64,000 nt of DNA. It comes from Lobosporangium transversale (lineage: Eukaryota; Mortierellomycota; Mortierellomycetes; Mortierellales; Mortierellaceae). Below the pieces are notes generated by a model. It had not been told where the DNA came from, searched no databases, and saw only the letters and a program-made list of their open reading frames with translations. The position numbers and the translations under genes were made by a program. Within the stretch, counting starts at the first letter, position 1; each line of letters begins with the position of its first letter. Shown in pieces: positions 1-64,000 of the stretch. The stretch lies in contig NW_019029017.1 of assembly GCF_002105155.1 (NCBI RefSeq), positions 310,001 to 374,000 on the forward strand. The letters run 5' to 3'.

Positions 1-56
1 GAAAGTGCTTTCAACTAACACCTTTTATTTATTTATTTACTTTAATGTAATTGTAG

Positions 57-645
57 CAAGGTAGATATGTGGGCATGTGGTGTTATATATATGTGCATGA
101 GGCTCGGGCGATATACTTGGCATGAGGCCTCGAATGGAGACCCCATTTGGGATGCATTCCTGTACAAGCGTGAGCGCTTCCTGAGTGTCCAGGATATCAA
201 GCTGCAACAGCCACAGCCACAGCCACAGCTAGCACAGCACATGGCACACTCAAATCCTTATAGGAGCCACACCCCTCCTTCTCACATCAATCTGACAGCA
301 ATCGAGCAAGTACTACATGTCACACTTGCGTGGCCAAATCATGTTCTAGATGTGATTGAGAATGTTTTGGAGCCTGATACAAGGAAACGATGGCAGGCTA
401 CTAGTGTTATGAACAGTGAGTGGTTTCAGTTAATTGAGAACTGCCATCCGACCCCTCCTCCTCCAGAACAGGTGTTGGATGAGAGCGACTTTGAGGCAGC
501 CATCCCGAGTCAGAGAGTTGGCTCTAAAGTCATTGCTGAAGGTGCGTCTGTGGCAGGATGCAAAATTGTAAAAGAAGTTAAGCAAAGGCGAACGATAGCA
601 GGGAGTGCAACAAGAAGTATAGATGGAGTCTCTCATGAATCATAG
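57..645 (+). CDS. Ser/Thr protein kinase, C-terminal fragment (HAL4/NPR-like)
   Basis: This is the last exon of a protein kinase whose start lies outside the window. An intron ends in ttgtag at 51-56, and the exon opens mid-codon at 57. It reads KVDMWACGVIYMCM, which is kinase subdomain IX (D-x-W-x-x-G), followed by a basic helix and LEPDTRKRW, the subdomain XI arginine motif. The spacing between them, with the insert around GRYTWHEA and DPIWDAF, resembles the fungal HAL4/SAT4-NPR family, which regulates nutrient and ion transporters. After the kinase fold there is a proline-rich stretch and about 60 polar residues of tail. A Q/P repeat sits at about residues 48-57 counted from the first internal Met. 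The catalytic loop (HRD) and DFG are not in the window, so activity cannot be judged. The family assignment is an inference from subdomains IX-XI only. Confidence 0.75.
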
Positions 646-1485
646 AAATCCCGGGATAATGGCTCTAGAAACTTAAAACTAAAATATAGAAATTGGGTAT
701 TGGACTCCCCTTTGAGTTGTACGCTGTAGTGTGGTTGGTCGAGGTCTTTGACTGGTTGGCTTCAAGGCCCAGTTGACGCCCAAAGTTTTACGGTTATTAG
801 GTTGAGAGTGTTCTACGATTCATGGTGTTGTCGCCTCTTTTAATGCGAGGGTGGGAACGGTGGTGAAGCGCGTCGTTTCATTGGTTATGGACATTGCCTT
901 CGAGTATCGAGTGCTCAGTATCAAAGGGCTTCTGAGCTTGCGATGTAAGGCAGCAACCAGCCTGCCATTGGTCCCAGTTCATACAATGCTTACTGTTAAC
1001 ATGGAGGATAGAGTCAGAGCATCTTTACAAAATGAGTAATAGCGAGGGGGAGATAAACACAAAATACTGAAGTGGGGACATCGAACAGCGCCTCCTAGCA
1101 TGGTCGAGCTTATGGGATTACATTTGATCTTGTGTGCCTCAAGGTAGGCGAGAACGCCCTGCCCATCCATATTACGGCAGGTTTACTTGCACATGATGAA
1201 TCATTCGTAGAGAGCATTAGCCTTTACTCTTTAGCTTTAGTTTTTGTAAAGATTAGCATGTTCTCTTTAGGACAAAACTTACTCTGCGTGGTCCAGAAGG
1301 GAAATACAAAGATCAATGAAAAGAATCAAATTTATTAACACAAAAAAAGGTAAATAGTAGAGCTGTAAAATAGCAAAATGGCAAAGCAAAATAGTAAAAA
1401 TAGTACAATAGCAAAAAAAAAAACATATTATTCTCAATGCTAGAGCCGTTTTCTCGGCATGTGGTCCCCGTACAAATACTTGCAA
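646..1485. other. Convergent 3' spacer, no gene seen
   Basis: This 840-bp spacer separates the 3' ends of the kinase (+) and the RdRP (-). Only short open frames without family resemblance occur. The A-rich part at about 1338-1430 probably includes 3' UTR and polyadenylation signals of one or both genes. Confidence 0.6.
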
Positions 1486-4400
1486 TCACGTCTGAAATCC
1501 AAGCGCCAAGGACAGTATACTATCTTCAGCATCTGGCTCAATAACTGTGTATCCTTGTTTTGGCCGACTGAAAAACCCCCTCCGAAGCTTCCCTCTCGGT
1601 CCAAGATCTTCGATGAATGTGTTGGAGTCAAAGTCGATCAAATCGACAGAACCATTAGGTGCATGATTCGTCCCAATCCCTGAGTCACGTCCCTGTAGAA
1701 GCTTAGCTGGTAACTCATATGTGTACGGAGGAAGTTCTCCAACAGTATCACTATATAGAGTCAGCTGATCCTGCCGCTCTTCCGTTCTATTACTGGGAAT
1801 CTTGTTTATGGAGACCGGCGGGTCCACTTCGAGCCCTTGCGCCTCCTGTGTGTTCATCCCTAAACCCGATTCCTCTGTTGGGGCTATTAGTGATCGCATT
1901 ATGGCCCTCGATTGCTCCTGCAGCGCAGAGCGTGGCGACGGTACAACAACCCGCACTCTCGAAGCAATCTTGCACAGGTAGTCCCACCCAATCCATGCAA
2001 AAGTATATGGTTGATCGGGTCGTAAGTTCTGGTAGCAAACCGCATACCATGCTGCGGCCTTCATCTCTACATATTTTTTTTGGGTGGGCGAAACTTCTTT
2101 AGAGCCTGGCGCATAAAATTCTTGCTCCAGTTCCGCACGGAACTTGCGTCTGATAGCGGAATACGCGGTGACGATCGATTTACGGATATCGTGTTCGCGA
2201 TTATTTGTAATTAGATCGACTCCCATGATAAAGCCGCTGACCAATTCTAGATCACTACAAGAAGATACGGGCATAAGGTCAATTAACAAAAAAATAAAAT
2301 AAAAAAAGAGAGACTAGAGAGAGAACTATCACATTTTTTCACTATTAACAATGCACTAAAGGAGTTATAGTTTTGCTTGACATACTTTTTGATCCCATAT
2401 TGGTTCATCAAAGAGCGAACCTCATCATCGTATCGCTCTTTGACTTGGCGAGCATTCTGCATGTAGTCTTCATGGCCATCAATGAGAAGGCGCTCCCAGC
2501 AGGATTGTTCATAATTTTTTGGCTTGAACGGCACCGTTTTAGCGCATTCTCGATATATCTGCCCAAGAACTTTCTTGGACGGATAAGTCTTTTCTGGTGG
2601 TTTTTCCATAAAATCAGGGTATTTCTTTGGCTTTAGTTCTACCCTAAAATCCGCTGGTTTCCCCGACTTTGGGAAATCTACAGCGTCAGAATGGAGCTGT
2701 GCAAGCCGAAGGCATTTTCCGTGGTGGGGGCCCTCGTCATAATAGTCAGAGAGGGCCAAGTGCGCGTTAGCGATTTGGCCTAGATTGTTCAGGACCGCAT
2801 ATTGAACAAAAAATTTCATGACGTCTAGGATCGTGACATCATCTCTCATCTCGGCTTCGCGACCAGCATAGACCATCGGTGGGACTTCTTTTATCTTTTC
2901 GACAATGTCAGGATCCCAAATCACCCTATCCAGAAACCAATGGCATCTTGAGTAAGCCACGAAGAAACATAAAATATAAAAAAGACAATTTCCTTTCAAA
3001 AAGCCATGCTAGGTGTGTTAAGCTGAGGGTAAAGAGTTACTCACGTAAAATCTATGACATCGGTAAAAGTAGCAAGTATATAAAGGCGTAGTGTCAGTGA
3101 AATTATTAGCGCATGATCATGTTGCTTTGTTCCCATCTGTAATTATAAGGGCAGATACTAACCGTCTCCGTCAAGATCCCCTCCACTGCACATACTGGGA
3201 ATACCCCGTTCTCCTTTGGTATTAAAGACCACAACATCGCGCAAATGCCACAGCTCAGGACAGTCGACAGCCTGAACGATCCTGATGTCTCCAGGATGGA
3301 AACATGGACAACGCACGACAGCACACTTGCCTGTGATGACCTCACGCTTACTAGGATTCCCAACGGCCGAAACTTGGACAAAAATTTCGCCCTCCTTGAG
3401 CTTCCCTGTTTCGTCGCATACTCCAAGCAAATACGCGCCTTTTTGGACATAAATCCTCGCCTTTTTGGCAAGCTCCTCCAACATTTGAAGCTTAAAGAGG
3501 GTCAATAAATTCTTAATGAACGGGTCTCCCCGTTGCAGAAATCCTGCTCGGATCATGGTCGTCATCATCTTGGATGTGCCACTTTCATCCCAATTTTGCA
3601 GCAGCATCCTATTAGCGACCGCATCGTTGGACTCAATTTCCTCTAGATCCCGAACCATACTGTTCTTTAGGTCCAATATGGTCTACGAAGAATTAAAATA
3701 GAAAAATTACACATGCAAATGTGTGAGGTCATCACGACTTGACGAGCGAGAGATAAACCTTTAAATAACCCAATTTAGCATGCAAAACATAAACGCATAT
3801 CCACACTAGCGACGCCTACCTGTTCGGGAACACCCAAGCCTGTAAGCAAAATGATGATTTGCCTATTTAGGAAGCTTGGGATAAATGACGAGGTCCTGAT
3901 CACCTCGAGAACCAAATGCGAAGCCTTAAATTTCTCCATACTTGGACGGATCTGCACACGTTTCCCTCGCAAAGGCGGATGGTAGACCAGAACACCTTTG
4001 GATCCACCCAATCGGATCTGAAATGCTGAAGGCCTCACTTCCTTCTCCATTTCAACAGCAATCGTCTCAGCCAACGTCCTAGAGATTCTTCCACAGCCAT
4101 CAGAGAATATGGCCCCATCATGCTCTATATCATCAATCATTTCCACTTCGGAAGACATCAAGTTCGCGATTGCTCTTGTGGATGAGAAACATTGACCCAT
4201 CCGTGCTGCATACTTGGCGATCGACTTTATCCGTGAAAAGTCGCCCATCCATTGTCGGATACTGTCCACCGTATCGGGGCCGCCCTGGGCACAAAAAAAC
4301 CACGCAGAGTTTTCTCTCAACTGACTCGCTGAGAAAGCTAGAAAACTATATTCGCGGTCGCCTATTTTGATACCGCGTGTCAACGCTGAGAAGATACGAT

Positions 4401-5946
4401 TGTATATGGCGTTATTTTCATTACTCGTGCTGTCCTTAGACCACACACGATTACTGCCTTCGTCCGAGAATTCAACGCGTAGGAAATAGTCGCGTTGTTG
4501 GACAAAATGCCGAATTATCCTGTTGGAAGTTTCGAGGGTTGGTGGCTGCAGATGGATGGTAGTAGGTGTAACAATAATCTTCCTGAGATTTACATATTGT
4601 TCTGCTACTATCCGAGGCCGGGTAGCAGCCTTGGATAGCTTGGCGGCTTCTTTTACAAGGTAGTCCTTGAGGTTCCATATACGCTGACGATTTGAGATGA
4701 TGTTCTCAAGAATCATAGTAGCTTTAAGGGGCTCTAGATAATGTAAGATCCCCGCCACTTCAGATGTCATATCATAATCTATGACGAGATTGAAGGAGAG
4801 CGCTGATTCGAGCATGTAGCGCACGTCGAAGTCAAGTCCTTTAAAGGCATCCATATCGGGTCTGGATGAGCTCTCCTGCACGATATTTGGCACCATGTCC
4901 ACACTGAGGAGGTTGAAATCTCTGCATTTCCTTTTAAAAAATGCCAGCCCCCTGCTTTCCTGAGGAACCACCAACCGGATAACAGTCCACCGTCCGAGCA
5001 TTGCCGAAAGATTTGGTGGACTTGGCTCAAGCGGCATTACGTTAGTGGGTGGTCTAACATGGAATTCGGCACCCTCTTTCGGAATGTCCACCACGCGTCG
5101 CATACACGAAAACATCGACCATTTTGAATTATCCGAACTTTCCATGTTCGGATCATAGCGCCAATACATGGGTGGGAAGCGCAGGTTGATGACGATTGCG
5201 GCTGTATTGTTTTTTAGATCATCGATTTGAATACACCCTTTCTCCATGTCGTGAAATTTCATATCGACATAGTATTTGATGACTGTGTCCTTGAATTCTC
5301 TCTTAAATCCAATTTTTATCATCCTACGATTTTCCTGGAACTGTATTGAGACTCCAGATGTGGCCACGAATTCACTGCAGAAGACGTTTTTTTCCAGTTT
5401 CTGCCCTAGTTCGAAGCTATTGGCAGAGCACCATGATGTGCCCCCGCTACCACCGGATTGAATTAATGTTATTTGTTGCGGGACACTCACGAGCCCTTGT
5501 ATATTGTAAGGTCGGGCCTCAAAAAGCACGATGGCATCGTGCCTGCCATCAGTCCTATCCACCGTGACATCACCAATCTCTCCAAATTGTTCGAACTTCT
5601 TCTTAATATCCATTGCAGTCATATTAGAGTCAAGATTGCTGATACGGATCCGCACACTCTCGTAGGGCTTTTTTTGGCTCAGTGAATTCTGAAGCTCGTC
5701 GCGCTCAACTTCAGAATAACTTTGCTGTATCGAGGGCTGGATCGCTATCCTTTGTGGCTGATGTGGTTGTTGATATCTATGATATGGCGTTCGGTATTGG
5801 TATTGCTGCTGTTGCTGCTGTTGCTGCTGCTGCTGTTGCTGTTGTTGCTGTTGTTGCTGTAACTGGCGAGAGCTAGAATCGCCTCTGGACGGCCATATGT
5901 AGCTCCGAGAGGTGGTTAGGCGGTAGGGAGTGGTTGGGGCAGCCAT
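1486..5946 (-). CDS. RNA-dependent RNA polymerase (QDE-1/RDR family)
   Basis: Cellular RdRPs make dsRNA from aberrant transcripts and feed Dicer in fungal RNA silencing. I read five exons: 5946-3820, 3682-3163, 3051-3045, 2925-2386 and 2254-1486. They sum to 3963 nt, giving 1320 residues. The third exon is only 7 nt (ATTTTAC); it joins DLDGD to TVIWD and gives DLDGDDFTVIWD at about residues 878-889, the metal-binding aspartate loop of the catalytic double-psi barrel. The N-terminus has 19 consecutive glutamines (residues 31-49), then an RRM-like module at about 95-150 (VRIRISNLD, FGEIGDVTV), then the RdRP body with GCGRIS at about 690. I chose ATG 5946 because the upstream in-frame extension to 6168 is a hydrophobic low-complexity stretch encoded by a pyrimidine-rich leader. 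It is divergent with MED20 across 362 bp. No catalytic residue appears lost, so it is probably functional. Confidence 0.93.
5803..5859 (-). repeat. CAG/CAA polyglutamine tract in RdRP
   Basis: Nineteen consecutive Gln codons, a mixture of CAG and CAA, lie near the RdRP N-terminus. The surrounding 60 residues are also rich in Q, Y, R and P, so this is a disordered, prion-like segment. Mixed codons suggest it is not expanding as a pure triplet repeat. Confidence 0.9.
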
Positions 5947-6308
5947 TTTGGTGGATAACAGAAACCGGAACGCCAAAGGAACGCTTTGTATTGAATCGTG
6001 ACGACCTTGAGGAGGAAAACGACTGATAGAATAGAAGACGGAAACTGAAAGAGCAATTGAAAGAGGAGAAAAGGACAGGGAGAGATAAAGGAAGGAGAAG
6101 AGCAAGGGAGCACTGGTGTGGAAGAAGCGATTGCTTTGAGAATGAGGAATCAAGCGACGATGAAACAAAAAGAATGATGCACAAAAAAAAAAAAGCTAAA
6201 AAATTCCACACGCTGACGCCACCATTAATTTTTTTTTTTTTTTTTTTTTTTTCAAATTCGTATTTACGCATCCTTAAAGCATCAGGAAGAAGTACAAAAA
6301 ATCCATCA
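5947..6308. promoter_or_regulatory. Divergent promoter region of RdRP and MED20
   Basis: The two start codons face away from each other across 362 bp. The stretch has an A12 run at 6182-6194 and a T24 run at 6229-6252, which may act as nucleosome-excluding poly(dA:dT). No specific operator was recognised. Confidence 0.5.
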
Positions 6309-7519
6309 ATGGGTGCCACCTGTCTAGTTCACTGGAAGGATGCCAATGGTCAGCAGTCCCTTACATTACTCTCTGAACGGCTTCTCAAACAGTTCCATGC
6401 TAACCCCATTGGCCGATGGACCATCAATTGGAAGGTTTTTAGGGACACTAGTCCCGTCTCAAAATCAGGAACAGGAAAGATGCTCCATGTTGTATATGTT
6501 CAAGGTGGCGCAACTGCTCGAGGCGTTCCTCCAGGATCCCAGGCGGCTAACACGTCAGCAGGGAGCGTTTTAAGTGGCACAGGTGCTGGTCTAACTGGAA
6601 ATACAAGTGCTATAGCGTCCAATGGTGTTGGGAGCGCAATATCAGGGATGGCAGCTGGGACTGGGGGGATGGGCTTGAATACGGGATCAAGCAAAACTGG
6701 ACTAGGTATTCTTCCACCGGGCGGGCCTTCTGCTAACATAGTAGGAGCAGGAGCGGGTGTAGGGAATATGGGAGGATTGACATCAGCGCAAGCAGCTGCT
6801 GATTCATACAATTCAACAGCATGGTGTCTCATTGATGATGGTGCTGTGGGACTGACGTCGGCATCTGCAGCTTCTACAAACAATGTCAATACATCTTCGA
6901 ACACGGCCGGTGCTGATGCAGCAGGTTCAAAGAAAAAGGCTGTCCTGGTCGAAGTCGAAAAAGACATTGAAGCGCTCATTGCCAAATTGAAGAATCTCTG
7001 GGTCCACCGACAACATGCACAAGTTGAGGTCCGTTCACTTGTTCGGCATGTGCCATATGTATTACTCACAATGGTCGTAATAACCTGTATACTCTTTTAA
7101 TGGTTCAATAGGGGTATGTTTTCGACCTGGGTGATTTTATTGTAAGAGCAGGAAACATTATGGTTGCTTCAACGAGCTATAAAGGGATGTTAATTGAGGT
7201 AAGCTTTGTCACCAATATGAGGGAAGAGATGAGTCTCAATCACAATTATCATGTTATAACATGTCTGAAGTACTGGTTTTCATTCCCTTTAAACACATTT
7301 TCAAAGATCGAATATCTCCCACAAACATCTAGCGCCATAGCTTCCAATGCCATTCTCGAGGAATTTGTCCGCCTAATTTCTCCACCAGGAGTGACACTTT
7401 ATTCTCCACAAATGCTTGATTATCCCTATGAGCAAGTTGGATTGGATTCAAAGCACTGGTCCATGCTCCATTCTGGTTTCCAATATATGACTCTCTTTAG
7501 GAGACAGCACATCCTGTAA
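6309..7519 (+). CDS. MED20: Mediator complex subunit 20
   Basis: MED20 belongs to the Mediator head module, where it pairs with MED18 and contacts RNA polymerase II. Exons are 6309-7028, 7112-7198 and 7307-7519, giving 339 residues. The diagnostic start MGATCLVHW is present. After the splice, QVEGYVFDLGDFIVRAG and YKGMLIEIEYLP match the conserved core of the family. The first donor is a weak GTCCGT, but the phase-0 join restores the family motif. Between about residues 75 and 205 there is an insertion rich in Gly, Ala, Ser and Thr, which makes the protein about 130 residues longer than usual and is probably a disordered loop. It shares its upstream region with the RdRP gene. Confidence 0.85.
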
Positions 7520-7666
7520 AATAAGACTATTGACAGTTTTTCAACATTTTTATTTCCATGTTTTACACTGGTACCGAGATTTTCAAAAGTTTACAGCGCT
7601 ATTATGATTTAGAAGAGATGGACAACGATTAACAACTTGGCCATGCTGTCGGTCTTAATCTCTTGC

Positions 7667-9426
7667 TTATGTATTTAACGAGCGGGCAAATTTATATTCC
7701 GAAGACTTACTCTCATCGTCTTTTTGAGGAGGTTTGGGCATGCCGCCAGTGCTCCCCATATTGTTCATCAAACCACGAGCACTAGATAGTCATAAAGTAG
7801 AGCAGATGAGGCTGAGTGTAAACATTTCCTGAAAGTAGTTAATTCAATTAAAAATGAGTCAAACATATATAGCTTACGCCTCGGCAATCTGGGGATCCCT
7901 CATAATCTCGTCAATGTTGGGGCGCTCGCCGCTAGACATCATGCGCTGGGCCATCTGTTGCATAGCAGGATTGGTCATCAATGAGTCTAAGGCTCCGGAT
8001 TGCATCATTTGCTGAGCCATGTTCATCATCGCTGGATTCCTCATTAAAGTGGCGAGGTCGGGCATACCAGCACCACCGCCTAAGGCACTCAGATCAGGGA
8101 ATCCAGCAGGAAGACCACCAGCACCTGCGCCAGGACTGCCACGAGCTGAAGGAGCAACTTCGTTATCACGGGCTTTGGTACGAGCAGTGTTGAGGGAGCT
8201 CTTCATGGTAGGATTGTTTGGCTCAAGTTCTAAGCCTTTCTCATAAGCAGTGACAGCCTCTTTATACTTGCCAACGGAGAAATATGCATGGCCAAGGCGA
8301 CTGTACGCTTTGCTATATGAAGGATCAACTTCTGCTGCTTTGAGGGAGTCTTTAATCGCATTTTGATGATCACCCATCTGACTATAAGCAGCAGCACTGT
8401 TGGAATGATAGTAAAAGTTTGAACCAATGAATATCTTGCGATCGTGCTGCGGTCTCTTCTGGGATAAGAAAAAAAAAGTCCCATATCTTACCGGTTAGCA
8501 TAGTACACAGCATTGTTAGGATTGAGGACAATGGCCTCACCGTACAGACGGATAGCCTCGGCATAATCTTTCTCGTTCACCTTGCGGTTGCCTACATAGG
8601 TCAACAAATTAATTATCCAAACGCCCAAGTGACCATCCTTAAGATCTTTAGTATCGACTCGTTTCATAGTAGAGTGAACCGAAAGAAAATAAAAAAAGCT
8701 TCCTACCAGCAACTTTTAGCTCTTCGGCATTCTTCTTATCCTCAGCGGTAGGCTCAGTAACCTTGGGGGTAGTGGCGGTGGAAGAAGAAGCGGCTGGTGC
8801 CACAGCAGCATTCTATCAAAAAAAGTTTAGATATTAGTAGACTATCAATCAGAACTTTAGTTTAAATTCCTGCACTTTCATGCTTCATCCCGAGACAAAT
8901 CAGTAAGATATCCTTGTCCAATTTTTCTTGTAACTATTATCATATTTATCCTAGATCTCTTGTGTGTATTAAATTCCACGTGCGTGTCCTTGTGGTCCTG
9001 TGCTTCCTTTGCCTGCTACACGTCAAATCAAGTCAAGTCCAGTCAAGCCAAAAAAAAAAAAAATTACAGTTGTGCTATATTCTCTTGTGCCGTACCTTGT
9101 TTCCAAGCTTTTTCTGGGCATTCACGAACACCTCAAAAATAGACATGAGTGTAGCGGGTTTGGTGCTGTAGGTTTGCGCTTGAGCAGAATCGTTCAAATC
9201 AACTCCAAAGGCCTCTCCAATACACTGAATGGCGACTACCATTCAAGTGAGATGAACTGTTAAAACTTCAGCCCAGAATTAGATAAAAAGGAATTGATCA
9301 AAAATAAAGACTGTGCATACCCTCGACACCCTCAGCATCATCGGACTTAATGGTGCCATTGTTAATGGAGGTCTGGAGAAACTCGAGAATGGAGAATACG
9401 AGATGCTTCTGCTTTTCGTCAGCCAT
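7667..9426 (-). CDS. SGT2: Small glutamine-rich TPR co-chaperone (SGTA/Sgt2)
   Basis: Sgt2 receives tail-anchored proteins after synthesis and passes them to the GET pathway, and it binds Hsp70/Hsp90 tails through TPRs. Six exons (9426-9321, 9235-9096, 8812-8707, 8591-8492, 8396-7878, 7781-7667) give 361 residues. The N-terminal dimerisation domain ends in VAIQCIGEAFGV. It is followed by an Ala/Pro linker and then three TPRs starting at NRKVNEKDYAEAIRLYGEAI, including YANRAAAYSQMGDHQNAI. The C-terminal part has Met/Gln/Asn-Pro repeats (RNPAMMNMAQQMM) typical of the STI1-like client-binding region. Length is close to yeast Sgt2. Splice phases are all consistent. Confidence 0.93.
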
Positions 9427-10878
9427 AATATGGGTAATTGCGAAATTGAAGGAAGATAGCGAAACTGAAAGAAGACTTTCGAAGACAGATAGAACATACC
9501 AGTTATCACGTGATAAGCCATTAAAATATGCTGATCAGACCTGTTTCTTATTCTGGTTAGGCCAAATCAATTGACTGGGAAGCCAAGCAGCCCAACCGGT
9601 ATTTATCTCTGAGAAGGAAGCCAAGGCTTCGACGACAATAAAATTGGCATCGTCATGTTCATCAGATGGCCAAGCTTAGCAACAGCAACCGATTGGTAGG
9701 CAAGCCTTCATTCACACTATTAGGCTACCATTGGCTTAATAGTTTGCCAGCCACTGGGTATTGGAATTGAAGATATGAATGATATTTAAAACATATGCTT
9801 TCTTGGCCCTTTCTATCCTTGGTCTATAACAATTCATAGGCTGGAAGGCGGGCACTGTAGCATATCGAGAATGCGGTAACCATTATTGCTTCACTTACAG
9901 CTTAGGGCTGTTCTCCCAGTCATTGCTGTCGCGAACTCTTTGCAGGCGCTACTGAGGAAGTCTCTTGCAGTCCTGCTATCATGATGGACATATCTTTGGC
10001 GCCAACCGCATCAACCCAAATACACCTCACATTTACAGCAGTATTTTGATCTTGATGGGCTTGATTTCAGAAAACTGGTGCAGTTGGCACAGGGGTAACA
10101 CGCATTAACAAAATACTCGTAACGCTAGCAGCTCCATACCTCAATAACTGATCTTCCTTAGCATGCGTTCACTAATATGCGAACTGATTTGGGTCAATAT
10201 GTGTGCTCGGTGCATCACATCCCAGTTCTTTAGTTCGTAATAATCATGTCAAGTATTGTGTAAAAAATGGATTGAGTAGATTTAGACACCGGCAAAGCTA
10301 CCATGCATCATAATGATGATCCCCCGTGTTGATGACAATAAGTCAATGTAGTTTGCTACGCTGTCTATACTATTGGGATCTCCCTAGCACAGAGTGCTGG
10401 ATCCGGCCTGCCTACGAGTTGAACTCCCTAAATGGGCAAATTTGCCCGTTGAGTGGCCCAAGAGATAGCTTGGGGAAGATGGACATTGTCGCTGGACCTA
10501 ATCAAGTCAAAGTTCTGATTATTAGCATTTCTCGAGATCCAATTAGTATTACGAAAACAAACTATCGCAGTCCTTATACCTCCCAAAGAGACGACTTCAT
10601 GATAACAGAGATACGTCTTGTCAGTCTATTGGGTGTTGTCATATGGAGAAATGAACGACTTTTTTGAGTCATCAATGTATGCATTAGAGCAATTGAATTA
10701 ACGCATACAGTAATTTACACCTCAGTTTCAAAATAAGGCCCAATTGCCTTATTCACTTTCTCCTGGTCCTTGTAAATGCTCCTGAGTTTTGTTTGTGAGG
10801 TTGGTCCGGCCAAATGTTGCTGAAGATTGATGCTTCATAATTTCCATATCATCGGTTTATGTTTCAGAGAGCATTGCT

Positions 10879-10919
<41 letters not shown>

Positions 10920-11110
10920 AAACTTGTGAAAAGCAATCTAATATTCGACCTATACTTCTTGGTGGGATCGTCCATCAAAAATACAAAGAAGTATGCTAGG
11001 AGTTGGTATAATGTCTTATCACAGATAAAATAGAAAAGCAATCTGTCAGACGAACAATATGATCGTTTTTATTGTTATTCACTGGAAGATCATTATTTTG
11101 TTAATCTGGA
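9427..11110. other. Gene-poor spacer with poly(A) tract
   Basis: About 1.7 kb upstream of SGT2. The longest frame (10326-10667, +) looks like chance coding: no domain, and many Cys, Trp and Ile residues. T8 then A32 lie at 10878-10917. I see no RNA gene and no transposon ends. Confidence 0.5.
10878..10917. repeat. T8-A32 homopolymer, largest spacer example
   Basis: Eight T followed directly by 32 A in a gene-free region. It is one of about 25 runs of 20 or more A or T in the window, none of them inside a coding exon. Confidence 0.95.
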
Positions 11111-11643
11111 TTAAGGCCCGGGGAAGATGTTGGGATAGTAAATATAGGCCTTACCAAAAATGGCGGCTGCTGTAAGCATACCAATCCCAGGTATGGAGCA
11201 GGTCAGCTCGGTTTCATGTACCAAAAAACATGCCAGAAGCGAAAAGCATATGAGAGCCAATAAAGCATTGATACAAACACTTTCATGGAAGTCGATAAAG
11301 GCGACGAAATGAACGCTGAGGAGACAATGCAGGATCTGACAGCTACTGTTCCAGCTTTTATTCAAGTACCGCCAAGTAATAGGAGCGCCCAAGAAATGCT
11401 TCTCGATTTCGAGCCCAGATATTGACGTCCTTAAACGATCAGTCCTACAACGTCGTAGCACACTGAATAAACTGGTTGTATCTTTCTGTGACCGCTGAAT
11501 ACCACACAACTACAGCTGACTAAATACCACGATTCATCGTTTTTTTGGTGCCGAAGGAAATCGTGTGATATTAAGAAAACGCAAGAAACAGAATATGCAC
11601 TAGCTATAATAGCGATCCTGAACATGATTGTGGATACGTCCAA
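11111..11643 (-). CDS. Doubtful small membrane protein
   Basis: A possible two-exon gene. Exon one starts at ATG 11643 (MDVSTIMFRIAIIASAYSV) with a signal-anchor-like segment. A GTAGGA donor after residue 66 could join in phase 0 to KHFLGAPITWRYL. The second part ends in a hydrophobic helix (INALLALICFSLLACFLV) and the stop at 11111. The putative intron would be under 60 nt, shorter than any other here, and no family is recognised. It may be a chance frame in a gene-poor region. Confidence 0.25.
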
Positions 11644-12110
11644 ACGTAAGGTCTTGTTTACTGTTGGTTGCTGTGATTTAGAGCCTAATTATCGCCTTAT
11701 TGCTACAGGGTATTCTTAAAGCAGTCGGTGCCCAGGCTAAGGACGAAAAGATATGTTTCAAGAGGTATCAATAGCTTTTATACTTTCCGAAGTGTCCTCG
11801 AAACCGGCCTGTGGGCCCAAGTGACCCTTGCAGTCATGGATTTGTTGATCGCGTCTGCATAAAACGGATACCTTCTCCGAAGCATCAGATACTGTTTCAC
11901 AGAGGCACGGTGATCAATTATCGGAGCAACATATTCGCATCTTACCAAGTTGTGATGATATCGTATCTTCAACCTCAGAACAAGTGTTGTGTCTGTGATC
12001 CATCTTATGCTGCTTTATATAACTTCGAGTGTCTTGCTTCCCTTTAGTGCATATTTAAAGCAAATAAGGATATACACTCTTAAATTACTTTATTTATAAG
12101 AGGCTCTCAC
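11644..12110. other. Spacer, no gene seen
   Basis: About 470 bp downstream of the cyclin gene. It contains only short frames on both strands with no recognisable motif. The part next to 12111 is probably the cyclin 3' UTR. Confidence 0.5.
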
Positions 12111-12152
12111 AGCACTCAGCACTCAGCACTCAGCACTCAGCACTCAGCACTC
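12111..12152. repeat. 7-bp tandem repeat across the cyclin stop codon
   Basis: Six perfect copies of AGCACTC (GAGTGCT on the coding strand). The cyclin stop codon TGA (12146-12144) lies inside the array. Because GAGTGCT joined to itself contains TGA once every 7 nt, each reading frame meets a stop within the array. Confidence 0.95.
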
Positions 12153-14982
12153 AAGAACCTTGTTTAGCGTTTGAAGGTAAGGTGCCAAGGGGTACTGAGA
12201 GCCAAGAGCGATTTGTAACTTGTTTTGTAGGTTTAGGTTGCCATGAAGAGATTCAACCAACTCCTTAAATATCATTGAACATGGCGTAAGATCGATCCGA
12301 CTGTAGCCTGTAAAGATCGCCAGATTTTCGTTCCAATCCTTGTGTGCAGCGCACAGAGCAATCCACATGGCCTACAGCGAGCACAGTTTTCATTTAGAAG
12401 CTTTAGATCTGTAACAAAAATCCTTGTTGTGAGCGTAATAGAAAGGAAAAAAAAAAAAAAAGGCGCTACTAACTTACAGATGCTGCAATCTGTGACGTAT
12501 TGTAGTCGAGGAACTTGCTGGAAAGCAGACTGATATCGCAAAGGAACTGAAGATAAACCATAAGATAAGCACTTGAGTCGTATCGAATGCCTGACAGCAC
12601 AAAGTATTTCTATTCAGGAATGCATGTAAGGCTTACATCGAACAGCGCAGAAACCTCAGGTAGGGCGGGGACAGCACGCTTAAAAAAATCCGCAAACCCT
12701 GTGGCACTGGCCACCAAAATTTCAAACTTGAGTGCGACAAGAATAGCCAACTCGGTTTTCGCAAGGTGTTTACTTGTGTAAAAATTACAGAATATTAGGC
12801 AACGTTCAACATTGACAGCACAAGCGGTTTCATCCAGTTTGCTACAAGACATTAAGAATACACAATACTTTAGTAAGATAGGCGATAAATGCATCTAAAG
12901 GATCAATAGAACGTAGAGTTTAAAGCCGCACATCTATACCCTGCAATCATGCTAGCACAAATTCCAATAGCCTGAAGATCCTCCACTGTGCATTCCGAGC
13001 CTTTGGCGATCAGATACCGATCCATTATATGAACTAGAAGATCCGAGGCGGTTGGTTAAATAGACAACGAAAATGTATACAAATGATGCTCATTCCATCA
13101 CTTATGACAGTTAGACATCTTACTAGCAGCATGAACAGTGGATCGTTGATAGTCGAATTCACGGTAACAGATCCCAATAACCCAAAGAACAAGAGCTTGT
13201 CGGTCGATACTGAAAGTTGAATCCGGCGCCATGTACATGTACCGATCGTACCGTGACTAAGGTGCGCATGGATTGTTAGTAATATGTTTAAGACGAGATT
13301 GAAGGCAGCAATATTATACGTATCCTATATGTATCAACTGAGGACTAATTGGGATCCTTACCTCGATCTCGAGTAAATAATTGAACGCATCATTGCAGTA
13401 CTCATTCCAATAATAATGGCACATTGGAAAGGGATCTACAATCAACAGCCGTGGCCGACTTGTGGCTGGCAGATAAAGAAAAAACAGCAGTATAATTCGG
13501 TGTCAGCCAAATTCGCAATATTACAAAATACGACCATTATGAATTCAATTGTAAAAAAAGGCATGTACTCTTTCGGGGCCGCCTGGTCATTAATGGGCCT
13601 AATGGAATGGTGTAAGAAGCCAATATGTGATTTTCGGACTCTGTTTCATTTTCCGCCTCTTTTGGATCTGAAGGCTAAGGAAAGGCAGGGAACGAGCATT
13701 GACGTGAGCAAATGCAAAAGTAGAAAGAATATGGACCACTTCCTACGCCACACATGCACGCGTATACTAAAACAATATTAAACAATGGTCATGAAGAAAG
13801 AGAAGTGAAAACAACACGTCATCCTCAATTGATGGCTTTAGAGGATAAAATCCGTTGTTCAACGGACTTGGTATCCGATTAAAAAATAAATCCAAGACAA
13901 CGATACGAGAATGCGCCAGACGACCGAATATAAACATATTCACACATGTATACAATAGATTTGTACAGTAGACACTCAGGTATCTAAAACAATACAGAGC
14001 TTCAACTCACCCCTGGTGTACTATCAACTATCGTTTCGGTGAAGCCAGGTTGGGGCGATTGTCGTCCTTTCTTGATAGGGGTCCGAAGGATGGATTCATT
14101 CAGATTATGACATGTCGTGAGAGTGTGAGGCATACTGGTGCCACTACCTTCGGATTCCGACTCTTTCTCCAAATCTGGTTTGTTCTTGGGATCAATTTCT
14201 ACTTTTTTGGAGATTTCGTCTGCTATCATCGACATGGTCGAGCGTCTTTGAAGACGAGGTCTAGGACGAGCACCCCATGATACACTACGAGCATTACGGC
14301 CGACTATCCCTCGGGATTCGCTTTTTGGTCGTTTATTGCTTTCTAGTTCCTGTGGATCATCATCTGAGCTCTGCCAAAAAGACATGTCGGGGCGTCGCGG
14401 ATCCGAGCTCTGAGACCACTGACTTGCCTCTTTGTGTCGACCCATAAATTCATCCATTGAGCTAAGTTCTGATGCACCAAGAAGCGGGCGTATTGATGGG
14501 TTTGGTGAGGAGTGGGTTTGTTCGTGCTCTTGACTGTGAAGCCGCCGAGGAAGAGGGCTTTGAGCGCCGCGTTTTGGGGTCTCCGTCGGAGTTATAGCAG
14601 AGCTAGAGGTCCCTGATACAGCCGGCTCATGAATCGGATCATCAAACGTAACGCAGGAGGCAGGATTGGTATCAGAGGAGATTGTAGAGATTTGTTTTAG
14701 AGAATCACTGACAAAAGGAAAGGAAGATTTATTCCTGTCTAGAAGGGTTGAGGAAGTGCGTTGTAGACAAGGAGATATCCTGGAGGCAGTACAGCTGATG
14801 ATATCGATGGATGGTGACAAGGAAGGAGAGAAAGACCTCTCAGGTGGGGTCAACAGCGGCCTAGACAGCCGATTAGTACTGGACAATGGAATGTCATTCT
14901 GGAGGCAATCACCTGAGGTTGTCATGATGACTCGGTTGTCCTTGTCACCAATGCTGATGTTATTATGGACGAGATCAGACAT
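12144..14982 (-). CDS. Cyclin with long disordered N-terminus (B-type-like)
   Basis: The second half is a two-fold cyclin: EYCNDAFNYLLEIE, then WVIGICYREFDYQRST, IHIMDRYLIAKG, TVEDLQAIGICASMIAGKLDET, LAKTELAILVALKFEIL, FLCDISLLSSKFLDYN, and AMWIALCAAHKDW. It would activate a CDK. Exons are 14982-14011, 13674-13569, 13465-13362, 13256-13124, 13033-12940, 12841-12637, 12546-12478 and 12371-12144, giving 636 residues in correct phase. The first 324 residues are Ser/Pro/Thr-rich with many possible SP/TP phosphosites (RTPIKKGRQSP). The 5' end is uncertain: the frame stays open to 15138 without an ATG, so I used the first ATG at 14982; an upstream exon is possible. The 336-nt first intron and exon 13674-13569 rest on phase and composition, not homology. 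The exact cyclin class is not settled. Confidence 0.75.
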
Positions 14983-17322
14983 ACTCTCTGACAAAGACGA
15001 TTCCCCTGATTGCGAGCACAAGCCCAAAGTCGCCGAACTATGCTTATGTTGTAACAGAATGACGGGAGTGTAGATGCTTGGAATGAGGGATGAAGTCGAA
15101 GAAGTAAAGCTGTGAAGGATTGATGACAGAACAAGCTAATGACCAATGAGTGTAAGAAAAAAAAGCGCTGTCCGTCAGGGCATAAACAGAATGAGGGAAC
15201 TACCTCGGCCTGTTGCCACCTAAAGCGACTTCTTTCAGGAGACGAGAAGGGGTAGTAAAAAAAAAAAAAAATCGCAATAGTAGCTAGCACAGGGGAGAAA
15301 GTAAAAGAGTGGATGAAACAGAAGGTTGTCACAATTCGTGACAATGGTTGGTTGTGTTGAGTTAGTGAAACAATATTATCATGATAGTCCTGTTTAATCT
15401 AAATGAGAGTAGCTCATGGATATCATGTTGCAATAGAGCTCTTGTAGTTACTGTAGTGTATAGGATAGTATTAAAAAAAAAAAAAAAAAAAAAAAAATAG
15501 GAAGGCAGATACAGATTATACACCTAGAATAGGGTTCCAGATGGGACAGGCGGAAGCACGGTTAGGTGTGGACCTTGTGTAGTGTGGCCATCTATTACAG
15601 GTTGGGATGGATTCATTTCAATTGAATCGTTGGTTATTCATGAATCTTTCTTTTCAACGGGAACACCAATATCTGTATTTTATTTTGTAAAGACAGAACG
15701 TAATAAGAGCAGGTTTCTGCAATCCCACATGGCTCGATCTTAATTCATCAATGCCACGCGCTACTTTTGCCTGAAATGGTAAATTAATCATCACATGCAT
15801 CTCAAGACGCGCTTGTTTATGGACGCCACCAAATTTAGACAAGTATTTTTCTTGTTGCTGCTGTCTTTTTGAGTTATGTTGTAACATTGAAGCGCTTGGC
15901 TCATGAGATACAATGGGATCTGTAAACTGGCTCTGGTCGTGATCTCAAGTAGGATCTGGAGAGGAACGAAATCATGCCAGTAGCATTTTTATTTTAGGTC
16001 ACAAGCTTACGAAGAGCCCCGATATGGTAATAAATACCCATTTTCCCTTTTCTTCCTTATTTCCTTTGCTGGCCTACTTGTCCTCCTTCATTTGTGGTGC
16101 ATCTATATCATTTATATTGTCATTGCGTCTTTTTTTTACCCTTCTTTTTCTTCTCATTAAAAATATTGAAGTATGCGCACGGAGAGGCTCTTCAGATTAT
16201 AAATTAATCATGAGCTCTGGCGTGGCTTACTTTCATCATTTACAATCATCTCTTCCGTAAAAGCGGACCAGCGGACCCTGCATTACCCCCCGTTTCATTA
16301 ATACCTTCCAACCTAACTACAAGTAACGATGATAGTGCTTAGGAACCTCCCTAACGCTACTAAATCCTTCAGTTTTCCATGGTGATATATTCGTTAATGC
16401 ATGATTACGTTGCCCCATTCGACCCACCACAACAGACAAAGCCATCCGATGTGATCCTCACAGGCAATTTTGTCATTTCATGTATAGGCCTATTGAGGTT
16501 TGAAATCGGTTATTTCCGGCTACAATAAACGCGCCGTATCGGACGCTCTTCGTTACCCCAACTTCTAGTCGGAAATGATTGTGGCTAATTACCAATATGA
16601 TAGTAACCAAAAAAGAAAATGAGGGAGTTTATTATATTAGTCGCAAACCCCAGTGTCCCAGCTCTTTATCACACAGCTAACGCTGTCTATAACAACGTTC
16701 GCGGTCCCAATAGCCTTCCCACAAGCACCTTACTCTACATTCCTAGCACAAATTCTTTTGGATACCACACCTCTGTATAAAGACATTCTTCCGCAAAATG
16801 AATCGAAACCATCATGAGCTATTTATTGATGATATATTTGCTCATCCGACATAAAAAAAATAAAAATAAAACAAAGTAAAAGAAAGCTTGACGGCTGTAG
16901 TTTGCGTCGCTAACCAAACACTGTGAGATTCGTTCTCATGGATACTACTATCTTGTTATATATGATAACACAGCCTATCCCACCCTTACTCTTGCACCAT
17001 ACATCATTTATTTTATTCAGCCTCTAAGAAAATATTCTTTTCGCTTTTTACTTTTCTTTGCCATGTCTACTTGGCATGTTAATAATGTCTACATGTAAGC
17101 TTTTTTTTTTTTTTTTTTTTTTTTTGTCGAAAGGATGGGGAGCATGTAAAGGGCTGTTCTGTGAAATCAGCTGAAAAGAGCCCAAATGCATTGAGTGTCA
17201 TTGTGATCATGCCTAAATGTTGTTTATCCAGCGACTATGTTGAATATAAAAAAAAAAAGGTTAACAATGCGCAGCAAGGCAATGCAATAGGTACATCCAC
17301 AAAAATACCTAAAAAGAGAAAA
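14983..17322. other. Long spacer between cyclin and VPS1
   Basis: About 2.3 kb. The first 150 nt or so could hold cyclin 5' exons. A Gln- and Lys-rich open frame on the minus strand at 15654-15887 (KYLSKFGGVHKQARLEMHVM) looks protein-like but has no recognised family and no clear splice partner. A25 lies at 15473-15497 and T25 at 17101-17125. No tRNA or transposon signature seen. Confidence 0.45.
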
Positions 17323-20300
17323 TCATAATATACCTGAGCTAACAATTTCATCAGCCTTCCGCAAAGCCTCAATCATCTTTTTACATTCTTTGCGCCGATT
17401 TTGCGTAAGCTCGCTCTCCTTCAGCAGCTCGTCCAAGACGTCTGTCTTGTATAGCTCTTGCAATAACTCCCGCTGAAGTTCTTCTTTGGCGTTGTTGACC
17501 AACTTGAGCATAATGGCTTTGGGAACAGTATCAATCACAGTCCGTTTCACAATATTGAAATAGGATGAAATAAGCAGCTCTTTGAAGGAGAAAGAAATAA
17601 AAAAAAAACATCGTGTTATGTTTGACTTATTTTGTGTCTCTCCAATTGGACAAACATCGCTGTCTCAGAACTACATTATCCATCATAACAACAATAAAGT
17701 ACTTACTGATCACCTCCGTCTCAATCTGCTCACGCTCAGACAAATTTCCAGATGCCTTGAGGATAGCTGGTGGCTATTTAATAAGAACAAATACAAAATA
17801 AACATTAGCAAAGAAAGAAAAAAAAATCGTATAATACCTATCAGCACATACAAATTCATGTTTAAACTCGAGGCAGTGATAATTCCATGAATGCGCTAAG
17901 CAAAAATTCAGGCAGGTTCTTACAGGCTCCATAACAGAAGAACGCTTTTTCTTGCCAGAGAAAAAACTCCCAAAAAAGCCGTTGTTCGTAGGCTCAGGCT
18001 CAAGGCTTGGAGGCAAGCTCGCTAGCGTAGAATTACGGTTCTTGGGATCAACGGGCTGAGGATTCTTAGCTTGATTCATACGTTCGTTGATTACAGCCAT
18101 AGCCTTATGTCCATTTAGAAAATCAGGATGACCGGTGTTGATATAGCAAGATTCCATTCTATTAGTTTTGAAGGGAAAAAAAAAATATTAAAAAAAATTC
18201 ATCGCAGTACATTAGAAAAGATACACATAGATCACAAAATCAAAACCAGTCGTAGTCTGTGGTGTAGACCTACGCAATTAAGTCCTGGACAAGCTTGTTG
18301 GTAGGGTCCAATCGTTTACGGAAGAAATTGATGACAACCTGGTAAAAGCGGTCTTTGAGTTGAGGGAATCGCTTGAACAACTAAAAGGATAATGTAAATG
18401 ATTAAAGTTAATCATAGTTTTAATTATATGATTCTTCACGGGGTTAATTAAAAAGACCGTACCTGTTTCGATAGAAGCTGTGTCAAAATGCGAACCAATT
18501 CATCAAAGACCAAGTTAACACAACGCAGACTGGGATCCTCCAAGCGTCTGATCTGCTGCTTGATGATGACCTCAAATGCTGTGGTGCCAACGAAGAGGGC
18601 AGGAGAAGAACCCTATTGTAAATGTAACAGTAGAGCATTTAGTATTTAAGCGATCCATTAGGTTGTCAATATATTGCCTTGCCTTCAATTTCCAAAGCCT
18701 CAAAACTTACAGATGAGTTGTAGAGGATAGTACGAATGTCAACATCCTTGACTTGGTCAAATGGGTCAAGCGATTTGACTCCGTTAGAATAAAGCTCATG
18801 AAAGACAAAGCTGATACGGGCTCCACCGGAGAGCTCAAAAGATGACAGATCAGTCGAGTTCCCATCAATTATAGTGCGAAACTCTGTACAGAATTCAGTG
18901 ATGATGTTGAGAACAATATTGGCCTGTCCCGCTCCTTCCAAAACGCCGTCGCCGAGTGTGGCAAGTTCTGCAAGGTATTTTGCCAATGCTGCCTGGATCT
19001 TCGCCTTGATCTCAGGCAAAGTATTCTTGATATGATGCATTAGAATCTAGCCAGAGTCAAAGGAAAGAAGCGTGTTTCTTAACGGGCTAGCCAATATCAA
19101 CTTTATACAACCGCATCTTCCCATAACCTCGTCATGAACCCTGCCTTACCATGTTCAACTTTCGGGCAAGATAAGGAGTGCCACAGTACTGAGCCTTACT
19201 CTTATATGCAGGGTGGTTTTCAAAGAAAGAGCGTTCAGCATCAAGTGACCGGCTGATAGATTTTTTAGTATCAATATCACGTTGGCCGCGGTTGACAACG
19301 GGAACATATCCGAGACGAAGTGGAATCACACGACCAGCCAAGATATCTACAACATCCGTCCCGGCATCCCTATGACAAAGTGAGTGACAATGAAAGATCA
19401 TTTAGATTGATGATATAGCATAAAAAAAAAAAAAAAAAAAAGAAATTGCCGTTGTTATTGCCTTACATCAAATCGATTTTAGTCAGGACTCCGATAGTTC
19501 TTGCTCCTTCAGGGTCAACATCACGAGCAAGGCGAAGTCCATCTGAATTGGCGAGATCAACGTTGGCGGCAGTCACTGCGAGAATAATAGAGTTGGGTTT
19601 TGTGATGTATTTGATAATCATATCTCTAATCTGCCTCTCAATATCTTTCGGTTGATCTCCAACAGGGAGCTATTGTATTTGGAGTATTTGTATTAATGGA
19701 TGAAGGCCGAGAAAATTAGCAAGTGAGCTATAGGCTGATGCAAATTTGCTAAAATGACGGGGCTCCGGTAATTGTTGAACAGTTGATGCATACTTTGGTC
19801 AATCCCGGCAAGTCAACAAGAGTCAAGGTCAAGACATGAGGAGAATAAATACGGAGATTAATTGGAAGAGGGGAAATTCCTAATTATGGCACAGTGCATA
19901 GTAGAGAGAGAAAAACTATTTAATCCTGTCCACTTCCAAAATTCATTGGCAATGACTCTGCGAAGACAATGAAAAATTATTTTAGTCATACCTGCATTTT
20001 TCCCAGTCTTCGCTTCAGTATCGCGAATGATTTCCTCACGGATCAAGTTAAAGTCTGTGTACTTGACACCAGGTTGGTGCAAAAACTCACCCCATTCTTC
20101 AGGCTCCTTCTTTTCATCCTGAACTTCTTTGTCTTCTAGATGAGAGTAATTAAAATTAGACAGGCAAACAAGCAAGAATTGAAAGTTTCCAATAATTTGT
20201 CAGCTTGAGTGGTCACTAGACTAAAAAACCCACATAGTGAACGTGATTGACCAAATCACATGAATCCAGGCACGCATTCACATACAAGAGCATCCCTTTC

Positions 20301-20807
20301 TTCCATCCCCTGAAATGAATATGGCATTTTGCGTTCATTCCCAAATTCAGCCTCCGAAATACAACTGTATCAGAGTAAGCAGAAAATCTAATGGTTCCAT
20401 TAGTGCATATGGAGACTTGCCTTTATCTTTATCAACCTCCTCTCCATTGACAGTAGGCGTTGGTCGGTTAATCAATTGAAGTACCTGTGAAGCAAAAAAG
20501 GTACATTGATGAGTGATATGCAGCACATGAATGAATGAGGGCCAAAGCGTGCTTAGAGATGGAGACTGTGGCTCTTTTTATTGCCCGCCGTTAGCCATTG
20601 GTGGTACGTTACCAAAGGTCGACGAGTCACAATGCCAGAGCCACGAGGTAAGAAATCGCGCCCGACAATATTTTCAAGAACAGAGCTCTTTCCAGATGAC
20701 TGAGAGCCAATGACAACGATCTGAGGCAGGTCTACCGGATTGTGTACGCCAACAGTTGAGAAAGCGTCCTGTAGTTTGTTGATGGTCCTGATTAACGTGG
20801 CATCCAT
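17323..20807 (-). CDS. VPS1: Dynamin-like GTPase Vps1
   Basis: Vps1 drives membrane scission at the late Golgi, endosomes, vacuole and peroxisomes. Twelve exons (20807-20613, 20484-20421, 20135-19992, 19879-19794, 19669-19467, 19369-19150, 19046-18711, 18612-18463, 18380-18274, 18158-17924, 17773-17707, 17579-17323) give 687 residues. The start [16 protein letters not shown] is Vps1-type rather than Dnm1-type. G1 is GSQSSGKS at residues 34-41, then [13 protein letters not shown]3 DLPGLTK, and G4 LTKIDLMD. The middle/stalk domain follows, then a short variable insert with [12 protein letters not shown], and a GTPase effector domain at the end. No PH or Pro-rich domain is present. The second intron starts with GC rather than GT. 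Confidence 0.96.
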
Positions 20808-21658
20808 GGCTAAGTAGTTGAACAGAGGATGGAATGTCTTGACAGCTGATAGGTGAGAAGAAAGAGAAAAAATGTCCTTATGCTGTGAATGCTTTTATTT
20901 ATGTTAATGCCAAGCAAGGATGAAGAAAACCAAGGTCGACAGGGTGACCGATGCGCAAAGCAGAGCAAAGCCAAGAAAGGAGAAAAGGGACGACGTGGGA
21001 GAAGGAGAGAATAGCACAAACGGACACCCAAAAAGGTAAATCGCACGTATAACGCACGTGTACAATGGTGCACAAATCTGACACAACGTCGCGCCACCAA
21101 AACGAAGTATGTAAGAGAAGGTAGCATTTAACATGGGTTTCGTTTAAGGTGATCTGAATGTAGTTTTAGACACAGTGTTTAATCATGGCTTCAATTCAAG
21201 AGTAGGAGCAAAGTGTAGGTGTAACCTTTTGTATACGATCGATAGTCATTTCAAGTGATGTCTTCAAAGATGAGTACATTTTTCATGAGTTTGTCCCCTG
21301 CTGGTACCCCAGAACATCATTAAAGTTATTATCCAAGTCATATATAAATATGAAATATGGTCCTCTGAGAACACCAACACAGGGTCTGCCAATGATCCTA
21401 AAAGTAAAATTACTTGAAAATGGCTATCATCGCACAGAGCTTTACTTACAAAGATACAAAAAAAGATGGATCAGGAAATGTAGCCTATTGAAAATGTAGA
21501 AGCTGTGTTTCCCCTGTTTTTGACCTTACACTAATTATTTGTTACAAAATATATTGTGATGAATCACCATATTCATCCAATCCATCCCATCATTCGTCAT
21601 CTCACGATTTCTTTATCACGTTCATATTCTCTTCATTGCCATTGCCATCTGTTGGAGG
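20808..21658. promoter_or_regulatory. Divergent spacer of VPS1 and GT49 gene
   Basis: Head-to-head spacer of 851 bp. Minus-strand frames at about 20810-21134 are pyrimidine-rich leader sequence without a family. Promoters for both genes must lie here, but no specific element was identified. Confidence 0.5.
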
Positions 21659-23404
21659 ATGCTCTTGATGGACTGGCCTCTGCCTTGGCGACTCCGGCTC
21701 CTGCTCCGCCGCAAGTTCCGTCGCATCAGGGCAACCTTCAGATTGCGTCCACGCAGAAATGTGCTCTTGGTGTTGATTACCTTGTTCATCCTATTTCAGC
21801 TCATTTTTAGAACCGCACATCGCTACACCATCATCGACGAACGATGGCGTAAACTGCAGAAGTATTCCAAACCCGGCATTCTAGGTGCGCCTTCCAACAT
21901 CATCTTGAATACGAAAGAAGATATTAAAGTCCAGCTTTGTAGTGCAGAAACCATGCTTTGTTCAACGTGGGAGAGGGATCGCATATGGCAAGGCGAAGAG
22001 TTAAAGAGAGATGAGGCATGGTTGGTATCTGGTGAAATTAGAGTCCCTATTGGTGTACAGGCTGTCTTAACCTTGCAAGATGGGCGAAGACGAACACTTC
22101 GGTATGGTCACCACAAATGCGACCACGCAACTCTAAACTGCAAGGAGATAGGAACAATGATTGTCCAAGGTAAAGTTAATGACTTGATTTCCAAAAAAAA
22201 AAAAAAAAAAAAAAAATACTGTTTTTCATAAATTATTACAACATGTCTGTATTAATAGGGAGCATCATGTCAGCCATTGACAGGATATTGGAATCATGCT
22301 CAAGTAAGCAATGGATCACGGAGCCCGCCATTGTCCATACAATACAATCTAAAAAATCATTCAGCCCAAGGGACGTGACAATGATTGCACAGTTCTCCAT
22401 CAGCCGTCTTGACCGCTTTGAACGGGCTAGAGCAGTTTGGGAAGGACCTATCTCTGTTGTCATGTATGGCAATTGTTTATCCATAATATTTTGTATTTGG
22501 CACATCATATCAGAATCTGATGTTGAGAAAAATACACCAGATATTAATTAGTTTTACCACTGTCTACAGCTTCCTAGCGTCCAATGTGGACATTTTTGAA
22601 CTTCAAAAGTATTTCGAGCGGCCTGGCAAGTTGGCATTATACGAATCAATTACATTAACGATCGTCAAGCCTAATTTCTCGCTTGAAACACACAAACGAT
22701 ATCCAATCAATCATCTCAGAAACATCGGTATTCAAGCTGCCAACACTGACTATATCTATGTGATTGACGCGGATTTCGTGCCCTCATCAAAGCTATACGA
22801 CTTTGCGCGTACAACTATTATCCGACTCCTGGAATCAGCCCAATATCCGACGGCATATGTAGTTCCATGCCTTGCAATTAAGGAGGAATTCAATGGCAAA
22901 TATCCAGACACAATTAAGGAGCTTCAGCCTTTAATGAAGTCTGGCATGGCATATATCACTGATCCCAGAGCAGGCCATGGACCTACTTTCACTTCGATCT
23001 TCATGAATCCGCCAATTTTCGGGAGTTCACCGGCGTATGAAGTCTGCTACGAGTCTCAATGGGAACCTTACTATATTGTTCGTCGAGAAGCGCCTCATCC
23101 TTACTATGATGAGCGATTCAAAAATCAGGGCGCAGATAAGCAAAGCCACGCGCTTTTAATGAACGCCATTGGCTTCAAGTTCATGGTCCTCCGTGACCAT
23201 TTCATGTATCATATGGACCATGCAAAGCTCGTTTGGACAGGAGATGGGCTGGACAAGCATTTTCAGAAGGATTTCACCTATTTTAAAGATTATTCGCCTG
23301 CTTTGAGACGTATTTTTGGAACCAATTATCGGTGGCCAAAAGGGTGCTCGCAGCCATTGGTTCAGTCTTTCAAGCGCGATCTTCAAGGAATAGGAACCAT
23401 GTAA
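21659..23404 (+). CDS. Golgi glycosyltransferase, GT49 (LARGE/B4GAT1-like)
   Basis: A type II membrane glycosyltransferase. Exons 21659-22169, 22259-22463 and 22570-23404 give 516 residues. A short arginine-rich cytosolic tail is followed by one membrane helix at about residues 35-53 (LLVLITLFILFQLIF). The GT49 core shows GPISVVIFLA, NHLRNIGIQAANTDYIYVID with DAD at residues 305-307, then GHGPTF, PYYDERF and HMDHAK, as in B4GAT1 and the second domain of LARGE. Animal relatives transfer GlcA in a beta-1,4 linkage; the substrate in fungi is unknown to me. Intron 1 carries A24. It is divergent from VPS1. The membrane anchor and acceptor-side histidines are intact. Confidence 0.9.
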
Positions 23405-23754
23405 TATTAGCTCTTTCTTTTCTTTTCTTTTTCTTTTTTTCCTCTTTTCTTGCCATACTCTTTTTCGTTCCTTTGTAATCGCTTTATTTTATTTGTTTTA
23501 TTCTTTTTATAGCCCTTGTATTTTACACCCCTTTTTCTTTGCCTGCATAGCATAAAGTACACTGTACATTGGTACATGAGAAAATTTTCTAAATAAAAAA
23601 AATAAAAAAAAGGTGTGAGTCTATAGATCTTCAACCCAGAGTGGAATTATGTATGTGACGATGTGCTTAGAATCAGATAACAATTGCGTTGCAGGTTTAT
23701 TGTCTATTTTTGGATCTTCTGAATATGAATAAAGGTAATTACTCTGGAAAGTAT

Positions 23755-24640
23755 GTCCTTACTAGGACTCTCACAACCGGCGGCTACCAAATCGCTCACG
23801 CCCTAAACAAGCTCTCCTGCTACATCTCAAAGAAATTTTCTTAGCAATTCCACGAAATCCAGGCTGAAGTACCTTCAAACCCTGATTCCTGGTGAGGGAT
23901 GTCTATCATAAGGATTTCCGGGCCAATCTAGCCATGTCATCCTTGTCATTGATCCTGGTATCAAGAACACCGCAACTGCTGTCATTGTGGCCATTCTTCT
24001 GCCTCAAACATCGTCACGGAGCCTGTTCTTTTCCAAAGGTTGTCACAATTGGAACTAAAAGGAGCTCAAAGATTTTGAAACGGTTGAGAGTATGATGAAC
24101 ACCAATGGTATACAAGCAAGGGTCCTCTCCTTAAACTGTTGCAATCTAAAGAAAAATGAATTGGATCAACAATCCAAGATTCACAAATAATAAAGGCCCT
24201 TCGATCTCGCTTGTGTCCGTCGAGGAATATTTAAGGTCGTTTTATGGATCGCCAGTGTCAAAAATTGATAGATACAGAGCAGAGCAAGGAGAGAAAGCTG
24301 AAGTTAGAACAGTACATGGAGTGTTGAAGGCCATCCGAGGAAAAGCGAAACTTGATATGGAAGGGCAATGGCAACTTCAAGGGTAGGAAAGGCGCGGGTG
24401 TTAGGACCATAAAGTTTACCTCGACCCTGAAAAATCGGGCCTTTTTTTTTAATAGTCGCGGCCTAGATATAGAAGTAGTTCGAATGTGTGTTGACGAATT
24501 CAGGGCCTCAATATTTTGCTGCGCTTGTCACGAGAGAATGAAACGAAAGGTCGATCTTACATTTGCTCAAATTAGTCCGAAGCATGATAAAAAAGGCTCA
24601 GTGCGGTCATGACCACAATACTGGCCAGAACATGGCCATA
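23755..24640 (+). pseudogene. Decayed Fanzor/TnpB-like nuclease relic
   Basis: Several pieces in different frames line up in the order expected for a fungal TnpB-like (Fanzor) protein. A segment at 23936-23995 reads VILVIDPGIKNTATAVIV, like RuvC-I with its Asp at 23951. A Lys/Gln/Glu-rich helical stretch follows at about 24088-24360, interrupted by at least three stops. GNGNFKGRKG is next, then VDEFRASIFCCACH at about 24490-24530, like the region before the zinc ribbon. Finally QCGHDHNTGQNMAI at 24599-24640 resembles the RuvC-III end (Cys pair, then xD-xx-xG-xN-xA). Stops and frameshifts make it non-functional. I did not find inverted repeats or a guide-RNA-like end. The family call is by motif order from memory of the family, not by search. 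Confidence 0.5.
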
Positions 24641-26091
24641 CAGCCCTTCAGTGGATAAAAAATTTCAGTAGCCTATTGTGTTAGATAGAATAGCGCATAT
24701 ATATGGCTCTGAGGGTAATCGAATTGCATTGCAGTTCTTGCAGGTCGTTTATAACTAGATAACAGAGCTATAAACAACGCACGCCATTTTAAATAAAGCT
24801 TCTTCAACAACGTGTGTTCAAGATATCCTGCTTGGTGGCTGTACTGTAACCAGATTCGCGTGACAGGCTTGCTGCATTTGGCATGTCCCAGATACTTAGA
24901 TCCATAATATAACTTGAGTTTCCTTCAATTTACAATTCGGTTCTTCTAAGAAACACGCTCTTAACTAAATGCTCTTTGGGACGCGGTACGCACGTCTTCT
25001 CAGCTTACTCTAAGCCTAGATCGGTGTATAATTAAACGTTCCTTCGGTTTACTAAGGATATGAACAGACAGAAGTGAGAGTTAGCAATCAGGGAAAGAAA
25101 GAGCAGACAAGTTGATCATTTTATCACATATTGAGGTTCTGTGAGTAAGAGAGCTATGAATGTTTAGACTGGATTGGCTAAGTGGATTCTCAGATTACTT
25201 ATCAACGCCATCACAACGTCAAAGCCTAAAACGTCATAGAATCGTGCGTGTAAGACTTTCCTAACACACAACATCACAGTGCGTAGAACCACTGTCGGCC
25301 CTCTTCATAGTGTAAGCTGCACTGATGATGAATTTGCCAGTCCAAAGATAGGAGACAAGAGGGATGAGTTATGGAGCCACACATCATTAAAGTATTTATT
25401 CATTATCTAATCACACAGCTCTGGAGCCGTTATTAATAGGCAGCTTTATGGATGATCAAAACCGTTCAAGATGAAGAACACGATAAATGTATAATAGTAT
25501 AAATGGTGGTAGCCCATCGCTGACGTCATTTGCCTATTGTATCACCAAAAGCAATCTCTAGTAGGAATTCGATTATTGTCTGTGGTGTTGTTTTAGTCGA
25601 CCGCAAACAGACAGAAACCCCAAGATTGCGTTGTTGGAGAATGATTGATATCAACAATTCCACACTCTACATTCTACATCTACATTCTACATTCTTTCAT
25701 TTACCTTTATCTTCTTTTTGTCATTTATGAATGTATGCGCCTGCTTCTGTATTGCATTAACTCATTAGTCCATTTTCCCTATCACCACTAGGAATTTATA
25801 ATAGTTAGCATCGTATATAAGGGATTTGTCAACACAGATATTGCCTTTCATGGCCTCAGCTTACCACACACGCAAAGCAACGAGAGCAAATAATGTTTGA
25901 AAGGGGAAGTGCAAGACTATTCTGAATACAAGGCACAAATTCTTCGAACACCACAAAGTTCCTGCGGATGGAATTAATCATCACGCCCACAGGGATACAG
26001 ATAATTTTAGAATACTTTAATCGAGAGGCTAAACAAAATGAAACAAAAATATTTATATAAATGTATTTTTATATAATAGGAAGGTTGATAT
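24641..26091. other. Spacer, nothing recognised
   Basis: About 1.45 kb of AT-rich sequence between the Fanzor-like relic and the PEP12 3' end. Many stops occur in all frames. No RNA gene or repeat family was recognised; it may hold further decayed transposon sequence. Confidence 0.45.
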
Positions 26092-27619
26092 CTAGAGTAC
26101 CGCAAGGATAACAATACCAGTGACAACGGCGACAATCAACAAAATATAGCATGATTTGTTTTGTGCTTTCTTTTGGTGGACGGCTGCTGTTGCCAATTCC
26201 TCTGTTGCAGCATGCGTGACCATACTGACTGACGTGACATTTGATTCAATCGAATCTACGAGATATATGATGTTTTCAAAATCAGGCCAAAGATGATGAG
26301 CTTACGTTCCAAAAAGTGGTAGGAAGAAGAGCATTGGAAAGTCTGATTTAAAAGTAAAAGCTTTAATACCCAACATGTTGCCTTGTTCATGGACCATGCT
26401 ACCAAGGTCACGAAAAATCTCGTTCAATTCTGTGATACCCTGTTCAATTTCCCTAATCTCTTCCTCACGTTGCGTGATCATAGATTCATTGTACTCGAGC
26501 TCGTTATCGACAACGAGTAGCTGCAAGCGCCGTTGATCATCATTAATTAATGGCTGTTCACCTGTATCACCACCCTCATCTTCGCTAATATTGCTTCAAT
26601 GAAGTAGAAAAATAATATGAGCAATGGAGCAAACTTGAAGAACGATCAGTCACATGAAGAAAGCACATACGAGTAATTATGTCGTGTCGTCACAACTTGA
26701 CGGGCTTTGAGTACGAAATCGCGTTGTTTTTCGGCGGACACGCGCTGAACTTTTTGGAATTCAACTAGCACCTTTTGAAAATCTTTAGAAACCTTCTGGT
26801 GCTCCAGTTTTTTCTAATCGAATTCATACAATGGAAAAAAGATGAGTAAACCAATAAATAAGCTGAAATGGCTGTTTCGATCTCGCTATCTGACCAAACA
26901 TGTCCACACTATCATCACCCAATATTTTTTTGTGTTCCGTCACATGATCTCTATTACCCCAGGAACATCTACTTTGCCAAGCTCTTTGATATTCTGGCTA
27001 GTTTCACGGACCAGGTTTCGAGTTTGTTCGGTTATATCTTGACTGCAATTAATTATAAAGAAAAAAAAGTCAGTGTGCCCGCTCTTGGGATAAGATTCTT
27101 TACGGGTAGCGTAAAAAAAAGAGCATTTATTTCAACATTAGCTACTCCAGAAAAAAGGATAAAAAAGAGTCAGTGTGTAAACAATAACTAAGGATATTTA
27201 CAGCTTTGCCCTAACATCCTGAGAATCTTTAGCAGTACCAAGAAAACCAACTAGACGCTGTATTGAAGACACATTTGAAGAGATACGAAAGACTTGTTGA
27301 GAAATGTGTTTCACTTTGGCTTCGTGCGTATGTTGATTCACTTCATGTGGGTGATCGAGGGTGTGATCCCAATAAGTAAAAAAAAGGTATAGAGCGAATT
27401 AAATTACTGGGCATAGGTTTGGTTGTAACACAGCAAACGAGTAAACGGGAGAGTATAAGGTAATATACCATCTCCTACGATATCGCCACGGCCAAACTTA
27501 TTAAAGCTAGCAGTGTTGCTACTGATGTTATGGGGACTATTACGGATAAGAGGGCTAAAGCCAGACGCGCCTCCTCGTCGGGAACCACCATCACCTCGTT
27601 CCAGATCAGCAAAAGACAT
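26092..27619 (-). CDS. Qa-SNARE syntaxin, PEP12-like
   Basis: Endosomal Qa-SNAREs mediate fusion of Golgi- and plasma-membrane-derived vesicles with late endosomes. Six exons (27619-27469, 27340-27202, 27042-26973, 26813-26671, 26593-26370, 26255-26092) give 296 residues. An N-terminal Habc bundle (VKHISQQVFRISSNVSSIQR, KDFQKVLVEFQKVQR) precedes the SNARE motif. That motif runs from ELEYNESMITQREEEI through IFRDLGSMVHEQGNMLDSIE, whose central Gln is the zero-layer residue. The C-terminal anchor is CYILLIVAVVTGIVILAVL. The linker pattern VSAEKQRDFVLKARQ matches the Pep12/Syntaxin-7 group, though Vam3 is not excluded. It is divergent from VPS54, which acts on a connected trafficking route. Confidence 0.9.
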
Positions 27620-28042
27620 TAGTGAACAGTTGTGGTGATGCTGTTGGTATTAAATATATTCCTGAGAAATTGGATAAGAAGCTATATAAACGAGAAAAGT
27701 AGAAGAGTAATGGGAAAAAGATCAAATGCAAGAACATGGGAAAACAGGGGTAAACAAAATTGTGCCATTTCCATAAAGACACTGTACCTTTCTACTTTAT
27801 CACCTGACAGAAACAATGAAAAGAAGCATATGATTGGCAGAGGAGCCTGTCAAGTTATAATTAATCGTATTCATTCTTCATGCTTCTTGCCTCTTATTTG
27901 CTTCATCTCACGACACTTTTTTCTTCTTCCCTTCATTGCATCAATGCAAAGCAACAAGCTGGATAAGCTGGATATAAGCGCTTAAATTTGACTTTTTAAA
28001 GCATACCCAAATACTTCATCTTAAGGTCCCGTCGCCACTACG
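27620..28042. promoter_or_regulatory. Divergent promoter region of PEP12-like gene and VPS54
   Basis: The two start codons are 423 bp apart and face away from each other. No element was recognised. Confidence 0.5.
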
Positions 28043-31000
28043 ATGCAACACGACATTACTCAGACCGCAGCCAGCAGCGGCCTTGGCCTAGCTAACGCTT
28101 CACGCCCAAATAGTCGCAACGGCAATGGATATTATCATCCTGAAGACCTTGCCACGTCGCGTCGATTACATGGATCCAATACTCCAGCTTCAACGCCCGG
28201 CACTGCTATTAATCCTACCGCATCCAGACCCTATATTCGCCCTAGCCATACCGCACGTCGAGATAGTACAGCATCAAGCTACAGCACTCTTTCCGAGGTA
28301 TCACAGCCCTGGACCATGGCAGACATTGGCTTCAACGCTATCTCCGGAGTCCTCAACAACCCAAACAAGCGTCCTTCATCGACAGCAAAGCCTACTAAAG
28401 CTGATATACCCCCCGTCCCTCCAACTCCCCTTCGCAAAGTAAAAGCATCAGAATTCGATAGCTACATTAAACATATTACTCCCGTCTTTGAGAGATATCA
28501 GAGCAATAGAGCAGGCGCTAAATCAGTAGATAATGCTGGTGTACACTCCCCTCGTTCGCCTTTTGGGTCATCCTTTGATTCTCGAGCAAGTCATCTTCAA
28601 CCTCCTGTGATGGCTCCATCCATTGCACAGACTACGATGCATAGTATGGAAAGGATCGAGAGCGCACGCAACCCATATTCTGTTCCAGACATGCCTGAGC
28701 TCAAAGAACCCGTGCCAATGAAACCAGCTATGCCAGATACGCCTGCTCTTAGCACTGTTCCATCCATCTTTTTCGATCCCGACTTTAACTTTGAGAACCC
28801 AAGGACTTTTGATCAAGTTTGCGAACAAACAGGCTCTTCAGACGCAAAGAGCAATAGCACAACTTCGATTGTTACCAACAGCATTCTTCAGGAAAAGCTT
28901 TCACATTATTTAGACACGGTTGAGATTCATTTAATGACAGAGATTTCACGGAGATCGATTTCGTTCTTTGAGGCATTATCCAACCTGCAGGCACTGCATT
29001 CTCAAACACTAGAATGCGTGTCTCAAATTCATGTCCTCCGTGCACAGCTGGCCAGGATTGACCACACACAGTCAAAACAGGGTTTAGAAGTTGTGCGTCT
29101 CAAGAGACGCAGGCGTAATATAGGTTTGCTTCATAATGGCATTCGAATGGTCAAAGAAATTCGATCGACACAACCCATGATCCAGGTCTTATTGGGAGAC
29201 AGCAACTATTTTGGCGCATTGGATCTAATTGATGGCACTCAGTGGACACTCATCGATGGTGATATAAGACATCTTGAAGCAACTCCAGGATTTGGTCCTA
29301 GCCTTACGCTTATTTCATCTTCAGCTTCTATTACACCTTCACCACGCTCATTGGATATCCGTGGTGTATTGGCACTTGTCCACTTTGGAGGTCAGTTGGC
29401 AGAGATGCGAAAGATGATCGGAAAGATGATTGAAAATGATCTAGTAAATCTACTACTCGATGACTTTCGAGAACGAATCGGTAAATTGGATGTTGCAACA
29501 TTATTGACCGATATTGGTCGAGTTGATACATCCAACACAAAGTTCATGAAACCCAATTTCAACCGAGGTATCAATCCACTGTTATCGAAACAAGTGGAGG
29601 AGGAGAGCGATCTGCAAGATAAAATATTTTCGTTGATTCAAGGATTACTTCGAACCAACCGCGCAGGAGTTGCGCTTCAAACCTATAGAGAACAGATTTT
29701 GCAAGAGATTAAAAACATCATCAAATCTGTATGGCGGCTTTAGACAGTTTCTTTAATTTTATTTAAAGAAAAAGGAAGCACAGAAGAGAATATTTATTTT
29801 AAACTAACAGATTTTTAACCTCCATGCTATATCATATGAATAGCAATATCCGCCTCCAGACCCTGATACAGCCAACACCAATGGTCCTGTTTCTTCCAGG
29901 AAAAAGGATCAAATGTAAGCGAAGCTGATATTAAAATATTTCATTCTGGCGTATCAAAGGCACAGTTCTAGTCCTGACAAGCTTCACATTGCTGTTGACT
30001 TCTTTTAGGACTTCTTTGGCGAGGCAACTGCGGGAAATGGATTCCATTACGTTTTACAAGATGCTGTCCTATATATATGCATTCCTATTAGGTGCTTTTC
30101 AGAGGGTGTCATTATACCACCAACTGATCCTACATTGTATCCGCAGAGCAGAGGCTCATGGTACTGGGCGATTGATTATGGTTGACTCTTCTTCCGACAC
30201 AGATAGCGTACAGGGGTCTATTTCCATTCGTGAAGTGAAAGATGGAGAAAACGAAGATGCTGAAGACTATGAAGGACCAGAGGGTGATCAGGTGCAATTA
30301 GACGGCGAGGATGCTGGATTCAGTCTTAAGACGATGACACCAGGGTCAACTCCCATGCAGGCAACAATAGGAAGAAAGCGTATAGCAGCCCCAGGCAGCA
30401 ACATCAAAGTTACCCCGCCTAGGATACAGTTTGCTGGAGGTCTTCACTCTCCATCTATTCACGGTTTTGCATCAATGCAGCTTGGTGATGAGGAAGGCGA
30501 TCAACTCAGCGATGGTTCTATTACTCAGCTATTTCGACAATTAGAAACAGAATCAGAAGAAATTCTCTTTGCAGTAGCAGACCTAGCACACTCGAGATGC
30601 GCAAAGTTGATGAGTATGAGGAGCGAGCAAACCGCAAAACTCTTGCCTATTGAGGTTTATCGGTTGCTTAGGCTTACCTGGTCGTTTGTATTACAAAGCG
30701 AACTTCTGTCAGGATACATGTGCTATGGCCTCAGGACAGCTATTCTATCTCAGTCCAAAGCATTTTTACTCCAGTTTCACATGCAAAAGACAAGCCAACT
30801 AGCAATATCTGTTGGAGAGGATCAGTGGATTCAAGTGGAAGTACCATGGTCCTCGCAAGCCACCGCTAATGAAATTGTCGCAATTTCGACCCTTAGTCTA
30901 CAGGAGGCTCGCAATAAGGACTTCGCGATGGCATTCAATGTTCTCAAGCTGGCGGGGCCGCCAGTCGCCCAAGGTATAATGGACCACGATACGTTTCTCC

Positions 31001-32134
31001 CAGCGCGCCTAGGATCTAAGGGTCCAAAAGAATCCAACAGCAGTAGTAAAGAGACAGAGATACCAGTACCAACACGTGTACTATCGATCGGGGATGAGGT
31101 GTTCTTCGTTGTAGGCTGTTCATTAGTATTGCTTGATATTGTGGCGGAGTATTTAGATATCCTCAACAACATTTCAGCACTTACTACGGATGTTATGCAG
31201 CGCATCATCGAACTGCTCAAGGTAACGGTTCTTGTACTTCTTTGGTTCATTATACAGCTTAATTCATTGGAAAGGCGTGCTCAACTCTGTATCACTATTT
31301 ATCTACTCTATGTAGTTGTTCAATTCGAGGACGTGTCAAGTGATTCTTGGAGCTGGAGCCATGCGGTCGGCGGGACTTAAAAACATTACAGCCAAACATC
31401 TTGCTCTTGCATCTCAGTCACTAAGTATGTTTGCGACGCTGATACCATATGTCAAGGACTGGATCCGATCTAAAATGACTGACAAACAGATGGTTATGCT
31501 GACGGAGTTCGACAGGATTCTTCGTGATTTCCAAGAGCACCAGAATGAGATCCACGCGAAACTAGTGACGATTATGACGGAACGCCTCAATATCCACATG
31601 CGCTCTATGACAAATCCTGCTGTTGTCGATTATGATGCGCTCAACAAGCCTGCACAGCAATTAGCAAATGGTGGTGGAAATGTCAATGCATTTATGGATG
31701 GCCTCGTCAAGGACGCAATAACGCTTCACAAAGTCTTGAGCCGCTTCTTACCAGCGGCATCCATGCGGGTATGTACTATCTAAAATTGGTATAGTTATTT
31801 AGTTTCCTTTTAAAATCCGTATTTGCTTGGTTTGACCAGTGGGGCCTTGTATTTCTGTCAATATTAGAAAGTTATCGATGAAGTCCTCCAGGTATTCACA
31901 ACGCGGCTTGAGGAAGAGATCGAAAAGTTGCCGATCGCCACACCCTTGGGAAAAACAAGGTTACAGGCAGATGTTGCATACTTTGGCCAAAAGTTAAGCC
32001 CACTTGATCCCAATGGGATTATTGGAACAAAGTTGCTGAAGCAAGTTAAAGAGCTAGCTCTGATAGACAAGAAGAATGGGACAGCAACCCCCACAATAGC
32101 TGCTCCTGTGAATGCTGCCTCATCTGGCTCTTAG
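28043..32134 (+). CDS. VPS54: GARP complex subunit Vps54
   Basis: GARP (Vps51-54) tethers endosome-derived vesicles at the trans-Golgi network. Exons 28043-29728, 29844-29914, 30009-31221, 31316-31768 and 31868-32134 give 1229 residues. The first 230 or so are Ser/Pro-rich and disordered. The conserved N-terminal part follows: FNFENPRTFDQV, YLDTVEIHLMTEISRRS, LVHFGGQLAEMRKMI. The C-terminal domain has LFNSRTCQVILGAGAMRSAGL, ITAKHLALASQSLSMFATLI and QVFTTRLEEEIEKLPI. Exon 3 encodes an acidic, disordered insert (residues about 655-705). It is longer than the human protein mainly through these disordered parts. All splice phases are consistent. Confidence 0.93.
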
Positions 32135-32272
32135 AGCAGCATTAATTTTTTTCACAGGCATTTTTTTTAGTTCCATAAAAGTTGCACGAAGTCACGTTTA
32201 ATTGTTACTAGTGATATTAATTTGCATTTTGTGTAGTAGTGTGTTCCTCCTCTTTATTCATTAATCCACACA

Positions 32273-34198
32273 ATGGGTACGATTTGATGGATTTTGAATT
32301 TACCTAATCGGGAATGCGCACTATTTCAATGGAAGCATCAGAAAGTGTCGCCTTGGATGTGTTCGTTTGATATCCATGCTATCTCGAACATGCTGCTAAC
32401 CATCGATTTATTTATTTTATCAATCCATCTAATATGTTTACCATCATCGACATCGTGAATACAACCACTCCACATATCAAACACTACTTTCGTAACTTTA
32501 TTATTGTTGAACGTGCATGTACGTCCTGGAAACAATCGTGTCGATTTATAAACGAAAAATCAAATCATAACGGGAATAATCATCAACAACAAACACTGTT
32601 TTTCTCAATTACTTCGACCTGTCATTATGATCCATTCATCACGATATTTTACTCCAACTTTCAGCCGTTGGAAAGAATAAGCGTCTCTCGAAAGGCAAGA
32701 AGGGTCTCAAGAAGAAGGTGTAAGTCTCTTTAACAATAAGCATCAGTCCCCGGCTGCGTTCGATGCAGGATCTCTTATGTTTGGGAACCGGAGCTCAATA
32801 CGGAGCAGGAAAAAAAAAAAAAAAAAAAAAAAGGATGCGACATGAAAAGATGAATTCAGGATGTCAATATCAAAGTCGAATGAGAATCTCTCTATATCAT
32901 TATAAGCTACCTTTTCAACTTGATTGTATCAAGGACGCTTGGGATTCAACTAAAGAAAAACGACAAAGTCAGATCGAATTAGTCTGAGTGGCGGCATCTG
33001 CCATCAAGGCGATTTGAACCCGGAAGCTCGATTAGTTTTGCTATTGTGATCTAGCGATGAAGACCTGCTGAAGGATCTTTCACCTCATATTGATGCAGAA
33101 TTATCTCGGCTCGTGTACTCAGCAGTCAATTCAGATGAAAAGATATCCACAGTTACTTTCGGCTTTGACAGTGGGTGCAGTCGGAAGATATTTTGACATG
33201 TCATGGCTCGTCGTTTTGCACCGATTGTCGCGAGTTATGATTAATTTTTCCCGGTCATAATTAAGAACAAATAAGGCGTTGAAAGGATAATTAAGGATCT
33301 AGGGCGGAGATATCAGCAATATAATGGATTCTGACCGATGTTGATTCCAATGATTTCCACCATCTAGCGTCGATCCCTTCACCCGCAAGGATTGGTACGA
33401 TATTAAGGCCCCCTCCACCTTCGATGTCCGTAACGTTGGCAAGACCCTCGTCAACCGCACTCAGGGTTTGAAGAATGCCAACGACGCCTTGAAGGGCCGT
33501 GTCCTCGAGATCTCTCTCGCTGACTTGAACAAGAACGAGGAGTATTCGTTCCGCAAGGTCAAGCTGCGTGTTGATGAGGTCCAGGGCAAGAACTGCCTCA
33601 CTAACTTCCACGGCATGGACATGACTTCGGACAAGCTCCGTTCCATGGTCCGCAAGTGGCAGGTAATGCTATGTCCACATTCTATATACAGCTATCTATT
33701 TATATATCTTTTTCGGATCATGTCGATATTCTCAATATCCTAATGAGGAGGTTTTTTTATCCCCTTTTACAGACCATCATCGAGGCTCACGTCGATGTCA
33801 AGACCACTGATGGATACTTGTTGCGTCTCTTTGCTGTGGCTTTCACCAAAAAAGGTGTCCATCAGGTCAAGAAGACCACCTACGCTCAGTCTGCCCAGAT
33901 CCGTCAGATTCGTAAGAAGATGTTCGAGATCATGACTGCCCAGGCCACCTCATGCGACTTGAAGGAGCTCGTCCACAAGTTCATCCCCGAGGTTATTGGA
34001 AACGAGATTGAGAAGTCTTGCAAGGCCATCTACCCCCTCCGTGATGTGTACATTCGCAAGGTCAAGATCTTGAAGGCCCCTAAGTTTGATCTTGGCAAGC
34101 TCCTCGAGCTCCATTCTGGCGCTGATGTCGACACCACTGGTGCTAAGGTTGAACGCAAGGGTGACTTCAAGGAGCCCGCTATTCTTGCTGAGGTTTAA
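32273..34198 (+). CDS. RPS1: 40S ribosomal protein eS1
   Basis: Component of the small ribosomal subunit near the mRNA exit. The first coding exon is only ATGG (32273-32276); a 388-nt intron follows. Exon 2 is 32665-32719 ([17 protein letters not shown]), then a 648-nt intron, exon 3 33368-33662 and exon 4 33773-34198, giving 259 residues. The protein is highly conserved: [56 protein letters not shown], then the basic C-terminal half. Coding bias is strong (many GTC, AAG and CTC codons), as expected for a highly expressed gene. Introns 1 and 2 are the longest in the window apart from the kinesin's first intron, and intron 2 contains an A23 run at 32810-32832. Confidence 0.97.
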
Positions 34199-34503
34199 AA
34201 AGAAAATAAAAACGTTTCCCTCTAAAAAGCATTTTTTACCTACAGCTAACATGTCCCTTACGTCTCTTGTTCTTTGCTTTGTTCCTTCAAGTGAACTTTA
34301 ATATCCTCATTATTTTGTTGTGGAAAATAAAAGAGAGAAAAATAAAGAGGTTTTATAAGATACAGGCTGCTATAACTCCATGGAGCAGCATTATCATGTA
34401 TTAGTTTTTTTTTTTTTTTTTTTTTTTTTGCAGACCAATTGAAGAAAAGGTTGCATTTATTTTATTTTATTTTTTTCCGCGTTCACAAGCACTAGACACA
34501 ACC

Positions 34504-36303
<1,800 letters not shown>

Positions 36304-36562
36304 TTAAGCAGTTTTGGAAGACGTCTGTGACTCACTCTTAAACCGTGCAAAGGCTTCGCGAACGCCAAACTTGAGTCTATCCATAGCACTCTCCATAGAA
36401 TCTAGAGCCGGACGGACATCCAAGTGAAAAACTGGCACATCGTTGGCGACATCATCCTGTCCACCATAATAGTCGATAACATAACGTACTTCCTTGCCAC
36501 ACCGATCGATGATCCAATCATGACGATCAAAAGGTTTAGGAGCGCTGTGCATATGTGCATAC

Positions 36563-36597
<35 letters not shown>

Positions 36598-37244
36598 AAA
36601 TAAGTGATTGATATAAAAACGTCACCTTAAAAAAAACGATCACTTGTTCAACTCACCCAAAAAAACCCATGATTCTAGCCTTTGGACTGAGTTGCTGAGG
36701 CCGGCCCTGGAAACGAAGGAGTTTAGGTTCACAGCAGGTACTAAAATATAACGTTACTCGAGATGCTGATTGTTAAAAAAGGGCAACTATCCTATTTGGC
36801 TATATTGACAGGAAAAAAACAGTGGTGGATAGAAGATGTATGGGTAACATACTCAGAATGCTCCTTTTCCCATTTCATGACTTCATTCCAAGCTTCCTCG
36901 TTCATCCAGTTATGAATATCGACCATCGTTTCGATTGCATCTTCGGGAGTCTCCCAACCCTTTCTACGAAGAGCATTATAAAATTGTTGGGGCGAAGGGT
37001 ATTCCCATTTGGAACTATCATTTGTTTTGGCTTTAGGAATAGAGGAAATTACTCTTTCAGTAGGGAGGGGTATTTCTTGGTCAGGAAAGGGTGATTGAGC
37101 TAAATTAGGAATATTATTATCTGGGTTGAGGCTTTCTCCATTTTCTTGCCGGTGCATAGGACAACCTGGAGGAGGCTTTGGTGCTTGATGCATGGGGCAT
37201 GCAGGAGGTGGGTTAATGGCAGTGGTGTCCTTTCCGGGCGACAT
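36304..37244 (-). CDS. CYC3: Cytochrome c haem lyase (holocytochrome c synthase)
   Basis: This enzyme attaches haem to the CxxCH motif of cytochrome c in the mitochondrial intermembrane space. Exons 37244-36853, 36740-36657 and 36544-36304 give 238 residues. Two Cys-Pro haem-regulatory motifs (CPMH) occur near residues 16 and 29. The core has [54 protein letters not shown], then [13 protein letters not shown] and RYVIDYYGG, matching the family in order. The second intron holds an A30 run at 36564-36593 (poly-U in the transcript) upstream of the acceptor. One enzyme for cytochrome c and c1 versus two cannot be told from this gene alone. Confidence 0.95.
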
Positions 37245-37606
37245 GTCTGAGTTGGTTAGAAGATGGAGTTAGATTAAGAATAGAATGCTCGGAAATGCGA
37301 AAAGGAATGCCTGTTCATTCCACACACTGTTAAGAGAAATGAAAAAAGGAGTAACAACAAACGACAAGCCACGAAATGTGATTTAATATCAATATCCGAT
37401 CTGGTGCAATTGCTGACCAAGCCTAATGTCGCAGAGTAAAAAAAGAAAAAGAAAAACGCCCTTACAAAACGTGGGAGGACTGTACACTCAAGGATTTCAC
37501 ATGTGCCATGCTTGTTTAAAGGTCTATTTTACAAATAAATGTCATTCGGATATCTAATACTCTTCTTTGGCTCGAAAACATATTTCCCAATTTTCTCCTC
37601 TGAATA
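37245..37606. other. Short spacer, promoter side of haem lyase gene
   Basis: 362 bp between two minus-strand genes. It should hold the haem lyase promoter and the uL11m 3' end. No specific element recognised. Confidence 0.5.
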
Positions 37607-38059
37607 TTATGCGACGACTTCAATACCCATCGATCTTGCACTTCCAACAACTCCCGCACAAATGCCTTTAAGTGACAAATGTTCCATGCCTTCGTCTGCC
37701 TGCTTGATCTTTGCAATTTCGTAAACTTGCTTCAAGTTGACTTTGCCGACAAACGGGTGTTCCTTGCCAATGTTAGTAGCGCCCTTCTCGATCCCTGCGG
37801 CACGTTTAAGGAAAAAGGAAGTCGGTGGTGATTTTGTGACAAATGTGAATGTACGGTCACCCTTAACAGTAATAATGACAGGCAAAGGCGTTCCAGGTTC
37901 AACGTTCTTGGTTCTGTCATTGAACTGTTTACAGAAATCCATCGACTTGACACCACGCTGACCGAGGGCAGGGCCAATAGGAGGAGATGGAGTGGCCTTC
38001 CCTGCAGGGACAACCAGACGCAAGAGGGATGCAGCGGCAGCAGGAGCTTTCTTGGACAT
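37607..38059 (-). CDS. Mitochondrial ribosomal protein uL11m
   Basis: uL11 forms the GTPase-associated centre of the large subunit with 23S-type rRNA. One exon encodes 150 residues. The N-terminal domain shows LVVPAGKATPSPPIGPALGQ, the conserved Pro-rich rRNA-contact helix start, then FCKQFNDRT. The C-terminal part has TFTFVTKSPPTSFFLKRAAG and ARSMGIEVV. The bacterial-type sequence and the presence of KSPPTSFFLK point to the mitochondrial rather than the cytosolic uL11 (yeast Mrpl19). It lacks a long cleavable presequence; a short N-terminus is usual for this protein. Confidence 0.93.
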   Translation of the reverse strand: MSKKAPAAAASLLRLVVPAGKATPSPPIGPALGQRGVKSMDFCKQFNDRTKNVEPGTPLPVIITVKGDRTFTFVTKSPPTSFFLKRAAGIEKGATNIGKEHPFVGKVNLKQVYEIAKIKQADEGMEHLSLKGICAGVVGSARSMGIEVVA

Positions 38060-38714
38060 TCTGTTGATGGCCTCAAGATTGAAAGATGTAATGAATAAAT
38101 GGACTGGTTAGTGTCTTTTATTTCGGCCAAACACGGTGAGCAGCCACAACATTTTTTTTCATAGCCACACAAAGTTTGTGGCTGCTCGGGTGTTCGAAGA
38201 GCTTGACGATTTTCAGTCTGTTTTTGATGCATCACCACTCAGAAGGATTTTACCATTGATGCTTCTTGGAGCCACCAGCGTAACTGCTATCAGGGTTCCA
38301 TGCCATATCACACTAGTAAAATTCGCTTGTGAAAAATTTTTGGGATTCGTTTATACGATCCAAATCGTCTGGATTACATGTCATACCCATATGCCGTGTC
38401 TACAAGGAATTTGGACTATGACATCCAATGTCTTTGCTGTTTAACAACGTCGCCAAATAGCACTTGAAATTCCTCTTATGGTCGCTGCATCCTGTATAGC
38501 CTTTGAGAGAGCCATTATGGAGATAATCATGTTTCTTCCAGCCTTTATTGCTGCAAATAGAAATAACATGCGCTTGATATTTGTACATGATCAATAAATC
38601 GACAATTTCAGTAAAAGTCGTTCACAGAAATCTTAGGCTTCCTCTTAAATTTTAATTTTTGACTTTTGCTTTACTTTTATTAAACAATTACTTGTGATGC
38701 CGTTTGACAACTTC
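38060..38714. promoter_or_regulatory. Divergent spacer of uL11m and JTB-like gene
   Basis: 655 bp between opposed start codons. Short frames only; no domain, RNA gene or repeat seen. Confidence 0.45.
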
Positions 38715-39551
38715 ATGCAACGGAAATTGTCATCAAATATTTTTGGAAAACAAGCAGCTTTGTTGTTGCTTACATTACTATGTTTCTTTTCAATGTAAGC
38801 ATCATGGTTAGGTTTTGTAAATGTTCATTATACATTTGAGAATGATGTGTATATTGTTGAATTGACAAATAGTTGCTTTCCTTTCCTTCCAATCATATCA
38901 ACCATCTTAATTCACCCAGACTACCAAGCGCTTTATCATTGTCAGTAGTGCCGCCAATGTCAGTCTCAACTCGAATTGCCTCAGATACTTTTAAAAGACA
39001 GCTAGGGCCTGATACAACAATGGATCCTTTAAGCTACACATGCGAGGTTGTAGGAGAATGTCTCGCATGTAGTACTCTGCAAATCGTAAGAGGCGGAGGC
39101 ATAGAAGTTCAGGGACAATTCGTCATTTACTTCTAAGAGCGTCGAAACTAATGTTCAACCTCATTCTATTTATTTTCCATTCAGCAAACCGAAAATGTCT
39201 GTAAAGAAACTCACAATCGACAAAGGATAGAATGTCATTATGTTGATCCCAGAAAGGAAGAAGACGAGGACCTTAAACTCAAGCTTCCCACATATAGATC
39301 ATGCCTCCATGTCAAAGCAGTCGAAGCGAGGAAATTCGCACATTTTTTTGTAAGAACTCTCTCTATTGGACTTACTGATGCATTCTTAACTGATGTGTTC
39401 CTATCATGATTCAACGCTAACCTTGGCTAGTCTATGCTAGTCTATGAATGTGTTCCTAGCTTTTTTCTCAGGTTTATTGTTAGTTTGGAGGAAACGCAAG
39501 CTTGCAGCTGCTCAGTATAGGCGCATGGCCAGAAGGATAGGCATTGCATAA
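38715..39551 (+). CDS. JTB-family single-pass membrane protein
   Basis: Four exons (38715-38794, 38920-39085, 39185-39349, 39441-39551) give 173 residues in consistent phase. A signal peptide (KQAALLLLTLLCFFSI) is followed by a luminal part with the cysteine pattern CEVVGECLACSTLQ, VCKETHNRQRIECHY and YRSC, then EARKFAHFF. One membrane helix (MNVFLAFFSGLLLVW) and a basic cytosolic tail (RKRKLAAAQYRRMARRIG) complete it. The order Cys-x-x-x-EC-x-x-C, C-x-x-T, SC and LF/KF before the helix matches the jumping-translocation-breakpoint (JTB) family. Its biochemical role is unclear; animal JTB has been linked to mitochondria and cytokinesis. The acceptor of exon 4 was chosen among two near-identical tag/tctatg copies because it keeps phase and supplies the helix. 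Confidence 0.7.
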
Positions 39552-39673
39552 AACCCATTTCTTCATTTCAATCAAGAAAATAAGCATAAAAACAGCTAAT
39601 AGAAAATGATCTGCTTTGCATTGTGCATGCTTAGACATAACATAATATTTAATTAGCCTGTTTGATTCGAGTC

Positions 39674-40597
39674 TCATACTTGAAGTTTTAAAGTAGACTT
39701 TTTGTTCTTTTTTGCCTTGGTAGCCAATTTCTTGGCTTTGAGTGCAAGTGATGAATCCCATGCCTCCTTATGCTTTCTATACAACAGAATAGTTATTCGA
39801 GCATCCTCGACACTAGAATGAGATCCTTGTTGGATCTTAATTCCCAAAATCTCCTGGGCGAGCTTTCTGAGTGATGGGGTTTTGCCTTTAGCTAGAGCTC
39901 TGAACGGTTGGTATCTGGAGGTATCACGGATTAGTCTCTGTGGGTGTTCGAGCAATAGAGCCTTGAAATCATTTTGTAGTGCATGTCCAACAACTATTTT
40001 ATCCTTGATAATATCAGCCACCTGCTTTTGGGCGTCTTTAAAATCTATTGCCTTGGCAAGGTGTCTTGGCGTGATGCCACTGACCTCAGTGCGAAAATCT
40101 GTCACACGTTCCAGTGGACGGACATAGAGATCCAGGACTGTAACGCCATGATAGTTGACAATACTGACTCGAGCTAAAGCTGACTGTTCACCATCTGGCC
40201 CAACGCCTACCATCTCACAATCAATCCCCACATACTTTCCAATCCTATCAAGATAGAAGTATCGACGGTTAGATGCTATGATCTCAATAAATACCATATC
40301 ATGCTTTATATTATATAGATTGAATAGTGGTCAGAATCATTTACTTGTGTTTTCCAGTTTCTGTTGGATCATACTCGTGCTTGCACCCTGATTTCCCGTA
40401 TGCCTTTTCAAGATCCTCTTTTGAAATATCATCAAACCATAGTTGAGTAGTATCGTGTTTAGTTCCAGTAACAATGTTCAAGTTTGGTATTTTCGTTCTA
40501 GCTGATGTTGCGTCTTGATCATCATCAAAATCTGAAGATGAGCGCTTTTTTGATGCGTTGTAAACGGGTATAGTTTTGCGAGGGGAAGGTTTAATAG

Positions 40598-40630
<33 letters not shown>

Positions 40631-40954
40631 AAAGGAAGGAAGCTAATGTAAGCCAGTTGAAGGAGAACAGATATAAAAACAAGCCCCAGCATAGCTCCAT
40701 TCAAAGACAATACTATTCTGAAATATATGACATACAGAGATAAGGGTTTTCCAGTTTGAGGACGGCGCTGATTTTGCGACGATAGAGGACGAAACTGTCT
40801 TTTCATGTGTCGTCTCCTTAACAACTTGGACAGTCTTCTTAATTTTGGCTTTTTTCTTAAAACTCTTAGGCTTTTTAGACAAAGCCTCAGAATTCGCTGG
40901 CTTTCTTGACTCTGCTTCTTTACTAGAAGAAGCTGTCTTGAAATGTTTCGGCAT
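39674..40954 (-). CDS. REX4: RNA exonuclease Rex4
   Basis: A DEDDh 3'-5' exonuclease involved in pre-rRNA processing. Exons 40954-40736, 40598-40345 and 40244-39674 give 347 residues. The N-terminal 160 are Lys/Ser-rich with nuclear-localisation-like clusters. The nuclease domain has GIDCEMVG (first Asp and Glu), [12 protein letters not shown] (Asp), and [14 protein letters not shown] (His and Asp), so all catalytic residues are present. A Lys-rich tail ends the protein. The first intron carries A28 at 40602-40629, which is the poly-U tract just before the acceptor on the transcript. It runs tail to tail with the JTB-like gene with 122 bp between stops. Confidence 0.95.
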
Positions 40955-42799
40955 TTTAAGCAGGAAAATGAGAAAAAGAACGATGCCAACAATGAAGCAA
41001 AACAACAACAAACAACAATAAACGTGACTGTATAAATTTTAATTATTGGTGGCAAATTTGCTTTAGTAACCGTTAGTTCGTTTCATTTGGTCGTGATCCC
41101 ATTATTTTTTGAGACTTGCTTGTTGTTACAAGTCTGTCACGCAGTGAGCTACCAAACCAATTCAATCATTAAAAATATATGGGGTGGTCTACAAGTCCAC
41201 AGGTTGTCCATGTAGTCCATCCCATTAAAAACACCATCTAGATTAAGCACAGAATTTAATAAATTAACCAAAAAAGTATTGTCAAGCCAACACTTACAAC
41301 TCTTTTAAGACAAAGGCCTTTCAGGACCTAGTCATATTTGTAGTAGACCAAATCCTGTTGTTGCTGCCGGCTTGATGTCTCTCCCTGGACTCAACAAAAG
41401 TTCTTTGCGCCAATACGAATGCGGTGATTTGCATTGGACTTGGGTCATTCAAGGCAAATCGTGGGCAAGCATCGAAGCATAGGATATTGACGAAGAAGCT
41501 TGTTGAAAAGGTAAAAAGAAAAAGAATTGACATTTAATTTTGAGTCTTTTTTAACATGGATTGTTAAATCGGGACTACTTCAGTGTAGGTTGTCACGAAT
41601 GCTACACACCTGCCAAGTACCCATGATCACTCTGTGATGCTTTATTGGAGAATGCTCCTTGTCGATCCAAGTACTGTCGAAATCGTAAAGCATACTTTGA
41701 TCGGAAACGAGGAAAGTATCGATAGAGGGGGATGGAGAAAGAGATGAGAGGAATCAAAGCAGCAAATAAAGTAGGTTGTCGCGTTCGCCAGAATAGTTGC
41801 TTTTCGTGAAAGATGTATTTGTTTCAACTCGCAAACATAGCAGGATGCAGAGGAACTTAGTTTTGCAGGTTCAGACTGAAATCAGTGACCGTATGGTAGT
41901 GTAATAGGACGCCCACGTAATCAATACTGAACAACCGCGCTCTCCCTCTCTTTGAACAATCTTATTTGTCTCAGCAGAAGAGATAGAGCAAGCGTATACT
42001 ACAGCGAAGCAGGGTTCCAAAGCGTGCACGGGCGCATGCTTCAGTTGCTCGAAAAGGCTACAGCAAGATACGATCCTCTAAAGCTATGGAAAACTATGAC
42101 AGAGAGCACATGAAGGCTAGGATTCGAGGTAGTAGGAGTTGCAAATTTCAAAGTATGCGCATTCATGAGGCTAATGTTGATCAATAAAGATACGCACCCT
42201 GCCTTTCGCAAGTACTGTTCTATTGACAGGCATATAAAATAAAAACTTGGATAGGTACTTGGTTGTAATGTGTGGACTTGCATATTGTTTTTTTTTACTA
42301 TATTCTCTACGAACTTGTCTAGCTCAATGCATTCAAGAAGCTTCTCTTTCAAAGTATGATTCTTTTATCTTTATCATCGCTTTACACTTTCGCCGTGCCT
42401 GATTTATAGCCGTTAATTTAGGCTGAGCAGTAGCGTTGGACAAGATAAAAGACTGCGCTCAACTGTCCAATAATCATTCATCCCACAATGTGTTAGGCCA
42501 TTTTTAAAATATAAGAATAAACAAATGAATTGTGTCACGGCCAAACGAACCGACCGTCGTTCGTTCCTTGAACACAAAGTTCTGATCACGGGACTTTACC
42601 CTTTAGCTTTCAGGGGTTTTTTTTTCAATTCTCTTTCTCATCATCTCGACCTTTTTCATCCTGTTATTTCATATTCAAATTGCTCAAGCCTTCATACCCT
42701 TCAAGACATAGCAAAGTCATTCAGTTTACTTTGGGTTATTGGCCTACTGAAGATAAAACCCAGTATTTCAAGGAAAAAAAAGAGACAGATATAGCAATA
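40955..42799. other. Divergent spacer of REX4 and fatty acid hydroxylase
   Basis: About 1.85 kb with short frames only. It must contain both promoters. No RNA gene or transposon was recognised. A pyrimidine-rich leader precedes the hydroxylase start (about 42600-42680). Confidence 0.5.
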
Positions 42800-44273
42800 A
42801 TGACCAAAGTCATTTCATTTCAAGAAGTGGCCAAGCACACCTCGGCCGACGACTGCTGGGTGATCCACAATAACAAGGTCTATGATGTTTCGGGCTTTGT
42901 GGCAGATCATCCTGGAGGAGAAGAATTGATTCTTGACCATGCTGGCAAGGATGTGACACAGTTGATGAAGGATGAACTCGAGCACGTGCATTCGGAAGGT
43001 GCATATGAGATGTTGGACGAGTTGCTTATTGGTCAGCTCGAGAATACAACCTCCACTACGACAACAACAAAGACTATTTCTTCCGATGGCGCCACAGGTA
43101 TTATTCAAAGGACAACGATAACTACTGTCAAGACGACAACCTCGGCAAAAGGAAATATTGAAGAGGAAAAAGACCACACACATTTGGTTACGACCGATAT
43201 TGCCGCCGATGTCAAGAAGGAGAAGTTTTTGGATCTCAGCAAGCCATTGCTTTACCAGCTCTGGAAAGCCAATTATCCTAAAGATTTTTACATGAAACAG
43301 GTGCATATTCCTCGACACTTGCCTTATTCTGCTCGTGTATTTGAGTCAGACTTTTTGGAAGTCTTCAGTCGTACACCATGGTGGTTGGTCCCAATCTTAT
43401 GGTTGCCAGTCGTCGCATTGATGCTCTCATGGGCGATTCAAGGCGGAGAAGAAGCAGGAGCCTTGTCTGTTGAAAAAGCAGGATCCACTTTCTTGGCTGG
43501 TGTGATGACTTGGACATTAGCAGAGTATTCTATTCACAGATTCCTCTTCCATGTGGACGATCTTTTGCCTGACAGTACCTATTCCAATGTGGCTCATTTC
43601 CTTTTACATGGAATTCATCACTATCTTCCCATGGATAGGTAATTTTCTTTTTTATATACACCCTGTGTGACCTGATTAATGCAGGTTTTTCTTTTTTATC
43701 CTTTTTTGACCGAGCCGAAATGCAGACCCACCCCAACGAAATACGAATTCCCTGCTGTTCTGTCCTTTTGGTCAGCTGTTCTCATATTTGCCAGGGGTTT
43801 CTTAAGCCATAACATCGCGTAGCTCATTTTTTTTTTTTTTTTTTTTCTTTTACTTCAAGGTTGCGCTTGGTCATGCCTCCCGTGCTGACTATTGTCATCG
43901 GTACCCCACTGTACTTGCTGGCTCATACCTTGCTAGAAGCTCCTATGGCAAATGCATTGATGTCTGGGGTATACTTTGGATACATTTGCTACGACATGGT
44001 CCATTATTATCTACACCATGCTCGTGTCTTCGAGTTCCATTTTAAGGAAATGAAAACCTATCATCTGGCTCATCACTACAAGAACTATGACAATGGATAC
44101 GGCATCACTTCCAAGATCTGGGATCGCGTAAGCTTAGCACAAAGCCCTTTATTTCCTATTTTTTATGTCAATCAATCTGCTCTACCGCAACCGTAATATG
44201 AAAGAGACTGACTCCTCTATTTTGCTATCGTATTTTCTCGGAATAGGTCTTCGGCACGTTATTGGAAATGTAA
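42800..44273 (+). CDS. SCS7: Fatty acid 2-hydroxylase (sphingolipid alpha-hydroxylase)
   Basis: This ER enzyme adds the 2-hydroxyl to very-long-chain fatty acids of ceramides. Exons 42800-43638, 43860-44127 and 44247-44273 give 377 residues, close to yeast Scs7. An N-terminal cytochrome b5 domain has the haem motif HPGG at residues 37-40 and a second His in EHVHSEGAYEML. A Thr-rich linker follows, then the membrane domain with di-iron histidines: EYSIHRFLFH, HFLLHGIHHYLPMDR, HYYLHH and HLAHHYKNYDNGYG. The last exon encodes only VFGTLLEM and the stop. Intron 1 holds T20 at 43827-43846. All metal ligands of the family are visible, so it is probably active. Confidence 0.96.
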
Positions 44274-44434
44274 TCAATAATTACCAAAAAACATCAAATA
44301 ATTTCAAGAAAACACATACCTTCATACAATGACAATACATATTATAATATTAGTTTTATATTCCTGATTGTAAGTTTATTAGAGAGTTATTGTCGATTTT
44401 TTATTATCTCTTACACTTTCTTTTAAGATTTAAA

Positions 44435-46107
44435 TTACAAAATGTTAAAGGCCTTGAGAGCCTTGTTAATATCTCCAGCACGAGGATCCACCACGGTTAA
44501 AATATTGTTCAAGAATTCTGGGTCGTATTTACAGGCTCTAGTACAGTCAGGCGAGAAGTTGACTTCAACAATAACAGGCTGACAGTTATCCTTCAACATT
44601 ACATCAATGCCATAGACCGAGAACGCTTCATAAGGTTGTGTCTTGGCCTTGGCATCCTGAGCACCCAATCCTTGAGGTTGAGACTTGACAACAGCTGCAG
44701 CAAAGATGGCCTTAATGGACTCGTTGATGTCTGCCTGGATGTCTGCCCATTTCTTGTCGTGTTTGCTTGAATGCTCTTTCTCAAAATTCTCGATGAATTT
44801 AGTGTACAGCAACTGTGTCAAGTTGTAGTTGCCATAATTCATGACCTACAAATTTCGTTTTAAAGTATGCACAGCGCTTTCGGTTAGGGAAGATTTGGAG
44901 ACAAAAAACTTGGAAGACCCCCCATGAGAATAAAAAAAAAAACAAAACCCTCAATCGTCACAAAAAAAAAAAAAAAAAAAAAAAAAAATGCATACAGTAA
45001 AGTGCTTCTCATAGTTATCAAAGTCATTAAGCTCGAATGGTTGGTTGGCCAGACGGATCCAGAACATTTTGTAGACCATCAACTGGAACTCGTATTCTTG
45101 GCTTGGATCGCCTTCAACCTTATGGGTTGCCTTCAATAATACAATGTATCGCAAGTCGAATTTGCGGCCTTCATAGAGAACAGGCGTCTGGATGTACTCT
45201 TGCACAATTTTTGGACCAGTATCTCGAAGTCTAACCAAGGGGGCTAACTCCTGTTGAATCGTAATTTGCAGACCACGAGCCATGTTCCATGGCTTGCATA
45301 TCCATAAGTTCCGATGTCCATGCGCTTGATTCCAGAGATAATGACCCACAAACTGAGCCAACTCTGTAGTAAGGTTGTAAGTAGTGGATGACCATGGGAC
45401 AGTCCCATAAGCTGCCTTGATCAATGCTGCCAGATTATGTTTAAACGTGACACAGGACTCGTTCTCGAGCTGATTGATTGTTTGTCCTTTCGTTAGCTTA
45501 TCAAACTCCTTGAAATCTTGAGAAAACCAAAGCAGATCAGCTTGCTCTTCAGAGTCAACAAGCTCAATGCTTGGTAACTTGCAGTTGGTAGCCACCCATT
45601 CTGTGGTCGTGTAGAGACGCAATTTGTGATTCGATTTCTGAGCTGGGGGACGAGTCAGTGTCTTTACGAAGGGCTGTTCAAAAGGTTTGATCTCATTGTC
45701 CTCCATTTTGTCAGACTATTGTTTTCGTGGATATATAGCATAAACATACACATGCACAAATGCTCCATTAGTGTTTTTTTTTTTTTTTTTTTTTTTTTTA
45801 GTGAGCGAAAGTAATATATCGATATAGATCTCGAACAGCGTTCATCAATCCATACCTCATAGACGGCAATGAGCTCTGCAGCATCTGCAGAACCATTGAA
45901 AAGTTGAAGATAGGCTTTGCGAGTGATGGGATCTTTGATATCCGCGGGGACGAAATCACGAGTTAGAGCTCCACCCTTTGGAATGTCTTCGATTGGGTAG
46001 ATAATACTGTAAGAAACTGTTCCACGTCCGACATAGATGAAGGGTGCGCAAATACAGTTAGGAGTATCCGAGTGGGCCATTGATGATCCTACTTCGTCCA
46101 TAATGTC

Positions 46108-46138
<31 letters not shown>

Positions 46139-47448
46139 CAACCCGTATTACAGGAGTATTGGTTAATAACGACTCATACATATACACAAGATTGAACGTA
46201 CAAGTAGACAATGTGTGAATGAGACTTACACCATGCGCTCTCTTTCTTGGTCTGACCAGAAGGATCAACAACAGCGTATTCGTATGTTTGACTGAACTTC
46301 CACATCTCTGACATAATCTTGTTGATAGTGTCCTGCTTCTTCTTTTCGGCTGCCTTGGCTTCTTTGTCAACTGAAATAATAAGCATTCAATAAAACAAAT
46401 ATCAATTGATTAGATTACAACTTCTCCCGAATCTATTAAAGGGCTATATTGAACACAAACATACGTTTGACCTGGCCACCAATGGTTTCTTCAAGCTTCT
46501 TGAGGCTTTCAGCGTCATGATCTGGATGAAGAGTGAGCGACTATTTTTTTTTTTTAAAAAAAAAAAAGCATTAGTGTTTTTTTTTTTTTTTTTTTTTTTT
46601 TGGTAAAAACTAGTTTCATTTGTCTGATCCATGGTTTTAGGAAATTTCAAAAGACGTTGGCTCACCATCAAAGCAGCGATAACATCGCCTTTCTCGTTTT
46701 GAAGCGCGACCTTGGCACGATCCACAGATACATTACCCTGTGAGGCCACTAATTCGACCATGGCCTGATCGACTTCCAGATCAGGATAGTTGCTAACAGC
46801 TTCAGCATCCTCTGTAGTGGCTGTATGTTCCTCTTCTCCTTCTTCTTCATCTTCATCGACTGAGATATCCATCATAGAAACAAGACGTTCAACCAGTTGT
46901 GGATTGTCCAGCAGTTGAGCGCGCGAAGTTTCAGGTTTGGTGGTCCAGGCATGGTCAACAAGAAAAATATCACTATGAAAAAAAAAAAAAAAAAAAAAAA
47001 AAAAGAGTATTCGCTCATTTGGGGTTAGTTTTGTATAGTCGTGAGTATGTATTATTTCTGTCTGTTCGAGAGGCATTATGCTCGATACCCATTGATTCGG
47101 ATTCATGTATATATAAACTGTGGTAACGAATATTACCCGTGCTTCTTGAGACCACCTTCTTTCTTGACATGAAGAGAATATTTATCTAAAGGGTCTCCAT
47201 AATGAAGTTCAAGGTATTCTCCAGCATCAAATAGATCTTGGCCAAGCTTTTGAAAGAGGGGCTGTTATTTAAATGTTGACACGAAGAAGTAATAATTATG
47301 AGGGGAAAAGTAAGTAAAAAAAAGTAAAAAAGGATAATAACAATCATACTGTAAGTGCAAAGATAATAGCATGTATTACCTCCCAGAGATCCTCAGGAAT
47401 GCTTGCCAGCTGGTACTGATGGATCTGAAGAAATTGCTTATATTCCAT
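44435..47448 (-). CDS. TTLL12-type tubulin-tyrosine-ligase-like protein
   Basis: Eight exons (47448-47380, 47261-47137, 46972-46666, 46540-46465, 46370-46230, 46106-45856, 45715-44996, 44845-44435) give 699 residues. The N-terminal half resembles the SET-like region of TTLL12 (QLASIPEDLWEPLFQKL, FLVDHAWTT, YIMDEVGSSMAHSD). The C-terminal half is an ATP-grasp TTL domain: NLWICKPWNMARGLQI, RKFDLRYIVLL, VYGIDVMLKDN and VIVEVNFSPDC. TTLL12 has not been clearly shown to ligate tubulin in other species, so enzymatic activity is open. Four introns contain homopolymers of 25-28 nt. The acceptor at 46107-46108 directly follows a poly(A) run in the transcript. Confidence 0.92.
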
Positions 47449-47685
47449 TGGTAATGATCTAGAGATGCATATGGCAAAAAAGGAAGAGAAAAATGTACTA
47501 ATTGTATATTCAATTAGATATAAATGTCCCCCACAAAAATATTTTTTTAGGCAAGTTTCATTTTTCTATAACAATGCCTTCTTCGTTTTACGTGACACTG
47601 ACAGGACACTAAAAAAAAGTGGTGGCTGCTCCAATGTTTTGTTATTTCTTTCTTCCTAGCTACTATCAATAAAGCAACCTTCAGG
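47449..47685. promoter_or_regulatory. Short divergent promoter of TTLL12 and PPTase genes
   Basis: Only 237 bp separate the two start codons. It must hold both 5' UTRs and promoters. No element recognised. Confidence 0.5.
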
Positions 47686-48206
47686 ATGACAATCCTGGGC
47701 ATTGGTATCGATATCTTGCATCTGCCTCGTATCAAGCATATCTTGATTCGCCATCCAGAAAGATTCCTCACACGGATTCTCACAAAAACAGAGCTACAGG
47801 AATACCGGGTTTTATTGGAGAAGACAAGCGGAAAGGTTGATGTTGACGCGCCTGTACGGTACCTTGGGGCCAGGTTAATAATTTTTTTTTCCCCCTTTTT
47901 CTTCTTCTTCTCTCGCTCAATACAGAGCATACCGAAACATGAACAGAACAGCTTCGTAAGATATCAACCTTAATCTGTTATTCCTCTATGACGGGAAATT
48001 GTAGATGGGCACTTAAAGAGGCCTCGTACAAAGCCGCGTTCCCACATCATAAATTAACATGGCAAGACGTTATTATCACCAAGAAAGATGGAAAACCTTG
48101 TTTGATCATTCCAGAGAAGGATCGCTTTGGAATAGGGAAGGCCCATGCGTCTGTATCACACGATGGCGAATACTTAATAGCTCAAGTGCTCTTTGAGGTA
48201 CCATGA
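47686..48206 (+). CDS. PPT2: 4'-phosphopantetheinyl transferase, AcpS type
   Basis: Transfers the phosphopantetheine arm from CoA to a serine of acyl carrier protein; the stand-alone AcpS type in fungi serves mitochondrial ACP. Exons 47686-47873 and 48005-48206 give 129 residues, the usual trimeric AcpS size. GIGIDILHLPRI holds the first metal-binding Asp, and WALKEASYKA holds the catalytic Glu after the splice. SVSHDGEYLIAQVL is the conserved C-terminal strand. The intron donor is AG|GTTAAT and the join restores RWALKEA. It lacks a clear presequence, which is also short in yeast Ppt2. A larger Sfp-type enzyme for cytosolic synthases would be encoded elsewhere. Confidence 0.92.
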
Positions 48207-48312
48207 TCCATTCCTGATCGGAGCAATGCCTTAATAACTACACCCAATTTTTTTAGAAAGAAACGCCTTAGTAAACCAATTCTTTTTTTTTTTTTTTTTT
48301 TTTTTATATTAC

Positions 48313-48349
<37 letters not shown>

Positions 48350-48438
48350 TTCTTTTCTATGCTACTATTACATGTTAAAATTTATTTAGTTTTGTAAGAT
48401 GCAATTTTTTTTTTTTTTTTTTTTTTTTTTGGTGTCTT
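48207..48438. repeat. Spacer of poly(T) runs and ATT microsatellite
   Basis: Convergent spacer between the PPTase gene and the DHR1 gene. T23 at 48283-48305, an ATT/TTA microsatellite at 48314-48350, then T26 at 48405-48430 just downstream of the DHR1 stop. No gene. Confidence 0.9.
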
Positions 48439-48678
48439 CTATCGGTTGGCTTTGCGGCTAATCTGAAGTTTCTTAGCTGTAATCTCAGCCTTGGTCATGG
48501 GCACCAAACGTGTTCCTTCCCGTCTCTGCCAGATTTCTATTGGTGGTAGTGGCCAGTAATTCGGACCAAATGTGATGTCTGTCATGGCTTTTTGTGTCTT
48601 GTCGTCAATTTTACTGAAATCGAAAAAGATGACACGAATATCAAATGTTAAAAACAAGCCTTTGAGCTATTGATCATC

Positions 48679-48717
<39 letters not shown>

Positions 48718-51700
48718 GAATGAAATACTTACATGATCCGCTCCTTGGATGCACGAATAAGGCCAGTGCCATTAGCAAGTGCAGCCATCCACTTTGGTTC
48801 TATGACCGTCAAACCCTTGAGGTAAGTCTTGGAAGGCTTGCCCTCGATCTCTACTGCCTTAACCGTTCTCTGTAGATCCTGATATACGACCATAGGAGGT
48901 GCCTTTTCCATATTGAGGCCGAACAGAGCCGAGCTCGGATGGATGTATACGCTCTCTTTGGACCACATTGTCACATAAGGTACTGCCTTGGCCTTTTTGG
49001 AATAGTGCTCTTCTACTGTGCCAACCAAATCTTTACGAACAGCGACCTGATCTAAAAATGCACATGCTACAATCTGACGTATAGCAGTCAGTTGTCTGGA
49101 CGTGGGTTTCTCCATGTAAGGATCAAAGACTAGCGAAGATACTGTAGGACTATTGGCAAAGCTATCTTGAACCAAGCGTGTAAGTTGCCCACGAAGTTGA
49201 TGGATTTCCTGCATTGCTTTGTATCGGACAAAATTTTCTACGCAAAACTTCTCCTTGTCTGTCTCGCGTTCATACGCACCCACGACATTAAGAATTTTAG
49301 CCATATCGTTCAGGGGATCTAGAGCCTCATGGATTGCTTGGGACTTGTAGAACTTTTGCCGAGTTCGCTTATTCTGTTCCTTGCGAAGAATCTTTTCGTT
49401 TTTAATACATTGTAATTCCATCTCATCCAGTTCATCCAGCTGAGGACCACTCCATTTGCTGGTAGAGGACTCATCATCGCTTTCGTCATCCGAATCACCT
49501 GGTCTAGAGATATCTAATTGGAATTCTTTTACGAAGATATCACCGACTGAAAGCGCAGCGACAATAGCAATTACATATGGGAAGCAATTCTCCTGATGCG
49601 CAAGCGTCAACCTGAAAAAAAAAAAAAAAAAAAAAAAAAGTCAATTCGTATTCATTGGTCAATAGTTGTAAGTCAACATCAGAATGCATTCAAGTGCTAT
49701 CAGCACATTACATTTTGGCGAGACGAGGAACTAGAGGAAAGATTGACATTGTCTTGCCAAGCTCAGTGATACTCTTTTTGTTAGTATTTTCAAGAGCATT
49801 CAGATAAATCAGGCGTTGTTCCGACTGTCGAAGGTCCTCGCGATTTGGCGGCGTAGGGAAGGGGAAGTTGACGACATTGTCAATGTGCATACTTTTCATT
49901 TGCAGTACAACACCATCGATGGGCATCTTCTGAATTTCTGCCTCAGACGCGGTGGGGAACTCGTTTTCATACACGGCAGAGCTATATAATCTATAGCAAT
50001 GACCGTGGCCAGTACGACCTGCACGACCTGCACGCTGAGTGGCACTGGCTTTGGATGTCCATCCAACCTGGAACGTCTGGATACCTGTCTCCTTATCATA
50101 GTGGCGTTCTTTGGATTTACCGCTGTCGACTACGTACTTGATACCCGGAATGGTGATCGATGTTTCTGCCACATTAGTGGCAATAACGCACATTCTTGAG
50201 CCAGGTGGAGGAGGTTGAAAGACTTTCATCTGCTCTTCTGTTTTGAGCAACGAATAAAGTGGGAGGACGTATAATGGTGCAGTTCCAGCATCAGGAGTCT
50301 CTTCCAAAACCTCATCTCCTTCAAGCAACTCCTCTTCTGAATCAGAAGCATCCAAGTCAAATGTTTCATCATCCTCTTCTATGCCTTCAATCTCGGGGAT
50401 AGTCTCAGCTTCTCCTAGTGCTATGTCCTCCAGCTCTACGTCTTCGTTGCGAGGATCCAATGCCTGATTGGCTGGAGCGTCGTCTTTTGAATCTTCCTCC
50501 CTCTTATCACTGGTATCTGTTTTGACCTTCTTGCTTCTTCTCATACGGTCAAGCTTGGTCTCGAACTTTGGCGCCTTATTGTCGAAAGGAAACTTCTTTC
50601 GTAACTTTTTGACGAGTGTCATGATTTCAGCCTGACCAGATAAGAACACCAAGATTCCACCATCGGGCAGACGAGTATGAATTTTGGTGATTTTCTTGTA
50701 CGCCTCTGTGACATAGTCTATCTCCGGTGTTCTCTTATTGAAATGCATAGTAACGCCATAAGTTTTCTTGACATCCACGCTGACAACAGGAACAAGGTCC
50801 TTGATCTCTTCTTTCATCTCATTCGAGTCCTTATCATCATCTCCATCGGTAGCTCTCTTGGCTTTGTTAGGGCTACCAAAAAGTCTTTCATTCTTTGTGA
50901 ACTCTTCAATGACAAGGGTAGCAGACATGATGATCAACTTTAGTGGTTTGGTTGTCTCACGACATTTCTTGCTCTCCTCACGACGAAGGCGCACAATACG
51001 GCTGAGAGCACCTATCAAAATATCAGTATTCAAGCTGCGCTCATGGGCTTCATCAATAATGATAGCAGAGTACCTGCGTAGCAGGAAATCTGAATTGAGC
51101 TCCCGTAGTAGCACACCATCTGTCATGAACTTCATCACAGTATCAGGCGATGTCGTGGCATCGTAGCGGATTTGATGTGAAACCTTTGATGCTGGCAAGT
51201 TCAGCTCTCTAGCGACACGAGCGGCCATTGATACTGCTGCAACACGACGAGGCTGAGTGATGCCAATCATGCCAGGGTTGGGACTGTCGGGATTACCGTA
51301 TCCTGCCTCATACAAGAATTGGGGTACCTGAGTTGTTTTTCCTGAACCTGTTTCTCCCTTGATGATGATGATGTCATTATAAATGATTTTTTCCATGATA
51401 TGTTGCTCCTCTGTGCAAACAGGAAGAGTTAAGCGCATCTCCTGAATTTCTTGATCCCTGTCTACATGGACATGGAAAGCCTGAAGCATAATAAACATCT
51501 ATTTCAGCATGGTCTCTCCTTCACCTTGAGCAAATGGCGACATTATTATACTACGGGTGATGTGCTTACCTCGCCGATATCGCCTTCTTCAAGCTTGTCT
51601 ACTATTTCGACTCTATTGCCCAAAAGGTCTCTCTGTGGCTCAATGCGGCTTGAAACGTACTCTCCTGTTCTCACAGGAAGGCTATCAATATTGGATATGG

Positions 51701-53085
51701 GCTTTTCCTCTTCTCCATCCTCCGCTGTTGCCAACCCTCCTAGGTCTGTCATCCAGCCACGCCGCTTCTTCCTGGCTGGCTCGCCTGATTGATCGCCTTC
51801 TTGATTACTGCCATTATGTTTGCCGTTTGCCTTCTCACTTTCATCGTTTGATGAACTATCGTATTCAGAATTGGAACTATCGAACGAGCTTTCACGCTCT
51901 TTTTGTTTGGTCGCCTCTTTTTGTGCACGGATCATAGCAAGCCGAGACTATGAACCAAAATAAATAAAATAAATCAGATCTTCCTGCACTATGGAGTCGT
52001 CCTTACATAGAAATCTCTGGTTCGTGCAAATATTCTTCATCTTACCGGTTTCTTTCCCGGTGCGGACTTTCTAACGAGGACTGAGGATCCAACTTTCAAA
52101 GCGCTTCCTGTAACAACTGATGTAGGTGTTGACCTGGCTACTGTTTTTGATATTTCTGAAGCTGATGTCACAGATATAGATGGTTTTGCATTTTCCATTT
52201 CCAAGTCACTGTCATTCGCTTTTGAGCCTCCACCGCCATCATCGTCACTATCATCATATTCATCATCTTCCAGGTCATTATAGTCATACTTCTTGTCCAC
52301 AAAAAGTCGGACGGTTGGATCTGATCGCTGTAATCCTTGGCGTTCTTCATGAAGTGCTCTCCTGAGTTTTTCCTTAGTCGTCTCCTTATGTTGTCCAAGT
52401 GTACGACTTGACTTCAAGAGATCAGAAGACCATGCCTGTTCCTCCAGCTTTTTGAATAAATCGCCCCGTGCCTCTTTCTTCAATTTTTTCTCCTATAAAG
52501 GTCAATAGCCATAAAAAATATTAAAAAAATGCATTGTAAAAAGTTTGCTACTAAACCCAAAGTCCATGTGCTCACAAGTAGGATCTGGTCCATTGGTTAT
52601 TATAAATGTATTTGCTTACAATGTATTTTTCCAATCGCTTTTTTTTCTTGCTGCTCATTTGGGGCTTGGATGCCTATGGAAGAAGGATAATGTTAAAAAA
52701 TAAAGTAGACGAGCATTGCTTCCAGTTGATTAATGACACAGATCAAGCAAAAAGAAGTAGTAGTCGATCATGTTTCGTAGCTTTAAGTACACACCTCTTC
52801 ATTATACTTGATTGCTTCTGTGTCCACTTTTCCGGTAACCAAAATTTCAGCATTGGTATCAACTCTGTTCGATGGAGAGACATTGTAAGCATTTGGAGAG
52901 CGGCTCAACTATTCCTGTACAAAGATCAATAGAGCAAAAGAAAAAAAAAAAAAGTTCTCTTACGGCTGAATAACGGTTGGTTTAGTTGCTTTTCGTCCAC
53001 CATCTCTGGCATTGGGATGTGGCTTCGATGTTCTATTGCTTGAAGCTCTCGCTCTTTCATTATAGCGAGGCCTGTTCTTCCCCAT
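48439..53085 (-). CDS. DHR1: DEAH-box RNA helicase Dhr1/DHX37
   Basis: This nucleolar helicase releases U3 snoRNA from pre-40S particles. Exons 53085-52964, 52903-52795, 52673-52620, 52492-52046, 51947-51570, 51480-49712, 49611-48733 and 48613-48439 give 1310 residues. The N-terminal 370 are charged and disordered, with Lys clusters (KKKKRLEKYI). Helicase motifs follow: I GETGSGKTTQ at about 411-420, Ia TQPRRVAA, II DEAH, III SAT, V ATNVAETSITIPG, VI QRAGRAGRTGHG. An acidic insert of about 100 residues (rich in D and E) sits between the RecA domains, as is usual for this subfamily. The C-terminal half has the WH-ratchet-OB part (YVTMWSKESVYIHPSSALF) and ends YWPLPPIEIWQRR. Confidence 0.95.
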
Positions 53086-53765
53086 GACGCACTATTGTAT
53101 CTTGGAGTGGAGAGAAGGGGGATAGAAAGTATGTTGTTCTTGATACAGAGAAGTATCGTATTGCTTCAAGTTTTGTCTTTGAATGCAACTTGAATGGTAA
53201 GAATAAGAATGTAATGGATGAACAGCAACTTGGGGCTATTTTTTATTATTGTTATTGCTGTGACTGGCTCCAGAACCTTCACTGGCTCACTTCATGAACC
53301 ATAAATCTAAATAACAATATTATAAAAGCACCTACGCTTTTTCGAGACATGTGTTTCTGCTATATCCCAGGTGATTGCATATACTGCAATGTCGTTGCGC
53401 GGAAGACTGACAAGGCAATTATATGCTGAATACCAATGATAATAATGTAAGGTTAAAAATACAACACGCAGCAGGTTAAAGGAATAGTAATTTGTAAACT
53501 AAGGTTAGTATACCTTCGCCTTTGCTCTGGTCTTTCACTTTCACCGAGGTCGTCGGGACTGACGCTTCGTCTGCAGGCCACCGCAGGCTCGATTCGATTT
53601 GTACGGGGTCACTAACAACGTATCAGCGAGGATGGCGCAATGGGAATATTGGATATGAAACTCACCCTTCATTGCTTAGACGTGTACTTCAGTTGTGTCC
53701 TGAGTGGCCGTAAATACTACACGCTCTCATTTTAGGAACACTACTATCGGTAACAACGATAGAGT
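53086..53765. promoter_or_regulatory. Upstream flank of DHR1
   Basis: 680 bp upstream of the DHR1 start. A short frame at 53522-53713 (+) has no family. No specific element recognised. Confidence 0.4.
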
Positions 53766-53786
53766 TAAAAAATAATCAAATAAAAT

Positions 53787-53821
<35 letters not shown>

Positions 53822-53873
53822 AATAAAAATAAAAAATAAAAAATAAAAATAAAAATAAAAATAAAAATAAAAA
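53766..53873. repeat. AAAAT/AAATA microsatellite
   Basis: About 108 bp of irregular AAAAT, AAAAAT and AAAT units on the plus strand. A second short AAAT array lies at 53993-54012. It is purely A and T, with T only as single letters. Confidence 0.95.
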
Positions 53874-54616
53874 GATTATAAAGTAACATATCTTTGCCTC
53901 TGTTCAGGAATAACATTCTGTGCAACACTACTGAAAGTGCGGTGAAGACGGTAGCCCAAGGTCGGCAAACACCAACCACTACAGCGCCAAAATATAAATA
54001 AATAAATAAATAAGGTGTTAAGGAAACTGCTGAAAACGAAAGGTATTCTAGTAAATGATCGTGAGAGGCTACAGAACTTAAATAGAGGCCTCATAATGGA
54101 GCATTGATCTCTTGTTACTTTCTTACGTCGTCTTCAATGTTCATATCATGTTGCAGTTTAAATTTTGCATGGCTTATTTTTATTGGTCTTGGGCGAAATC
54201 ATTTCCTTCGGGCAACTATTTAAACAAACACACGGCCTATGAAAAGCAATTATAGGGTTATCGCCATTCAAGTCTTTAGATGGATAGAGAAGAAGAAGTT
54301 TTTAATAGTCAAATCCTACCTCTTCAGCCTCTTGGGGCAATATGTGTGTACAGGATCTATTTTGGCTATAGCGTAATATAAATGATCTTTACCCCTCTTT
54401 TGCGAAAGAGGCTTTGGTTCAAGGTAGACTGGTGGGGGAGTTAGAGTGGCGAGCTCAGCAGCAGCTTAATGATATAAGCTTGGCGTAACCGAGGAAACCA
54501 ATGTCTCCTGTATCGGAGAAAACTCCAGCCTATAATCTTCTTGAGTAGGACAAACACAACTGTGTTGAGAAGAGCAACTTGTGTTCATGCAAACCACGCA
54601 GCCAAGCTCGACTGCA

Positions 54617-55018
54617 AGCTCAGCTCCTGTTTTGCCTCTTCTTTACGTCTTCTGTTTTTCTTTTCCATTCTCTCTCCTGTTCAAGGGAATTAAGTAGGGC
54701 GCGCTCGTCAACGAAGCTGTAGATCCTGTCATTAAGTTTCTCTTCATCCTCCGCATCCTTCGCTTGCTGCTCTGCTAGCTCCTCTACAGGCTGTGCTTGG
54801 ATGGCGCGTGGCACAGCCCGCCGGAATCTTAGTGCTCAGATGATGCGTCGTACACTCGATGTGGAGCCATTCGACGGTAGAATGGTTTTCTAGTGGTTCG
54901 AGCTGCCATAAATTGAGCGAGAGCGCTTGACAGGTAACTGACTTGTGGAAGTTGCAGCAGACGCCGAACGTGTGGAGCATGTGGCAGCAGTCGAAGACGA
55001 ACGTGTGAAACGTGCGGC
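54617..55018 (-). pseudogene. Decayed coding remnant, unknown family
   Basis: One minus-strand frame reads through a Ser/Thr/Ala-rich piece (PVKRSRSIYGSSN), then GSTSSVRRII, then PRAIQAQPVEELAEQQAKD and a Glu/Lys-rich helix EQEREWKRKTEDVKKRQNRS. In-frame stops occur between these three pieces. The composition is protein-like and suggests a nuclear or coiled-coil protein, or a transposon-encoded one. The plus strand over 54950-55030 also reads as a charged helix (DERVKRAADKI), so the strand is not certain. No family recognised. Confidence 0.3.
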
Positions 55019-55474
55019 AGACAAAATAATTGTTTTTTAAAGTTGAACAGATAAAATAAACGAAAGCAATGAAAACAAATGTCCTGAAGAATATGGAAGC
55101 AAGGATTTAAAGAGAGAGGAATATTAAGAATTAGAACAGTAAAACAAAGAGAACGGGTTCACGTTTTAAATCTCCAGTTCATCGTAGACGTTAAAGGGTC
55201 ATGTCACATGGTAAAAATAAATAAATAAAATTAAGTGGGTCTATATCATTGACTATCCGCACTCCTGCCACTCACAAATGAGTGAATCCTCAAGCTGCTA
55301 CTTATTAATGTAGTTTTTTTTTTTTTTTTTTTTTTTTTTTATGGTATCAATGAAGCCGCAGCTTGAAACAGCCACCTAATTTCGCAACCACTTAGTTTTT
55401 CGTCTTTTAAATAGAGATATAGAAAATATATTTATACTTTTCTGTAGATGCAAAATGTTATTTTTTTTTACTCT
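55019..55474. other. Spacer with poly(T), no gene
   Basis: Holds T27 at 55314-55340 and AT-rich sequence downstream of the 3-hydroxyisobutyrate dehydrogenase stop. Nothing else recognised. Confidence 0.5.
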
Positions 55475-56916
55475 TCACTTGCCGTTCTCTGATAACCACT
55501 TGTATGCAGCACTAAAATCGAGATTCTCGTATTCCTTATTGGCAGCCATCTGGTTATAGAGCTGCTGAGCAAGGGCACCGAGAAGTACTGTCGACTTTGT
55601 CTCGACTGCAGCATTGACTGCCAGACGCAGATCCTTAGCCATCAGGGGCATACCAAATCCACCTGTGTAGCCCCTTGAGGCCGCAGAGTTCTCCTGAACA
55701 CCGGGACAGGGATTATAGACCTCACTGCTCCAGCAGCGACCGCTTGAGGTATTGAGGATCCCTGCCAATAGCTTGGGGTCCATTCCCATGCGTACACCCA
55801 AGTTCATGGTTTCTGAGGTGGCAATCATGGAAATGCCCAATAGCATGTTATTACAGATCTTGGCAACTTGACCGTTGCCATTTGTGCCACAGTAGACAAT
55901 ATTCTTTCCCATCTTTGCAAGATAAGGTTTAGCAATATCAAAGTCAGCATCTGTCCGAGATCCTACCATGAAGGTGAGTGTTCCAGCTTGAGCACCTCCC
56001 GTTCCTTTCATTAATGCCATTTATCGATAAGTTAGGAAGGTAATAATAATAATAATAATAATAATAAAAACATTGTTTAGATTGTTGAAAGTTTAGAATC
56101 TCGATCAATTGGCGAAAAAAAAAAAAAAAAAAAAAAAAATGCAGTACCACCAGAAACAGGTGCATCAATAGCTTTTGCACCCTTTTCGTGCAAATCCTTG
56201 GCAACACGGACGGCCATGGACTGGTCAATAGTAGAGGCATCCATGACCAAGTGTTTGTCTGTCAGACCATCCAAAAGACCAGTCTTTCCAAAGTACACAC
56301 TTTCGACATGTTGCGAAGCAGGCAGCATGGTGACAATGACAGTCGCTTGTTGCGCAACTTCCAAAGGACTCTTTGCGACTTTAACCTTATCCTTATTATT
56401 AGGATCCGTGTTATGGTCTTTGACAAAAGTGGAAGTTGTCTTTTGGTTGATATCGTAAACAATAAAATCAGCCTCATGCTTGAAACCGTTGAAAAGATTG
56501 GTCGCCATGGGCAGACCCATGTTGCCTAGACCAACAAACCCGATTCTCTTGACCTTGGACTGTTTAAATGTCAGATTAAAAATTAATTTTAATTTTGCTT
56601 GGCCTCTAACCGTGGGTAAAAAAAATTGAAGGCTGATTTGCATTATTTGCTTTGAGAGAAGGAAACAAAGGACTTACATCTAGTCAAACATAATAAATGG
56701 AATTGAGCAAACCCACGGATAACAGTAAGTATTCAAGATCAAAGCATTAGAAACTGAAGTATTTAATGATGTAGTTTAGGAGTTAGAGTTGTTTTCTAAA
56801 CAGGGGAAGACAAACATACCAGTGGACTTGAAGCGAAGACCCGAAATAGGCGTTGTAAGCGAAGTTGACAGACGGGCGCTGGCACGCGTCGAGCGGGCAA
56901 GGAATGAGGTGATCAT
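55475..56916 (-). CDS. 3-hydroxyisobutyrate dehydrogenase, mitochondrial
   Basis: This NAD enzyme of valine breakdown oxidises 3-hydroxyisobutyrate to methylmalonate semialdehyde. Exons are 56916-56820, a 2-nt exon AT at 56679-56678 (proposed), 56559-56148 and 56004-55475, giving 346 residues. A mitochondrial presequence (MITSFLARSTRASARLSTSL) precedes the NAD fold with IGFVGLGNMGLPMATNL, MLPASQHVESVYFG, DASTIDQ and the substrate motif DAPVSGG. The C-terminal domain has GNGQVAKICNNMLLGISMI (catalytic Lys in GQVAK-x-x-NN) and MAKDLRLA. Exon 1 ends in phase 1 and the main exon starts in phase 0, so 2 nt are needed; ctag|AT|gtaagt supplies them. If that exon is wrong, the presequence junction changes but not the enzyme core. 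Confidence 0.92.
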
Positions 56917-56957
56917 GGTAGACAGAGAGGGTAAAGAAGAGATGATGCAGTTGAGAC

Positions 56958-57055
56958 GGGGGGGGGGGGGGGGGGGAATGAAATGAATGAGAATAAGAAC
57001 GAGAATAAGAATGAGAATGGAAGAAAGAAGAAAGAAGAAAGAAGAAAGAGACATG
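56958..57055. repeat. Poly(G)19 and GAA/GAAT purine tract
   Basis: Nineteen G at 56958-56976 are followed by about 80 bp of purine-rich GAAT and GAAA units. This lies just upstream of the 3-hydroxyisobutyrate dehydrogenase start; on its transcript it would be a C19 and pyrimidine-rich leader. It is the only long G/C homopolymer in the window. Confidence 0.95.
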
Positions 57056-57558
57056 AAAAGAATCGATAATTGGATAGGATTAAGTTACTCCTGAACTACC
57101 CGTTTTTTCAATAATTTTATAAAATTTTACCATGAATAACTACTACACAAGTTGCGGGTATTGGCTCTTTTTCAATGAACTTGTTGGAGGTTACTCCGTC
57201 AGGTTGGACCAAACCGTCAAGCTGTCAAGGATCATGATTCATCGAGAGTTTGTTTCCTTCCACCTACTTGGGGGGATCAATGAAATCGTGGATGTTCAAT
57301 ATACTTGTTATGATCCACAGTCCTGGGCAACTTGACACCACGATGTAATTTATGGAACCCCAAAAATTGTGTGAATGTGGAGAGCGTGAGAAGAATTTGG
57401 GACTGTACGAAATTGTTTGACCAGCTCAAATGTTACGAGTCAAACAGATTTTTTCCGTCAATTTTCCTCGACATCGCTCATTATTATTATTTTTTTTGTT
57501 TTTGTTTCCTCATTCCATTCCCTCCATTCTTTTCATACACAACATAGTCCTTATACCA

Positions 57559-59042
57559 ATGATGACTCTGGCTAATCAACTTCGCGTTCTCACAGGTAAG
57601 ATTAAACGAGTCCATCTGTGTAGTGTTTATGAGCGGAGTGTGAGCACGATTGTGTGTCCTTTCTTGACTTTTAATTGACATGGCAGGATATACCTGTCTT
57701 TATGAGCCTTAAAGAGACATTGAGAAGTCAGAGCTATACCATCATCTCGTCCTTTGTAAATGATTTCTCTCACATGAAACTATTGCAACTACCCTATATA
57801 TATCTTCAGTTGACCATAAACTAACTTTCTATTTTCTTCGTTTATATGACAGTTGGCACAGGTGCTATCGGCGCATTTTATAGCTGGCGTCTCCAGCAAT
57901 CAGGCGGCTGTGTCGTTACTACCGTCTGTAGATCTAATTACGAGGTTATTAAGGTAAAAGGGATCAAGATTCAAACCGCTGCTTGGGACGAAGGCCCTCA
58001 TATCTTCAGACCCGACCATGGTAAAAAAAAATTGTTTTATGAGTCAAGAGGATCATTCCAATCCGACATGAATATTCCATAAACGGTATAGAATATTTTC
58101 ATTAATTTATTTTTCGTTTCACGAAAAAACAAAAAAAAAAAAAAAAAAAAAAAAGTGGTCAATACTGTGCCTTGTGAGACGTTTGACTTTATCATGGTAT
58201 GTATGAAGGCTTTGCCTCAAGTGTACAACATTGCCGACATCATCGCCCCTGCTGTCAATGCGTCTCCCAACGCTGCCATTGTCCTGATTCAGAATGGCAT
58301 TGGAATTGAAGACCCAATCAAAGCACGGTTCCCTCGTAACCCTATTTTATCGACTATTGCCTACATTGGAGTCACACAAAATGAAGCTGGTGTTGTTTTT
58401 CACTCGGGACACCTTCGGGATTTGATCATTGGCCTGTTCGAGCCTGTCAAAGGTGTTGATGCCAAAAGCGTTCTCCAGATCTTTGGTCAGCTCTGTGAAA
58501 AGGCAGATATTGGTACAACTATCACGGACGAGATTCAATCCTACCGTTGGCGAAAGCTCGTCTGGTGAGTTAGCCATTCTCTACCTTCTGTTATAGATGA
58601 GGAAGTGATTTTTTTTATAAAAAAAAAAAAAAAGCTCACAATCAGAAATTATGTCTTTCTTAATAGGAGCGTCTCTATGAATCTTATTTCCATCCTCTCG
58701 GAACTCAGGACTGTATCCAACGTCCTTGCAAGTGAGAAGTACAAACAGTTATTAGTGACAGTCATGGAAGAAGTCGTCGCTTTAGGCTCGGCCTTGGGTT
58801 ATGACGTACCTCCTACGTTGGTAGGCCAGAGCATAGCTACAAGTGAAAGTTTGTTTGAAGGATATAAGGCCAGTTTGGTAGTGGATTTTGAGGAAGGACG
58901 GCCAATGGAAACCGAAGTCATCTTTTCGAACCCAATCAAGATAGCAGAGAAACATCAACTTACACATCTAATCCCAACTTGGTACCGAATGCATAAGGAG
59001 CTTTTCGAATACTTGGCAAAGCATCAAGCTGAAAGGAAATAA
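57559..59042 (+). CDS. PAN5: 2-dehydropantoate 2-reductase (ketopantoate reductase)
   Basis: Reduces ketopantoate to pantoate with NADPH in pantothenate and CoA synthesis. Exons 57559-57595, 57853-58020, 58156-58564 and 58667-59042 give 329 residues. The N-terminal strand and nucleotide loop VGTGAIGAFY is completed by splicing exons 1 and 2. FDFIMVCMKALPQ and the catalytic-Lys region follow, then LIQNGIGIED and the C-terminal helical domain (YRWRKLVWSVSMNLISIL, TEVIFSNPIKIAEK). The third exon's acceptor is an AG placed directly after A24. Paralogues of this family exist in fungi with unknown substrates, so the exact substrate is inferred. Confidence 0.9.
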
Positions 59043-59061
59043 GCATGGATACAAGCAAACA

Positions 59062-59092
<31 letters not shown>

Positions 59093-60633
59093 GAAGTAAA
59101 TAGCTACTGTTCTAATACATGTAGATATAAAGGTTTTTTGATTCATTCAAAGGCAAAGCGCATTCATATTCGGTCCATTCATTGGTGGCTGTTTTTTATC
59201 CGCAACAAGGAAGCTAATTGGCTGCTTGTCCATTTGAGTTGTTCAAAAAAATAATCAAGGTGCGACTGCATGAACCAGTCAAGGCTACATGACATTGGCT
59301 ACCATTTCAAGCATGTTCACGTTGATTTTTTTTTTTTTTACAAAAAAATAAACGAGTCTATCAGCATTTGAGCTCATGCCAATGTCTTTCTGTCTTTGAG
59401 CACCATTGAGCAGCAATGAAGAGACATTTATTTGTATTCGAACTTTTGTACTTTTTGTATCTGCGCATGCTTGCTGTTTGTTTGTTTTTGTCATTGGAGA
59501 ATAAATTTTATTGGACATGTCCTCCCATGTCCATGAATATATTCTTTTTACATAATTCAATATCCATCTCCCATGTGCATCAAAACTATTAATCAATTAA
59601 TCTCTTTTTTGCTCTCTCTCTGTATTTTTTTTTTTTTAACCCCTCTTTTTTCATTTTCTTGTACTTATCCATCAGTCTCATTCTAATTCTCACTCTCACT
59701 CTCTCATTGCTAGTGCCATTGTCATTCTCATTCTCATTTTCTCATTCACATTTACATTCGCAATATCGTACCCTTCTTGATACCCCATCCTTCCTAGTCT
59801 TGACTGCTTTACACATCTCTCTGCAACTCTGTAAGTTTTTTTATTTCCTTCACCCCATTTGCTCTACCTCTTCTTCTTCCTCTTCCTCTTCCTCTCTCCG
59901 CCTTCGCCCTCCCCTTGATTCACGCAGACCTGAGATCGTTCTAATTTCTTCCCCAAGTATCATCACATTACATCAACACCACTCAGCAACGCACTCAGAG
60001 ATACACAAAGTACAAACCATCTTGCACCTTATCACCTCACATCTCGTCCCACTCAATTTACCTTTTTCTCTCTCTCCTGACTCTCATTTCTTGGCTGTTT
60101 GCTTCGCCTGTCTACACATCTTTCATCATACCACATTCCATTCGTTATTTAACACTCTACACGTCCATTTGTTTGCCTTTCACCAGAATTTCAAAAGACG
60201 ACACCATAACAATCCTCTCCATTCACCCCTCGGCTGCCACTCACATCTCCATTTTCTTCTGCTGACCGTCTCATGCATATTCGCCTTCAACGTTGATTTC
60301 AACTCTCCCTTCTTCTGTGTCATCATTATTATCAACAGGTTTTTTTTTTTTTTTTTTTTTCCTCCAACTCGTCTCCGTTTCACTTCTATCCTGCTATCCT
60401 GCAAAACAGAACACAGCCCCACCATTTTTTTTTTCTTTTTGAAAAAGGCAATTCAGTCATTTTGGCCTCAAAGTGCAACATTCGATTTGAAAGGCATTAA
60501 AAATACTAATGCTTTTTATATATATATTATTTTATTTTATTTTTTTTATAGTAGATCCCTGAACTGTTATTTTGAATAACAAAGTCAGAGGTTTTTCTCC
60601 TATTAAACTCAACTCTACCGTGGCGCCTGAAGC
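59043..60633. other. Spacer with long pyrimidine-rich leader
   Basis: About 1.6 kb between ketopantoate reductase and kinesin, both on plus. A28 lies at 59065-59092. From about 59590 to 60540 the plus strand is strongly C/T-rich, mainly short CT, CTTC and CATT units, with T21 at 60340-60360. The long open frame there is composition-driven (Leu, Ser, His, Phe) and has no family. It is likely the promoter or 5' leader of the kinesin gene. Confidence 0.55.
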
Positions 60634-63600
60634 ATGACCGGACAGTCTCAGGCACAAGGCACTGCCGCGGCCATTGAGACATCTGTCCAAGTCGGTATGT
60701 ATGCCAAAAGCCGTCTTCATTTTACTCTTACAACCATCCAAGTCCAAAAAAAAATGCTATCGACTTTACAGCAAAGCTCCAACAATCATGCTCATCTTTT
60801 AAGCAATACAATCAAGGCTGTATTTTCTGCCTTGCAGGAATGGCATTGTTTAAAAGAGGAAAAAATAGATGCTCTTACTGTGCGCTCTAATTGCTTGTCA
60901 GATTGCTAGCGGTTTATCAGTAGCTCAACATATTATTCTTTCAATCCTTTAAACCACAAGGATACTCGCTCTCATCGCTCACACCTATTTTATTGCCCAC
61001 CCTTTTTCATTTCGAGTTGATGTGCACACAGCGACCTTCAACATAAAAAGCATAACAGTCTTTTGGTCAGCGTATAGTCAGCCAAGTAAAATAGTTTGCT
61101 TTTCTCTCACAACAATATTTGCTTTTTTTTTTTTTTTTTTTTTTTATTCAACTGATATAAACTACAATAGCTCTTCGGATCCGACCCATCATAACGGACC
61201 CAAAGAATGTAAACAAAGCTCGAGGGCGCGCTGAGACAGAAGTACTCTCAGTTATTGAACGCTCGCCTACACCCTCATCTTTATCCTCTGCATCAGGTGC
61301 GCCTGCACACGACCAACCTCAACAAGTTGTAGTCGTCCCAGTCCAAAGATATTTCACGTTTGACCATGTCTTTGGTACTAACGCTACACAAGAGGAGATC
61401 TATCAAGGCAGTGTCAAACGAATGGTTGACAAATTCATGGAAGGTAAAGAGTGAGCTCCTCCCCCTGCATGGCTGTTCGTTCGTCTGCTTTGCAATAATG
61501 ACAGTCTGTACTGGAAACTACATCAATGGTAACATAAAAACAAAATGACTTGATTTTTCATGCATTTTCTTTCCACCAACAATTTAATTAATGATAGGTT
61601 ACAATGTAACGATTATGGCATATGGCCAGACTTCTTCTGGAAAAACATATACTATGGGCACTGGGGCACCATCATCTGAGGACCGAGGTAGCCCTTCAGA
61701 AGGTTAGTAAATTCAACACTGAAAAGCATTCGCTTGAAGCTGAAGGGGATAGTCTGGATATGCACGGACTTGTCACAAGCATGGAGTGTATACATGCAGG
61801 AACTAGGGATGGCTCGCGCACGTGCTAATGTATCCACCTAAAAACATTTTGCACCATATATCTACACAGGTATCATCCCACGCGCAGTGGCACAACTTTT
61901 TCATGATGCTAGAAAACCACCTCCTGTATACCCAGGCTATAAAATCCCGCCTCTCAAGACAAGCTTTCGCGTATCTTTTGTGGAGATTTATAACGAAGAT
62001 CTAATCGATTTATTGGCAAAAGGAGATTTTCGTCCTCCCGTAACCATTCGTGAAGATACAAAGGGAAATATTTTTTGGACAGGAGTACAGGAAATTGCTG
62101 TCGCATCAGTAGAGGAAGTCATCCAGTAAGTACTATATGCTGCAAGAGTAATAATGCACATGTGTAATCATTCACCAGATTATAACTAAAAAAAAAAAAA
62201 AAAAAAAAAAATAGTTTACTTTGGTATGGCTCTCAGAACCGACAGACACATTCCACAGAGATGAATGAAAAATCATCTAGATCCCATGCTATCTTCAGCA
62301 TAACCTTACGGCAAGAAAAGTTTGTTCCAACCCATCCTCCTCCACCATTACCCGTCATAGACTCTTTAAATTCTCCCACGTTATCCAAAAATGCACATCC
62401 CAGGTCACCCAGTCTAAGCAATACCACTAGTATCGTACCAGGATCACCAGCCTCGATTCGACCCGGAACGCCAACTACCATGGGGGCATCTAGTATTCCT
62501 ATGCCATTTTCAAGCGGAATCGCTATTCCAGGTTCAAAGCTGAAGCGCCAGAGCACTCTGTCCGATATAACAGCATTAACAGCCCCTTCAACGCCGATTT
62601 CGACCGCAAATGATGATCCAGAGCCTGATGGCGAATGGGTTGTTCTAAATAGTAAATTTCATTTTGTGGACTTGGCTGGCTCTGAGCGTCTGAAGCGGAC
62701 ATCGGCCATCGGTGATCGTGCAAAAGAGGGAATCAGCATCAATGCAGGGCTTCATGCACTAGGAAATGTTATTTCCGCACTAGGGGATCCTAGTAAAAAA
62801 GCAAGTCATGTACCATATCGTGATTCAAAACTTACGAGGTTGCTACAGGACTCATTGGGAGGCAATGCACTGGCCCTGATGATTGCCTGTGTTAGTCCAA
62901 GCGAAATTAATCTTAATGAGACTCTTGTGAGTACAGATGAGTTATTATTACACATGGGAATACTCGTAGTGAGGGTTTAGTATCGATTTAGCAGAAAAAA
63001 AGAAAAAAAAAAATGGAAATCTAATCGTTTTTTCATCTGAACATGGGATGATAGAATACACTCAAGTATGCAAACCGCGCACGTAACATCAAAAACTCTT
63101 CCACTTTAAACCAGGAAGTAAATATGGACAACCCAGAATACTTGCGCTCCATCATCCAGAAGCTTAAAATGGAGATAAAAATGCTCAAGGAAGCCAATAC
63201 TAAAATGGGAGTGGGTTCAGATGACAATGGGAATTCAGCCTTAGACAGCCCAAGTCCCAAAACTATCCAATCAGGTCGTCTTTCAATCCAATCAACTGCT
63301 ACTTTTGCGCCTGGAGGACTCGACGATGCTCTGAGTGACCGTGCCTTCTCGCCTTCACCCTCAACGAGGCTCTCTCATTATCAAAGTCGCGAATCACTCT
63401 CCACTGATATCAGTCATAGTTATTTGGATGCCGTCCAGGAAGAGGAGGACCGCTATTCGGATATTTCGTCTACTATCAGGACAGACGTAGTTCGTACGGG
63501 TGCCAGCAGTGCGAGTGAGACGACAGCTACTTCACCTACGTCCCGGCCCAATATTGCGCCCCTAGTCATTCCACAGCTCCTTGATACCAAATCTTTTCAG

Positions 63601-64000
63601 GAGTTTGTTGAGCCAGTCATTGAAGAATACGAAAAAGTCATTTCAGGACTAGAGACTCATTTGGCTATGACACAAGCAGCTTTAAACCACTCGGAGCTTA
63701 TACTAGAAGAACAACAAGGTCGGATTGATATTATCGAGGACGAAAACCGGATGTTGCTCCGAAAGCAACAGCAATTCAAGTCGGGTAGCGGTAGTGAGTC
63801 AGATGAAGCTGCTAATTCACGGAATCAGCAAAAGGAACTTCAGAGACAACTGCAGACTGTTCAGCAGCAGCTAAAAGAAGTAGAGGAACGCAAAGCTCAG
63901 AAAGAACAGTATATCGAACAGCTAGAACAAAAACTTGCTCAAGAAAAGGAAGTAATTGAGGAGCGGATTCAAGAAGCCTTGAAGAAGAAGGAGGAGGAGC
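60634..64000 (+). CDS. Kinesin-4 family motor (KIF4/KIF21-like), 5' part
   Basis: An N-terminal microtubule motor, cut by the window end. Exons 60634-60694, 61171-61443, 61598-61702, 61870-62125, 62215-62926 and 63055 onward. The motor domain begins VQVALRIRP. The P-loop GQTSSGKT is at about residues 120-127, switch I SSRSH at 252-256, and switch [13 protein letters not shown] begins at 384. [24 protein letters not shown] and [14 protein letters not shown] are kinesin-4 signatures. About 105 extra residues rich in Pro, Ser and Thr lie between the two switches. Downstream is a Ser-rich linker, then a coiled coil starting near residue 680 ([18 protein letters not shown]). Intron 1 is 476 nt with T23. 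The last intron before the neck has acceptor gatag. Confidence 0.93.

What the first reader, a model, noticed from the sequence alone, without database searches (positions are those of the whole stretch)
3045..3051. 7-nt micro-exon encodes part of the RdRP catalytic aspartate loop
Directly visible: exon 2 ends in DLDGD plus one G, then catag|ATTTTAC|gtgagt, then gatag|G GTG ATT TGG. Only with this 7-nt exon does the loop read DLDGDDFTVIWD; without it the frame breaks and the motif is incomplete. Three exons thus share one catalytic loop. Skipping it would shift the frame and kill the enzyme, so its inclusion could act as an on/off switch for RNA silencing. That regulatory idea is inference.
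Basis: partly seen in the sequence, partly recalled or inferred. Interest (0 to 1): 0.75.

Follow-up and report, generated by a model that had tools for sequence, protein, structure and literature searches.

The report
Conserved seven-base exon in fungal RdRP
A fungal gene for an RNA-silencing enzyme appears to carry an exon only seven bases long, right beside the codons of its active site, and related fungi appear to share it; it is an unusual piece of gene structure of a known kind that some database annotations have missed.

Summary
On the minus strand, 3051-3045 (ATTTTAC) lies between two GT-AG introns (111 and 119 nt) in the only PF05183 RdRP gene found in this Mortierellaceae genome. Including it gives a 1320-aa protein reading DLDGDDFTVIWD; skipping it gives an immediate stop at 883 aa. 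It is the best of 802 splice paths; the motif arises in 37 (strict) or 237 (relaxed) of 100,000 shuffled intervals.

Conservation, read from proteins: seven of seven motif-containing Mortierellaceae single-exon ORFs from metagenomes break at DLDGDG, as an intron at the same base predicts. Four of 35 deposited Mortierellaceae proteins carry a matching scar. Sixteen of 16 short ORFs from other Mucoromycota read through that site; 14 stop right after [F/Y][T/S/R], at the site of intron 3. The search favoured short ORFs, and at least two Mucor-like ORFs read through both sites. So intron 3 looks old, and intron 2 looks gained 7 nt upstream, creating the micro-exon.

Correction: the three DxDGD aspartates are all in exon 2; the micro-exon encodes the next three residues. 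Nothing shows a regulatory switch; no transcript was seen. New member of a known kind.

The parts
3820..5946 (-). Exon 1 of the RdRP gene, from ATG at 5946 (residues 1-709)
   Evidence: PF05183 match 1-262
3163..3682 (-). Exon 2; ends DLDGD (D878, D880, D882) plus one G of codon 883
   Evidence: PF05183 261-439
3052..3162 (-). Intron 2, 111 nt, gttagt...catag; inferred gain in the Mortierellaceae
   Evidence: same position inferred from 7 of 7 relatives' ORFs that contain the motif
3045..3051 (-). 7-nt micro-exon ATTTTAC: last two bases of D883, F884, first two bases of T885 (phase 1 to phase 2)
   Evidence: conservation read from proteins
2926..3044 (-). Intron 3, 119 nt, gtgagt...gatag; position inferred shared with many Mucorales, Umbelopsis, an Endogonales-like fungus and Glomeromycotina
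2386..2925 (-). Exon 3, starting G GTG ATT TGG (VIWD...)
   Evidence: PF05183 443-582
1486..2254 (-). Exon 4 to the stop codon; whole protein 1320 aa

Best explanation
ATTTTAC at 3051-3045 is a true, obligate, constitutively included micro-exon of the cellular RNA-dependent RNA polymerase gene. It arose when a new intron (intron 2) was inserted 7 nt upstream of an older intron (intron 3) in the codons just after the DxDGD triad, in an ancestor of most or all Mortierellaceae, and it has been kept because the conserved loop cannot be encoded otherwise. Both flanking introns have the usual length for this genome (111 and 119 nt), so the spliceosome can remove each by intron definition without having to recognise the tiny exon as a unit. 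Shown: the sequence, the frame logic, the superiority of this splice path, and the pattern in relatives' proteins. Inferred: presence in mRNA, the direction of the change (gain), constitutive inclusion and intron definition.
For: Frame and family match. Best of 802 splice paths by 12.6 bits, 24.8 bits above any path with at most one intron. Chance 37 to 237 in 100,000. Intron 2 in relatives: of 8 Mortierellaceae-like exon-2 ORFs from metagenomes (P0121-P0128) 7 contain the motif, and 7 of 7 read DLDGDG then K (5) or M (2), i.e. GACG|GTAA[A/G] or GACG|GTATG. Their best matches are M. polycephala, M. alpina, M. hygrophila, Entomortierella, Benniella, Podila and, at 82%, Gryganskiella. P0015 (M. 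polycephala) and P0016 (M. hygrophila) are annotated with DDFTVIWD although near-identical ORFs (98.8%) break there. Exon 3: P0148 (Podila-like) and P0149 (Entomortierella-like) reach VFWD/VIWD from upstream residues S and R, as acceptors AG|Y and AG|R with one base completing the Thr codon predict. Scars in 4 of 35 deposited Mortierellaceae proteins (genera checked). Intron 3 older: 16 of 16 ORFs (P0129-P0143 and P0115) read through the intron-2 site; 14 stop right after [F/Y][T/S/R], as XX|GTRA in phase 2 predicts, and P0140 and P0142 continue T-YVSKHSK, as AC|GTATGT would. Umbelopsis-like ORFs read R where the annotated Umbelopsis protein has S, as AG|G versus AG|Y explains. Tree of the exon-2 region: 34 Mortierellaceae tips form one clade, support 0.88.
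Against: No cDNA was available. No DNA of any relative could be fetched (searches found none), so splice positions in relatives are read from protein sequences. The exon-2 search admits only proteins of about 96-304 aa, which favours ORFs that end near this place; longer metagenome-source proteins P0098 and P0099 (Mucor-like, 86 residues beyond the motif) and P0061, P0075, P0078 (over 420 beyond) read through both sites, so intron 3 is not universal. The 16 ORFs include three near-identical pairs. Actinomortierella, the deepest branch of the clade, has intact proteins but no ORF that shows its gene structure, so the gain cannot be placed before or after its split; the tree rests on one short region. 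The S in the M. alpina scar (GKSVIWD) is not explained. The two donors flanking the micro-exon are below average for this genome, which would allow leaky splicing.
Confidence: 0.87

Rival explanations
1. Regulated switch: inclusion of the micro-exon is variable and gates RdRP activity, and so RNA silencing, under some conditions.
For: Skipping, or retaining either intron, truncates the only PF05183 RdRP found at the active-site loop. Both flanking donors lack A at +3 (gttagt, gtgagt), which 36 of 39 other donors have, and each outscores only 5 of 39. A glucose-dependent 20-nt micro-exon switch is reported in Trichoderma Xlr2 (PMC11121469, passages read).
Against: No RNA evidence. Relatives' intron-2 donors look ordinary (5 of 7 GTAA[A/G], 2 of 7 GTATG), so weakness is not conserved. 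Skipping yields only a truncated polymerase, and constitutive inclusion explains everything seen. The donor sample is small, was resolved partly by a fitted matrix, and the comparison is post hoc.
Confidence: 0.07
2. No micro-exon: a different join (one intron, or a longer internal exon) gives a functional protein.
For: Of 802 paths, 67 stay open, 14 of them with at most one intron.
Against: All others score lower: the best path with at most one intron has 251.4 against 276.2 bits, and it puts at least 20 unrelated residues after DLDGD. 31 of 35 deposited Mortierellaceae proteins read [DE][FY][TR] at this place.
Confidence: 0.03
3. The gene is a decaying pseudogene and the 7-nt match is accidental.
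For: Two off-consensus donors.
Against: 1320-aa open frame with full-length PF05183, E 3.6e-192, and 73% identity to M. claussenii; accident expected in 37 to 237 of 100,000 shuffles; the only PF05183 copy found, in a genome with four Piwi-domain loci and at least three Dicer-like loci.
Confidence: 0.01

Closest known systems
Fusarium CYP621A one-nucleotide exon (PMC12940212; abstract and Discussion read)
   Same: Fungal enzyme gene; tiny exon inside a highly conserved motif; joins a phase-1 to a phase-2 boundary; inferred from an annotation mismatch; conserved in orthologues.
   Different: 1 nt against 7 nt; P450 against RdRP; theirs has SRA read support. The authors propose rescue of a lost base by a cryptic exon, whereas here the pattern points to intron gain beside an older intron.
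Phanerochaete chrysosporium CYP5141A1 8-nt micro-exon in the I-helix motif AGHETT (as cited in the Discussion of PMC12940212)
   Same: Similar size, inside a conserved enzyme motif, in a fungus.
   Different: Different enzyme family; conservation and origin not compared here.
Trichoderma Xlr2 20-nt switch micro-exon (PMC11121469; abstract and other passages read)
   Same: Fungal, missing from the deposited gene model, not a multiple of three, encodes part of a functional domain.
   Different: Xlr2 inclusion is regulated by glucose with RNA-seq support; no such evidence here, and skipping here gives an immediate stop.
Conserved small plant microexons missed in annotation (PMC8831610; start of abstract in the listing and one reference-list passage)
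   Same: Exons of at most 15 nt, conserved, often missed by annotation.
   Different: Plants; RNA-seq based; the word 'fungi' does not occur in the main text.

Membership tests
Micro-exon (internal exon of at most 15 nt) | Internal exon of at most 15 nt with AG before and GT after | tested here: met
   tcatag|ATTTTAC|gtgagt
Micro-exon (internal exon of at most 15 nt) | Needed for the frame and for a conserved motif | tested here: met
   Skip gives DLDGDG*; inclusion is the best of 802 paths
Micro-exon (internal exon of at most 15 nt) | Conserved in orthologues | tested here: met
   Intron 2 in 7 of 7 motif-containing ORFs, exon-3 start in 2 ORFs, scar in 4 of 35 proteins; read from proteins, not DNA
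Micro-exon (internal exon of at most 15 nt) | Present in mature mRNA | not testable with these tools
   No transcript data available
Cellular RNA-dependent RNA polymerase (PF05183, RDR/QDE-1 type) | Full-length PF05183 domain | tested here: met
   1-582 of 582, 640.5 bits
Cellular RNA-dependent RNA polymerase (PF05183, RDR/QDE-1 type) | DxDGD motif aligned with solved RdRPs | tested here: met
   DLDGD aligned with DLDGD of RDR2 (7eu0, 7roz) and DYDGD of QDE-1 (5fsw)
Cellular RNA-dependent RNA polymerase (PF05183, RDR/QDE-1 type) | Polymerase activity | not testable with these tools
   Bench assay needed
Switch-like regulated micro-exon (Xlr2 type) | Condition-dependent inclusion | not testable with these tools
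   No RNA data
Switch-like regulated micro-exon (Xlr2 type) | Skipped form is a plausible second product | tested here: inconclusive
   Skip gives 883 of 1320 aa, losing the last 129 residues of the PF05183 match at 459-1012; whether it has any function cannot be said

The most novel reading that the evidence does not exclude
In this lineage the two off-consensus donors around a frame-breaking micro-exon make splicing of the only RdRP message rate-limiting, so splicing efficiency, and anything that alters it, sets the dose of RNA silencing in the whole fungus.
Probability: 0.07. Interest if true: 0.75.

Novelty: new member of a known kind. Interest (0 to 1): 0.42.

Why it matters
It gives a case, placed on a tree, of how a micro-exon can be born: a new intron landing 7 nt from an older one inside a motif that tolerates little change. 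It also suggests that deposited RdRPs of Mortierellaceae can carry a wrong active-site loop (4 of 35 here), which would mislead anyone expressing or modelling them. And it shows that single-exon ORFs from metagenomes can map intron positions in relatives whose DNA is not at hand.

Tried and rejected
Relatives' DNA: the search for related loci with P0002 found no relative in genome contigs (15 pattern stretches, none confirmed) or viral contigs, so intron positions in relatives rest on protein sequences.

Literature, counts of papers that hold the terms: micro-exon plus fungal plus RNA-dependent RNA polymerase, 0; Mortierella plus RdRP plus RNAi plus Dicer, 6, listing only; Mortierellomycota plus RdRP plus Argonaute, 0; microexon plus Mortierella, 2, one of which only names a TopHat option and the other, an algal genome preprint, was seen in the listing only; micro-exon plus Mortierella, 0; microexon plus RdRP plus RNA silencing, 2, listing only. 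Broader searches: microexon plus fungi plus splicing, 40 papers, 20 listed; microexon plus misannotation, 7; fungal plus micro-exon plus intron, 11. The library is open-licence PMC only.

Donor strength: read minus-strand genes in the wrong orientation, so their numbers are not used; one search corrects this. In one search, 39 of 41 introns were resolved, from Cpn60/TCP1 and kinesin genes. Rows dropped before that count: kinesin matches on C93, C107, C95, C52 and C61 and one on C57; Cpn60 matches on C93 and C124 and one small one on C55. Only 6 of 39 had a single possible solution; the others were chosen by an iterated matrix, so rare donors may be under-counted.

P0128 lacks the motif and was left out of the 7 of 7. 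P0144-P0147 (ascomycete-like) read through both sites, 4 of 4, and are not among the 16. Longer metagenome-source proteins P0061, P0075, P0078, P0091, P0098, P0099 and P0108 also read through; they are told as evidence against universality of intron 3 but not counted, since some may be multi-exon predictions. Of the 35 proteins, only P0148 and P0149 were used. One search listed 120 of 679 matches, so 35 is the number of Mortierellaceae among those listed, not all. Rfam found nothing in 1400-6100.

Full report
What is there. The gene lies on the minus strand at 5946-1486. Five exons (5946-3820, 3682-3163, 3051-3045, 2925-2386, 2254-1486) give an open frame of 1320 aa. Pfam finds PF05183 over its whole length, 1-582 of 582, E 3.6e-192. 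With a 714-aa piece as query, the nearest solved relatives are plant RDR2 (E 1.1e-122) and, more distantly, QDE-1 (E 8.8e-25). The nearest deposited proteins are from Mortierellaceae, with M. claussenii, Dissophora ornata and Gamsiella at 73% identity. In the 42.7-Mb genome the three PF05183 matches are exons of this one gene, and a search with an ascomycete RdRP finds the same three places; these searches score only the best candidates. The genome also has four Piwi-domain loci and, by RNase III and Dicer_dimer matches lying close together, at least three Dicer-like loci, so a silencing pathway is plausible.

The micro-exon. Exon 2 ends DLDGD plus G; then come 111 nt of intron, ATTTTAC, 119 nt of intron, and G GTG ATT TGG. 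The genome search with PF05183 skips three profile positions between exon 2 and exon 3 (439 to 443), which are the residues that ATTTTAC supplies with its split codons. Without it the message reads DLDGDG-stop; with intron 3 kept it reads DDFT-stop.

The aspartates of DxDGD are residues 878, 880 and 882, all in exon 2. The micro-exon gives most of D883, all of F884 and most of T885. Among P0037-P0120 with the motif, the first of these positions is D, E, Q, L, F, I or T and the second F or Y; QDE-1 has M-A there. That the DxDGD aspartates hold the metal is recalled knowledge.

Is it more than chance? All GT-AG paths through 3220-2880 with introns of at least 45 nt were enumerated: 101 with at most one intron and 701 with two introns and an internal exon of 1-150 nt. 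They were scored with a profile built from 80 RdRPs, none named as Mortierellaceae. The micro-exon path is first at 276.2 bits; the next, which differs only in the last acceptor, has 263.6; the best path with at most one intron has 251.4 and inserts unrelated residues. Of the 802 paths, 67 stay open, so openness alone would not decide. In 100,000 dinucleotide shuffles of the 237-nt interval, 19,594 contain AG-N7-GT but only 237 (relaxed) or 37 (strict) rebuild the motif.

Conservation read from deposited proteins. One search listed 120 of 679 matches; 35 of the listed (P0002-P0036) are Mortierellaceae by genus. Of these, 31 read [DE][FY][TR] and then a hydrophobic pair and W after DLDGD, and four do not: Gamsiella (GNVIWD), Podila verticillata (GNVLWD), one Benniella paralogue (GKVIWD) and M. 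alpina (GKSVIWD). GK and GN are what GGT-AA(R/Y) reads, i.e. a donor GTAA taken into the exon because the micro-exon was missed; the S in M. alpina is not explained. Two of the 31 (Benniella P0020, P0023) have R in place of T. How the 31 intact proteins are spliced cannot be read from them.

Single-exon ORFs called on metagenome contigs are more telling. A search with the exon-2 peptide alone gave 27 proteins; this search admits only proteins of 0.55 to 1.75 times the query length, which favours ORFs ending near this place. Eight are Mortierellaceae-like; seven contain the motif, and seven of seven run DLDGDG followed by K (five) or M (two) and then unrelated residues. By best match to the named proteins I compared, they resemble M. 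polycephala (98.8%), M. alpina (96.6%), M. hygrophila (98.8%), Entomortierella parvispora (89.7%), Benniella (88-93%), Podila verticillata (92.3%) and, more loosely, Gryganskiella (82%). From the other side, the exon-3 search gave 35 proteins, of which two were informative: P0148 (Podila-like...FSVFWD) and P0149 (Entomortierella-like...DDRVIWD). S and R there are what AG|Y and AG|R read, the phase-2 start that the window has; the window's own ORF reads LDRVIWD.

Origin. Fifteen exon-2 ORFs from other Mucoromycota (P0129-P0143, nearest to Jimgerdemannia, Rhizopus, Mucor, Cunninghamella, Syncephalastrum, Umbelopsis and Funneliformis) and the Rhizophagus-like P0115 read straight through the intron-2 site, 16 of 16; three near-identical pairs are among them. 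Fourteen of 16 then stop right after the T/S/R codon, as a phase-2 donor XX|GTRA does; the window's own intron 3 reads the same way, DDFT-stop. P0140 and P0142, neighbours on the tree, read T-YVSKHSK, as AC|GTATGT would. In the Umbelopsis-like ORFs (P0134, P0137, P0141) the residue is R where the annotated Umbelopsis protein has S, which AG|G against AG|Y explains. Against universality: Mucor-like P0098 and P0099, the longer P0061, P0075 and P0078, and four ascomycete-like ORFs read through both sites. On a FastTree tree of the exon-2 region with 75 tips, 34 Mortierellaceae tips including the window form one clade (support 0.88), and Podila, the first branch after Actinomortierella, already has intron 2. 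The simplest account is an old intron 3 and a gain of intron 2 seven nt upstream. Actinomortierella cannot be judged.

How it works. Both introns are of ordinary length (39 resolved introns of this genome: 86-185 nt, median 109), so removal of each intron as a unit should not require recognition of the 7-nt exon; this step is inference. Both flanking donors lack A at +3, which 36 of 39 others have, and each outscores only 5 of 39. Relatives' intron-2 donors look ordinary. This permits leaky splicing here but does not show it, and a conserved switch is not supported.

Known context. Tiny exons in conserved motifs of fungal enzymes are known: the 1-nt exon of Fusarium CYP621A and an 8-nt exon in Phanerochaete CYP5141A1 (PMC12940212, abstract and Discussion read), and a regulated 20-nt exon in Trichoderma Xlr2 (PMC11121469, passages read). 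Small plant microexons are often missed in annotation (PMC8831610, start of abstract and one passage). The searches listed no paper whose title or abstract start reports this one; most of the listed papers were not opened.

Verdict. A well-supported, conserved micro-exon; ordinary in kind, unusual in size and place, with a readable origin; presence in mRNA is untested and the regulatory idea remains speculation.

Noticed in passing
window 5803-5859, minus strand: Glutamine-repeat tract near the N-terminus of the RdRP, followed by a segment that looks RRM-like by eye; several relatives carry PF00076, but the window protein shows only PF05183 at E 0.001.
   Followed up: no
P0016 (Mortierella hygrophila, deposited protein): Carries an extra stretch between GVPE and VIWDLK that looks like an unspliced intron 1, another likely annotation error in this family.
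   Followed up: no
   Followed up: no
window 46-645 and 6315-7519, plus strand: Flanking genes: the end of a protein kinase domain (PF00069) and a Mediator subunit 20 gene (PF08612, two pieces in different open stretches; the first piece is just under the Pfam cut-off).
   Followed up: partly
window 61588-62932, plus strand: A kinesin gene in several pieces (PF00225 matches at C61:371588-372932).
   Followed up: no
P0098 and P0099 (Mucor-like, metagenome source): Read through both intron sites, so intron 3 may have been lost in some Mucor RdRPs while Mucor-like P0143 keeps it.
   Followed up: no
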